Part shown: in pieces, positions 1 to 37,230 of the stretch
How the letters are laid out: each line of letters begins with the position of its first letter
How positions within the stretch are numbered: position 1 is the stretch's first letter
Origin: a virus
Strand: one strand, 5' to 3'
DNA length: 37,230 nucleotides
IMG/VR virus record: IMGVR_UViG_3300033552_000032
Location: 1-37,230 of that record
The notes under the pieces: model-generated
What the model saw: only the letters and a program-made list of their open reading frames with translations
What the model was told of the DNA's origin: nothing
Databases searched by the model: none
Translations under genes and position numbers: made by a program

Positions 1-352
1 CATCAAGGAACCATCAATAGAACCAAAGAAGAAGAAAGAGCCAGCTACGCAGGCCTTTATTTTTCCTGAATGGATTAATAAAAAACATTGGGATGCATGG
101 CATTCATGCGCCAAACGGAAAAACGCTAGCGACCAACAAAAACAACTTGCCGTTGACAAACTGGATAGTTGGAGGCTGGCGGGAATTGACCATGCCGCAG
201 CGCTTGAAAACGCGGCGATTGGTGGATGGCAAGGTCTTTTTGAGCCTGAGAAAAAGACTGCACCAAAAACAGCAGCAAGCAATACGAGTAAATACGCCGG
301 GGCTGCAAAAGCCATTTGGGGCGACAACGAATCAAGGACTATCAATGCTTAA
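1..352 (+). CDS. O-like replication initiator, C-terminal part
   Basis: This frame is open from base 2 and ends with TAA at 350-352, giving 116 residues. It has no start inside the window. Joined to the fragment at the right edge (36962-37230), which leaves two unused bases, the frame continues without a stop and yields a protein of about 206 residues. The first part is a lysine/proline-rich linker (IKEPSIEPKKKKEP). It is followed by an aromatic segment (FIFPEWINKKHWDAW) typical of the C-terminal portion of phage O-type initiators. That region is expected to contact the P-like helicase loader encoded next. The downstream gene starts inside the stop region (ATGCTTAA), so the two are probably translationally coupled. 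The length is short for the family, and bases may be missing at the junction. Confidence 0.8.
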   Translation, partial: IKEPSIEPKKKKEPATQAFIFPEWINKKHWDAWHSCAKRKNASDQQKQLAVDKLDSWRLAGIDHAAALENAAIGGWQGLFEPEKKTAPKTAASNTSKYAGAAKAIWGDNESRTINA

Positions 353-899
353 ACTTATTTCTCCTAGTCTGGAACAGTTTAAACCGCAGCCAGCCGAAAC
401 GTCAAATGACACGGCCAACAACGTGTTTAAAGTCTTTCACGGCTTTTATGGCAACTTGTTTTTGTCGAAGTTTGTCAACGGGCAAATGGACGCTGAAGGC
501 GTTGACCAAGGTGTTGTAAGCGCACGCGGTATCTGGTCGTATGGCTTGCGTGACTTTGACTTGTCAACGGTTAAAACAGCCCTTGCCCGCACGATGGACG
601 CGCACCCTGAGTACCCGCCCACCCTTCCGCAATTCGTGGCCTTGTGCAAAGCGTGTGCGCCGCGCCAGGTGTATCAGCATCAAGCGCCAGCCATTTCAAT
701 GAGCGCAGAGCTACGGGCTGAAAGATCAAAAGCAGCGCGTGAGCTGGCATTAAAAAATAGCCTTGCTGAAAAGCAAGACCCGCCAGTTGGCCTGCAAGTT
801 TTAAAGCTGCTGATTGCTGAGGCCGTGGGATTGGCTGGTGGTGACGAAGCGCGGGAACTGATGCGCCTTGACCGTGCATATCCCGGAGTGCCAGCATGA
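345..899 (+). CDS. P-like replication protein (helicase loader)
   Basis: The ATG at 345 is chosen because AAGGA lies six bases upstream and the start overlaps the stop of the O-like gene. The same frame is open further upstream, but that stretch belongs to the O-like gene. The 184-residue product has a central segment with YPPTLPQFVALCKAC at residues 83-97. This is the pattern of phage replication protein P-like proteins, which bring the host replicative helicase to the initiator-bound origin. No ATPase motif is visible, unlike DnaC-type loaders. The pairing with the O-like gene is the lambda arrangement and supports the assignment. Its stop (TGA 897-899) overlaps the next start. Confidence 0.75.
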   Translation: MLKLISPSLEQFKPQPAETSNDTANNVFKVFHGFYGNLFLSKFVNGQMDAEGVDQGVVSARGIWSYGLRDFDLSTVKTALARTMDAHPEYPPTLPQFVALCKACAPRQVYQHQAPAISMSAELRAERSKAARELALKNSLAEKQDPPVGLQVLKLLIAEAVGLAGGDEARELMRLDRAYPGVPA

Positions 900-1033
900 C
901 CGAATCCCAAGCCCGCGACATTTTGACACGCGTAAGAGCTGGTGACAAAACACCGACACGCGCAGAGATAAACATGGCCTTAGTTTTAACTGGCGACATT
1001 ACCAGCCTTTTATCGCCGTTGGTGAACGCATGA
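896..1033 (+). CDS. Small protein, 45 aa, function unknown
   Basis: A 45-residue frame begins with the ATG of an ATGA overlap with the P-like gene and ends with a second ATGA overlap with the next gene. The product begins MTESQARDIL, is mildly charged, and has a hydrophobic C-terminal third (MALVLTGDITSLLSPLV). The double overlap is the main evidence that it is real. I recognise no domain. Confidence 0.6.
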   Translation: MTESQARDILTRVRAGDKTPTRAEINMALVLTGDITSLLSPLVNA

Positions 1034-1467
1034 CCTTTCCTAATTTTGCTTTGCACGCAACGCCTGTCAACCGTGTTGCTTCGCGTGTTTCTTTTGGTGA
1101 ATCTGAAGCCTACGCACCAAAGACTAAAGGACCGTGTATATCGTTTGATTTTCCACCAATAGCCATCAAGGCGCGTGCTAAATCTTCGCCGGATATTACA
1201 GGGTTTCGCCGTGGGTTTATGACTGCTTTTCGTTATCACAACTCAGGGAAACACGGCGCTCAATGGTTATGCCGTTGTGACTGCGGGAAATACGAAATAA
1301 GAAACGCGGGGCGATGGATGAAGGTTGTAGAAGTGCCTGATGCTTGCGTAATTTGTGCAACAACTTTCAATCGAACTAACGGCCACTCTATGCACGAAAC
1401 CAAAGAAGGCAAGGTTCAAAGAATTAAAGCGCACCTTGACAAAAAATTACAGGAGGCATTGTTGTGA
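1030..1467 (+). CDS. Zinc-ribbon-like hypothetical protein
   Basis: The 145-residue product starts in an ATGA overlap. Residues 81-86 read CRCDCG and are followed by CVIC about 25 residues later, which together could hold one zinc ion in a ribbon. An aromatic and basic segment (FRRGFMTAFRYHNSGKHGA) precedes it and the C-terminus is lysine-rich. This type of short zinc-ribbon protein is common beside NinG in phage middle operons. It may bind nucleic acid, but no function is established here. Confidence 0.7.
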   Translation: MTFPNFALHATPVNRVASRVSFGESEAYAPKTKGPCISFDFPPIAIKARAKSSPDITGFRRGFMTAFRYHNSGKHGAQWLCRCDCGKYEIRNAGRWMKVVEVPDACVICATTFNRTNGHSMHETKEGKVQRIKAHLDKKLQEALL

Positions 1468-1668
1468 ATGACCTGCCCACACTGCATTCAAAGGCTAGCG
1501 AACTGCTGGTTTGGAACTTATCAAACCGGGTGCGTGACATGCGCTGCAGCGCTGGTGAAGTCAGCCAGGCCGTTGAAGCTACAACAGGAGATACACCTCT
1601 ACCAACAGACCCGGCGAAAGAAGTTGACGCGGGAAGTGATATTGGCGGCAGTGAAGGCGGCGGGGTGA
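1468..1668 (+). CDS. Small zinc-finger protein (CPHC...CVTC)
   Basis: The 66-residue product carries CPHC at residues 3-6 and GCVTC about 20 residues later. An ALVKSARP segment and a C-terminal REVILAAVKAAG follow. I recognise this layout from small phage zinc proteins. An AGGAGG at 1451-1456 lies 11 bases upstream of the ATG. The competing frame, GTG at 1464 to TGA at 1676 (70 residues), has a better spacing of seven bases and start/stop overlaps with both neighbours, but its product shows no motif. I prefer the cysteine-bearing frame. The other frame, or both, may be expressed. Confidence 0.6.
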   Translation: MTCPHCIQRLANCWFGTYQTGCVTCAAALVKSARPLKLQQEIHLYQQTRRKKLTREVILAAVKAAG

Positions 1669-1672
1669 AGTT

Positions 1673-2251
1673 ATGAGCGTAGCTGTGCTTTTTGCCCGTG
1701 CTGACAGCATTTACAAAACGCTGCCAGGCACAGACGTTTACGACATAGACCGCGATGCTAGAAACTACGCTGGCAGCTGGCCGGTAGTAGCGCACCCACC
1801 GTGCCGCGCTTGGGGTAGGTTGTCGCACATGGCGAAACCCAGGCCTGACGAAAAAGACTTGGCTCGATGGGCAGTTGCACAGGTTCGCAAATTGGGCGGG
1901 GTCTTAGAGCATCCAAGCGGCTCAAAACTGTGGCCTGAAATGGGGTTGCCAAAGCCGGGCTTAATAGATGAATTTGGCGGCTGGACTTTGCCAGTGCATC
2001 AGAGCTGGTTTGGGCATAAGGCAGAAAAATCTACTCTGCTTTACATCGTCGGATGCAAACCAGGCGACGAACCTGTTATGCCAATCGTTTTGGGTAAGGC
2101 GTTGTATGTTGTGGCTTCAAGCCTTCATCGCAATAAAAAAGCAACATGGGCGCGGCCTGAGATACCTGACGCAGAGCGCGAACACACACCGACAGAGTTT
2201 GCAATGTGGCTGGTTGAATTAGCAAAGCGTTGCGGAGGGCCAATAGCATGA
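1673..2251 (+). CDS. PPC-motif protein, possible methyltransferase relative
   Basis: The 192-residue product has an N-terminal segment, DVYDIDRDARNY at residues 21-32, followed closely by AHPPCRAWG at 40-48. LEHPSGSKLW lies at 78-87 and a WFGHKAEKSTLLY block at 112-124. The acidic strand followed by PPC resembles motifs II and IV of cytosine-C5 methyltransferases. No FxGxG cofactor loop is evident, and the protein is far shorter than a complete C5 enzyme. It could be a minimal or degenerate DNA-modifying enzyme, or an unrelated family with a shared PPC turn. The gene ends in an ATGA overlap with ninG. Confidence 0.65.
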   Translation: MSVAVLFARADSIYKTLPGTDVYDIDRDARNYAGSWPVVAHPPCRAWGRLSHMAKPRPDEKDLARWAVAQVRKLGGVLEHPSGSKLWPEMGLPKPGLIDEFGGWTLPVHQSWFGHKAEKSTLLYIVGCKPGDEPVMPIVLGKALYVVASSLHRNKKATWARPEIPDAEREHTPTEFAMWLVELAKRCGGPIA

Positions 2252-2835
2252 TAAGCACCAAGCCACCCAAGCCCAAAACCTGCCAGGTGTGTAAAACCAG
2301 CTTTACGCCTGCCAGGATGGGCGCTAAGGTATGCAGCCCATTTTGCGCCATGACGTTTGCCCGGTCGGTTAACGGTAAAGCGGCCAAGACTGCAGCCATC
2401 AAAGACAAGCGCGAGACAAAAGCCAAACTAGAGAAACTGAAAAAGCCATCACAGCACGAAGCTGAATGTCGCGTGATTGTGCAAAAGATGGCCCGCATAC
2501 GTGACCGCAACGACGGATGTATCTCATGCCACATGCCTGTTCACTATGACGGGCAGTGGCACGGGTCACATTTTCGCCCAGCCGGGAATAACGCAGCGGT
2601 TCAATTTCACCTCTGGAATATTCATAAATCGTGCGCCCAGTGCAACCTGTTCAAAGGCGGGAACTTAGGCGTTTACCGCCCTCGCTTGATTGCAAAGATT
2701 GGCATTGGCCGGGTGGAGTGGCTGGAGTCGCAAAACCAAGCGGTCAAAACTAACGTGCCTTATCTGATTCGTTTTAAAGAAGTCATGGGCAAGCGGTTAC
2801 GCAGGATTGAAAAACAATTAAAGGGGCAACTATGA
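2248..2835 (+). CDS. ninG: NinG/Rap recombination protein
   Basis: The ATG at 2248 overlaps the previous stop and has GGAGGG eight bases upstream. A longer non-ATG start exists but lacks support. The 195-residue product has an N-terminal zinc pair (CQVC at 12-15, CSPFC at 29-33), a lysine-rich helical middle, and a second metal site. That site includes CISCH, HGSHFRPAG and CAQCNLFKGGN. This is the arrangement of lambda NinG (Rap), a structure-specific nuclease that acts on recombination intermediates. The C-CxxCN pattern is HNH-like. The gene sits in the usual nin-region position between replication and late control genes. Confidence 0.9.
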   Translation: MISTKPPKPKTCQVCKTSFTPARMGAKVCSPFCAMTFARSVNGKAAKTAAIKDKRETKAKLEKLKKPSQHEAECRVIVQKMARIRDRNDGCISCHMPVHYDGQWHGSHFRPAGNNAAVQFHLWNIHKSCAQCNLFKGGNLGVYRPRLIAKIGIGRVEWLESQNQAVKTNVPYLIRFKEVMGKRLRRIEKQLKGQL

Positions 2836-3044
2836 AAGCTAACGATTCACAAGTAGCAGGTACGCACTACAGCAGCCAAAAAATTCAATGTTGGGACTAC
2901 ATCTTGGCAAATGGCATTGGGTACATGGAGGGCAACGTCATTAAATATGTCAGCCGCTGGGTTGATAAGGGCGGCGTACAGGATTTGTTAAAGGCGCGTC
3001 ATTACCTGGACAAGCTGATAGAGGCCTGTGGGGACAAGGCATGA
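2832..3044 (+). CDS. DUF3310 family protein
   Basis: The 70-residue product contains HYSSQKIQCWDYILANG followed by GNVIKYVSRWVDKGG and LLKARHYLDKLIE. These three blocks define DUF3310, a small all-helical domain found alone or fused to other domains in many phages. It is sometimes labelled a nucleotide kinase, and I see no P-loop to support that. It overlaps ninG by four bases (ATGA) and overlaps the next start in the same way. Confidence 0.88.
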   Translation: MKANDSQVAGTHYSSQKIQCWDYILANGIGYMEGNVIKYVSRWVDKGGVQDLLKARHYLDKLIEACGDKA

Positions 3045-3169
3045 AGCCGCATATTCGCAAAATCAACAAAATCTGGCGCTGTAGCCTTTCAGGTCATTAC
3101 GGCTGTGGTTTGGGTTTTACGCCAGCAGAGGCATACAAGGATTGGTCTGTGATGTGGGCGGCTGTATGA
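3041..3169 (+). CDS. Small protein, 42 aa, function unknown
   Basis: The frame starts in an ATGA overlap with the DUF3310 gene and ends in one with the next gene. The product begins MKPHIRKINKIWRCSLSG and contains CGLGFTPAEAYKDW, a pattern seen in short phage proteins where an aromatic-cysteine strand is followed by TPxxAYxxW. Function is unknown. Confidence 0.6.
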   Translation: MKPHIRKINKIWRCSLSGHYGCGLGFTPAEAYKDWSVMWAAV

Positions 3170-3672
3170 GCGCAGTACCAGCATCAACCGTCAGCTTAAA
3201 AACTATGGCTGATGGCACGCTAAGAATTAGCTTCGATGTAGAGCCAGGACAAGCGCAGGACGCTTTCAAGCTCTTTGCTGCACCCGGTACGCAAGTGGCT
3301 ATTGCAGCGCTTAAAGATGGTTCGTTCTTAGAGCAATCAAAAGAGGTAGACCGTGGATTAAACATTGGGCTAGGTGCTACTATAAATATAGCAGAGCCTA
3401 AGCCACGCGAACAACTAGGTGATGCTTGCTATAGAACTGTGTTGTGGTGTAACGAACCTAGCTTTTGGAACTTTGTTAATGGCGCGATATTTACTAATGA
3501 TGCGGATGTTCTTTTTGTTGACAGCGTAGTAACAGCAGCCGACGCGGTTAAAAATATTTGCAAAGTCTATTCACGCAAAGAGCTAGACACTGACCCCGAA
3601 GCAAATAAAACATGGCATAGAGAGATACGCCAGCCTTACGCCGATTACCTGAAACGCTTGGAGGCAGCATGA
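3166..3672 (+). CDS. Hypothetical protein, 168 aa
   Basis: The ATG at 3166 is selected because it forms an ATGA overlap. The frame could also open at 3142 with a non-ATG codon, but that would intrude on the previous gene. The product has an N-terminal beta-rich half (TVSLKTMADGTLRISFDVEP) and a C-terminal helical part ending RQPYADYLKRLEAA. I do not recognise a family. The position in the middle operon, between small coupled genes, suggests an accessory role during early infection. Confidence 0.7.
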   Translation: MSAVPASTVSLKTMADGTLRISFDVEPGQAQDAFKLFAAPGTQVAIAALKDGSFLEQSKEVDRGLNIGLGATINIAEPKPREQLGDACYRTVLWCNEPSFWNFVNGAIFTNDADVLFVDSVVTAADAVKNICKVYSRKELDTDPEANKTWHREIRQPYADYLKRLEAA

Positions 3673-3815
3673 AAAATCAGCCCTTCATAAGCCGCTTGGC
3701 TGAATCCGCAGCTTTAATCCTGATGTGGCCTTTGGCGGTCATAGCCAGCATTTTTTACCTAGCTGTATCAATCACGATTGAGATTGCTGTAAGAGTAGCG
3801 GGGGTGTGGAGATGA
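3669..3815 (+). CDS. Small membrane protein, 48 aa
   Basis: This frame overlaps both neighbours by ATGA. After a short polar start (MKNQPFISRLAES) nearly the whole peptide is hydrophobic (AALILMWPLAVIASIFYLAV and on), enough for one or two membrane passes, and it ends VRVAGVWR. Location and role in the inner membrane are inferred from composition only. Confidence 0.6.
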   Translation: MKNQPFISRLAESAALILMWPLAVIASIFYLAVSITIEIAVRVAGVWR

Positions 3816-4039
3816 GCCAAGAAGCGATAAGAAAAGCATTAAGAGCCGCGCCTGATGGTTTGACTGTGACCGAGCTTTCAAAGCTTGTTTACAAGCACCG
3901 CACTAATGTCAATATTTCCGTTCGGTCTATGCCGGATGTTTATATCGACAGGTGGACAAAAGCAGCGCGGCAATGCAATACGTTCATACCGATTTACATA
4001 GCCGTAGAAGTACCTGAAAACGCACCAAAGCCAGATTAA
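3812..4039 (+). CDS. Small winged-helix-like protein
   Basis: The 75-residue product starts at the ATG of the ATGA overlap. Residues 5-40 (AIRKALRAAPDGLTVTELSK and following) read like a helix-turn-helix that recognises DNA, with a basic segment after it (YKHRTNVNISVRSMP). The rest is a short strand-rich tail. A regulatory DNA-binding role is possible. No family was identified with certainty. Confidence 0.6.
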   Translation: MSQEAIRKALRAAPDGLTVTELSKLVYKHRTNVNISVRSMPDVYIDRWTKAARQCNTFIPIYIAVEVPENAPKPD

Positions 4040-4055
4040 CAATAAAGGGGAAGCC

Positions 4056-4436
4056 ATGATGCGTAATGATGTTTGGGATATTCTTGATTCTCTTTTGGCC
4101 GATTGGCATCATTGGGCCAGCAACTTTAAACACGTAGCGCAAAGCGGTTCATGTGCCATGTTTACTGATGTTAAATCAAGCAGGCAATGGCAGGACAGCG
4201 ACGAATTGCACGATGCATCAAAGCACAACAGCACAATGAAGGCTATCGACTTTCATGTAGACCAGCTGGAACCAGCGCACCGCACAGCTATTCAGATAAA
4301 AGCGCGTAATCTGGTAACAGGCGTAAACGTATGGACAAGCGCACGATTGCCCAAAGACCCGCAGGCAAGGGCTGAAATACTGATGCAGGCTAAAAGCGCG
4401 TTGCTGGCACGATTAAGCGCAGCGGGTGTGATGTGA
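4056..4436 (+). CDS. Late-region regulator candidate (Q-position protein)
   Basis: An AAGGGG at 4046-4051 precedes the ATG. The 126-residue product has LLADWHHWASNF near its start, SSRQWQDSDELHD in the middle, and HRTAIQIKARNLVTGVNVWTSARLP toward the end. This set of blocks occurs in proteins lying just before the terminase genes of proteobacterial phages. Gene position, last in the middle operon and upstream of a promoterless late block, matches that of an antiterminator Q or late activator. The function is inferred from position, because no known Q domain can be shown by eye. Confidence 0.6.
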   Translation: MMRNDVWDILDSLLADWHHWASNFKHVAQSGSCAMFTDVKSSRQWQDSDELHDASKHNSTMKAIDFHVDQLEPAHRTAIQIKARNLVTGVNVWTSARLPKDPQARAEILMQAKSALLARLSAAGVM

Positions 4437-4465
4437 GTGAAACCAACAAAATTAAAGGAGTCGCG

Positions 4466-4681
4466 ATGAGCAAACAAAATTGTAAGCATTGTCAGTATTT
4501 TGTTGAGTACGAAGAAGCGCGTGAAGCGTCTGACGCATGGGGAACATGCAACCGATACCCGCCTGTTTTGTACAGCCAGAACAAAGAAAGCAGTGACATT
4601 TGGGACGAAATATGCCAGCAATGGAAGCAACCGCTGGTAGTTGGCTCAGATTGGTGCGGAGAATTTAAAACGAAGCCATAG
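4466..4681 (+). CDS. Small cysteine-rich phage protein
   Basis: AAAGGAG lies five bases before the ATG at 4466, so this start is preferred over a GTG at 4433 that overlaps the previous stop. The 71-residue product has CKHC at residues 6-9, GTCNRYPP in the middle and SDWCGEF near the end, four cysteines that could hold a metal or an iron-sulphur centre. Such CxxC...WCGEF proteins recur in phage genomes. No activity is known to me. It ends the rightward early-middle operon. Confidence 0.7.
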   Translation: MSKQNCKHCQYFVEYEEAREASDAWGTCNRYPPVLYSQNKESSDIWDEICQQWKQPLVVGSDWCGEFKTKP

Positions 4682-4781
4682 TATTAATGTGACAAATAAT
4701 TACACAATACATGATACAAAAGCATAAATACAGGGTAATATGCGCGTGTGGGGCGTAAGCAATTCCCCAATCATTATTTAC

Positions 4782-4815
4782 AAGCCGCCCACGGAAACGT
4801 CAGGCGGCTTCTTTG
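4782..4815 (+). terminator. Hairpin, probable terminator
   Basis: AAGCCGCC at 4782-4789 pairs with GGCGGCTT at 4803-4810. The loop itself contains ACG-GAAA-CGT. The following TTCTTTGTTT is T-rich but not a pure run, so termination may be partial. It lies about 100 bases after the last middle gene and could be the target of late antitermination. Confidence 0.6.
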
Positions 4816-4930
4816 TTTGCGGGACACGCCCTTACCGTCATCCATGCGCCGCCAGTCGCTGACTACAGGTTGCAACACTCGATTACGGACGTGTCCCCTC
4901 TTTTACTCCTGAGCTGCTCGAACCAGCTTT

Positions 4931-4958
4931 AGCCCGCCTTCAAACAGCGGGCTTTTTT
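4931..4958 (+). terminator. Intrinsic terminator upstream of terminase
   Basis: AGCCCGC at 4931-4937 pairs with GCGGGCT at 4947-4953 around a nine-base loop, followed by six T residues. This is a well-formed rho-independent terminator about 70 bases before the small terminase gene. Late transcription must start after it or be made resistant to it. Confidence 0.8.
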
Positions 4959-5025
4959 ATTTCACGACTTGCAGCGTTAACTGCCTGATAGCGATAACTT
5001 AATCCGTCGCGGGATTACATCAAGC

Positions 5026-5313
5026 ATGACAACACAATTTAAAAAAGGCAAAGAAAGCGGCCCAGGCAGACCCAAAGGAACGCCCAACAAAGCTACAGCG
5101 CAGCTTAAAGACATGATTCTGACCGCGTTAAGCAACGCAGGCGGGGCTGAATACTTAGAGCGCAGGGCTAACGACCCCAGAACAGCAGCGGCGTTCCTAG
5201 GGCTTGTAGGTAAGGTTCTGCCCATGACTGTTGTTGGTGATGCTGAAAACCCGTTAAGAGCCATTGTAAGAATTGAGCGCGTCATTGTCCGTACTACAGA
5301 TACGAACGGCTGA
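5026..5313 (+). CDS. Terminase small subunit
   Basis: The 95-residue product opens with a basic, glycine-rich segment (FKKGKESGPGRPKGTPNKAT) of the kind found at the start of small terminase-like DNA-binding proteins. A helical part with LERRANDPRTAAAFLGLVG follows. Small terminase oligomers recognise the packaging site and present DNA to the large subunit. The assignment rests on this basic motif and on the overlap of 41 bases with the large subunit gene. It is shorter than P22 gp3. No strong ribosome site precedes the ATG. Confidence 0.75.
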   Translation: MTTQFKKGKESGPGRPKGTPNKATAQLKDMILTALSNAGGAEYLERRANDPRTAAAFLGLVGKVLPMTVVGDAENPLRAIVRIERVIVRTTDTNG

Positions 5314-6511
5314 GGTTTTTGAGCCGCTGCTAAATCCAGCACGCTATAAAGGCATACACGGCGGGCGCGGCTCAGGCAAGTCGCACTTTTTTGCTGAGGA
5401 CTTGATTGAATGGCAGATACGCGAAAAGGTTGACGCGGTTTGTTTGCGTGAGGTTCAAAAGTCGTTAAAGTTTTCAGTTAAAAAACTGCTTGAAAGCAAG
5501 ATCAGCGGCATGAATGCTGGGGCGTACTTTGAAGTACAAAACGAGCAAATAAAAAGCGTTAACGGCGGCGTAACGATCTTCCAGGGGATGCAAGATCACA
5601 CCAGCGATAGCATTAAATCACTGGAGGGTTTTAAGGTGGCCTGGTTCGAGGAAGCGCAATCGGCCAGCCAGCGCAGTTTAGACCTGTTGCGGCCAACGAT
5701 ACGCGCACCGGGCAGTCAGTTATGGTTTAGCTGGAATCCCGGCAAAGCGACAGACCCGATTGATATGCTGCTACGCGGTGCAACGCCGCCGCCTGATGCA
5801 ATTGTTGTCGAGGCTAACTACAAAGATAACCCTTGGCTGCCGCCTGAGTTGCTTGAGGAAATGGAATATGACAAACGCCGCGACCCTGACAAATATGCAT
5901 GGGTTTGGCTTGGCAAGTACCAAAAGAACAGCAACGCACGGGTATTTACAAACTGGAAGATTGAAGAGTTTGAACGACCGCCAGGAACAATTCACCGATT
6001 AGGCGCTGATTGGGGTTTTAGCGTAGACCCAAGCGTTTTAGTTCGTTGCGACATTGAAGGCAACCGCTTGTATGTTGACTACGAAGCGCACGCAATAGGC
6101 TGCGAGATTGTCAATCTACCCGAATTGTTTATGTCTGTGCCTGAAGCTGAGAAATGGCCGATAACCGCAGACAGCGCACGGCCTGAAACCATCAGCCACA
6201 TGCAAAAAAACGGCTTTCCAAAGATTCGCAGTGCTATCAAAGGCGCTAAGAGTTTGGAGGAGGGCGTGGAGTTCTTGAAATCGTTTGACATTGTTGTGCA
6301 TCCGCGTTGCACACACCTGATAGATGAACTCACGCTGTACAGCTACAAAACAGACCCGCTAACAGCCGCTGTCTTACCGATATTGGCAGACAAAGATAAC
6401 CACTTGATCGACGCGCTTAGATACGCCTGCGAAGGGGCGCGGCGTGCCAAGAAACCCAAACCAGAAACTGAGCAAACTTATTATGAACCTTCAAACTGGA
6501 TGGCGGCTTAA
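5273..6511 (+). CDS. Terminase large subunit
   Basis: The 412-residue protein is the DNA-packaging motor with ATPase and headful or end-cutting nuclease domains. Walker A is GGRGSGKS at residues 30-37 and Walker B is VAWFEE at 122-127. A coupling-motif-like segment, WFSWNPG, lies at 151-157. The nuclease domain shows GADWGFS (D246), TADSARPE (D300) and DKDNHLIDALRYA (D374/D380), the acidic triad of the RNase H-like fold. No ATG is available before the conserved TAEVFEPLL segment, so it must start at TTG 5273 or TTG 5285, inside the small subunit gene. This implies translational coupling. Confidence 0.95.
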   Translation: MSASLSVLQIRTAEVFEPLLNPARYKGIHGGRGSGKSHFFAEDLIEWQIREKVDAVCLREVQKSLKFSVKKLLESKISGMNAGAYFEVQNEQIKSVNGGVTIFQGMQDHTSDSIKSLEGFKVAWFEEAQSASQRSLDLLRPTIRAPGSQLWFSWNPGKATDPIDMLLRGATPPPDAIVVEANYKDNPWLPPELLEEMEYDKRRDPDKYAWVWLGKYQKNSNARVFTNWKIEEFERPPGTIHRLGADWGFSVDPSVLVRCDIEGNRLYVDYEAHAIGCEIVNLPELFMSVPEAEKWPITADSARPETISHMQKNGFPKIRSAIKGAKSLEEGVEFLKSFDIVVHPRCTHLIDELTLYSYKTDPLTAAVLPILADKDNHLIDALRYACEGARRAKKPKPETEQTYYEPSNWMAA

Positions 6512-6514
6512 CTA

Positions 6515-8734
6515 ATGGCTCGCCAGGATAAGCACCAACGCGCTAAGGAGCGTTACAGCGATGCGTCTGATGCTATGAAGGAGCAGCACGCCCGGATGTT
6601 GGAGGATTTGAAGTTTAGCAACCCGGCAGACCCGCAGCAATGGCCTGAAGAAGCCAAGAAAGCACGTAACAACCGCCCATGTTTGACGTTTGATAGGACT
6701 AACCAGTTCTTGCAACAAGTCGTCAACGATGCACGGCAAAACAAGCCTGCGATTAAATGTTTGCCCGCTGATTCTGGCGCTGATATTGGCGTGGCTACAA
6801 AGCTGGACGGCATCATCCGGCACATTGAATACGTGAGCCGTGCAGGTATTGCCTACGACTGCGCTATTGACCATGCCGCACGTGTAGGCCTTGGCTGGCT
6901 TCGCGTTGTGCCTGAAGTCATCCGGCCTGAGACCAATGACCAAGAGATTCGCATTATGCGGATACATGACCCGCTGTCCGTGATGCTTGATGCGGATAGC
7001 ACACAGCCGGACGGCTCTGATGCGACGTATGGTTTTGTTGAAACGCTGATGAGCGCCAAGGCGTTTGAAGCGGCTTATCCAAAAGCCACAGCTGTATCAA
7101 TGGATGGCGGCAAATGGTCAGGTATTGACGGCGTGAAGTTGTGCGAGTATTTTGAAGTTATCAAGAAGCAGGAAAACCGCATTGTCGTCAGTCTTGAAGG
7201 CCAGCAGATGCTGATGACCGAGGACGAATACTGGCAAGCCTGCGCGCAAGTAGGGTTCAAAATCCCGACAGAATCAACAGCGATGGTTGAAACCCGTAAA
7301 GTGATCTGGCAAAAGATGACCGGCGCGGAGATTTTGGAAGAGACTGATTTTCCCAGCCAATACATCCCCTTAGTTCCTGTTATTGGCGATGAGATTTGGG
7401 TAGAGGGCAAGCGCTATTTGTGCGGCATGGTTCGTAAACAAATGGATTCGCAACGCTTTCATAACTACACCATCAGTCAGTTAGCAGAAACCATTGCACT
7501 ACAGCCTAAAGCGCCGTTCATAGCGCCTAAAGAAGCGATTGAAGGCAATGAACAGGCATGGCGCAATGCTAACAACGGCACAGCGTCTTACCTGCCTTAT
7601 AACAGCGTAGACAGCGACGGTAATCCGATACCAAGGCCTGAGCGTCAACAACCGCCTGCAATGTCGCAAGGCTGGGCTGAATTGCTGCAATATTCCAACA
7701 ACGCTATGGAATCCGCTATTGGTATGTTCAAAGCCAATTTAGGACAGCAGGGCAATGAAACATCAGGGCGGGCTATTCGTGCGCGGCAAATGGAAGGCGA
7801 TACCGCTAACTTTCATTACGTGGACAACATGAGCCGTTCGATTGAACAGCTTGGCCGAATCATTGTCGATATGATTCCGCGCGTCATCACAACCCGCACG
7901 CAGTCGCGCATTCTGGGTGAGGATGGCAAGCAGGATTTTGTACAGATTGACCCGGCCATGAAACAAGCCGTGAGGAAAGATCAGACCGGCAAAGTTATCG
8001 CTATTAATCCCGGCGTGGGTAACTACGATGTGCGCGTAAACGCCGGGCCAAGTTACACCAGCGTCAGGGAAGAAGCGGCGCAAAACATTGTTGACATATC
8101 GCAGGGTAACCCGCAGTTAGGCGCGGCACTTGCCCCCATGTTGATGAAGATGCGCGACATGCCTGAAGGCGATAAGGCCTACAAAGTCGCTCTGGCTTTG
8201 TTACCGCCTAACGTGCAATCCGCTTATGAGGACGAGGAAGGCGAACAGCTATCGCCCGAGCATCAGGCCAAGATGCAACAAATGCAGCAACAGCTAGAAC
8301 AAGCCATGCAAGCGCTTGAAAATGCCGGTAACGAGGTAGACAAGCTGGAAGCAGCGCAAGCTGACAAACAACAAGAGTTTGAGCTGAAAGCGCGTGAGAT
8401 AGCGGTAAAAGAGTTTGAAGCTGAAACAAAACGCCATGAGTGCGAAAAGCAAGAGCCTGAGCAATATCAGCCACCACCAGGCGAAGACCCTGAGTTGATA
8501 AAACTGCAAATTGCGCGTGAGAAAAACGAATCAACCGAGCGCCTAAAAATAATGGAGCTTGAAGCGCAGCAAATGCAGCACACACAGCATGACACAGCGC
8601 CTGAGCGTGATGATTCGCTGCAACTGACGATAGAGGCACTACAACAAATGGTAAGCACTATGCAAGCCCCTAAGCGCGTGGTTTATGACGATGCAGGCCG
8701 GGTTGCTGGCGTTGAAACAATACAAGGCGAATAA
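6515..8734 (+). CDS. P22-type portal protein
   Basis: The 739-residue length is close to the 725 of P22 gp1. The N-terminal region has NNRPCLTFDRTNQFLQQVVN and then ARVGLGWLRVVPEV, both characteristic of the P22 portal family. After the body, a region from about residue 585 to 690 is rich in Q, E and A (QQQLEQAMQALENAGNEVDK), predicted as long helix or coiled coil. This matches the helical barrel of the P22 portal. Twelve copies form the ring through which DNA enters and to which the tail attaches. The gene starts three bases after the terminase stop. Confidence 0.95.
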   Translation: MARQDKHQRAKERYSDASDAMKEQHARMLEDLKFSNPADPQQWPEEAKKARNNRPCLTFDRTNQFLQQVVNDARQNKPAIKCLPADSGADIGVATKLDGIIRHIEYVSRAGIAYDCAIDHAARVGLGWLRVVPEVIRPETNDQEIRIMRIHDPLSVMLDADSTQPDGSDATYGFVETLMSAKAFEAAYPKATAVSMDGGKWSGIDGVKLCEYFEVIKKQENRIVVSLEGQQMLMTEDEYWQACAQVGFKIPTESTAMVETRKVIWQKMTGAEILEETDFPSQYIPLVPVIGDEIWVEGKRYLCGMVRKQMDSQRFHNYTISQLAETIALQPKAPFIAPKEAIEGNEQAWRNANNGTASYLPYNSVDSDGNPIPRPERQQPPAMSQGWAELLQYSNNAMESAIGMFKANLGQQGNETSGRAIRARQMEGDTANFHYVDNMSRSIEQLGRIIVDMIPRVITTRTQSRILGEDGKQDFVQIDPAMKQAVRKDQTGKVIAINPGVGNYDVRVNAGPSYTSVREEAAQNIVDISQGNPQLGAALAPMLMKMRDMPEGDKAYKVALALLPPNVQSAYEDEEGEQLSPEHQAKMQQMQQQLEQAMQALENAGNEVDKLEAAQADKQQEFELKAREIAVKEFEAETKRHECEKQEPEQYQPPPGEDPELIKLQIAREKNESTERLKIMELEAQQMQHTQHDTAPERDDSLQLTIEALQQMVSTMQAPKRVVYDDAGRVAGVETIQGE

Positions 8735-9853
8735 GTGGCAGATAACACAACCTTGAATGCAGGCACAGCAGGCGATTTAATCGCAACCGATGAGCTGACG
8801 ACAATTAACGGCGCGGCGGCGGCAGCTGGCTTGAAAGTACAGCGCGTTAAAGCTGGTTTTGGTGCTGACGGTTCGTTTACTGATGTGAGCGCCCTTAATC
8901 CGCTTCCCATCACAATGTCTAATACATTGGCGTTGACTGATACGCAACTTAGGGCGACGCCTGTACCTGTCAGCGGTGCGGTATCTGTAACGGCTAACGG
9001 CATTATTTCAACGGCAAACAGTACATCCGTGGCGCTGGCTGCTGGGGGCGTATTTACAGGCCCAGCCGAGGATATAACCGAGTTTGCCGATGTTCGCCTG
9101 CTGGTGTTTGCAGACCAGCCAAGCGCGGTTGATGGTTTGCAGCTGCAACAATCAACAAATGGCACGAATTGGGATTCGGTAGACGCTTTTACCGTCCCAG
9201 CTACAACGGGCAGGCCTTTTAGCATTGGCGCATCGGCGCGATTTTTTCGCATTGTTTACACCAACGGCGCCACAGCACAGACCGCCTTTAGACTGCAAAC
9301 TAAACTTTATAAAGCCTACGGAAAAGGCGCATCTGTCAGGCCGCAAGATGGCCGCAGCAATGAAAATGACTTTGAAGAGATTTTGGCGTTTGCAATGGGT
9401 TACAACGGCACTAGCTGGGACAGGCTACGAGCTACGATAGCAAACGGTTTGGCGGTTGACGTTACCCGCTTGCCTGCTGTGCCTGAAATGCGTGCGGCGA
9501 CATTGCATGTATCAGCAACAGGCGCGGTCAATACAGCGGTTACGGCCTCGTTGCCTGCACCAGCGGCGGGCTTGTTTCACTACATCACCTCTATTCAGCT
9601 TGACAAGTTATATACGGCCTTAGGGGTTGCGTCTGGTGCGGGTGTGGTCATTACATCAACCAATCTACCCGGCGCACCTAACTGGCTAACAGAGCAGGCA
9701 GCGGGGGCAGTAGGCACAGCAGTCACAGTGATTGATTACCGGCCCACAACGCCATTAAAGGTATCAGCGGCGGCTACGATTTCAACCCTTGCAGCGCCTG
9801 CACAACTACAAACAATCTGGCGCTGGAATGTGTCCTATTTCACGGCGGCATAA
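8735..9853 (+). CDS. Structural protein, probable head or tail accessory
   Basis: GTG at 8735 is used, directly after the portal stop, with AAGGCGA upstream. The 372-residue product is low in charge and rich in alanine, threonine and valine, which suggests beta structure. Residues 35-45 (QRVKAGFGADG) followed by LRATPVPVSG are recurrent in phage virion proteins of unknown detail. Its place between portal and scaffold suggests a head-surface or decoration protein. I cannot assign it to a P22 counterpart. Confidence 0.7.
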   Translation: MADNTTLNAGTAGDLIATDELTTINGAAAAAGLKVQRVKAGFGADGSFTDVSALNPLPITMSNTLALTDTQLRATPVPVSGAVSVTANGIISTANSTSVALAAGGVFTGPAEDITEFADVRLLVFADQPSAVDGLQLQQSTNGTNWDSVDAFTVPATTGRPFSIGASARFFRIVYTNGATAQTAFRLQTKLYKAYGKGASVRPQDGRSNENDFEEILAFAMGYNGTSWDRLRATIANGLAVDVTRLPAVPEMRAATLHVSATGAVNTAVTASLPAPAAGLFHYITSIQLDKLYTALGVASGAGVVITSTNLPGAPNWLTEQAAGAVGTAVTVIDYRPTTPLKVSAAATISTLAAPAQLQTIWRWNVSYFTAA

Positions 9854-9856
9854 ACC

Positions 9857-10270
9857 ATGCTGCTATTTCAGCTAAACCTGCAAACGGTTGGAGTAGTCGC
9901 CCCTTTACCTGAAGTGGGCGGTGGCGGCGGCGGCACATATCCCGGCTATGCAGCAGAGCGCAGCGTAACGAATAGGCGGGATAAGCAGGATAGGCCACCA
10001 GAGGCCACCAAAGCAGCGCAGGTTGCACCGATAACGCAAGCCAAGGCCATTACCCCGGTTTATCCGTTAGCGACTGACAGACAAGCATTGCGCCGCGTAG
10101 TGAACGAGGCCATGCGTGAAAAGCAACTACAGGCATTAGGCCAATTCAGCCGGGTCTTGCAGGCACAACAAGCCAGCCAAGAGCAACAGCAGGCCGAAAT
10201 AATACGCCGCTTGCAGGTGCTGGACAACAACAACGATGACGCAATGATTGCGCTACTTTTAACCATCTAG
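9857..10270 (+). CDS. Hypothetical structural protein with coiled coil
   Basis: The 137-residue product has an N-terminal hydrophobic strand (MLLFQLNLQTVGVV), a glycine run at residues 21-26 and a basic linker. Its long glutamine-rich helix (FSRVLQAQQASQEQQQAEII) is likely to be a coiled coil, and it ends in a hydrophobic tail. It lies three bases after the previous gene. The family is unknown, and a role in the virion is inferred from position. Confidence 0.65.
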   Translation: MLLFQLNLQTVGVVAPLPEVGGGGGGTYPGYAAERSVTNRRDKQDRPPEATKAAQVAPITQAKAITPVYPLATDRQALRRVVNEAMREKQLQALGQFSRVLQAQQASQEQQQAEIIRRLQVLDNNNDDAMIALLLTI

Positions 10271-10277
10271 GACACCT

Positions 10278-10565
10278 ATGAAATATGCCTCTTTATCTGC
10301 ACCGCGTGAGCAAAACACACTGCGCGTAGCGGTGACTGCTGCCAGTGCTGTATCGCTGCCTATCAATACAAACGAGGTGCTGGTGACAGTCACAGCCGCT
10401 TGTTTCATGGTGGCCGGCCCTACACCAACAGCCGTAGCACAGACCAGCGTTTACCTGGCCCCAAATATTCCGTATTCGATTGGTGGATTGAAGGAGGGCG
10501 ACAGGCTGGCCTTCATTTTGGGCGCGGTGGGTAACGCAGACGCATACATCACGCCATTGCCTTAA
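10278..10565 (+). CDS. Small beta-rich structural protein
   Basis: The 95-residue product is strand-rich (LRVAVTAASAVSLPINTNEV then APNIPYSIGGLKEGDRLAF). The pattern resembles the short beta-sandwich proteins found before scaffold and coat genes in other phages, some of which decorate the head. The assignment is by pattern only. It is followed by a terminator. Confidence 0.65.
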   Translation: MKYASLSAPREQNTLRVAVTAASAVSLPINTNEVLVTVTAACFMVAGPTPTAVAQTSVYLAPNIPYSIGGLKEGDRLAFILGAVGNADAYITPLP

Positions 10566-10586
10566 ATAGCTTTTTCGTTTCCTAAC

Positions 10587-10614
10587 AACCTGCCTTAAAA
10601 CAGCGGGTTTTTTT
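10587..10614 (+). terminator. Terminator between decoration and scaffold genes
   Basis: AACCTGC at 10587-10593 pairs with GCGGGTT at 10603-10609 (one G-T pair), followed by an unbroken T run to 10614. It probably reduces transcription into the scaffold-coat segment or is read through in late infection. Confidence 0.75.
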
Positions 10615-10660
10615 ACGCCCACTTGCCGGGGCTCGACGGCCTGAAACCACTTGCTAACGC

Positions 10661-11377
10661 ATGACCATTGAAAACACAGTCCCTACTGACGCAGAGACTC
10701 AAAACCCAGCGCCTGAAGTTATCGAATCACCGGAGCTGATAACGCCGGACGCAGAAGGCCAAGAGCCGCTAGTCGAGCCGCCTGAGCTGTCTGACGCTGA
10801 GAAGGAAAACAAAGCCTTGAAGCGACGGATTGGCCGGATAACTCAACAGAAGTACCAACTTCAGGATGAGTTGCAAACAGCGCGGAATCTACCAGCAGAG
10901 CAACAGCGCCAGACGCAAGAGCCGCAACAGTACACCCAGCAGCAATACGACAGCGATGTTCGTAAAGCAGCGCAGGAACTGAATCGCGGGCAATCCATGA
11001 ATCAAAAGCTGGACAGCGTAGAGGGCAAGGTTCGCAAAACTGTCGGTGAAGCCGCTTTCAACGATTTTTATGAGGACTTGAAATCTGCGGGTGAAGCAGC
11101 CGCCATTTTGTTGGAAACAGCTTTAGAACTAGACGATTCTGAAAAAGTCATGACGCATTTTGTCAATGACCGCGATGAGTGCGACCGGGTTCTACAGATG
11201 AGTCCCAAAAAGCAGGCGATTTACATGGGTCAGTTGTCCGCACGGCTAGCCACACGCCCATCCATTAATTCAGCGCCTAAACCGCTGACACCTATCAATT
11301 CACGCGGAACCACACGCCCGAGCGTTGCAAACCAGAGCGACGAGGACATGGTACGCGCCATTCGCAATTCGCGATAA
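10661..11377 (+). CDS. Scaffolding protein
   Basis: The 238-residue product is acidic at its start (PELITPDAEGQEPLVEPPEL) and helical and charged in the middle (DAEKENKALKRRIGRITQQK). It ends in a basic segment (SAPKPLTPINSRGTTRP plus VRAIRNSR). An acidic, coiled front and a basic tail directly upstream of the coat gene are the hallmarks of phage scaffolds, which template procapsid assembly and then leave. The protein is shorter than P22 gp8 (303). Assignment is from layout and composition, not from a conserved motif. Confidence 0.75.
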   Translation: MTIENTVPTDAETQNPAPEVIESPELITPDAEGQEPLVEPPELSDAEKENKALKRRIGRITQQKYQLQDELQTARNLPAEQQRQTQEPQQYTQQQYDSDVRKAAQELNRGQSMNQKLDSVEGKVRKTVGEAAFNDFYEDLKSAGEAAAILLETALELDDSEKVMTHFVNDRDECDRVLQMSPKKQAIYMGQLSARLATRPSINSAPKPLTPINSRGTTRPSVANQSDEDMVRAIRNSR

Positions 11378-11389
11378 GAAAGTTAAATC

Positions 11390-12619
11390 ATGCCAATTTC
11401 AGTATCCCTCCAGGCGATGATCGCCGCAGAATCCGCAGCCGTTATCGAGGAAAGCTGCCCGTTCTTGATGAACATTAACCGTGACCGTGAAAAGGAGTTT
11501 GATAAGTCGCCCAACGGCTTCAAAATCGGCTCTACTGTCACTGTCAACATCCCCGGCATTGGTAGCGTCTTTGATGGCGCTACGTTGTGGGGTGGTGGCG
11601 CGGCTGAGGTGTTCACAGAAACCCAGCGCTCGCTCTCGATTACCAGCCATAAGCATACGGCGATTAACGTCACCGCTGCTGAGGCCGTGTTCCGTCTTGA
11701 CGCAAGCGACCCACGCCGCAAAGATTACCGTGACCGCGTATTGAAGCCGCAATTGTCCAGCCTTTGCTCTGCGATTGAAGCCGATTTGTTGCTGCAAGCC
11801 GTGCGTACTGTTCCGTTTGTTGTCGGCACACCAGGCACTGTGCCTAGTTCATTCCGCACATACAACGAAGCACGCGCAAAAATGGCGAATGCACTCGCAC
11901 CAAGCGACCCGCGTTGGGTGCTGTATTCGCCTGATGCTAATGTGTCATTGGTGGATGCTGGTAAGGGCTTGTTTAACCCTACGGCTGATATTGCAAAACA
12001 GTTCCGTGATTCTTACATCGGGCGTGCGGCCAATGCTGAATGGATGGAAGCCGTCAATCTGCCTACGCTGACAAACGGCAACAAAGTAACGGGCGTGACG
12101 GTATCGGGCGCGGGTCAGTCCGGCACTAGCTTGCTGGTTGCTGGTGTGGCCGCTGCTGATACGTTCACGGTGGGTCAGGTGTTCGCTATTGCTGGTGTAT
12201 TCCAAGTTCACCCGCTGACCGGCACACCACTAACAGCATTGCAACAGTTCACTGTTACCGCTGCTGTTACCAGTGCAGGTTTGACGACTACCTTGAGCAT
12301 TTTCCCGGCCATGACTGCGGTAATGCCTAACAAAACCGTTAGCGCCTTGCCTGCTACTGGTGCTGCTTTGGTGTTTGTTGGTGCGGCCTCTACTGCCTAT
12401 CGTCAAAACTTGATGTGGCAGCGGGATGCGTTTACAGCAGCCTTTGTACCGCCTCCTATCGTGGCGGGTGCTGAGGGTTACAACCTGTCCAGCAATGGCC
12501 TGCGGTTGTCTGTGCAAACCGGCGGATCTATCACCGATTTGTCATCTACCACCCGTGTAGACGTGCTGTATGGCTTTGCAGCTATTCGCCCGATGCACGC
12601 CTGCCGTGTGACTGAGTAA
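11390..12619 (+). CDS. P22-type major coat protein
   Basis: The 409-residue protein matches the P22 gp5 plan. The key match is LPTLTNGNKVTGVTVSGAG at about residues 224-242, which closely parallels LPVLTKSTATGVTVSGA in gp5, and the preceding YRD/FRDSYIGR region also agrees. Downstream of it lies an insertion-like beta domain (residues 240-330) that corresponds to the I-domain. The fold is expected to be HK97-like, with hundreds of copies per head. A strong terminator follows immediately, so the coat transcript likely ends here in part. Confidence 0.92.
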   Translation: MPISVSLQAMIAAESAAVIEESCPFLMNINRDREKEFDKSPNGFKIGSTVTVNIPGIGSVFDGATLWGGGAAEVFTETQRSLSITSHKHTAINVTAAEAVFRLDASDPRRKDYRDRVLKPQLSSLCSAIEADLLLQAVRTVPFVVGTPGTVPSSFRTYNEARAKMANALAPSDPRWVLYSPDANVSLVDAGKGLFNPTADIAKQFRDSYIGRAANAEWMEAVNLPTLTNGNKVTGVTVSGAGQSGTSLLVAGVAAADTFTVGQVFAIAGVFQVHPLTGTPLTALQQFTVTAAVTSAGLTTTLSIFPAMTAVMPNKTVSALPATGAALVFVGAASTAYRQNLMWQRDAFTAAFVPPPIVAGAEGYNLSSNGLRLSVQTGGSITDLSSTTRVDVLYGFAAIRPMHACRVTE

Positions 12620-12630
12620 GCATGAATTGT

Positions 12631-12655
12631 CCCCGGCCACGGCTGGGGGCTTTTT
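12631..12655 (+). terminator. Terminator after coat gene
   Basis: CCCCGGC at 12631-12637 pairs with GCTGGGG at 12642-12648 around CACG, followed by GC and five T residues. It closes the scaffold-coat block and would limit tailspike expression relative to coat. Confidence 0.8.
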
Positions 12656-12692
12656 CTTGAGCCATTTCACGGCTGAATAAAAGGTAAAAACA

Positions 12693-14756
12693 ATGGAAAA
12701 GTATTTCAACAACGTCACCAATCAATCCGGCGATGTCATCATCGGGGCGCTGGTATCAGTGACCAAAGCCGATGGCACGCCTGCGGTAATTTACGCGGTA
12801 GACGGCGGCCCGGTTGTAGCTAACCCGTTGATAAGCGGTGTCAATGGCTTGTTTTCGTTTTACGCTGCTGATGGTGTTTACACGATAACTATTTCAGGCC
12901 GGGGTATTACGACATTCACGATTACAGACATAAAGTTGTCTGACTTTAATTCGGTCAGCCTTGCGGCATCTAGTGGCGCTGCGCTGGTGGGTAATAACGG
13001 TGAGACGGTAGCCCAATCTTTTAACGCATTGCAGCTTTCCGACTATGCAGCTTTACGGGCGTACACCGGCCCGCGTAAAAGCATTTACGTTACAGGCTAC
13101 ATGGCTTCAGCAGCGCCGTCAGGAACGGCAGGGGTGTTTGTTAGAGATGATTCAGACACGACCAGCGCCGACAATGGCGGCACAACGTTGATTGCAGGAA
13201 GTGTGCGTTGGAAACGACAATTTGACAGCTCTGTCAATGTGCAGTGGTTTGGGGCCAAAGGCGATGGCATTACAAACGACACGGCGGCATTCCAAGCCTG
13301 CATCAACTATGTGTTTACGCGCAAAAACACAGCTAGTCTTAATCAGCTGGGGGGCGTGGTCTGGGTTCCGACTGGACGCTACAAAGTTACCCAGACGTTA
13401 ACTAATTTTACTGACGGCATGGTCATACGTGGCGAACCTTCAGGTTTAAATTCTGTCCCATTAGCACAAGTCGGGACAGGGGCACAAATATTTTGCGACA
13501 GCACAGTTGCTGGTTTTCCAATGTTCACGGTCAATGACGGTGGCCCCGTCACTATTCAGGATATTGCGCTCAACGGGACGCAAACAGTTACGAACAGCAG
13601 TTGCATTAGAACAGGCGATGGCGTTACTAATATTGGTATAACCCAAGCACATTTTAGTAATGTGCGGTTTACTGGATTTAGTTCTGTTTTTATCGGATCA
13701 AAGCTGGCTGATGCGACTTTTTATGATTGCGGTTTTGAATACAACACCACATGTTTTAATTTAACGGGCGGCACACATACTTCTCTTGGCGGGATTAAAT
13801 TTGTTGGGTGCATATTTTTTGGCGGCGCGGATGCGGTTTTTACGCTAGCTGGCGGCGCGGCTTTGCATGACGTTAATTTTTCAGCTTGTATATTTCAAAA
13901 TGACCCGGCGCAAGTAGCTGCGTGCGACATTTTTAAGGTGTATGCCGCGTCTTTCAGAGACGCAACGTTTGCAAGTTGCAGTTTTATTGGGGCTGTTGGC
14001 GATTACTGCTTACGCTCATTGTCAGCAAGTAGCGAATTTAAAAGGATTACATTTGCCGCCTGTAATTTTAAAGTTACAGATGTAATTCAAATGCCATTCC
14101 AAACGCCAATTGGCGCGACCAAGAATATTATTCTGACGGGCTGCATCTTACAAGACAGTAAGATCACCTCCAGCTTTGAGTTGACAGATTTAACCATTAA
14201 TTCTTGCGCCGTTACTGGCGCATCCGTTATTAATTTAACGTCCTGCCACAACCTGCAAATTACGGGCAACAACTTTTTTAATGCTACGGCTGCAGCCCCG
14301 GTGGTTTTGACTGATGTGTTTAACCGGGTGCAAATTACTGCAAACATTTTTGCTGATGCAGTGGGTTCAATTCCAATTAATAGCGGCAGTACAAAAGTAA
14401 ATATTAACAATAACATCGGCGTTATTCCTAATGTGTCCGTTATTTTTACAACCATTACAGCGGGTTCTGGCGGTTGGACTAATCACGCTATTGCCCCGCA
14501 GGTACACCGCGACAATTCTAGTTTTTGTAGTCTCCGGGGGCTGGTCACAAATGCCGCGCCCGGAGCATATTCGATTATGGGGGCGCTCCCATTGGGCTTC
14601 AGACCAGCCATCAATCAGATTTTTATATTGCCAGAAAGCTCTGGAACTGGTTCCGCTATTACTGAAATTGCAACGAACGGCGACATTTATTTTGTTTCCC
14701 GAACGGGTACAGGAAGCAATTACGACTTGTCGGCCTTGCGTTTTTATGGTGCATAA
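12693..14756 (+). CDS. Tailspike with pectate-lyase-type beta helix
   Basis: The 687-residue protein starts with a small beta domain (residues 1-85), which probably attaches to the virion. Residues 184-201 contain WFGAKGDGITNDTAAF, the signature of the pectate-lyase-3 superfamily entry strand. Further on, repeated short strands with stacked asparagines and aromatics (for example KINNN-like turns, NITGNNFF) indicate a right-handed parallel beta helix to about residue 590. A separate C-terminal domain closes the trimer. Such proteins bind and cut host surface polysaccharide. The specific residues cannot be assigned. The AAAAGG upstream supports the start. Confidence 0.85.
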   Translation: MEKYFNNVTNQSGDVIIGALVSVTKADGTPAVIYAVDGGPVVANPLISGVNGLFSFYAADGVYTITISGRGITTFTITDIKLSDFNSVSLAASSGAALVGNNGETVAQSFNALQLSDYAALRAYTGPRKSIYVTGYMASAAPSGTAGVFVRDDSDTTSADNGGTTLIAGSVRWKRQFDSSVNVQWFGAKGDGITNDTAAFQACINYVFTRKNTASLNQLGGVVWVPTGRYKVTQTLTNFTDGMVIRGEPSGLNSVPLAQVGTGAQIFCDSTVAGFPMFTVNDGGPVTIQDIALNGTQTVTNSSCIRTGDGVTNIGITQAHFSNVRFTGFSSVFIGSKLADATFYDCGFEYNTTCFNLTGGTHTSLGGIKFVGCIFFGGADAVFTLAGGAALHDVNFSACIFQNDPAQVAACDIFKVYAASFRDATFASCSFIGAVGDYCLRSLSASSEFKRITFAACNFKVTDVIQMPFQTPIGATKNIILTGCILQDSKITSSFELTDLTINSCAVTGASVINLTSCHNLQITGNNFFNATAAAPVVLTDVFNRVQITANIFADAVGSIPINSGSTKVNINNNIGVIPNVSVIFTTITAGSGGWTNHAIAPQVHRDNSSFCSLRGLVTNAAPGAYSIMGALPLGFRPAINQIFILPESSGTGSAITEIATNGDIYFVSRTGTGSNYDLSALRFYGA

Positions 14757-14782
14757 ACCATGTCCATCAACGAGATAAAAAC

Positions 14783-15493
14783 ATGCCCATAGTCGTATCA
14801 CTATCAAACGCCGTCACTAACGGCGACATTATCAGCCGCGCCATGCGCTTAAGCGGTAGTCTGGCGGGTGGTGAAACGCTTGATGCTTCGCAAGCCGCTG
14901 ATGGCTTGGTGGCGTTAAATTCAATGCTTGAGGTGTGGGCGCTTGAAAAGCTGATGTTATTCAAGTTTGAAACCATTGCGTTTAAACCCGTAACAAACAG
15001 TTTCACGATTGGGCCTACAGGCGATGTAGTGACATTGCGGCCTGTAGAGATACAGAGCGCTTACCGTACCAGCGGCGGGGTTGATTTACCGATTGACGTT
15101 ATCAGCCGTGAGCAGTACGAATCAATCACGCTTAAAGGGCAAGCAAGCCCCACGTCTGCGGTTTACTACAAGCCAGAATTTCCCAATGGCCGCGTGTTGT
15201 GCTGGCCTGTAAACGGCGTAGATACGCTTAACTTGACAGTACAGCAACCTCTTTTGGGCTTTACGTCAATCACCGATGTAATGAACCTGCCACCCGGTTA
15301 TCAAGAAACATTGACGTTTAACTTAGCAGTAACGCTTGCGCCTGAATTTAACACCGAGGTATCACGTACCGTCATGCGACAGGCCATGAATACCAAGCGC
15401 TTGATTAAAACCGTTAACAACGAAATCCCCATGCTATCGGTTGACCCTGCCCTAAGCGGTGGTGTGTCGACGCAGTGGTGGACACCTGCATGA
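14783..15493 (+). CDS. Tail accessory factor gp4-like
   Basis: The 236-residue protein begins with SNAVTNGDIISRAMRLSGSL and LVALNSMLEVWALEKLMLF, helical blocks typical of the P22 gp4 family (packaged-DNA stabilisation, head completion). This factor docks on the portal ring after packaging and prepares it for gp10. It is longer than P22 gp4 (166 residues), with a C-terminal extension ending VSTQWWTPA. The gene overlaps the gp10-like gene by four bases, in the order seen in P22. Confidence 0.88.
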   Translation: MPIVVSLSNAVTNGDIISRAMRLSGSLAGGETLDASQAADGLVALNSMLEVWALEKLMLFKFETIAFKPVTNSFTIGPTGDVVTLRPVEIQSAYRTSGGVDLPIDVISREQYESITLKGQASPTSAVYYKPEFPNGRVLCWPVNGVDTLNLTVQQPLLGFTSITDVMNLPPGYQETLTFNLAVTLAPEFNTEVSRTVMRQAMNTKRLIKTVNNEIPMLSVDPALSGGVSTQWWTPA

Positions 15494-16902
15494 AGCGCAC
15501 GCCTGTTCCCTTGTTTGGCTTGGGCAATTTCAGCCGTTCCCGCCCGGTCAACAGCCAGCGCCGGATAAACCTGTATAGCGAAGTTAGTAACGACCCTGAG
15601 CGCGGTAGCCGCATCACTTTATACACACCGCCCGGGCTGACAAGTTTTACGACATACGGCGCAGAGCCCAGCCGGGGTGTTTTTTCAAAAGGTGACTTTA
15701 AATATTACGTGAATCGCAACACGTTATGGCGTGAATCCAATGATGGGGTGCGGGTCAACGTAGGCACATTATTAACCTCCGGCGGCATTGTGGGTATGCG
15801 GGACAACGGCACGCAATTGATGATTGTCGATGGCACGTTTGGCTATATCTTTACGTTTTCAACAAACACGCTGGTACAAATTACAGCGCCAGGTTTCCCG
15901 GCTAACCCTACATCCGTCGCTTATTTAAACCTCAGATTCGGCGTGACTTCAGCCGGCACAGGGCAGTATCAATGGTCAGCGATTAATTCAGGCTTAACTT
16001 GGAACGCACTTGACTTTGCAACCGAGGAATCAAACCCGGATGACCTTGTAAGAATCTGGAGTGAAACCGGGCAATTCATTTTGTTTGGCAAGAATACAAC
16101 CGGCTTTGCAGGGGCAACGCAAAACAGTGATGCTGCCTTTGGTGCTATTGGCGCATCAGCGATTGAGTTCGGTTTAGCCGCCCGCTGGTCGGTTGCCAAG
16201 TTTGATGAATCAATTATTTTCCTGAGCAAAAACAGACTAGGCGGCGTACAGGTGTCCGTCTTAAGCGGCTACACCCGGCAAACCGTTAGTAACGCCGATA
16301 TTGAAACCCTTTTTAGCGGCTATCGCGGGCAGGAAAACGCCACAGCTTTCAGTTATCGGGAATTTGGACATACGTTTTATCAGATCAGTTTCCCAGCTGA
16401 GAATGTTACTTGGGTGTATGACGGCAAATCGCAAGAATGGCATGAAGTTCAATCGGGCGGCGGGCAACACCGGGCGCAATTTCACGTTAGCCACCAGAAT
16501 AAAAACTATGTGACTGACTACGCGAACGGCAATACTTACATACTAGACCGCAACGCCCTGACAGATAACGGCGCTCAAATTCGCCGGTCATGGGTGGGCA
16601 GGCATCTTTTTAAAGGCAATGAAAGCCGTCTGGCTGAGTTGTGGCTGGATATTGAATCCGGCGTGGGCGCGGTATCAGGACAAGGTGTTGACCCCCAACT
16701 GATGATGAGAATCAGCAAAGACGGCGGCAGGACTTGGGGCGCTGAAAGCTGGGCTGCATTCGGACAAATGGGGGCGTACAAAACACGCGCTATTTTTCGC
16801 AGGCTAGGGCGTAGCGGCCCGGCTGGGGACTGGTTGTTTGAATTCACAGTCACAGACCCGGTAAACGTCACCTTTGCCAGCGCTTACGCAAGGTTTGAAT
16901 AA
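15490..16902 (+). CDS. Packaged-DNA stabilisation protein gp10-like
   Basis: The ATG at 15490 forms an ATGA overlap, which I prefer to a non-ATG start at 15475. The 470-residue length equals that of P22 gp10 (472). The start MKRTPVPLFGLGNFSRSRP followed by QRRINLYSE and TLYTPPGL is characteristic. The remainder is beta-propeller-like, with repeated strands such as NDGVRVNVGTLLTSGG and TWVYDGKSQEWHEV. Its hexamer forms the tail hub beneath gp4 that carries tailspikes and the needle. Confidence 0.92.
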   Translation: MKRTPVPLFGLGNFSRSRPVNSQRRINLYSEVSNDPERGSRITLYTPPGLTSFTTYGAEPSRGVFSKGDFKYYVNRNTLWRESNDGVRVNVGTLLTSGGIVGMRDNGTQLMIVDGTFGYIFTFSTNTLVQITAPGFPANPTSVAYLNLRFGVTSAGTGQYQWSAINSGLTWNALDFATEESNPDDLVRIWSETGQFILFGKNTTGFAGATQNSDAAFGAIGASAIEFGLAARWSVAKFDESIIFLSKNRLGGVQVSVLSGYTRQTVSNADIETLFSGYRGQENATAFSYREFGHTFYQISFPAENVTWVYDGKSQEWHEVQSGGGQHRAQFHVSHQNKNYVTDYANGNTYILDRNALTDNGAQIRRSWVGRHLFKGNESRLAELWLDIESGVGAVSGQGVDPQLMMRISKDGGRTWGAESWAAFGQMGAYKTRAIFRRLGRSGPAGDWLFEFTVTDPVNVTFASAYARFE

Positions 16903-17117
16903 TGCACAGACGACCATCACGGCCCAGTAGCGATATACAAAACGGCGCTAACGTCATCACCGCCCGCTGGAATAGCTACTTTAACGCGATTGAAGACGCT
17001 CTATTTGGGCATAAGCCTTTAAGTAATTACGCAACCGACGCAGCAGCGGCGGCGGGGGGCGTGCTTATTGGTGGGCTGTATCACAACGCCGGGGCAGTGA
17101 GGCAGCGGCTGACATGA
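16902..17117 (+). CDS. Small virion-associated protein, 71 aa
   Basis: The ATG overlaps the gp10-like stop (TAATG). The product contains VITARWNSYFNAIEDALFG in the middle and ends VLIGGLYHNAGAVRQRLT. This GGLYHNAGAVR-type ending is seen in short tail-associated phage proteins and at the ends of fibres. It overlaps the cupin-like gene by four bases. Exact role unknown. Confidence 0.65.
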   Translation: MHRRPSRPSSDIQNGANVITARWNSYFNAIEDALFGHKPLSNYATDAAAAAGGVLIGGLYHNAGAVRQRLT

Positions 17118-17587
17118 TTAAGTACGAATTCACATTACAAACAGCGCAGCCCAATGCGCGGGAAAAAGCCGAACGGATGCAAGCGGCCATGATGGGCGAA
17201 AAGCAAGTTGATTGCCCGATAAAGCATTACTTTGCGCCGGGTCTATTTGCGCGTGAAATGACCATTCCTAAAGGTGTGTGCGTTGTCGGTGCAGTGCATA
17301 AGACAACCAATATTTCATGCTTGTCAGCGGGTACGGTTCGCTTGATTACTGATGATGGTTATGTAGACCACATAGCGCCAAAAAAGGTGCTGATAAAAGC
17401 CGGTGCTAAAAACCAATGGCTGGCTTTGGACGATGCGGTACTGACCAACTACTTTCCCAATCCTGACAACGAAACCGACATTGAAATATTAGTCCAGCGT
17501 TACACGGAATCAACGCTTTCCGAGCTGCTGGGCGGCAATGACAACAAACAACTGACAGCCAATAAACCGGCACAACTGGAGCATTAA
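17114..17587 (+). CDS. Cupin-like virion module protein
   Basis: The 157-residue product reads as a single cupin barrel. HYFAPGLFAREMTIPKGVCV is followed by HKTTNISCLSAGTVRLITDD, APKKVLIKAGAKNQWLALDD and then a C-terminal tail (RYTESTLSELLGG). Phages often carry such a cupin near tail genes. Most lack the full metal-binding set, and here only H-K remains at the usual first strand. The function is unknown, perhaps structural. It is coupled to the 71-residue gene before it. Confidence 0.7.
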   Translation: MIKYEFTLQTAQPNAREKAERMQAAMMGEKQVDCPIKHYFAPGLFAREMTIPKGVCVVGAVHKTTNISCLSAGTVRLITDDGYVDHIAPKKVLIKAGAKNQWLALDDAVLTNYFPNPDNETDIEILVQRYTESTLSELLGGNDNKQLTANKPAQLEH

Positions 17588-17589
17588 AA

Positions 17590-18645
17590 ATGGCCTTGGG
17601 AATTACAGCAGCAATGGTGTTTCAGGCAGCAGCGCCTATGGTATTAGGCGCGGTGATGGGCGGCGGCTCTGATGCGCCGCAAAAAGGCGCAGACCAACAG
17701 GTGCAGGCCAATAACGCAGCCATTGCAGAGCAACGGGCAGCAGCGGCGCAACAGCGGGCAGATTTAGCGCCGTGGGCTAGCAGCGGCGGCGCGGCTAACA
17801 CTGAGCTGATGCGCCGGTTAGGTATCGGTGGCAATGGCCGCACAGGTAGCTACACGCCTAAAACAATGGAGCAATTGCGCGGCGAAATGCGCGGGCAGTT
17901 TACAACGCAAGGCGCGGGCGGTGGTGGGGGTGGTGGAATTGAGTTTTTGACAAGAGAGCAAGACCCTGAAAACCAGTTTGGGGGGATGCGATTTGCTGCG
18001 CCACAAACGCCGCAAAGCTATCAAACTCAGTTTGACGAGGCAGGATTTAACACCGCTGTAAACAACGCATTTGACGCCCAAGGCGCTGCACGGGAAGGTG
18101 AGGTAGACCCGCTGTATGGTTCACTCATGCGTAAGTTTGACCAAAGCGATTTAGACAGCGACCTGGTTTATCAAAACGGTTTGAAGTTTGGCCTTGATAC
18201 CGGCATTAACCAACTAAATGACCGGGCAGCATCAGGCGGCAATTACGGCTCAGGCGCTGCATTAAAAGCACTGACCCGCTTTGGTAACGACTACGGCACA
18301 ACAAAAACAGCCGGGGCGTATGACCGCAACATGGGCGAAAAGAATCAGATGTTTGGGTTCCTATCAAGCCCGTCGCAACAAGGCCAAAGCGCAGCAGCAG
18401 GGCAGGGCGCGGCTGGGCTGGGTAGTGCCAATCAAATTGGCGGCTATCAGACAGGCATAGGCAACGCGCAAAGCGCCGGGACGATAGGCAGGGCCAATGC
18501 TGTAAACGAGCAGATTGGCGGGGCTACTGATGCGTTTAAGTGGAATCAGCTTTTAAATAGAGGCGGTAGCAATTCATACGATATGGCGCGAAACGGTATG
18601 GGGTTTGACCGCTATTTGTCTGGTAATTCTGGCTCGGGAGATTAA
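17590..18645 (+). CDS. Ejection protein, gp7-like position
   Basis: The 351-residue protein has a hydrophobic start (LGITAAMVFQAAAPMVLGAV) and an alanine-glutamine helix. A low-complexity glycine run (GGGGGGG) follows around residue 113, then glycine/glutamine-rich repeats. It is the first of three consecutive genes after the tail module, occupying the place of P22 gp7, gp20 and gp16. These proteins are packed in the head and pushed into the cell to make a DNA channel. Sequence identity to gp7 is not visible by eye, so this is a call from order and composition. Confidence 0.7.
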   Translation: MALGITAAMVFQAAAPMVLGAVMGGGSDAPQKGADQQVQANNAAIAEQRAAAAQQRADLAPWASSGGAANTELMRRLGIGGNGRTGSYTPKTMEQLRGEMRGQFTTQGAGGGGGGGIEFLTREQDPENQFGGMRFAAPQTPQSYQTQFDEAGFNTAVNNAFDAQGAAREGEVDPLYGSLMRKFDQSDLDSDLVYQNGLKFGLDTGINQLNDRAASGGNYGSGAALKALTRFGNDYGTTKTAGAYDRNMGEKNQMFGFLSSPSQQGQSAAAGQGAAGLGSANQIGGYQTGIGNAQSAGTIGRANAVNEQIGGATDAFKWNQLLNRGGSNSYDMARNGMGFDRYLSGNSGSGD

Positions 18646-18648
18646 TTA

Positions 18649-19929
18649 ATGGCTACTGATGCAAATATCCTGATGGGCTACAAGCCTATAAAAACCGCTA
18701 ACCCAATGGAAATGTACGAAGCAGGGCAGCGCATAGAGCAAAACCGTTTAACGGGCTTGATGAACAACATGAAAATGGATGAGTATCAGCGCGGCGTTGA
18801 ACGTTCTGGTTCATTGCGTGACATTACCAGAGGTTTCGGCAAAGATTCGGCTGAAAATGTAGGTAGATTACATCAAGGCGGGTTTTTAAAAGAAGCATCA
18901 GACTTACAAAAAGCGGATGGCGACTTCGCAAAGGATGCGGCTACAACAGGTAAGACCAGACTGGAAGCTACTGGCATAGCCATGCAACACCATCGGGATT
19001 CGGTGCATTTAATTCAAAGCGCTGATGATGTAAAGCGCTGGGTAACGGCGGGCTTTGAGAATCCTGTTTTAAATCCTGTATTCGCATCACGCGGCACGTT
19101 AGAGCAGCAATTACAAAATGTTGGTTCGCAGGTAGTAACCCCGGCGCAAATTGAGAGCTTTAAACAACTTGCAGGCGTTAACGCTGATACGTTTATTAAA
19201 CATACCCGGCCTGATGCGAATGCAAGGCTGCAAGCAGAAACAACGCTAACAACTAATGCAGTGAACGACAAGACAAAACGTGATGGTCAGGTATTGACTG
19301 ATAACCGGGCGCGTGATGCGAATGCCAACCTCACACCGGACGGCGGCACAAACCAGTCTGTGCTTAACAAACAAAACGGCAAAGCTCCCGCTGGTTTCAG
19401 GTGGAAATCTGACGGCGGTTTAGAGTCAATCCCTGGAGGCCCAGCCGACCAAAAATCGCAAAACACAGAGGCAGGCAAGCAGACTGTAGATACGGTGGTG
19501 GCGACTTTGCGAAGCGCTTATGAATCCCTTGATAAGGGCGGCGGCATTACCAGCACAAATGAAGGCGCGTTTTCGAATCTGTCTCGCTCTGCATCCAAGT
19601 CAAGCCTTGGGCAGATATTGGGCGGCGCTGTAGGCTCTTCAAACCAAAAAGAGCGTGATTCAATTGCACAAACCCGGCCATTGTTGCTGCAAGCCATCAT
19701 GAAGGCTACGGGTATGTCAGCTAAACAAATGGATTCAAATGCTGAATTGAAACTGTACCTTGCGACTGCTACTGACCCCACTTTAAGCTTGCAGGCTAAT
19801 CGTGAGGCGCTTGAGAGAATTGAGTCTCTTTATGGGAGTAAATCAGTTACTGCTGCCCAGCCGCCTACTACCAAACCTGACGCGGCGGGTATGGAGGCTG
19901 AAATGCGTAAGCGGGGGCTTATCAAATGA
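18649..19929 (+). CDS. Ejection protein, gp20-like position
   Basis: The 426-residue product is charged, helical and rich in N, Q, K and D, without signal peptide or membrane segment. Residues 16-50 (TANPMEMYEAGQRIEQNRL) begin with a pattern often found in phage internal proteins. Its gene lies between the gp7-like and gp16-like genes and overlaps the next one by four bases. GGGAG eight bases upstream supports the start. It is expected to travel with DNA into the host. No domain was assigned. Confidence 0.7.
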   Translation: MATDANILMGYKPIKTANPMEMYEAGQRIEQNRLTGLMNNMKMDEYQRGVERSGSLRDITRGFGKDSAENVGRLHQGGFLKEASDLQKADGDFAKDAATTGKTRLEATGIAMQHHRDSVHLIQSADDVKRWVTAGFENPVLNPVFASRGTLEQQLQNVGSQVVTPAQIESFKQLAGVNADTFIKHTRPDANARLQAETTLTTNAVNDKTKRDGQVLTDNRARDANANLTPDGGTNQSVLNKQNGKAPAGFRWKSDGGLESIPGGPADQKSQNTEAGKQTVDTVVATLRSAYESLDKGGGITSTNEGAFSNLSRSASKSSLGQILGGAVGSSNQKERDSIAQTRPLLLQAIMKATGMSAKQMDSNAELKLYLATATDPTLSLQANREALERIESLYGSKSVTAAQPPTTKPDAAGMEAEMRKRGLIK

Positions 19930-22136
19930 GCAACTACAGCGCCATGAGCGATGCTGACCTGATGGCGGCTTACAAGTCGTCAAAAGACCCGTTTGGTTCT
20001 GCTTTAGAAAAAGAAGGCGTGACCGGCAAACTTGCTGACGTTGCACGCTCGATTTATATGCAGGAAAGCAGCGGCGGGACAAATACAACGACTTCAAACC
20101 GTGGCGCTAGAGGTGGAATGCAGATTATTCCAGGCACGTTTAAAAGCGTGGCTGATGCGGATTGGGATATTAACAACCCTGAGCAAAATATGCGTGCGGG
20201 CATACGCTATTTGAAAAAGTTAGATATTCAATCGGGCGGCGACCCAGCACTAACGGCGGCGGGTTATTACGGCGGGCCGGGGGGTTTAGAAAAAGCACGG
20301 CGCGGCATTGCGGTTTATGACCCTGTAAATAAGAAGGCAGCGCCTAACACATTGGAGTACGGTCAGCAGGTCGTGGCACGTATGCCGCAACGGCCTGTTG
20401 TAGACACGTTAAACAAGGTTGCAGGCGCTGTAATGGGTTCGGCTAACGCAGCTACGCCAATGCAGGCAAATGCAGGCAAGTTGCAAGCGCCTGCAACCGC
20501 CCCTGCAAGCCCGTTTGATGGTATGTCAGACGCTGACCTAACGGCGATGTATCAGCAAAGCAAAACGCAACCTGCAAAGCCCGCAGCGCCAATTAATACA
20601 AACCCAACGGAAGGCAATTCGTTTTGGCAAAACGCGGCGGCGGGTGCTGGTAAGTTTGTAGCGGATACTGGAACAGGTATAGCCAAATTATCCAGCGACA
20701 TTGTGGACAATTCCCCACTGCCCATGCTGAAAATGTTTGATGCAGGCGTTAAAAAGCTGACAGGCAACGGCGCACAGCAAGTGAGCCAAAAACTAAACAC
20801 CGACATACAAGAAACACGCCGCCTTGATGCGCCACTAATGAACACGGGCGGCGGTATGGTTGGCTATTTTGCGGGCGGGGCGGCTACAGCGCCACTTATG
20901 CCAGCGACCAGCACAATTAAAGGCGCGGCGGCAATGGGCGGTGCGATAGGCGTAACCCAGCCAGCGATAAACGCACAGGAACGCGCTACGAATTTGCTGA
21001 TGGGCGCGGGTGCAGGCGGCGCGGGTCAAGGCGTGGTTAATAGCCTTGCACGCATCATTCGGCCTAACACTTCTCCGCAAGTCACTGCACTGATGAAAGA
21101 AGGCATCACGCCTACACCGGGGCAGATATTGGGCGGCGCATTCAAGCGCGTAGAGGATGGCTTAACAAGCGTGCCGATTATTGGCGATTCAATCAAGGCA
21201 GGCCAGCGCAGGGCGGCGGCTGATATGAACACCGCAGCCATGAATAGAGCCTTAAAACCCATAGGCGAAACCCTTCCCAAAGGCTTGCAAGGGCGTGATG
21301 CGGTCGAGCATGTAGGCAGCGCACTGTCTGCCAGATATGAGCGCCTGTTGCCAAAACTAGCCACGCAATCCGATGATGTTTTTACAGGTGAAATAAACAG
21401 CCTTAAATCGTTGGTCAGCAATGGCAACATGGGCGAAGCTGAAGCCCGTCAATTTGGCAAGATTCTGGAAAATCAGGTTATCGGCAAATTTCAAGGCCAA
21501 AACTCGATAAGCGGCCAAACCGTTAAAAGCATGGATGGTGAGTTGGGCAGGATTTCCAGCAAGTACATGAGCGACCCGTCTGCTGATAAACGTCAATTAG
21601 GCGAAGCTATTGTCGAATTGCAGTCGTCATTACGCGGTTTGATTCAACGCACGAATCCAGACTATGCAAAAGAATTAAAAGAGATTAATTCAGGTTATGC
21701 CAACTTCAAACGCATACAAAGGGCAGCGGCTGGGCTGGGCGCTGAGGATGGTATTTTTAGCCCCGCACAACTTCAAAATGCAGTGAAAGCACTTGACCGA
21801 AGCAAAGACAAGGGCAGGTTTGCCAAGGGCGATGCGTTAATGCAAGACTTGTCGGAATCCGGCAAAAACGTGCTTGGCAGCTCTGTGCCTGATTCGGGTA
21901 CACCGTACCGCATGGCCGCAACTTTGGGCGCTAGTGGTGGCGCTGGTGCATTTATGGGGCTGCCTGCGGCGGCTGGAATGCTGGCCGCACCGCTTGCTTA
22001 TTCAAGGCCAGGACAAAACGCACTTGCTTCTATATTGACACAACGCCCTAACGGGGCTGCTGACCTTGCAAAGTTATTGCGGCTTAGTGGTGCTAGTGTC
22101 GCTGGGGGCAGCGGGGCTGTCGCCGTACAAAAGTAA
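19926..22136 (+). CDS. Ejection protein with lytic transglycosylase domain
   Basis: The 736-residue protein carries an SLT-type domain near its start. YMQESSGG has the probable catalytic glutamate E47, followed by GARGGMQIIPGT and NMRAGIRYLKKL, then AAGYYGGPGG. This enzyme would open the peptidoglycan during DNA delivery. It is placed as P22 gp16. The rest has a middle hydrophobic segment (GGGMVGYFAGGAATAPLMPA) and long helices, and the C-terminus is also hydrophobic. A short motif, MSDADL, occurs twice, at about residues 7 and 199, each before a small acidic-aromatic stretch. Confidence 0.9.
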   Translation: MSNYSAMSDADLMAAYKSSKDPFGSALEKEGVTGKLADVARSIYMQESSGGTNTTTSNRGARGGMQIIPGTFKSVADADWDINNPEQNMRAGIRYLKKLDIQSGGDPALTAAGYYGGPGGLEKARRGIAVYDPVNKKAAPNTLEYGQQVVARMPQRPVVDTLNKVAGAVMGSANAATPMQANAGKLQAPATAPASPFDGMSDADLTAMYQQSKTQPAKPAAPINTNPTEGNSFWQNAAAGAGKFVADTGTGIAKLSSDIVDNSPLPMLKMFDAGVKKLTGNGAQQVSQKLNTDIQETRRLDAPLMNTGGGMVGYFAGGAATAPLMPATSTIKGAAAMGGAIGVTQPAINAQERATNLLMGAGAGGAGQGVVNSLARIIRPNTSPQVTALMKEGITPTPGQILGGAFKRVEDGLTSVPIIGDSIKAGQRRAAADMNTAAMNRALKPIGETLPKGLQGRDAVEHVGSALSARYERLLPKLATQSDDVFTGEINSLKSLVSNGNMGEAEARQFGKILENQVIGKFQGQNSISGQTVKSMDGELGRISSKYMSDPSADKRQLGEAIVELQSSLRGLIQRTNPDYAKELKEINSGYANFKRIQRAAAGLGAEDGIFSPAQLQNAVKALDRSKDKGRFAKGDALMQDLSESGKNVLGSSVPDSGTPYRMAATLGASGGAGAFMGLPAAAGMLAAPLAYSRPGQNALASILTQRPNGAADLAKLLRLSGASVAGGSGAVAVQK

Positions 22137-22250
22137 GTTACGCCACCAGCTACTAGGGCGGGCGCGTAGCCAAGCCATAAATTTGGTTTGAAAAAGCACT
22201 TTCAGCATTACGCCGAACATCATGCCGCCAGCGGCTAACAAAGTTTCCAT
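22074..22250 (-). CDS. Possible small opposite-strand membrane protein
   Basis: On the minus strand a 58-codon frame begins at 22250 with METLLAAGGMMFGVMLKVLF and then FMAWLRARPSSWWRNLLLYG. It overlaps the end of the ejection gene by 63 bases and covers nearly all of the gap after it. The first 20 residues could form one membrane segment with a basic tail. There is no well-placed ribosome site, because GGGAGG is 14 bases away and belongs to the terminator stem. It could be chance. I list it because it explains an otherwise empty stretch. Confidence 0.25.
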   Translation of the reverse strand: METLLAAGGMMFGVMLKVLFQTKFMAWLRARPSSWWRNLLLYGDSPAAPSDTSTTKPQ

Positions 22251-22262
22251 CAATCAATCATA

Positions 22263-22292
22263 AGCCTCCCGGCGCAAGTCAGGGGGCTTTTT
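22263..22292 (+). terminator. Terminator after ejection genes
   Basis: AGCCTCC at 22263-22269 pairs with GGGGGCT at 22282-22288 (one G-T pair), with a T run after it (T5, C, T5). It ends the tail and ejection block just before the fibre gene, and the fibre gene's ribosome site follows directly. Confidence 0.75.
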
Positions 22293-22308
22293 CTTTTTAA
22301 GGATAAAA

Positions 22309-23202
22309 ATGCCGTATTTTTTAGCGCCATTCGGTAATCAACAAGCCTTTGATACTGCAGGCAATCCATTGGTGGGCGGTTCTTGGCGCACCTTTAGATC
22401 AGGCACAAGCACGCCTGAGACGACCTACACCAGCCAGGCAGGGACTACGCAGCAGGGCGTAATCATGACGCTGGATTCAATGGGCCTGCCTGCCAATGGC
22501 CCGGTGTGGATGCTAGGCGGTCAGGCGTTAAAGTTTCGCCTGTTAAATGCCGCCGGGGTGCTTTTGGACGAATGGGACAACATCACGGGAATTGGTGATG
22601 TAAACGTAGCGCCGGATGAATGGGTTTTATTTGCAGCAGCGCCGACTTACTTGAGTGCTACGGTTTTTACGGTAGCAGGCGATCAAACCAATATATTTCA
22701 AGTCAGACGCAGGGTTAAAACTACAAACACGGGCGGGGCGGTTTACAGCACGATTGTTAGTTCGGTTTTTGCTGTAGATAAAACAACGGTGACAGTGTTG
22801 AACACGTTTGGCGTGCTAGCTGTAGGCTTATCCGCTGTCAGTTATAGCCTGTTATCTGCTGTCAATGGCTCAGTGCCTATTCAGCCGGAACGCACCTCAA
22901 ACGCATCAGGCGAAGCGCTACGTTTTTCTGACGGCTTGCAAATTTGCACCGGCACATTTCCCAATTTAGTCATGGGAATTAATGCGATAGTCGCACCCCC
23001 AATTCAATCCTTTGCATTGCCTTTTGTTGGCCTGATACCCGTGGTTTCTGTTCAACTAAACATCGGTGTGTCGTCTGACTTTTTCGGCTGCATTTACGAA
23101 GAAGCAACCTCATTAACGCAAGTCAGGCCTGTCTTTAGAAACGGCGCAACAGCGCAAACAATTTCAAATATTCGTTATTCAGCAATCGGACGCTGGTTTT
23201 AA
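22309..23202 (+). CDS. Tail fibre, receptor-binding candidate
   Basis: The 297-residue protein begins MPYFLAPFGNQQAFDTAGNP and continues GGSWRTFRSGTSTPETTYTS. This is a widespread N-terminal virion-attachment module of tail fibres, in which a short beta domain binds the tail hub. The C-terminal part (about 205-297) is strand-rich and likely the receptor-binding end. The protein has no collagen-like repeats or enzyme motifs. It is a second adhesin in addition to the tailspike. AAGGA five bases before ATG supports the start. Confidence 0.75.
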   Translation: MPYFLAPFGNQQAFDTAGNPLVGGSWRTFRSGTSTPETTYTSQAGTTQQGVIMTLDSMGLPANGPVWMLGGQALKFRLLNAAGVLLDEWDNITGIGDVNVAPDEWVLFAAAPTYLSATVFTVAGDQTNIFQVRRRVKTTNTGGAVYSTIVSSVFAVDKTTVTVLNTFGVLAVGLSAVSYSLLSAVNGSVPIQPERTSNASGEALRFSDGLQICTGTFPNLVMGINAIVAPPIQSFALPFVGLIPVVSVQLNIGVSSDFFGCIYEEATSLTQVRPVFRNGATAQTISNIRYSAIGRWF

Positions 23203-23214
23203 AAGGAAACTGCA

Positions 23215-23496
23215 ATGATGCTCAATGAAATATTGTTTGTTTTGCTGGTCGGCTTAAATCTGGTTGACGTTTACACCACGGTCAGGGTGCTAAGGCAGGG
23301 CGGCTCGGAAATGAATCCAATCATGGCTTGGACGATGGATAAGCTCGGCGTAATTCCAGGGCTGCTTCTCCCAAAAATAGTCGTGCTGGGTGCTATATGG
23401 TTTTACTTGCCCCTAGTGCCCGTGCTGGTGATGTTTGGGCTGTGCTGCTTTTACTTGCTGCTGGTGCTGCACAACAACGATGAGATTAAGAAGTGA
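23215..23496 (+). CDS. DUF5658-like small membrane protein
   Basis: The 93-residue product has three hydrophobic segments (residues about 3-20, 48-63 and 66-86). They are joined by a short polar turn with LRQGGSEMNPIMAW, the DUF5658 signature of polar residues followed by NP. It is an inner-membrane protein, and phages carry it next to lysis genes, so a holin-like role is possible. AAAGGA precedes the ATG. The next gene starts in its stop codon (GTGA). Confidence 0.7.
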   Translation: MMLNEILFVLLVGLNLVDVYTTVRVLRQGGSEMNPIMAWTMDKLGVIPGLLLPKIVVLGAIWFYLPLVPVLVMFGLCCFYLLLVLHNNDEIKK

Positions 23497-24026
23497 TTAC
23501 CGATGACCGCAAGATAGAGGTTCGTCTGTTTGGTGCGTTGTTAGCTGTCACGCTGGCTTCAAACATGGTGATAGATGCGTTGTGGATTCTTAGTCAAGAA
23601 ACCATCATAAGTAAGGTTGCACGGCTTTCAACTTACCCCGAGGTGCTTTCATTCGTTTGGCTTATATCGGCGGCGCTTGTCGCACCTTATTTCCTGCTGC
23701 AAGCGGCGGGGGTTTTCGGTAGTCATCACAGGCCGATTGTGCGGCTGGCTTGTCGCGCAATTATGGCAAGCGGGGTTTTATATGCCTATTTAGGCTTCTT
23801 ATCGCGCAACATGGATTATCAATTTGTCACTGAGGGTTTTGTGCTTATGTCAGTGTTAAGTATGTGCATGGCGGCGGCTCTCGCATACGGCCTGAATGCT
23901 GCACAGATACGCAAAGAAGAAGCAATTAGAGCGGCTGAAAACATGACCGCTGATAAGGTGGCCGAAAAAGACGTTGAACACTGCACCGAAGCATTAGAGC
24001 AACAACGCAAGGAGGACGCGCAATGA
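23493..24026 (+). CDS. Multi-pass membrane protein, lysis region
   Basis: The start is GTG in a GTGA overlap. The 177-residue product has four hydrophobic stretches (about residues 12-30, 50-72, 86-104 and 112-134), then a charged helical tail of about 40 residues. It is a polytopic inner-membrane protein between a DUF5658 gene and the holin candidate, and may take part in lysis timing. No family was recognised. The stop overlaps the next ATG. Confidence 0.65.
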   Translation: MITDDRKIEVRLFGALLAVTLASNMVIDALWILSQETIISKVARLSTYPEVLSFVWLISAALVAPYFLLQAAGVFGSHHRPIVRLACRAIMASGVLYAYLGFLSRNMDYQFVTEGFVLMSVLSMCMAAALAYGLNAAQIRKEEAIRAAENMTADKVAEKDVEHCTEALEQQRKEDAQ

Positions 24027-24487
24027 ATGCACACCTTACCCGGCGGCATATTGTCGTGGGCTTGATGACCCTTTGGGCGTTGATGTTTGTCCACACAGTA
24101 CGCGCTGCAACGCTAAACGAATTCATGGGTGGCTATGACCAACTGCTATTTCAATGGGCGGCTGCAAGCGCTTTGCTTGGCGGCGGTATTAGAACCATTT
24201 TGTCGCTTGAAAGTGATAAACGCGCAATACGCCATATTGCCTCTACTGCCTTATGGGACGCGGCCAAATCGCTGGTGGCCGGGATGCTGGCTTTTGTCGT
24301 TATTCAGGCGCTACGGTCTAGCGGTTTCATGATTCCAAGCGAGATACGTTTTACGGCTGTGCTTGTCGCAGGCTGGTGCAGGATGGCAGCTTTTGATTGG
24401 ATGCTGAACACAGGCAAGGACTGGCTTGAGGCACGCAAAACGCAGGTCGTTAATAAGCCTTTAGACGAAAAGAAGGATGCGCCATGA
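24023..24487 (+). CDS. Holin candidate
   Basis: The 154-residue product has an N-terminal hydrophobic segment (VVGLMTLWALMFVHTVRA) ending in a possible signal cleavage site and a second at WAAASALLGGGI. A third follows at SLVAGMLAFVVIQALRSSGF and a fourth at FTAVLVAGWCRMAAF. A charged C-terminus (LEARKTQVVNKPLDEKKDAP) follows. LydA-type phage holins have the same plan, with a basic middle and this kind of SLVAGMLAF segment. The gene is coupled by ATGA to the endolysin gene, the usual partner. Confidence 0.7.
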   Translation: MNAHLTRRHIVVGLMTLWALMFVHTVRAATLNEFMGGYDQLLFQWAAASALLGGGIRTILSLESDKRAIRHIASTALWDAAKSLVAGMLAFVVIQALRSSGFMIPSEIRFTAVLVAGWCRMAAFDWMLNTGKDWLEARKTQVVNKPLDEKKDAP

Positions 24488-25044
24488 GCAAGCCAAAACT
24501 GACTGAAAAGGATTATTCAATCGCAGCCGCAGCGATTGATTGTTCGGTAGCCGTCATTAAAGCAGTGTGCGCGGTAGAAGCCCCGCGCGGCGGCTTTCTG
24601 CCAAGTGGTGAACCGACTATTTTGTTTGAGCGTCACCAATTCAGCAAGCGCACCGAGCGTAGGTTTGACATATCGAACCCGCACATAAGCAACCGCAAGC
24701 CAGGTGGCTACAAAGGTAATCAGCAAGAACACGACAGACTAGCTGAAGCCGTAGCGTTAGACCGTGATGCGGCAATGGAGTCTACAAGTTGGGGCAAGTT
24801 TCAAATCATGGGCTTCAACTACGAACCAGCCGGTTTTGAAAGCCTGCAAGACTTTATAAATGCCATGTATGAGAGCGAAGGAAGGCAACTAAACGCTTTC
24901 GTGGCCTTTATTCGGCATGAAGGTTTAGCGGTGTTTTTGCGTCGGCATCAATGGGCAGAATTTGCACGTAGGTACAACGGGGTTGACTACGCCATTAACA
25001 GCTACGACACCAAGCTAGCTGCGGCACACAAGACATTCGCATGA
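24484..25044 (+). CDS. Endolysin, N-acetylmuramidase (DUF3380)
   Basis: The 186-residue product is one catalytic domain of the DUF3380 (N-acetylmuramidase) family. The hallmark is AVEAPRGGFLPSG followed by PTILFERHQFSK. E32 in VEAPRGGF is the expected acid. STSWGKFQIMGFNY and RYNGVDYAINSYDTKLAAA also match the family. It cleaves the glycan chain of peptidoglycan at the end of the cycle. There is no signal peptide, so it needs the holin. It is joined to its neighbours by ATGA overlaps on both sides. Confidence 0.92.
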   Translation: MSKPKLTEKDYSIAAAAIDCSVAVIKAVCAVEAPRGGFLPSGEPTILFERHQFSKRTERRFDISNPHISNRKPGGYKGNQQEHDRLAEAVALDRDAAMESTSWGKFQIMGFNYEPAGFESLQDFINAMYESEGRQLNAFVAFIRHEGLAVFLRRHQWAEFARRYNGVDYAINSYDTKLAAAHKTFA

Positions 25045-25490
25045 TCAGTATATACGCCCGTATAGCCGCTTTAGCCGCTGTCCTGGTGTTGCTTGCTGGC
25101 ATTGGCTGGCGCATAGATCAAGGCGGCTACAAACGCGCAAAAGCTGAATGGAATGCTGAAAAGCTAGCCACCAGCGAAAACGCACGGCTACGCGAACAGG
25201 CCGCGCAAAAATCAACTGAAAAGGTCGATCGTGAATATCAAACTGCTAAAAACCGTCTTGCTGCTGATAAGCGCGTCAGTGATGATCGGCTGCGCGACTT
25301 CCAAGCCGTCATTAGTGCAGATACAGCTACCAGCGCCGCCGGGCGAACTCATGGAACAGGCGGACTTGAGCGTGAGCTACTCGGAAGTTGTGCAGAGGCT
25401 CTTACAAGCATGGGGCAAACGGCTGACCGGCTGGAAGGAAAAATTGTAGGTTTACAAAGCTATATCAATAACGTCTGCCAAGCTAAATAA
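25041..25490 (+). CDS. Rz: Rz inner-membrane spanin
   Basis: The 149-residue product has one N-terminal membrane segment (IAALAAVLVLLAGIGW). A long charged helical periplasmic part follows (YKRAKAEWNAEKLATSENAR) and continues to about residue 90. This is the i-spanin plan. It is coupled to the endolysin by ATGA and contains Rz1 in another frame, and the pair fuses inner and outer membranes in the last step of lysis. The C-terminal part is less typical (LLGSCAEALTSMGQTADRL). Confidence 0.9.
   Translation: MISIYARIAALAAVLVLLAGIGWRIDQGGYKRAKAEWNAEKLATSENARLREQAAQKSTEKVDREYQTAKNRLAADKRVSDDRLRDFQAVISADTATSAAGRTHGTGGLERELLGSCAEALTSMGQTADRLEGKIVGLQSYINNVCQAK
25231..25449 (+). CDS. Rz1: Rz1 outer-membrane lipoprotein, embedded in Rz
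   Basis: The frame lies wholly inside Rz. It starts with GTG at 25231, with AAAAGG about seven bases upstream. The 72-residue product has a signal sequence (MNIKLLKTVLLLISASVMIGC) with a lipobox-like VMIGC, so cleavage would leave a lipidated cysteine at residue 21. LVQIQLPAPPGEL follows, a proline-bearing segment as in other Rz1 proteins. A short helix closes it. Confidence 0.85.
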   Translation: MNIKLLKTVLLLISASVMIGCATSKPSLVQIQLPAPPGELMEQADLSVSYSEVVQRLLQAWGKRLTGWKEKL

Positions 25491-25493
25491 ATC

Positions 25494-26471
25494 ATGGATA
25501 ACAACACACTAGCCAGAATATTACGCGAAGGCCGCAACTTCGCACAAAGCGCTTCAAACAGCATTGCAGGCAATGTCTCTGCACCTGTAGACGGCCTTGC
25601 ATGGCTGCTACGCAAAGCAGGCGTACCCATGCCAGATAACCCGATGGGCGGCAGCGATTGGATGGCACAGCAAGGGCTGACCCGTCCAACGAATCAAAAC
25701 AGCTTAAGCGGCTTGATGGGTGAATTTGCAGGCATGGCTGGGCCGCTTGTGGCTGGTGCGAAAGCTCCACAGATTGCAAAAGGCCTGCTTGGTATGGCTG
25801 ATAACTTGGCAGCGCCTAGGGCAATGAATCCGCAAACCGGGGCGGTGCTGATTAGCCCACAAGGAGGGTTGACCGATGCCGCCCGTGATGAGGCTATGAG
25901 GGCAGTGAAATACGATAGAGGCTGGTACAGAGGCGGGCCACAAATTACAGACGGCAAAAAAACTGGCGATTGGTACACGCGGATTAAAGACGAAGCCAGT
26001 GATTACGCAGCAAGAACACCAGGCGCAGAGGTTAGGGAATACGCCGCGCCAATCAATACAATTAAAAGCAATAGCGCCTATTCGCCACGGCTAGCACAAG
26101 ACATTGCAACCAAAGTCGAAGCGATAAGTCCAGAGGGCGCTAACTTGGCAAAACAACTGCGAGAATATTACGCCAACGACAAGATAAGCGGGCTGGAAGT
26201 GTGGAGCGGCTTATCCAAACATTTAGGTGATGACACCGCTGCCAACGTCTTGAAGGAATTAGGCTTTAAAGGGGTTGAGGGAGTTAAGAAGCCGCAATAC
26301 TTGCAAACCTTCCCTTCAACAATGGTGAGGGATGCTAACCAAGCAGCGTTTAACCCTGCTCGGTTAGATCAGAATGATATTTACGGCAAGGCTACGCCGG
26401 GGCTACTAGCGTTAACGGCTGGCGGGGCTGCGGGACTAGCGGCGTTTCGCAGTAATCGGGCGAACGAATAA
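25494..26471 (+). CDS. ART-PolyVal-like protein, possible ADP-ribosyltransferase
   Basis: The 325-residue product has an N-terminal module (residues 1-110, with SAPVDGLAWLLRKAGVP) that recurs in phage accessory and polyvalent proteins. Residues 141-172 read DRGWYRGGPQ, GDWYTRIKDEAS and then DYAA, resembling the arginine and aromatic-serine motifs of ADP-ribosyltransferases of the polyvalent family. The end (LGFKGVEGVKKPQYL, MVRDANQAAFNPARLD) matches the closing strand and the NAAFDPA-type tail. Where many members show E before the final strand, a Q (about 268) appears, so activity is doubtful. It follows lysis, in a place typical of accessory cargo. Confidence 0.65.
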   Translation: MDNNTLARILREGRNFAQSASNSIAGNVSAPVDGLAWLLRKAGVPMPDNPMGGSDWMAQQGLTRPTNQNSLSGLMGEFAGMAGPLVAGAKAPQIAKGLLGMADNLAAPRAMNPQTGAVLISPQGGLTDAARDEAMRAVKYDRGWYRGGPQITDGKKTGDWYTRIKDEASDYAARTPGAEVREYAAPINTIKSNSAYSPRLAQDIATKVEAISPEGANLAKQLREYYANDKISGLEVWSGLSKHLGDDTAANVLKELGFKGVEGVKKPQYLQTFPSTMVRDANQAAFNPARLDQNDIYGKATPGLLALTAGGAAGLAAFRSNRANE

Positions 26472-26634
26472 AAAAGATAGTGCCGCCTGAAGTATCTTTG
26501 ACATAAGCGTAATCAGCGAATGTGCAGGTAGCCACATTGGCTTTATGCTTTGATAAAAACTCATCTTCGTCAGTGCCTAAAAAATGGCGGTGCTTTTCAC
26601 CTTTGTTGATAGCCACAGCGTAAATCATGTACAT
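26392..26634 (-). CDS. Hypothetical protein, 80 aa
   Basis: The product (MYMIYAVAINKGEKHRHFLG, ending PRQPLTLVAPA) is a compact protein with several aromatic residues and no recognised motif. It runs against the end of the ART-like gene, overlapping it by 80 bases (convergent). It starts ten bases inside the end of the next upstream minus gene. That overlap supports its being the last gene of a three-gene operon. Confidence 0.6.
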   Translation of the reverse strand: MYMIYAVAINKGEKHRHFLGTDEDEFLSKHKANVATCTFADYAYVKDTSGGTIFFIRSPDYCETPLVPQPRQPLTLVAPA

Positions 26635-26807
26635 AGTTTTGCCTTGTCAATTTGTTTTCTAACCCAGATCGCCCCGCCTAACAGTTGCACTTTGTTTTTT
26701 TGTTCGGGCGAGACAACGACCTGAAGCACGGGGGACTTACCTGCCCCTTGCACGCTTTTGCGGCCTTGCCCACGGTCAGCGGGTGGGCGTTTGATGATGT
26801 TGCTCAC
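26625..26807 (-). CDS. Small GGAxWV-type protein, copy 1
   Basis: The start is GTG in a GTGA overlap with the upstream gene. The 60-residue product begins MSNIIKRPPADRGQGRKSVQ, basic and proline-rich. It then has SPEQKNKVQLLGGAIWVRKQ, which looks like the C-terminal half of a ribbon-helix-helix DNA-binding protein. The motif LGGAxWVR occurs again in the gene at 29863-30036. A regulator is possible, but no partner is visible. Confidence 0.65.
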   Translation of the reverse strand: MSNIIKRPPADRGQGRKSVQGAGKSPVLQVVVSPEQKNKVQLLGGAIWVRKQIDKAKLCT

Positions 26808-27064
26808 GCTTGATTCCAATATGCATCCGCTGCAGCATGATCTACTTCACTAGCAAAAGCTGCTGTAACTTCAGTTTCGCTGGCTGCGCTGCGCACATGC
26901 TGCTGGCCTTGATGAACCCATGCGCCATTTTCATGAATGCGCTTTGTCCAGATGCGTCCTTTGATGCCATTAACAGTGGCAGCGCGTGGTGTGTACTTTT
27001 GGCAACCCTCGACATTAGTCAGGCCGATGGTGAATTCCTGGGTGGCTGATTTAGTCATTTTCAT
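26804..27064 (-). CDS. Hypothetical protein, 86 aa
   Basis: AAGGAG (27067-27072 on the complement) sits just upstream of the ATG at 27064. The product (MKMTKSATQEFTIGLTNVEG, then RIHENGAWVHQGQQHVRSAA) is basic with a middle strand-rich part and an alanine-rich end. It is the first gene of a short minus operon behind a TATAAT-type promoter. No family was recognised. Confidence 0.65.
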   Translation of the reverse strand: MKMTKSATQEFTIGLTNVEGCQKYTPRAATVNGIKGRIWTKRIHENGAWVHQGQQHVRSAASETEVTAAFASEVDHAAADAYWNQA

Positions 27065-27102
27065 CTCCTTTTAGGCTTGCGGTATTGCTTGCCCTTGAAG
27101 AT

Positions 27103-27132
27103 ATTATAATATAGAAACAACCACCAATGCAA
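27103..27132 (-). promoter_or_regulatory. Promoter of the 27064-26392 minus operon
   Basis: Read on the minus strand, a TTGCAT -35 box (27127-27132) is followed by an 18-base spacer and a perfect TATAAT (27103-27108). It lies about 40 bases before the ATG at 27064. The -10 box is part of a 12-base palindrome, ATATTATAATAT at 27101-27112. No operator copy of the CI type is seen, so it may be expressed in the lysogen. Confidence 0.55.
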
Positions 27133-27252
27133 TGTTTTTATATTATATTTTCTAGGTGTTTACCTGCATATAAGCGCAACCTTAGCCTAAGCCTTTTTAT
27201 TGATTTGCCCAAGGCTCGGGATAGTGCGCTCATGACCGGGCGGCGGTACAGG

Positions 27253-27462
27253 TCACGCGCTGGCTGGAAGGCTTGCAACTGGCCTACGCTTTGGAACTGG
27301 CGACCATCCTTGCCAAAACTTATTTTGACCATCGTAGAGCGCGTACATAGCCACACCGCCACCGGACAGTAACTGCACCTTAACCGCACGCGGGCAAGTA
27401 TCCATTGAGCGCCAGAATACATCGGGGTCAACGGCGACTGTCTGATCCTTGTTAAATTTCAT
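27253..27462 (-). CDS. Hypothetical protein, 69 aa
   Basis: The product contains DVFWRSMDTCPRAVKVQLL then GGVAMYALYDGQNKFWQGWS and PVPKRRP. I recognise this pattern of small phage proteins, with W, PRxVKVQLL and a final W/P-rich strand, as recurrent but unnamed. It has no visible ribosome site. It stands alone between the HNH gene and the 27064 operon. Its function is unknown. Confidence 0.65.
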   Translation of the reverse strand: MKFNKDQTVAVDPDVFWRSMDTCPRAVKVQLLSGGGVAMYALYDGQNKFWQGWSPVPKRRPVASLPASA

Positions 27463-27503
27463 GCTTGTCTAGTTCGTTCATGATGAAGAAATAACTTAAA
27501 GAA

Positions 27504-28184
27504 TTAAAGCAAAAACCCCCGGCTTTGCATGAAATCAATTGGATGTTTTGCATTTTTCTGTTGATTGCAGAGCGGTAGTAAGAGTTGAATGTTTGCATCC
27601 ACATTCGTTCCACCTAAAGCCAAAGGTACGATGTGATCTAACTGGTAGTTTTTGCCTAATGGCCGTTTGCAGCAAACACATAAGCCTTTTTGTGATGCAA
27701 ATAATCTAGCAGACAAACCACGAGAAAGTTTGCCGCCATCAGCCAACTTGAACCGTCGGGTTTGTGTGAAAAAGAGAACGGCTTCAGGGTTTTCGGCTCG
27801 CCATTTTGCAGTGGCAGCTTTCGTCTTTGCAGAATTTTTTAAACGATATGCGGCTTGTGCCGCGTGAACCCTTTCTGGATTTGCGACTCGCCATGCAGCG
27901 GAATTTGCTTTGAGCCTGTCTGAATTTACCGCATACCAAGCGGCGGCTGATGCTTTAAATATCTCGGGATGTGCGATTCGTCTTTCAGCGGCATATATTT
28001 TAATTCTTTGTGAATTTTTAGCGAGCCATGCATCATTACGCAGTTTATATGCCTCTGGGTTTAGCGCTCTCCGCTTTTTAGTCGCGGCTCTGACGCAAGG
28101 CTTGCAATTTCCGTTGATGTAACGATCAATTGCTCCACACCTTAAGCACGGCTTAACTGGCTTTAGAATTGCTGTAGTTGTCAT
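27504..28184 (-). CDS. HNH endonuclease with helical repeats
   Basis: The start at 28184 is chosen for a GAAGGGA upstream. An earlier non-ATG codon is possible. The 226-residue product has a zinc knuckle (CLRCG, CKPC) near residues 14-31. A run of related helical repeats follows, each with a [RA]xxNPE-like or NSD turn, of 20-25 residues (AWRVANPERVHAAQAAYRLK is one). The HNH core at about 170-215 contains CVCC, LDHIVPLALGGTN and LLPLCNQQKNAKHPIDF. It probably nicks or cuts DNA. A stand-alone selfish or host-exclusion role is likely. It sits beside attP, opposite to the integrase. Confidence 0.85.
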   Translation of the reverse strand: MTTTAILKPVKPCLRCGAIDRYINGNCKPCVRAATKKRRALNPEAYKLRNDAWLAKNSQRIKIYAAERRIAHPEIFKASAAAWYAVNSDRLKANSAAWRVANPERVHAAQAAYRLKNSAKTKAATAKWRAENPEAVLFFTQTRRFKLADGGKLSRGLSARLFASQKGLCVCCKRPLGKNYQLDHIVPLALGGTNVDANIQLLLPLCNQQKNAKHPIDFMQSRGFLL

Positions 28185-28310
28185 ACGAGTTCCCTTCGTT
28201 TGATGGTTAGAGGCCGGGCAGTGTTTGCGCACTTGTCCGGCTTCGTTATTTTAACGGAATATATCTAAATTAGGTCTAAAATTTTTGATAGATTGTTTGT
28301 TTATGCGGCT

Positions 28311-28334
28311 GTTCGATAGGGGTCTCGGGCACCA
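28311..28334 (+). other. Candidate attP core with tRNA-like 3' end
   Basis: The segment ends TCTCGGGCACCA. Counting back from CCA gives A, then seven acceptor-like bases CTCGGGC, then five (GGGGT), then a seven-base TTCGATA like a T loop, the spacing of a tRNA 3' end. There is no matching 5' half, as expected for a core copy. One feature disagrees: the base after the T loop is G where tRNAs usually have C. So the shared core may start a little further right. Confidence 0.4.
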
Positions 28335-28371
28335 GATAGACTACACAGATTTACACATATAGGCCAATTTA

Positions 28372-28467
28372 GTGCAGTTTCAGAGGTAAAGTGCAAAGGG
28401 CGTGCAAAGCGTGATTCACTGAATTACATGCACAGTGCAAGCGATTGCACTAAAAACCACTAAAAAA
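28372..28467 (+). repeat. Arm-type repeat cluster upstream of integrase
   Basis: GTGCAAAG occurs at 28391-28398 and 28402-28409, 11 bases apart. A perfect inverted repeat, AGTGCAA-GCGA-TTGCACT, spans 28434-28451. CACTAAAAA is repeated at 28448-28456 and 28458-28466, ten bases apart. The spacings are near one helical turn and suit binding sites for integrase arms or an excisionase. No experimental link is possible from the sequence. Confidence 0.5.
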
Positions 28468-28487
28468 TCCCTAACTGATTCCCTAAA

Positions 28488-29477
28488 ATGCCAGCGCCAC
28501 GCAAAACGACAAAAGGCACATGGGCAATTCAGATTGACATTGCAGGGCAGCGGCCAAGCTCGACACATGCTACCAAAAGCGCGGCAATTGCATGGGCGGC
28601 TGCAAAAACCTTAGAGCTAAAGCTACAGGCCAGCGGCCAAGCAGGAACGGTTAAAACGCTAGGTGATGCGCTCAAACGCTATGCCCTTGAGGTATCGCCT
28701 GGGCATCGTGGTTGGCGCTGGGAAATAATCAGGCTGGCGGCTTATCAAAAACCGGGTAGTGCGTTACCTGTACACACCAGACTGTCAGACCTGACAACGG
28801 CGCATATGTCGGCATGGCGTGATGCGCGACTATTGGCGACTTCACGCGGCACGGTACTGCGGGATATTGGCCTACTATCAGCCGTGTTTCAAGTTGCACG
28901 GCTGGAGTGGAATTGGCTGCAGGTCAACCCACTGACCAACATGCGTAAACCCAGCGCACCAGCACATCGGGACGTACTTATAACGGGCCTACAGACGCGC
29001 AAAATACTTCGGGCGTTAGGTTATACCTCTGAGCCGATAAAGTCTGTCAGCCAGGCCGTGGCAGTGTGCTTTTTAACCGCACTGGCAACAGGCATGAGGT
29101 CAGGCGAATTGTGCGGCCTAACGTGGGCGAATGTGTACCCCACTTATTGCGTCTTACCAATGACAAAAAACGGGCAGCGGCGGGATGTGCCACTATCTAA
29201 AGTAGCTATCCGCTTGATTGAACGGATGCGCGGCTTTGACCCTGAATTAGTTTTTGGCTTGGGTGTGCAAACAAAGGATTCGCTATTCAGACGCGCCCGT
29301 GCTCGTGCGGGATTGTCGGGGCTAACTTTTCACGATACACGCCATAGTGCAGCCACGCGCATGGCTCCTATGGTTGACGTGCTTACTTTGTGCAAAATAT
29401 TTGGCTGGTCTAATACTTCGCAAGCACTCACATACTTTAATCCAGCCGCGGCTGACATTGCCAAACGGTTAGGTTAA
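28488..29477 (+). CDS. int: Tyrosine-recombinase integrase
   Basis: The 329-residue product has an N-terminal beta-rich arm domain (TWAIQIDIAG), a core-binding helical domain (about 55-150) and the catalytic domain. ATGMRSGELCGLTW carries R204. K227 may be the lysine, HDTRHSAATRMA gives H282 and R285, W307 lies in FGWSNTSQ, and Y316 in LTYFNP is the nucleophile. The order is complete, so the enzyme should be active in integration and excision at attP. The gene is convergent to the left operon, whose last gene stops nine bases away. Confidence 0.93.
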   Translation: MPAPRKTTKGTWAIQIDIAGQRPSSTHATKSAAIAWAAAKTLELKLQASGQAGTVKTLGDALKRYALEVSPGHRGWRWEIIRLAAYQKPGSALPVHTRLSDLTTAHMSAWRDARLLATSRGTVLRDIGLLSAVFQVARLEWNWLQVNPLTNMRKPSAPAHRDVLITGLQTRKILRALGYTSEPIKSVSQAVAVCFLTALATGMRSGELCGLTWANVYPTYCVLPMTKNGQRRDVPLSKVAIRLIERMRGFDPELVFGLGVQTKDSLFRRARARAGLSGLTFHDTRHSAATRMAPMVDVLTLCKIFGWSNTSQALTYFNPAAADIAKRLG

Positions 29478-29485
29478 TTTGTCGG

Positions 29486-29866
29486 CTACGGTTTGCCCGA
29501 TTTCAGCAGCTGCTCGGACAATGGCGCGGCGGCTTGCTTTGCTCTGTAAGCCGCAATCACTTTGAGCATTGTGTTTCGCGTGGTTTCCGCCACCCGTTTT
29601 AAAATAGCGTCTGATAAGTAAGGTGGGAAATTGGCCCAATGTGTAGGCCCAGCCGGTGTATCAACCGCGTAATTTATCATCCATGTAATGCCGTCATTAG
29701 AATCAATAAATTGCCAAGGGTGCGGCAGACCGGCTATGTACTTTGCCTGAGATGTACCATCTTGGCCAAACCTAATCAGGATATTTCGACCGTCACGCGG
29801 CGCTGATTTTATTGGCTTCCAAATAGTTTCAGTTAATCCTTGGCGCAATATCTCGTTGTTAGTCAT
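29486..29866 (-). CDS. DUF551-like protein
   Basis: The 126-residue product has WKPIKSAPRDGRNILIRFGQ at residues 16-35, and further on WMINYAVDTPAGPTHWANFP. The WxPIxxAPxDG start and the GPTHW ending are the DUF551 pattern found in many phage early regions. The role is unknown. The gene overlaps the next upstream minus gene by ATGA, and is the last gene of the left operon. Confidence 0.75.
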   Translation of the reverse strand: MTNNEILRQGLTETIWKPIKSAPRDGRNILIRFGQDGTSQAKYIAGLPHPWQFIDSNDGITWMINYAVDTPAGPTHWANFPPYLSDAILKRVAETTRNTMLKVIAAYRAKQAAAPLSEQLLKSGKP

Positions 29867-30036
29867 TTCACAGCCTTTAATTGGATAGATTCATTAAGCA
29901 TCCGTTTAACCCACCGCGCACCGCCCAATTCAAGCCACATATCCCGCTGGGACTGCGTATCAGGCCTCCACGATACTGGCTTGGGCCTAGCAGGTGCTAG
30001 AGGCCTTCCAGCCCCTTCACGCTTACTGCCTTTCAT
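29863..30036 (-). CDS. Small GGAxWV-type protein, copy 2
   Basis: The 57-residue product begins MKGSKREGAGRPLAPARPKP and continues SWRPDTQSQRDMWLELGGAR then WVKRMLNES. It shares a basic, proline-rich head and LGGAxWV with the gene at 26625-26807. Both ends overlap neighbours by ATGA, the main support for its being real. It may be a short DNA-binding protein. Confidence 0.65.
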   Translation of the reverse strand: MKGSKREGAGRPLAPARPKPVSWRPDTQSQRDMWLELGGARWVKRMLNESIQLKAVK

Positions 30037-30197
30037 TTGTTTTGCCAGTCTTCAAGCCTACAAATGATTTTCATTAGTTGCTCCCCTTGCGCGGGGCTGC
30101 ATTCTTCTATTCGCCTTGCCAAATAAAGAAGCTGGCTTTTTGGGCTGTTTAATTCGTGTTTCAGGCGTTTGAGTTCTTGGCTTTGTTGCTTGGTCAT
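30033..30197 (-). CDS. Small helical protein, 54 aa
   Basis: The ATG at 30197 is chosen because a GGAGC lies upstream and a promoter is just before it. An ATG 33 bases upstream would put the start at the transcription start site. The product, MTKQQSQELKRLKHELNSPK and LLYLARRIEECS, is a charged amphipathic helix. It overlaps the next gene by ATGA. Function unknown. Confidence 0.6.
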   Translation of the reverse strand: MTKQQSQELKRLKHELNSPKSQLLYLARRIEECSPAQGEQLMKIICRLEDWQNK

Positions 30198-30228
30198 GTC
30201 GTTTGCTCCGTTTGGTTGTTGATGTCTC

Positions 30229-30257
30229 ATTGTAGCGCAACAATCAACTAAAGCCAA
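30229..30257 (-). promoter_or_regulatory. Internal left-operon promoter
   Basis: On the minus strand TTGGCT (30252-30257) is followed by a 17-base spacer and TACAAT (30229-30234). It lies about 30 bases before the 54-residue gene. It would drive the last three genes of the left operon separately from PL, for instance in a lysogen. Confidence 0.5.
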
Positions 30258-30294
30258 CAGATACGCCATTAAATTTATTAGGACAAACCCTAGG

Positions 30295-30534
30295 TTAACG
30301 TCTTGCCTCATATTCAAAAACCTCAGCCACCAGCCATCGGCCATCACTGCCAGGCGTAGGCAACTGCCCAGCCGCCACGCGCTTATTCAGGGTGGAATTG
30401 CATACGTCATAACGCTCAAGCATTTGCTTTCGCGTCAGCATCTTGCCTTGCATTCTGCACAGCATTGCAACCTGCTCTCTGAGCTGCTTCATTTCAGTCA
30501 TTAAATCGGCTGATGTAGGTAATACGGCGCTCAT
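30295..30534 (-). CDS. Excisionase-like HTH protein
   Basis: The 79-residue product has a helix-turn-helix in its second half (MLTRKQMLERYDVCNSTLNK followed by RVAAGQLPTPGSDGRWL). A GRWLV-type wing follows, the pattern of small winged-helix DNA binders such as AlpA and phage excisionases. A recombination-directionality role is suggested by size, but the gene is some 800 bases from int. The first 30 residues are a helix. Confidence 0.65.
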   Translation of the reverse strand: MSAVLPTSADLMTEMKQLREQVAMLCRMQGKMLTRKQMLERYDVCNSTLNKRVAAGQLPTPGSDGRWLVAEVFEYEARR

Positions 30535-30827
30535 TGTTTTATCCCGTGCAAAGCCTCGATTTCTCGTGCAAAGTAAGTGTAAGTTTCAATCGTTGTAAAA
30601 GCCTTTCTTGATACATAAGCCATACGCCATTTTTCGGCGATCTGCTCATCCGTCAGCGGCTGGCGCTTGTTTTGCGCTGCTAGCGTAGCGGCTTGCCAGC
30701 CAAACCACATCGAGTCAACGTGTGGATGCTGATAAATATCATTGCCCCATGCGTCTTTGCTTTTTGTTATGTCGATGCTTTTGGATACCGCCCAAGCCTC
30801 GAAAGTTTCGCGTGTTGTGTCAGTCAT
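30531..30827 (-). CDS. Phage protein with FEAW...WQAAT motif, 98 aa
   Basis: The product begins MTDTTRETFEAWAVSKSIDI and has SMWFGWQAATLAAQNKRQPL in the middle. The FEAW and WxxWQAAT elements recur in small phage early proteins. The neighbouring gene (30827-31051) shares FEA, and WAFWQAAT. A common origin is likely. Function unknown. Confidence 0.7.
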   Translation of the reverse strand: MTDTTRETFEAWAVSKSIDITKSKDAWGNDIYQHPHVDSMWFGWQAATLAAQNKRQPLTDEQIAEKWRMAYVSRKAFTTIETYTYFAREIEALHGIKQ

Positions 30828-31051
30828 TATTTACCCCTCCTAATTTGGCGTAAAACTTCCACAACGCTAACGTTATTGGCTGTAATCACTTCGCACCTAT
30901 CACGCTCTGCTTGCGTAGCGGCTTGCCAAAAAGCCCATGCAAGTGCAGGTCGCCCGCCTTCATACCTATCATCTTTAAATTCTAAATCTGGGCAGCGTTC
31001 GCCCCAATATCGGCGGCATTCAGCCTCAAACGCCTCGCGAGTATTAGTCAT
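30827..31051 (-). CDS. Phage protein with FEA...WQAAT motif, 74 aa
   Basis: The ATG at 31051 overlaps the stop of the upstream gene (ATGA), so this shorter start is preferred over one 60 bases earlier. The product begins MTNTREAFEAECRRYWGERC and has ALAWAFWQAATQAERDRCEV. It is a shortened relative of the gene that follows it in the operon. Function unknown. Confidence 0.7.
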   Translation of the reverse strand: MTNTREAFEAECRRYWGERCPDLEFKDDRYEGGRPALAWAFWQAATQAERDRCEVITANNVSVVEVLRQIRRGK

Positions 31052-31710
31052 GGTGTGGCCTTGACGGAATTGATAAGTGAATCGTAAGTTGCAGCGACGG
31101 GCGGTGTGCATGTATGAATGTATGTGTCATCACCTAGTCGCTGGCCGCAGCGCTCGCAAAAATTGCGCTCGGTTTGTACGGGTAGCGAAGCGGCTGCAAT
31201 AACGGCACGAGCAAAATCAAAAACGTAAGAATTTAAAGCCATAGTGCCGTCAGACTGCTCTTTGAGCTTGAAGCCATTTGAAAGCGCAATGCGTTCAATT
31301 TCTGCATCTATCACGGCTGACTGTACGGGTAGCGGGGTGGCTGCTTTTGAATACTCACGCATTTGATCGGCGGTGTACACAGGCTGGTGATTGGGACGAC
31401 CACCCCCCGGCTGCGTGCTGGGTGAGTAACAAATATAGTGACAGCAATCGTCTTCGTTTTCTGGATAAATGTTGCTGTAAGGCTTTGGCAGCTCTGGTGC
31501 TGACTGTACGGGTAGCCCGAACAAAGGCTCTGCAATCGTGTAGTCTTTACAGGTCTTGCAATATCCCGGCGCAGGTTCTAACACTGGCTGCGCGATGGCT
31601 AAACGAAGTGCATAAATAGCTGCCCCACCCAATCGGTCTGCCTTGTCTGTCTTGGCGTAGTCGTATTCAAGCAACGCGTCCAGCGCTTGCTGTAAAAGTG
31701 CTTTATTCAT
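31048..31710 (-). CDS. Hypothetical protein with LPVQ linkers, 220 aa
   Basis: The ATG at 31710 gives MNKALLQQALDALLEYDYAK, a common start for phage early proteins with several domains. A longer non-ATG form (to 31764) is possible. Three linkers, LPVQSA, LPVQSA and LPVQTE, lie about 50-60 residues apart and come from a repeated DNA element. They separate a small CKTCKDYTIAEP segment, a cysteine-rich segment (DDCCHYICYSP) and a third part with CERCGQRLGDDT. The modular layout suggests repeated domain insertion. No enzymatic function is apparent. Confidence 0.65.
   Translation of the reverse strand: MNKALLQQALDALLEYDYAKTDKADRLGGAAIYALRLAIAQPVLEPAPGYCKTCKDYTIAEPLFGLPVQSAPELPKPYSNIYPENEDDCCHYICYSPSTQPGGGRPNHQPVYTADQMREYSKAATPLPVQSAVIDAEIERIALSNGFKLKEQSDGTMALNSYVFDFARAVIAAASLPVQTERNFCERCGQRLGDDTYIHTCTPPVAATYDSLINSVKATP
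31175..31516 (-). repeat. Three dispersed copies of TGTACGGGTAGC
   Basis: Exact copies on the plus strand lie at 31175-31186, 31322-31333 and 31505-31516. The last two also share GCTGAC directly before the core, giving 18 identical bases. They encode the LPVQ linkers of the gene on the minus strand. The length and identity suggest recent spread or selection at the DNA level. Confidence 0.7.
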
Positions 31711-31812
31711 ATTCAATCTTAAAAAGGGGTCGCCAGTGGTCACTACTAATAACCGGCTATACACGTAAGAGCTAAACGATAAAACCGTGTACTGCTTTTA
31801 CTGGCGGTAAAA

Positions 31813-32322
31813 CTATTTCACGACGAGACGCTGCGATTGAACTAGCTTTGCGCCTTGTATTTCAATGCCTGCTTTCAATGCCGCTTTCAATGCCGTTTTA
31901 TCTGGCACGGGCGGCGGGGTTTCTGGCTGGCGCATGTACTGGCTGGCGATTAATCCCGGCTCATAAATGTCAACGCTTGGCGGGTTGTTCTGGGTGCTGA
32001 TTTTGAATAATGGCGATTCAATTTTGCTGATGCCGCACGTTTGCATATTGGTCAACAAATACTGATACAGCGCAGCCTCTTTTTTTACCAAGCTGTCAGC
32101 CAAGGCATTCATACGAGCCGCCTCTTGACGTAGCGCCGGGACGTTTACCACCATGCCACGCCCGACCATGAGAATGCCCACGGCCTTATCAGTAATGTCG
32201 TCTACAAGGCCGCTAGCCTCCAAGGTGTCAGCTACACACCCCGCGTCTAAATCAAGGTCAGCAAGGCTGCTTAAAAGCTGCTGATACTGCCCAGTCAGTT
32301 GATATAAAGCTACGCTAGTCAT
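31813..32322 (-). CDS. Siphovirus Gp157-like protein
   Basis: The ATG at 32322 has GGAGG six bases before it. The 169-residue product starts with ALYQLTGQYQQLLSSLADLD, a helix as in the Gp157 family, and the middle has NALADSLVKKEAALYQYLLT. The end, beta-rich, includes ESPLFKISTQNNPPSVDIYE. In streptococcal phages the family was linked to phage-resistance phenotypes, but its biochemical role is not settled. It stands next to the SSB-like gene, an arrangement seen in many phages. Confidence 0.88.
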   Translation of the reverse strand: MTSVALYQLTGQYQQLLSSLADLDLDAGCVADTLEASGLVDDITDKAVGILMVGRGMVVNVPALRQEAARMNALADSLVKKEAALYQYLLTNMQTCGISKIESPLFKISTQNNPPSVDIYEPGLIASQYMRQPETPPPVPDKTALKAALKAGIEIQGAKLVQSQRLVVK

Positions 32323-32479
32323 TTTGCCTCCAATTTGCAAGCGCCTTCAATAGCGCCTGCGGTTTAATCTTTGTTGTCCTGGTGCTTGGGCCACGCTTAA
32401 TTTGCTGTTTAGCGCGGCCCTTTGCAATCGCAGCTATGCCGCTTGGCGTTTTTGCGTAGGCGGCGTAGTCGCGTGCCAT
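32315..32479 (-). CDS. Small basic protein, 54 aa
   Basis: The frame starts at an ATG on the complement of 32477-32479, and overlaps the Gp157 start by eight bases. The product begins MARDYAAYAKTPSGIAAIAK, then GRAKQQIKRGPSTRTTKIKP. It is strongly basic, so nucleic-acid binding is plausible. It fills the gap between the SSB-like and Gp157-like genes. There is no clear ribosome site. Confidence 0.55.
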   Translation of the reverse strand: MARDYAAYAKTPSGIAAIAKGRAKQQIKRGPSTRTTKIKPQALLKALANWRQND

Positions 32480-32482
32480 GAT

Positions 32483-32908
32483 TTAAAACGGCGTTTCGTC
32501 TGCAAACCGTGGGTCGCTTGCCTCGGCAACTTGTACTGGCTGGCGCGGCGCTGCTTTTACAGCCTGCTTGGGTGGTGCTGCTACTACGTATTTGCGAATA
32601 CGCAAACCGCCTGTTGTCTTGCCGCTGTAGCCGACTGTCGGGTCAACGTAAACAATGACTTCTTTACCTGTCCAGTCGTCGGTGTCGTCAGAGCCGCAAG
32701 CCCTGCCCAAAGCATTAATGTTGGTGCTATTCAACACCATCGCCTTGTCAAATTGCTCAAACTGAACAAGCCACTTCATTTCTACAGGGTCTTCCGGCTT
32801 TGCTAAGTTCTTTTCAACGATGCCTGCCACCGTTACGATAGTTCCTGATTCGTCAAAGTCAGCTTGTTTGAGGTAGGAGGATGGGAGCATTTCAGAGATT
32901 TTTGCCAT
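32483..32908 (-). CDS. SSB-like protein
   Basis: The 141-residue product begins MAKISEMLPSSYLKQADFDE and has VTVAGIVEK and MVLNSTNINALGRACGSDD. WTGKEVIVYVDPTVGYSGKT follows, which fits an OB-like barrel with a conserved LNSTN turn. After a disordered lysine/proline/glutamine-rich linker it ends DPRFADETPF, the acidic hydrophobic tip of single-stranded-DNA binding proteins. It probably binds replication or recombination intermediates. Such genes often sit next to Gp157 genes. Confidence 0.75.
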   Translation of the reverse strand: MAKISEMLPSSYLKQADFDESGTIVTVAGIVEKNLAKPEDPVEMKWLVQFEQFDKAMVLNSTNINALGRACGSDDTDDWTGKEVIVYVDPTVGYSGKTTGGLRIRKYVVAAPPKQAVKAAPRQPVQVAEASDPRFADETPF

Positions 32909-32962
32909 GATATTTAGTCCAGTTCTAATTCGGTTTGCTTACGGTGCAAATCCAAAACCGTT

Positions 32963-32985
32963 GCCCACCAAAAAAGGCGGTGGGC
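32963..32985 (-). other. Hairpin upstream of SSB-like gene
   Basis: GCCCACC (32963-32969) pairs with GGTGGGC (32979-32985). On the minus strand the nine-base loop contains a run of T. There is no T run after the stem, so it is not a standard terminator. It could be a processing or stability element in the left-operon transcript, 55 bases before the SSB-like gene. Confidence 0.4.
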
Positions 32986-32991
32986 GTACCT

Positions 32992-33111
32992 TTAAAAATC
33001 TAATACGTCAGGATTGCCGCCACGCTGCATGTGCCTGACAAAACGATATTCCTCAATAGCAGCTAAAACCGCTGCTTTCAGAGCTGCATAAAAGTTAAAG
33101 ATTGCGTACAT
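32992..33111 (-). CDS. Small protein, 39 aa
   Basis: The product reads MYAIFNFYAALKAAVLAAIE, then EYRFVRHMQRGGNPDVLDF. The mix of a helix and a basic C-terminal part with GGNPDVLDF is typical of very short phage proteins. It starts four bases after the previous minus gene's stop and is the last of this cluster of tiny frames. Confidence 0.5.
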   Translation of the reverse strand: MYAIFNFYAALKAAVLAAIEEYRFVRHMQRGGNPDVLDF

Positions 33112-33114
33112 GAT

Positions 33115-33213
33115 TTACTTTCTAAGTTTTGAATAAGGCAAGCTATAAAGCCATGCTTTACGGATAGTGAAACCGCAGCGCAGCCAGTAAAAGAAGTAGC
33201 AAATGCGCTTCAT
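33115..33213 (-). CDS. Tiny basic protein, 32 aa
   Basis: The product is MKRICYFFYWLRCGFTIRKA followed by WLYSLPYSKLRK. The aromatic, hydrophobic core with basic ends could associate with the membrane. It starts in an ATGA overlap with the preceding minus gene. Evidence is the overlap only. Confidence 0.45.
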   Translation of the reverse strand: MKRICYFFYWLRCGFTIRKAWLYSLPYSKLRK

Positions 33214-33323
33214 AGCAGCCACACCAGCAGAGTGCCAAGCACTGCACAAACGGCGGTGATTAATAGCGCTGATAAAACGCCCGTGAAAAAGGCCAACTCG
33301 TTGACTGGTTCGTCGTCGCTCAT
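33210..33323 (-). CDS. Tiny membrane protein, 37 aa
   Basis: After a short acidic start (MSDDEPVNELAF) comes a hydrophobic segment, FTGVLSALLITAVCAVLGTL, of membrane-spanning length. ATGA overlaps link it to both neighbours, and it may be an antiporter-like or lysis-modulating peptide, but nothing supports a choice. Confidence 0.5.
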   Translation of the reverse strand: MSDDEPVNELAFFTGVLSALLITAVCAVLGTLLVWLL

Positions 33324-33406
33324 TTGCTTAACTCCACAACAATGATTAATGCCAAACCAAGGCCTATGCCAAGGGCCAGGGCGTAATCAAGTAATGCGGC
33401 TTTCAT
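33320..33406 (-). CDS. Tiny membrane protein, 28 aa
   Basis: The product is MKAALLDYALALGIGLGLAL followed by IIVVELSK, one hydrophobic span with short ends. Its start overlaps the end of the upstream gene and its stop the start of the next (ATGA). It is the first of three coupled tiny frames. Confidence 0.5.
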   Translation of the reverse strand: MKAALLDYALALGIGLGLALIIVVELSK

Positions 33407-33684
33407 GCTGCGTTTCCTGTTGCTTCGGCAATGGCTGCGGAAATACCGGGAATAGTTGCGAGTTCTGGAACTTGTTTAACCGCATACTGCAAAGCCTCAA
33501 GCAAATTAGGCGCGGCGGCTATTAGTCGGGCGTTAGCCGCCATGACAGATTCAAGTGACAACTGATTTTTTTCGTCGGCGTAGCTAATATCTAGCCCACA
33601 AATACACTCATTCTTTGTAATAACTGAAGCGTTTGACCAGCTGCTAGCAACATAATGCCAAGGCCCAGGTGTATGCGCGCTCAT
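33403..33684 (-). CDS. HTPGPW family small protein
   Basis: The ATG at 33684 overlaps the stop of the upstream gene (ATGA) and gives MSAHTPGPWHYVASSW. A longer start at 33720 exists but is not favoured. The 93-residue product has HTPGPW at the start and ANARLIAAAPNLLEALQYAV in the second half, a very common pairing in phage early proteins. Its function remains unknown. Confidence 0.82.
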   Translation of the reverse strand: MSAHTPGPWHYVASSWSNASVITKNECICGLDISYADEKNQLSLESVMAANARLIAAAPNLLEALQYAVKQVPELATIPGISAAIAEATGNAA

Positions 33685-33887
33685 ACACCCACCCGGCGGA
33701 TTGTTGCTAGCATTAGCCATTGCTGTTTTAAAGCCTCAAGCGGCACAGGCTCCGCTAATTTCCAGCGACTGCCTAGAAAATCTACAGAGCGAATCCACAT
33801 TCTGCGGTTGTGCTTATTTGTATGCAGTGGCACGTAGTCAGACGAAAACAGCTTGATAGCGCGGCGGGCTAGTTTTATGCGGCTCAT
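33681..33887 (-). CDS. Hypothetical protein, 68 aa
   Basis: The product begins MSRIKLARRAIKLFSSDYVP and contains RRMWIRSVDFLGSRWKL, basic and aromatic. It overlaps both neighbours by ATGA. Nothing indicates its role. Confidence 0.65.
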   Translation of the reverse strand: MSRIKLARRAIKLFSSDYVPLHTNKHNRRMWIRSVDFLGSRWKLAEPVPLEALKQQWLMLATIRRVGV

Positions 33888-34249
33888 AGCGTTCCCCTGT
33901 TTGCAATGTCATTTACAGATGCAGGCGCAGTCAAGCCTAATGCTCGATACAAGCCGCAAATAGAACGGGCTAAAACTTGCTCGTTGTCGTTTGAAGCTAT
34001 TGGCTTGCGTGAGTACAAACCCAGAGGTATGCCAAGCGTTTTAGCAACGCCCTGCACGTTGTTGACAGTGACCAATAAGTCAGTCCCCTCGCTTGCTAAT
34101 TCGCTGATCTGTTCTTGCGTCTTATTTTTCAGGCTTTCCTGATTAACTTCAATCCAACGCGTTAGCTTGTATGCGTCAGCGTTGTTATGTGTGTTGCATG
34201 TGCGGGGTGTGCTTATCATTGTTATTTCCTGTTGTGTAATCGCGTTCAT
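33884..34249 (-). CDS. Hypothetical protein, 121 aa
   Basis: The ATG at 34249 overlaps the previous stop (ATGA) and has GAGGTG five bases upstream. A second ATG at 34219 with AGGAA is also possible. The product is helical (TRWIEVNQESLKNKTQEQIS). It ends LGLTAPASVNDIANRGTL and has a turn, VTVNNVQGVAKTLGIP, that may be a helix-turn-helix. No family was recognised. Confidence 0.65.
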   Translation of the reverse strand: MNAITQQEITMISTPRTCNTHNNADAYKLTRWIEVNQESLKNKTQEQISELASEGTDLLVTVNNVQGVAKTLGIPLGLYSRKPIASNDNEQVLARSICGLYRALGLTAPASVNDIANRGTL

Positions 34250-34509
34250 GCTGTCACCTCGCAAGCAGCATCCTGACGAGCCATCCAAGAATCATCACGG
34301 CCTATAAATGCGGATTCGGCTTGCATATCAATCTTGTCTTGTTCGATTTGCCCAAAGACTTCATCGACCATATCGACAACCGTTGTCGCGCATGACCCGC
34401 TAAGGGCGCTGGAATCTTTCAGCCAAGCGGCTACGCCTGCAAGGACAGTGCAAATATCGTCATGACTGGCGTTTTTGCTGTTACGTAGCGCATTACAGAT
34501 TTGGTTCAT
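34246..34509 (-). CDS. Hypothetical protein, 87 aa
   Basis: The ATG at 34509 has AAGGAG seven bases upstream, so the longer frame to 34590 is not used. The product begins MNQICNALRNSKNASHDDIC and contains VVDMVDEVFGQIEQDKIDMQ, all helical. Three cysteines lie in the first half. It ends in an ATGA overlap. Unknown function. Confidence 0.65.
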   Translation of the reverse strand: MNQICNALRNSKNASHDDICTVLAGVAAWLKDSSALSGSCATTVVDMVDEVFGQIEQDKIDMQAESAFIGRDDSWMARQDAACEVTA

Positions 34510-34526
34510 GTTTAGCTCCTTAGTGG

Positions 34527-34808
34527 TTAGGCTGCTGCTTTTGCAAAGCGCTCTTGCCATGCGGTCACTTTTTCTTTTGAGCCGTGGCAAGCTGATGGAA
34601 CTTCGTTGTAAATAAATTGTGCGTATTCTTTAAGGCGTTGTGCATTAATGGAATCGGCGCTACCAACTGCCGCCATGAAATTGTTTTCAAGTACAGCTGA
34701 TAAAAATGAGCCGGGAAACCAGCCTTTGTTTATCCAGTCAAGCAAACTTTGTTGCATGTGCGCTGGAATGCCGTAGTCATCAAATATCGTTGCGTCTATT
34801 TGGCTCAT
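34527..34808 (-). CDS. Hypothetical protein, 93 aa, first left-operon gene
   Basis: AGGAG lies eight bases before the ATG. The product begins MSQIDATIFDDYGIPAHMQQ and has LLDWINKGWFPGSFLSAVLE and NDSINAQRL-like polar turns. It is the first gene read from PL, so it could act very early, for example as an antiterminator or host-shutoff protein, but there is no N-like arginine-rich motif. It is followed by the 87-residue gene. Confidence 0.65.
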   Translation of the reverse strand: MSQIDATIFDDYGIPAHMQQSLLDWINKGWFPGSFLSAVLENNFMAAVGSADSINAQRLKEYAQFIYNEVPSACHGSKEKVTAWQERFAKAAA

Positions 34809-34865
34809 TTCGTTTAGCTCCTAGTTAGTAGTTACTTGCATCACACTTGGGGCGGCTGCCTTTTG

Positions 34866-34920
34866 TTGCGATGTATCAACTATAGCAAATGAGAAAGCGA
34901 AAAGCAAGCAATTGCGAAAG
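34866..34920 (-). promoter_or_regulatory. PL-like promoter with CI-type operator copies
   Basis: On the minus strand TTGCTT (34902-34907) and TATAGT (34879-34884) are 17 bases apart. TTGCGAAAG lies at 34912-34920 on the plus strand, just upstream of -35, and TTGCGA at 34866-34871 lies beyond -10. The first is the complement of the CTTTCGCAA motif found twice at the opposite early promoter. Repression of the left operon by CI at these sites is therefore likely. Confidence 0.65.
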
Positions 34921-34973
34921 TAATTTGCATTTATAAACCCTATAAGTAGTAACCCTTACAGTTTAAACGCACG

Positions 34974-34999
34974 TAAAAAAGCCACCGCAAAGGGTGGCT
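34974..34999 (-). terminator. Terminator of the CI repressor gene
   Basis: Read on the minus strand, AGCCACC (34999-34993) pairs with GGTGGCT (34986-34980) around CTTTGC, followed by six T residues. It ends the repressor transcript 27 bases past its stop and protects PL from readthrough. Confidence 0.85.
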
Positions 35000-35026
35000 A
35001 ATCGGGGGCAGGCCGCGTGGGTGCGG

Positions 35027-35713
35027 TTAAAACGATTTGCTTTCCCACACCTTCAAAACTTTGGCAAGCACTTCAAAGTCCATATCTGGCTTGATTGTCC
35101 AGTCTCGATATTTGGTGTTTTCGCTGATGACAAGTACGCCTTCACCGGGGATGCGTTGTAGGCGTTTAATAAACCCTTCGTCGCCCACCCTGAAAAAGTA
35201 CACACCGTCAAAATTGCAAGTTGTTACGCCGCGGTCTACCAGCAGCGGATCGCCTGGATTGAACATGCCCAGCATTGAATCACCAAAGCCCGTGACGATA
35301 CATAAATTGCTTGCTCCAGTGTGATGCTTAACATTAACGCGCAACCACTCATGATCGACTGCCCAGCTCTTAATCATGCCTGGTTGATCTACAAGTCGTA
35401 AACCATTTCCCATACTGCTACCTGTATCAAATTGCTTGATTACTACATCGTTACTATTTTTTACGATTTTAAGGTGGGGCACATCAAAATAGCCCTCTGG
35501 TTTTCCCGTTCTCTCTTCTAATCTTTTCACGGCCTTGTCGCGTAAAGCTCGGTATCCAGAAAACCATTGATTGACTTGCGCCATGCGAATTTCTGTTTTT
35601 TCTTCAAACCGTGATGCGCTGCCGCCGTAGTCGGCGTCAATAAGTGATTCGAGCGTATCCAGCCGCATCTGAACGATGGGGTCTATGGGTGAGGATGCTC
35701 TAGGTTTTTTCAC
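35027..35713 (-). CDS. CI-type repressor with S24 peptidase fold
   Basis: The 228-residue protein has an N-terminal helix-turn-helix (about residues 20-75, with SASRFEEKTEIRMAQVNQWF), a linker and a LexA/S24 domain. GDSML gives catalytic Ser146 and FIKRL Lys183. A segment GSSMGNGL at 98-105 fits a repressor subgroup. I see no Ala-Gly cleavage pair there, so RecA-driven self-cleavage is uncertain. The start is GTG without a ribosome site. A TAAAGT box lies six bases before it, as in the leaderless lambda repressor mRNA. It faces the Cro-like gene. Confidence 0.92.
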   Translation of the reverse strand: MKKPRASSPIDPIVQMRLDTLESLIDADYGGSASRFEEKTEIRMAQVNQWFSGYRALRDKAVKRLEERTGKPEGYFDVPHLKIVKNSNDVVIKQFDTGSSMGNGLRLVDQPGMIKSWAVDHEWLRVNVKHHTGASNLCIVTGFGDSMLGMFNPGDPLLVDRGVTTCNFDGVYFFRVGDEGFIKRLQRIPGEGVLVISENTKYRDWTIKPDMDFEVLAKVLKVWESKSF

Positions 35714-35729
35714 AACAAAACTTTAACGC

Positions 35730-35764
35730 TTGCAACTTTCGCAAATGCGTTTATACTTTCGCAA
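35730..35764 (+). promoter_or_regulatory. PR-like promoter with two operator copies
   Basis: TTGCAA (35730-35735), a 16-base spacer and TATACT (35752-35757) form the promoter. CTTTCGCAA occurs at 35736-35744 and again at 35756-35764, exactly 20 bases apart. The first extends to a palindrome-like TTGCAA-CTT-TCGCAA (35730-35744) over -35, and the second covers -10. A repressor bound there would block the Cro-like operon. Confidence 0.7.
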
Positions 35765-35778
35765 AAGAGAGAGTAAAT

Positions 35779-36051
35779 ATGCAATTAAAAGCCTACATCC
35801 AATCTACACGCGGCAATGCAACAGCACTCGCTGAAGCACTTGAAATTCCGCTGTCTTACCTCTCGCAGATGTCCAGCGGTGAGCGTGCCATCACCCCACA
35901 ACGCGCATCTGCAATTGAGTTGTACACCAAAAAGGCCGTCACTAGGCAAGAAATGTTGCCTAACGACTGGCAGGCCATCTGGCCCGAGCTGGCTCCAAAG
36001 TTGTTTGCCCGTCCTGGCGGTCGTTTTGTTGAAGACGAACGGAAGGCTTAA
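35779..36051 (+). CDS. YdaS/Cro-like repressor
   Basis: The 90-residue product has MQLKAYIQSTRGNATALAEA, then IPLSYLSQMSSGERAITPQR, a helix-turn-helix. QEMLPNDWQAIWPELAPKLF is the ending that marks YdaS-type Cro relatives. It would occupy the operators and shift the switch to lytic growth. GAGAGAG upstream is its ribosome site. It begins the rightward early operon. Confidence 0.88.
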   Translation: MQLKAYIQSTRGNATALAEALEIPLSYLSQMSSGERAITPQRASAIELYTKKAVTRQEMLPNDWQAIWPELAPKLFARPGGRFVEDERKA

Positions 36052-36054
36052 ACC

Positions 36055-36297
36055 ATGTTGACCACTAGAACACCACAACGCCAAGCGCATTACATGGTAG
36101 CTACAGCTATTCGTAAAGGCGCATTGTTGCACCCTCGGGGTATGGCTTGCAGTGACTGCAAAGGCGCTGCTATCGAATACGACCACCGCGATTACGCCAA
36201 GCCGCTTGAAGTCGCTCCTGTTTGCCGTCGCTGCAACCTCGCACGCGGCACGGCTTTGAATAAGCATCCTGTCACCACTACAGCCAAGGCGGTCTAG
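36055..36297 (+). CDS. Small HNH-like zinc protein
   Basis: The 80-residue product has CSDCKGAAIEYDHRDYAKPL followed by VAPVCRRCNLARGTALN. Two CxxC pairs flank DHRDY, and CxxCN follows, an HNH-like scaffold in miniature. Similar proteins occur near the switch region in other temperate phages. Endonuclease activity is possible, DNA binding more certain. It follows cro by three bases. Confidence 0.75.
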   Translation: MLTTRTPQRQAHYMVATAIRKGALLHPRGMACSDCKGAAIEYDHRDYAKPLEVAPVCRRCNLARGTALNKHPVTTTAKAV

Positions 36298-36300
36298 CCC

Positions 36301-36531
36301 ATGTCCGACACCAAAGAACTGCGCGTAGACATCCCCGTTGACCTCATGCGTGCCTTGGACGCTATTGCTCTCACCAACGACCAAGAGCGCAACAAATTCA
36401 TTGTTTCTGAATTGGAAAAAATTGTTATGACGGCAATTCATAGGGCAACTTTATTGCACACCATGCTGCGTGGCAATCCGCTACTGGTGGCATCAAGTCG
36501 GAACAAAGCGGATAACGGGGCAACAACATGA
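36301..36531 (+). CDS. Ribbon-helix-helix DNA-binding protein
   Basis: The 76-residue product has KELRVDIPVDLMRALDAIAL near its start and NDQERNKFIVSELEKIV after it. This is the strand and two helices of an Arc/MetJ-type fold. As an early gene beyond Cro it may be an additional regulator of the switch or of replication. Its end overlaps the next start by four bases. Confidence 0.75.
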   Translation: MSDTKELRVDIPVDLMRALDAIALTNDQERNKFIVSELEKIVMTAIHRATLLHTMLRGNPLLVASSRNKADNGATT

Positions 36532-36728
36532 GCGCCCGCTGTTCAATTTGCGGTAGCCACGCAATAAACATAGATAAATCGGGCGAACTTTGCGATGTGC
36601 ATTTTTACAAGGTGCAGCGTGACGAATTGCTGGAGGCGCTGAAAGATGCTTACCCATACGTAGACAACAAAAATTTACGTTGCCGCATTAGCGCGGCCAT
36701 TGCCAAAACCACGGGAGCATCAGCATGA
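36528..36728 (+). CDS. Small zinc-finger-like protein, 66 aa
   Basis: The product begins MSARCSICGSHAINIDKSGE with LCDVHFYKVQRDELLEALKD. CxxC and CDVH could form one zinc site. A helical part follows. It is linked to both neighbours by ATGA. Role unknown. Confidence 0.65.
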   Translation: MSARCSICGSHAINIDKSGELCDVHFYKVQRDELLEALKDAYPYVDNKNLRCRISAAIAKTTGASA

Positions 36729-36958
36729 GCGCAGACAACGTACAGACACAAGCCCAGGCGCGTGCAGGGCGTAGCGGTGACGCATACAGGCTCTACGCGG
36801 CCACAAGGCCGACAAACCTTACGCCAGCACGCACACACGTTAATTCGTCAGTGCCGGGGCTGTACACGGGTAACAACATGGGTACGTCGCGGCTTGAGGC
36901 AAACCACCAGCACGCTAGCCTGCCTATGAGCGCTCAGATAACAAGGGCGGCGGTTTAA
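36725..36958 (+). CDS. Hypothetical protein, 77 aa
   Basis: The start is in an ATGA overlap with the previous gene. The product is polar and rich in alanine, arginine and threonine (QTQAQARAGRSGDAYRLYAA), and its second half is proline/glycine-bearing and probably disordered. No homology was recognised. It ends three bases before the O-like gene. Confidence 0.6.
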   Translation: MSADNVQTQAQARAGRSGDAYRLYAATRPTNLTPARTHVNSSVPGLYTGNNMGTSRLEANHQHASLPMSAQITRAAV

Positions 36959-36961
36959 AGA

Positions 36962-37230
36962 ATGAGTATTGCACTCATGACACTTGCATGGAAGTCTGAC
37001 ATTCAGTCAGGCCGAAAAATGGTTTTACTTGCACTTTGCGACAACGCCAACGACCAAGGCGAGTGCTATCCATCCGTATCAATGGTGGCTAAAAAATGCA
37101 GTATGAGCGAGCGCAGTGTTTTTAATCACATTGCAGAGTTAGAGAAAAGCGGAGCAATTCAACGTCAAAACAGGACTGGCCGCAGCACCATTTATCACCT
37201 TGACCCCTGCAAATTCTGCACCCCTGCAAA
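36962..37230 (+). CDS. O-like replication initiator, N-terminal part
   Basis: The ATG at 36962 opens a frame that runs to the right edge. Its 89 residues form a winged helix (MSIALMTLAWKSDIQSGRKM, then MVAKKCSMSERSVFNHIAEL). This is the helix-turn-helix-36-type DNA-binding region of O-like initiators, which bind origin iterons usually located within the gene itself. The last part reads CKFCTPA and lies on a tandem DNA repeat. Two bases remain (AA), and with the first base of the window the codon becomes AAC, after which the frame continues to 352. Confidence 0.85.
   Translation, partial: MSIALMTLAWKSDIQSGRKMVLLALCDNANDQGECYPSVSMVAKKCSMSERSVFNHIAELEKSGAIQRQNRTGRSTIYHLDPCKFCTPA
37203..37230 (+). 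repeat. Tandem iteron-like repeat at the right edge
   Basis: ACCCCTGCAAATTCTGC (37203-37219) is followed at once by a second copy, ACCCCTGCAAA, cut off by the window end. The unit is 17 bases, so it shifts frame with each copy. Iterons of this kind within an O-like gene mark a replication origin. The unit count cannot be seen because the sequence stops there. Confidence 0.65.

What the first reader, a model, noticed from the sequence alone, without database searches (positions are those of the whole stretch)
25494..26471. Cargo gene with ADP-ribosyltransferase-like (ART-PolyVal) features
After the lysis cassette, in a place where temperate phages put accessory genes, stands a 325-residue protein. 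It has YRGG, WYT...ASDYA and an NAAFNPA-like tail that match the ART-PolyVal pattern. A glutamine is found where a catalytic glutamate is common. It may be a host-modifying effector, injected or expressed, or an inactivated copy. Its own N-terminal module is shared with virion-linked proteins, which hints at packaging.
Basis: partly seen in the sequence, partly recalled or inferred. Interest (0 to 1): 0.7.

Follow-up and report, generated by a model that had tools for sequence, protein, structure and literature searches.

The report
Phage effector with swappable enzyme domain
A gene at the end of the late operon of a P22-like phage encodes an apparent two-part protein, a conserved helical head shared by dozens of uncultured phages plus an exchangeable tail that here resembles an NAD-using ADP-ribosyltransferase, probably carried in the virus particle and injected to modify the bacterium.

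Summary
The 325-aa ORF and its motifs are real. It lies 3 bases after Rz in the late operon of a P22-like podovirus. It has two parts. Residues 1-~120 are an unnamed, mostly helical module (no Pfam, PHROG, NCBIfam or PDB match). I found this module in 65 distinct proteins of uncultured phages. It is joined to different C-termini: two ART types, LPD23/zincin peptidases, GNAT and unknowns. It also occurs alone. Wherever neighbours could be typed they were virion or lysis genes. The closest module (76% identical) ends sharply at residue 119 and is followed by an unrelated C-terminus. Residues ~125-300 are an ART-like domain. One phage carries a 41% identical copy between TerL and portal, on another N-terminus. 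The YRGG-x11-WYT-x5-A-x2-YA spacing recurs exactly in a YRG branch of an ART-PolyVal-like family. P0001 has R where that clade has H. Q268 lies at or one residue from a column where E and Q both occur. Pfam does not recognise P0001, and both AlphaFold models were too weak to show the fold. Most likely it is a virion-delivered, host-modifying ART-fold effector: a new variant of polyvalent/MuF-type phage effectors. Packaging, activity and target are inferred.

The parts
25494..26471 (+). P0001, 325-aa two-module protein (N-module + ART-like C-terminal domain)
25494..25853 (+). N-module, residues 1-120: helical module shared with 65 distinct phage proteins; signature ASNSxAxNVSAPVDGLAWLLRKAGVPxPxxPxGGSDWMxxxGLT...AKAPQIAKGLL
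   Evidence: helical model with pLDDT about 80 over this region
25866..26393 (+). ART-like domain, residues ~125-300
   Evidence: L314 41% identity; L203 26%, E 3e-6; family HMM
25926..25937 (+). Motif I YRGG (Y145-G148), R146 in the place of the usual H
25971..25979 (+). Motif II WYT (W160-T162)
26295..26297 (+). Q268, candidate third active-site residue (E/Q/D in relatives; P0001 spacing one residue longer)
   Evidence: A5, A6
26325..26360 (+). Family tail VRDANQAAFNPA (RSRFAAFDPA in relatives)
25041..25490 (+). Rz spanin directly upstream (embedded Rz1-like frame 25231-25449)
   Evidence: phrog_2466 E 3.8e-7; sequence for Rz1
24484..25044 (+). Endolysin of the same operon
   Evidence: phrog_1224 E 2.5e-74
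26530..26549 (+). Terminator-like hairpin downstream of P0001 (12 found vs 9.2 expected in region: weak)

Best explanation
The gene encodes a virion-delivered effector built from two exchangeable parts. The N-terminal helical module is the constant part and probably directs the protein into the virion or its ejection path. The C-terminal ART-fold domain is the payload. Made late with the lysis genes, it would be loaded into new particles, enter the next cell with the DNA, bind NAD+ through R146 and the WYT strand, and transfer ADP-ribose to a host macromolecule early in infection, as T4 Alt does. Shown: the two-module anatomy, the swapping of modules, the motif match and the late-operon/virion-cluster context. 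Inferred: packaging, the ART fold itself, activity and target.
For: N-module conserved (44-76% identity) while C-termini differ. L126 match stops at residue 119 and its C-terminus is unrelated. ART domain of P0001 found 41% identical on a different N-terminus between TerL and portal in L314. Exact YRG-x11-WxT-x5-A-x2-YA spacing shared with YRG-type ARTs. N-module genes lie after Hc3 (L094, L098), after the gp4-like gene (L084, L116, L118), beside portal (L083, L131), before scaffold and coat (L126, L132), between tail protein and amidase upstream of ejection-type proteins (L161), and between endolysin and integrase (L141). 51 of 56 upstream neighbours are co-directional, most gaps under 20 nt. 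Published precedent: ARTs are the commonest modifying domain of packaged polyvalent proteins (PMC5512222; PMC9503650).
Against: P0001 has no Pfam/PHROG/PDB hit. Both AlphaFold models are low confidence in the C-terminus and Foldseek found nothing. The motif I-II region alone scores only E 0.23 against the YRG-branch HMM (above all 500 shuffles) and not at all against the whole-family HMM. H is replaced by R. Q268 is one residue off the family spacing. The N-module is not demonstrably homologous to any proven virion protein.
Confidence: 0.55

Rival explanations
1. Same delivered protein, but the payload is an NAD+ glycohydrolase (or NAD-binding decoy) that depletes NAD+ or counters NAD-based defence, not a transferase.
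For: Third residue is Q, not E; the literature notes that the H-Y-[EDQ] and R-S-E clades include NADases/NAD+-phosphorylases.
Against: Q also recurs at this column in relatives whose activity is unknown; nothing here tests the reaction.
Confidence: 0.2
2. Expressed but not packaged: an accessory gene of the late operon acting in the producing cell (or in the lysogen) for lysis timing, superinfection exclusion or defence.
For: Placed after Rz and before HNH/integrase, a usual site for accessory genes; L141 has an N-module gene between endolysin and integrase.
Against: No promoter-like site between Rz and the gene; in most relatives the N-module gene is inside head, tail or ejection gene clusters.
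Confidence: 0.17
3. Decaying or inactive ART copy, kept or drifting because of the N-module.
For: Catalytic H replaced by R, E by Q; tail degenerate (VRDANQAAFNPA against RSRFAAFDPA); 87-aa stand-alone N-modules exist (L195-L198).
Against: Intact ORF; 41% identity to L314 with WYRGGP, WYT, VREYA, VRDA, DIYG conserved, so this variant is itself under selection; the YRG form recurs in at least six other proteins.
Confidence: 0.15
4. The C-terminal domain is not an ART at all: motif resemblance only, with a shared C-terminal tail.
For: No confident fold; the profile match is carried mostly by the tail.
Against: Exact spacing of eight motif positions with YRG-type ARTs; relatives with the same tail score with PF18760, best 2.8e-8.
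Confidence: 0.12

Closest known systems
Polyvalent-protein ARTs (Tox-ART-HYD2 clade; Pfam PF18760 ART-PolyVal)
   Same: Phage origin, conserved family tail, motif I/II layout, association with LPD23 and metallopeptidase cargo in sister proteins
   Different: R146 instead of the strand-1 histidine; W-Y-T strand 2; Q instead of D; P0001 is not matched by the Pfam model; two modules only
MuF-type polymorphic phage toxins (PMC5576092)
   Same: Constant N-terminal phage module with variable C-terminal effectors encoded in the virion gene cluster
   Different: The N-module here gives no match to any Pfam family, MuF included; no neighbouring immunity gene was seen; found mainly in podovirus-type phages of uncultured hosts
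T4 Alt
   Same: Proposed delivery with DNA and early host modification; R in motif I, S/T-type second motif
   Different: Alt is R-S-E with a true E; no sequence match found; different N-terminus
P22 ejection (E) proteins gp7/gp16/gp20
   Same: The same phage type encodes its own ejection proteins (17590-22136) and P0001 may share their exit route
   Different: No detectable homology of the N-module with the window's ejection protein

Membership tests
Pfam ART-PolyVal (PF18760) | Score above the curated cut-off (31.2 bits) | tested here: not met
   No match of P0001 up to E 10; none in the window by six-frame search; relatives hit, best 2.8e-8
Tox-ART-HYD2 / polyvalent ART clade | Histidine in strand 1 | tested here: not met
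   R146 aligned with the H of HGT
Tox-ART-HYD2 / polyvalent ART clade | Tyrosine in strand 2 and D (E/Q) in strand 5 | tested here: inconclusive
   W160-Y161-T162 aligns with Y-A-T with Y under W; Q268 at +11 before VR where relatives have E/Q at +10
ART superfamily | ART fold | tested here: inconclusive
   pLDDT 65.6 and 58.6, Foldseek no match
YRG branch of the RSRFAAFDP-tailed ART family (defined here) | [YF]RG-x12-[WY]x[ST]-x5-A-x2-[YF]A and the tail xR...AAFxPxR | tested here: met
Polyvalent proteins | Two or more effector domains in one delivered protein | tested here: not met
   P0001 has one recognisable payload; sister proteins (L137, L154) have several
Polyvalent proteins | Packaged in the virion and injected | not testable with these tools
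   Only genomic context available
MuF polymorphic toxins | N-terminal MuF domain | tested here: not met
   No Pfam match of the N-module
P22-like podovirus (the genome) | P22 portal, P22 coat and head-closure genes | tested here: met
   PF16510 E 5e-161, PF11651 E 2e-21, phrog_578 E 9e-88

The most novel reading that the evidence does not exclude
The N-module is an undescribed loading/ejection tag of phages that defines a polymorphic-effector system outside MuF: one conserved ~120-aa head, found even alone as an 87-aa protein, onto which phages recombine different early-acting enzymes. In this phage the enzyme has an R-[S/T]-Q active site arisen inside an H-Y-[DEQ] ART lineage.
Probability: 0.4. 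Interest if true: 0.72.

Novelty: new variant of a known kind. Interest (0 to 1): 0.5.

Why it matters
If the N-module is a virion-loading tag, it gives a sequence handle for finding injected phage effectors without cultured hosts: any C-terminus attached to it becomes a candidate early host-takeover or counter-defence enzyme. It may also serve as a portable tag for loading proteins into podovirus particles. The YRG branch would offer a natural test of how the ART active site tolerates R for H and Q for E/D.

Tried and rejected
Direct homology searches with P0001 alone failed: Pfam, PHROGs, PDB, annotated phages and plasmids, viral and genome contigs. PF18760 search of 31 related contigs found only a sub-threshold match in L042. 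Two AlphaFold runs, with the N-module alignment and with a 26-row ART alignment, gave no usable C-terminal fold; Foldseek against PDB and BFVD was empty. Homology of the N-module to ejection-protein modules was rejected by hhalign. Profile searches of PDB with the ART and N-module alignments gave nothing credible. The whole-family motif I-II HMM did not separate P0001 from shuffles; only the YRG-branch HMM did, weakly. My first fixed-spacing DNA pattern was miscounted and was corrected. Searching the N-module or L126 in annotated phages gave only C-terminal ART-A relatives, such as Sulfitobacter phage phiGT1. The scan of one genome per species (84,980) found the N-module once, on a 6.6 kb contig of a metagenome bin, but that pattern search finds only fairly close relatives.

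Full report
What is there. The window is a 37,230-base virus record of a P22-like podovirus: terminase 5273, P22 portal 6515 (PF16510), P22 coat 11390 (PF11651), head closure 15475, ejection-type proteins 17590/18649/19926, endolysin 24484, Rz 25041, integrase 28488. The reported gene, 25494-26471 (+), is an intact 325-codon ORF that starts 3 bases after the Rz stop. There is no promoter-like site in between. It is therefore most simply the last gene of the late/lysis operon.

Two modules. P0001 alone found nothing in Pfam, PHROGs, PDB, annotated phages, plasmids, viral contigs or genome contigs. A degenerate pattern for its GGSDWM...GLT signature found 40 viral contigs, and nearly all encode a protein that aligns with P0001 residues 1-~120. 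An alignment-based scan added more. In all, 122 ORFs (65 distinct proteins) carry this N-module. Their C-termini fall into unrelated classes: ART of HGSPHKF type (22 by a pattern count, more by eye), ART with a RSRFAAFDP tail (6 plus combinations), HExxH peptidases with LPD23, GNAT acetyltransferases, at least two unknown types, and none at all. The closest module, in L126, is 76% identical over residues 15-119 and ends there; the rest of L126 is unrelated to P0001. No Pfam, PHROG, NCBIfam or PDB family names the N-module.

Where N-module genes lie. In P22-like relatives they follow head closure (L094, L098), follow the gp4-like gene (L084, L116, L118), precede portal (L083) or lie between portal and coat (L042). 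Elsewhere they precede portal (L131), precede scaffold and coat (L126, L132), lie between a tail protein and an amidase upstream of a protein family annotated as 'released from the phage upon host infection' (L161), or lie between endolysin and integrase (L141), the closest match to the window's arrangement. Neighbours are co-directional upstream in 51 of 56 cases, mostly with gaps under 20 nt. This is the basis for inferring virion loading. No proteomics was possible, and hhalign shows no homology with the window's own ejection protein.

The C-terminal domain. A scan seeded with the tail found a large family of viral proteins with the layout EALETARKNAVKMLGLPENNTAMDRA - ART core - RSRFAAFDPARINENDLLG. 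Members match Pfam ART-PolyVal, best E 2.8e-8. P0001 scores E 3.4e-9 against an HMM built without it, mostly on the tail. Most members have HGT in motif I. A minority have YRG, and in these the spacing YRG-x12-W/Y-x-S/T-x5-A-x2-Y/F-A equals that of P0001 exactly. The motif occurs nowhere else in 2.07 million residues and not in 20 shuffles, with the caveat that its classes were set after seeing P0001. A scan with that spacing found L314, whose domain is 41% identical to residues 125-325 and lies between terminase and portal on a different N-terminus. In L314 the gene is split over two frames.

Active site. The published polyvalent ART clade uses H, Y and D (PMC5512222), in a wider H-Y-[EDQ] group (PMC9503650). 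P0001 has R146, W160-Y161-T162 and Q268. Ten residues before the conserved xR of the tail, relatives carry E (e.g. L222, L253, L271, L292) or Q (e.g. L226, L237, L247, L233). P0001's Q268 is eleven residues before it, so it needs a one-residue bulge, as in the L235 group. L314 has E at the ten-residue position. So Q by itself does not argue for an inactive copy; the R for H change is the larger departure. The YRG branch (L215, L218-L220) reads R, S/T and WEA, which resembles R-S-E enzymes. I note this but cannot test it.

Fold. Two AlphaFold predictions (29 rows; 26 rows) gave mean pLDDT 65.6 and 58.6. The N-module is helical at about 80. The second model has short strands at YRGG and WYT but no ART fold, and Foldseek found no match.

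Verdict. P0001 is best read as a two-part, virion-borne, ART-fold effector of a P22-like phage. My separate estimates: ART relationship about 0.85, virion delivery about 0.6, enzymatic activity about 0.6. It is a new variant of an already proposed kind (packaged polyvalent/MuF-type effectors). The unnamed, promiscuous N-module is the most interesting part.

Noticed in passing
window 25231-25449 (+): A frame inside Rz starts VNIKLLKTVLLLISASVMIGCATS, a lipoprotein-type signal: likely the embedded Rz1 partner.
   Followed up: partly
L195, L196, L197, L198, L191 near 6001-6276: Stand-alone N-modules of 87-92 aa in the place where sister phages have N-module plus effector, followed at once by the next gene; the module may have a function of its own and cargo may be optional.
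   Followed up: partly
L200-L294: ART cores of very different sequence sit between a highly conserved head (EALETARKNAVKMLGLPENNTAMDRA) and tail (RSRFAAFDPARINENDLLGRADPRLL): the catalytic core itself looks exchanged as a cassette.
   Followed up: partly
L215, L217-L220: YRG branch with R, S/T and WEA at the three active-site places, resembling R-S-E enzymes inside a family that otherwise carries H.
   Followed up: partly
L055 2395-5697 (also L052, L059): 1101-aa protein in a P22-like phage with an S-adenosylmethionine lyase domain (PF23780, E 1e-6), related to the L042 N-module protein: possible anti-restriction cargo.
   Followed up: no
L084, L100, L103, L110, L112 C-termini: A recurrent N-module cargo with HSGS...GPSSY...SDHSKGP motifs and no family match.
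   Followed up: no
L314 2409-3403: The closest ART relative is encoded in two frames (ORFs 2409- and 2801-3403), a frameshift or sequencing error; its N-terminus is not the GGSDWM module.
   Followed up: partly
window 8735-9853 and L126 208-654: Protein after portal shares a 74%-identical C-terminal 150 aa with a protein just upstream of the closest N-module gene in a phage with a different coat.
   Followed up: no

Follow-up and report, generated by a model that had tools for sequence, protein, structure and literature searches.

The window, a virus record of 37,230 bases, most probably (probability about 0.87) represents a temperate P22/Sf6-like phage genome that is nearly complete and either circular or circularly permuted, recorded as a linear contig that is broken in a presumed iteron origin inside the gene for an O-like replication initiator. 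The ends of the record carry the two halves of this gene, which argues that the genome is circular or circularly permuted, a reading that is well supported by comparison with homologous loci. Most of the repeat array present in relatives is missing from the joint, and the record thus appears to be nearly complete rather than complete, while an exact closure of its ends is not supported.

An O-like initiator gene divided between the ends

The two parts of the gene are located as follows.

36962..37230, + strand: winged-helix N-terminal half (HTH_36) of the O-like initiator, with the beginning of the linker; identified by searches of Pfam and PHROG with the joined protein; matches 48 of 54 loci
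1..352, + strand: C-terminal half of the O-like gene, base 1 being the third base of a codon; identified by alignment of the C-half; matches 20 of 54 loci

The frame that opens with the ATG at position 36962 leaves the bases AA at position 37230, and the codon is filled by base 1 (C). When 36962-37230 is joined to 1-352, a single open frame of 206 codons is obtained, which ends with a TAA at 350-352. The in-frame joint described in the first-pass annotation of this DNA was thereby reproduced exactly. Its estimate that one joint in three would keep the frame holds given that both ends are already open, but random joins within the window were about equally open on both sides in 1,637 of 20,000 cases (8%), and the open frame across the ends is, taken alone, weak evidence. 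No terminal direct repeat was found, the longest word shared by the last and the first 1.5 kb being 11 nt.

The joined protein matches PHROG 391, “replication initiation O-like” (4e-23), as well as PHROG 8540, and Pfam HTH_36 (1e-12, above the cut-off), which corresponds to an N-terminal winged-helix DNA-binding domain. The PHROG 391 and HTH_36 matches bear out the proposed identity as an O-like initiator. Scans with the joined protein yielded 54 loci, 50 of which are viral and four bacterial (Herbaspirillum, Collimonas, Massilia, and a Sulfurovum MAG). When the halves were searched separately, the N-half matched 48 and the C-half 20 of these loci; both were found in order within one ORF at 14 loci, including the near duplicates L002/L003 and L022/L052, and at no locus in different ORFs. 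The P and NinG proteins, used as wrong-partner controls, never occurred in the same ORF as the N-half at the 54 loci, and at most of the other loci the C-terminal domain is of another kind. L031, the best individual homologue, is 69% and 59% identical to the two halves. The halves are thus collinear with the 14 single-ORF homologues, and the suggestion that they form one gene was upheld.

An alignment search with the C-half gave 20 loci; at eight of these the N-half belongs to the same ORF, and at ten a P-like gene follows the C-half. None of the 20 starts as the window does, although L150 starts a few codons ahead of its array, and the C-half was without match among phage records. Some of the remaining loci have N-terminal parts unlike the N-half of the window; a C-terminal domain of the window type lies behind such parts in L032, L033, L036, L038, L142, L147, and L152-L156. 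The C-terminal domain thus appears, from these alignments, to be exchanged between modular initiators. In L031 (2055-3119), there is an in-frame insert of about 90 residues in the O linker, just ahead of the iterons. A reading of this insert as a GIY-YIG domain, suggested by its motif, was not supported by Pfam, which reports nothing there.

The iteron array at the joint

In the relatives, the central part of O consists of a proline-rich linker, rich in TPAxxAP, that is encoded by an iteron array, commonly of six units. The borders of a putative array of this kind are seen at the two ends of the window.

37203..37219, + strand: iteron 1, 17 nt, a direct repeat and the first unit of the presumed origin array; 37202-37230 is identical to the array start in L002
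37220..37230, + strand: first 11 nt of iteron 2, by repeat comparison with L002; the window ends inside the array
1..16, + strand: 3' border of the iteron array, starting about 5 nt past the array end; identical to the 16 bases at this array border in L004 and L015

The last 29 bases of the window are identical to the start of the L002 array, and the window holds no more of the array than iteron 1 and a piece of iteron 2, so that of the spacing only the first 17 is represented. A basic linker had been placed at the join; the joint falls instead in the proline-rich, iteron-encoded linker (TPAN), and a basic KKKK stretch follows about eight residues after it in the joined protein.

We measured the linker length as the distance in residues from an anchor in the N-half to an anchor in the C-half. 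The 109 loci gave 57 distinct linkers, with 15 loci that lacked the anchors being dropped. The distance is 20 residues in the joined protein of the window, compared to 53 in 22 of the distinct linkers, 54 in eight, 32 to 146 in 26 others, and 17 in L046. In other words, 56 of 57 linkers are longer than the joined one, and 30 of 57 are 33-34 residues longer. Because the borders in the window match the array borders in the relatives, the missing part should begin inside iteron 2 and end about 5 nt beyond the array. If the array has the commonest form, about 99 nt would be missing between the ends, an estimate that has to be read against the range of 32 to 146 residues in the relatives. The complete O protein is then predicted to have about 239 residues and the genome a size of about 37.33 kb. 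The chance that a random cut would fall in an array of about 117 nt is 0.3%.

A circularly closed or permuted genome of about 37.2 kb, with ends that join directly in a protein of 206 residues, had been proposed at first. The circular or permuted genome is retained (the halves share one ORF at 14 of 54 loci and are in different ORFs at none), but the direct closure and the 206-residue protein are not supported, since the record has no terminal repeat and lacks about 99 nt in comparison with the commonest linker. As evidence against the proposal, a full-length homologue with a middle part unlike the join had been named. Such a mismatch exists in part, in the form of about 33 extra residues located exactly at the join, and these count against the 206-residue protein and the exact closure but not against circularity.

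It is accordingly improbable, although better placed than the other alternatives, that the ends adjoin exactly and that the phage truly has a short O linker with less than two iterons. The direct join is in frame, and L046 (3001-3380) provides an example of an O gene with almost no iteron array within a contig. However, this is the sole linker shorter than that of the window, and its two halves are in different frames, which may reflect either an assembly collapse or a real deletion. Furthermore, the unwinding of the lambda origin requires at least two iterons and an AT-rich tract, as stated in a passage of one study (PMC7466680). A relative that combines the C-half type of the window with an N-half of high identity and an ordinary array was not found, and the best candidate, L031, carries the linker insert. 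Still less probable is that the assembler closed the contig by an end overlap and that both copies were later trimmed, in which case the 99 nt would represent the trimmed end repeat. This would be compatible with a circle, and the commonest deficit of 99 nt is close to an assembler word length, but it leaves unexplained both the cut flush with the array (0.3% by chance) and the breaks at the same place in other records, which have different gaps.

Under the preferred reading, the contig break falls in what would be the replication origin, an iteron array inside the O gene, as in lambda. O would consist of a winged-helix domain, an iteron-encoded proline-rich linker, and a C-terminal domain, and by analogy it would bind the iterons that its own gene contains and bring in the replication machinery via the P-like protein; host proteins would take part with P in the start of replication, as in lambda. 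The lambda origin has four iterons inside the O gene, and those of the Stx phages have six, according to part of the same source (PMC7466680). The window would resemble these phages in that a presumed origin array is located in the middle of the initiator gene, adjoined by a candidate P-like gene and early regulators, and its relatives commonly have six iterons, but the iteron sequences differ, and the array of the window is truncated and its iterons putative. Each of the phages lambda, P22, and L has iterons of its own within the initiator gene, as described in a section of another study (PMC8022706), and this is what the relatives show here. Gene 18 of P22 and phage L is similar in that it, too, is the initiator gene of a P22-like phage and contains phage-specific iterons in its coding sequence.

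The starts of the iterons are spaced 17-17-22-23-22 in 12 of the 57 linkers, and 22-23-22 is contained in 20, although these positions were obtained with a simple pattern and can shift by a base. For the 12 arrays with the exact 17-17-22-23-22 spacing, the identity of the iteron cores was 0.81 within a phage versus 0.47 between phages. The cores are thus alike within a phage and unlike between phages, while the spacing recurs (L002, L005, L014, L016, and others), which suggests that O and its iterons may co-evolve under a fixed geometry.

Gene order across the joint

Phage genes are present throughout the window, in agreement with the full set of phage modules noted previously. The following genes were identified.

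345..899, + strand: P-like gene directly behind O, candidate helicase loader, without a Pfam or PHROG match; relatives of 26-49% identity behind the C-half at 10 of 20 loci
1673-2251, + strand: conserved gene, function not named (PHROG 12600, 5e-74); 58-60% identical genes behind O in L009 and L024
2230..2835, + strand: NinG / Rap junction endonuclease (PHROG 171, 6e-61)
5273..6511, + strand: terminase large subunit (Terminase_3, 2e-32; PDB 4idh “Gene 2 protein”, 1e-40)
6515..8734, + strand: P22-like portal protein (P22_portal, 5e-161; PDB 7sfs “Gene 3 protein”, 4e-50; PDB 3lj5 portal, 7e-27)
11390..12619, + strand: P22-type coat protein (P22_CoatProtein, 2e-21)
12693-14756, + strand: tailspike / EPS-depolymerase-like protein, between the coat and head-adaptor genes (PHROG 4250, 1e-17)
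28488..29477, + strand: integrase, interior to the record (Phage_integrase, 5e-18; PHROG 1)
31813-32340, - strand: gene to which two libraries give different names (PHROG 253, Mu Gam-like end protection, 4e-40; Pfam Sipho_Gp157, 3e-37)
35027..35713, - strand: CI-like repressor with S24 peptidase domain (Peptidase_S24, 2e-15; PHROG 4)
35779..36051, + strand: YdaS/Cro-like regulator, first gene of the rightward early operon (YdaS_toxin, 8e-9; PHROG 35, “transcriptional repressor”)

The “Gene 2” and “Gene 3” proteins among the PDB matches are presumably those of Sf6. The P22-type portal and coat proteins, together with the matching terminase, a repressor, and an integrase, are features of a temperate P22/Sf6-like podovirus. 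Across the joint, the order of the genes is CI-like repressor (- strand), YdaS/Cro-like regulator (+ strand), small early genes, O, P-like gene, NinG, terminase, portal, coat, tail and lysis genes, and integrase. This is the order of a lambdoid circle.

The packaging genes point, by analogy, to headful packaging with permuted virion DNA. Since the portal, coat, and terminase are P22-like, the virion DNA would be expected to be permuted and terminally redundant, as is the DNA of phage L according to an excerpt on that phage (PMC8022706). The window differs from P22 and phage L in that no close sequence relative of it was found, either with positions 1-25000 by megablast or with the C-half among phage records. 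The megablast search against 50,697 phage records gave no match, and a search with exact patterns gave no near-identical records, in a set from which records very near the window's own may be absent. Portal relatives in viral contigs were at best 33% identical and thus too distant for a comparison of whole-genome order.

The same joint would be expected from a circle, a concatemer, permuted virion DNA, or a tandem prophage, between which the sequence does not distinguish here. An integrated single prophage should instead have been cut at an attachment site near the integrase, not in O, and there are phage genes on both sides of the integrase. The least probable alternative is that the record is a linear fragment or a chimera, with pieces of two separate O-like genes at its ends by coincidence: 8% of random joins are about equally open, and the apparent exchange of C-terminal domains between phages could make either half foreign, but the halves complement each other in the right order and are flush with the borders of the array, and the lambdoid gene order is restored across the joint.

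Other records broken at the array

Among 76 records found by an alignment search with the N-half, 17 have their downstream end within 3.2 kb of the O start, and three of these ends are located 295-369 nt after that start, in or just past the array, where a uniform spread would give about 0.8 of 17. This enrichment is suggestive only, as two of the three records (G001 and G002) are from closely related phages. The third, G003 (the IMG/VR record behind L035, 80,082 bp), carries the N-half of O at one of its ends and the C-half at the opposite one, with an open joined frame and a 16-nt iteron stretch in common between the ends. One end of G001 (the IMG/VR record behind L047, 33,850 bp) is in the array, while the other matches its relative L043 from 952 nt past the O start onward with 93% identity, so that about 650 nt are missing between its ends as judged against L043. 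No such continuation was found in the 800 bases of the other end of G002 (20,464 bp) that were compared with L043. G003 and G001 resemble the window in having one end in the O iteron array and the other resuming behind it, but they represent other phages with other C-terminal domains. We found no paper on assembly breaks at O iterons in a literature search. The recurrent break at iteron origins is the useful result, whereas the phage itself is ordinary.

Terminal repeats are a common criterion for calling a viral contig complete, and a nearly complete circular genome here reads as linear, probably because of its repetitive presumed origin. If the ends were simply joined, the initiator would be recorded as too short and its origin as crippled. 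Examination of contig ends for the N-half and C-half of O could recover more circular lambdoid genomes, with two more already among the 76 records. The assembly may have stopped at the array owing to short repeats, to variants of the array within the population, or to poor coverage. We tentatively consider that the number or sequence of the units may vary in the sampled population, so that the assembly stops at both borders, but regard this as rather unlikely. If true, the iteron arrays of O genes would be fast-changing loci in which the geometry is kept while the cores change together within each phage.
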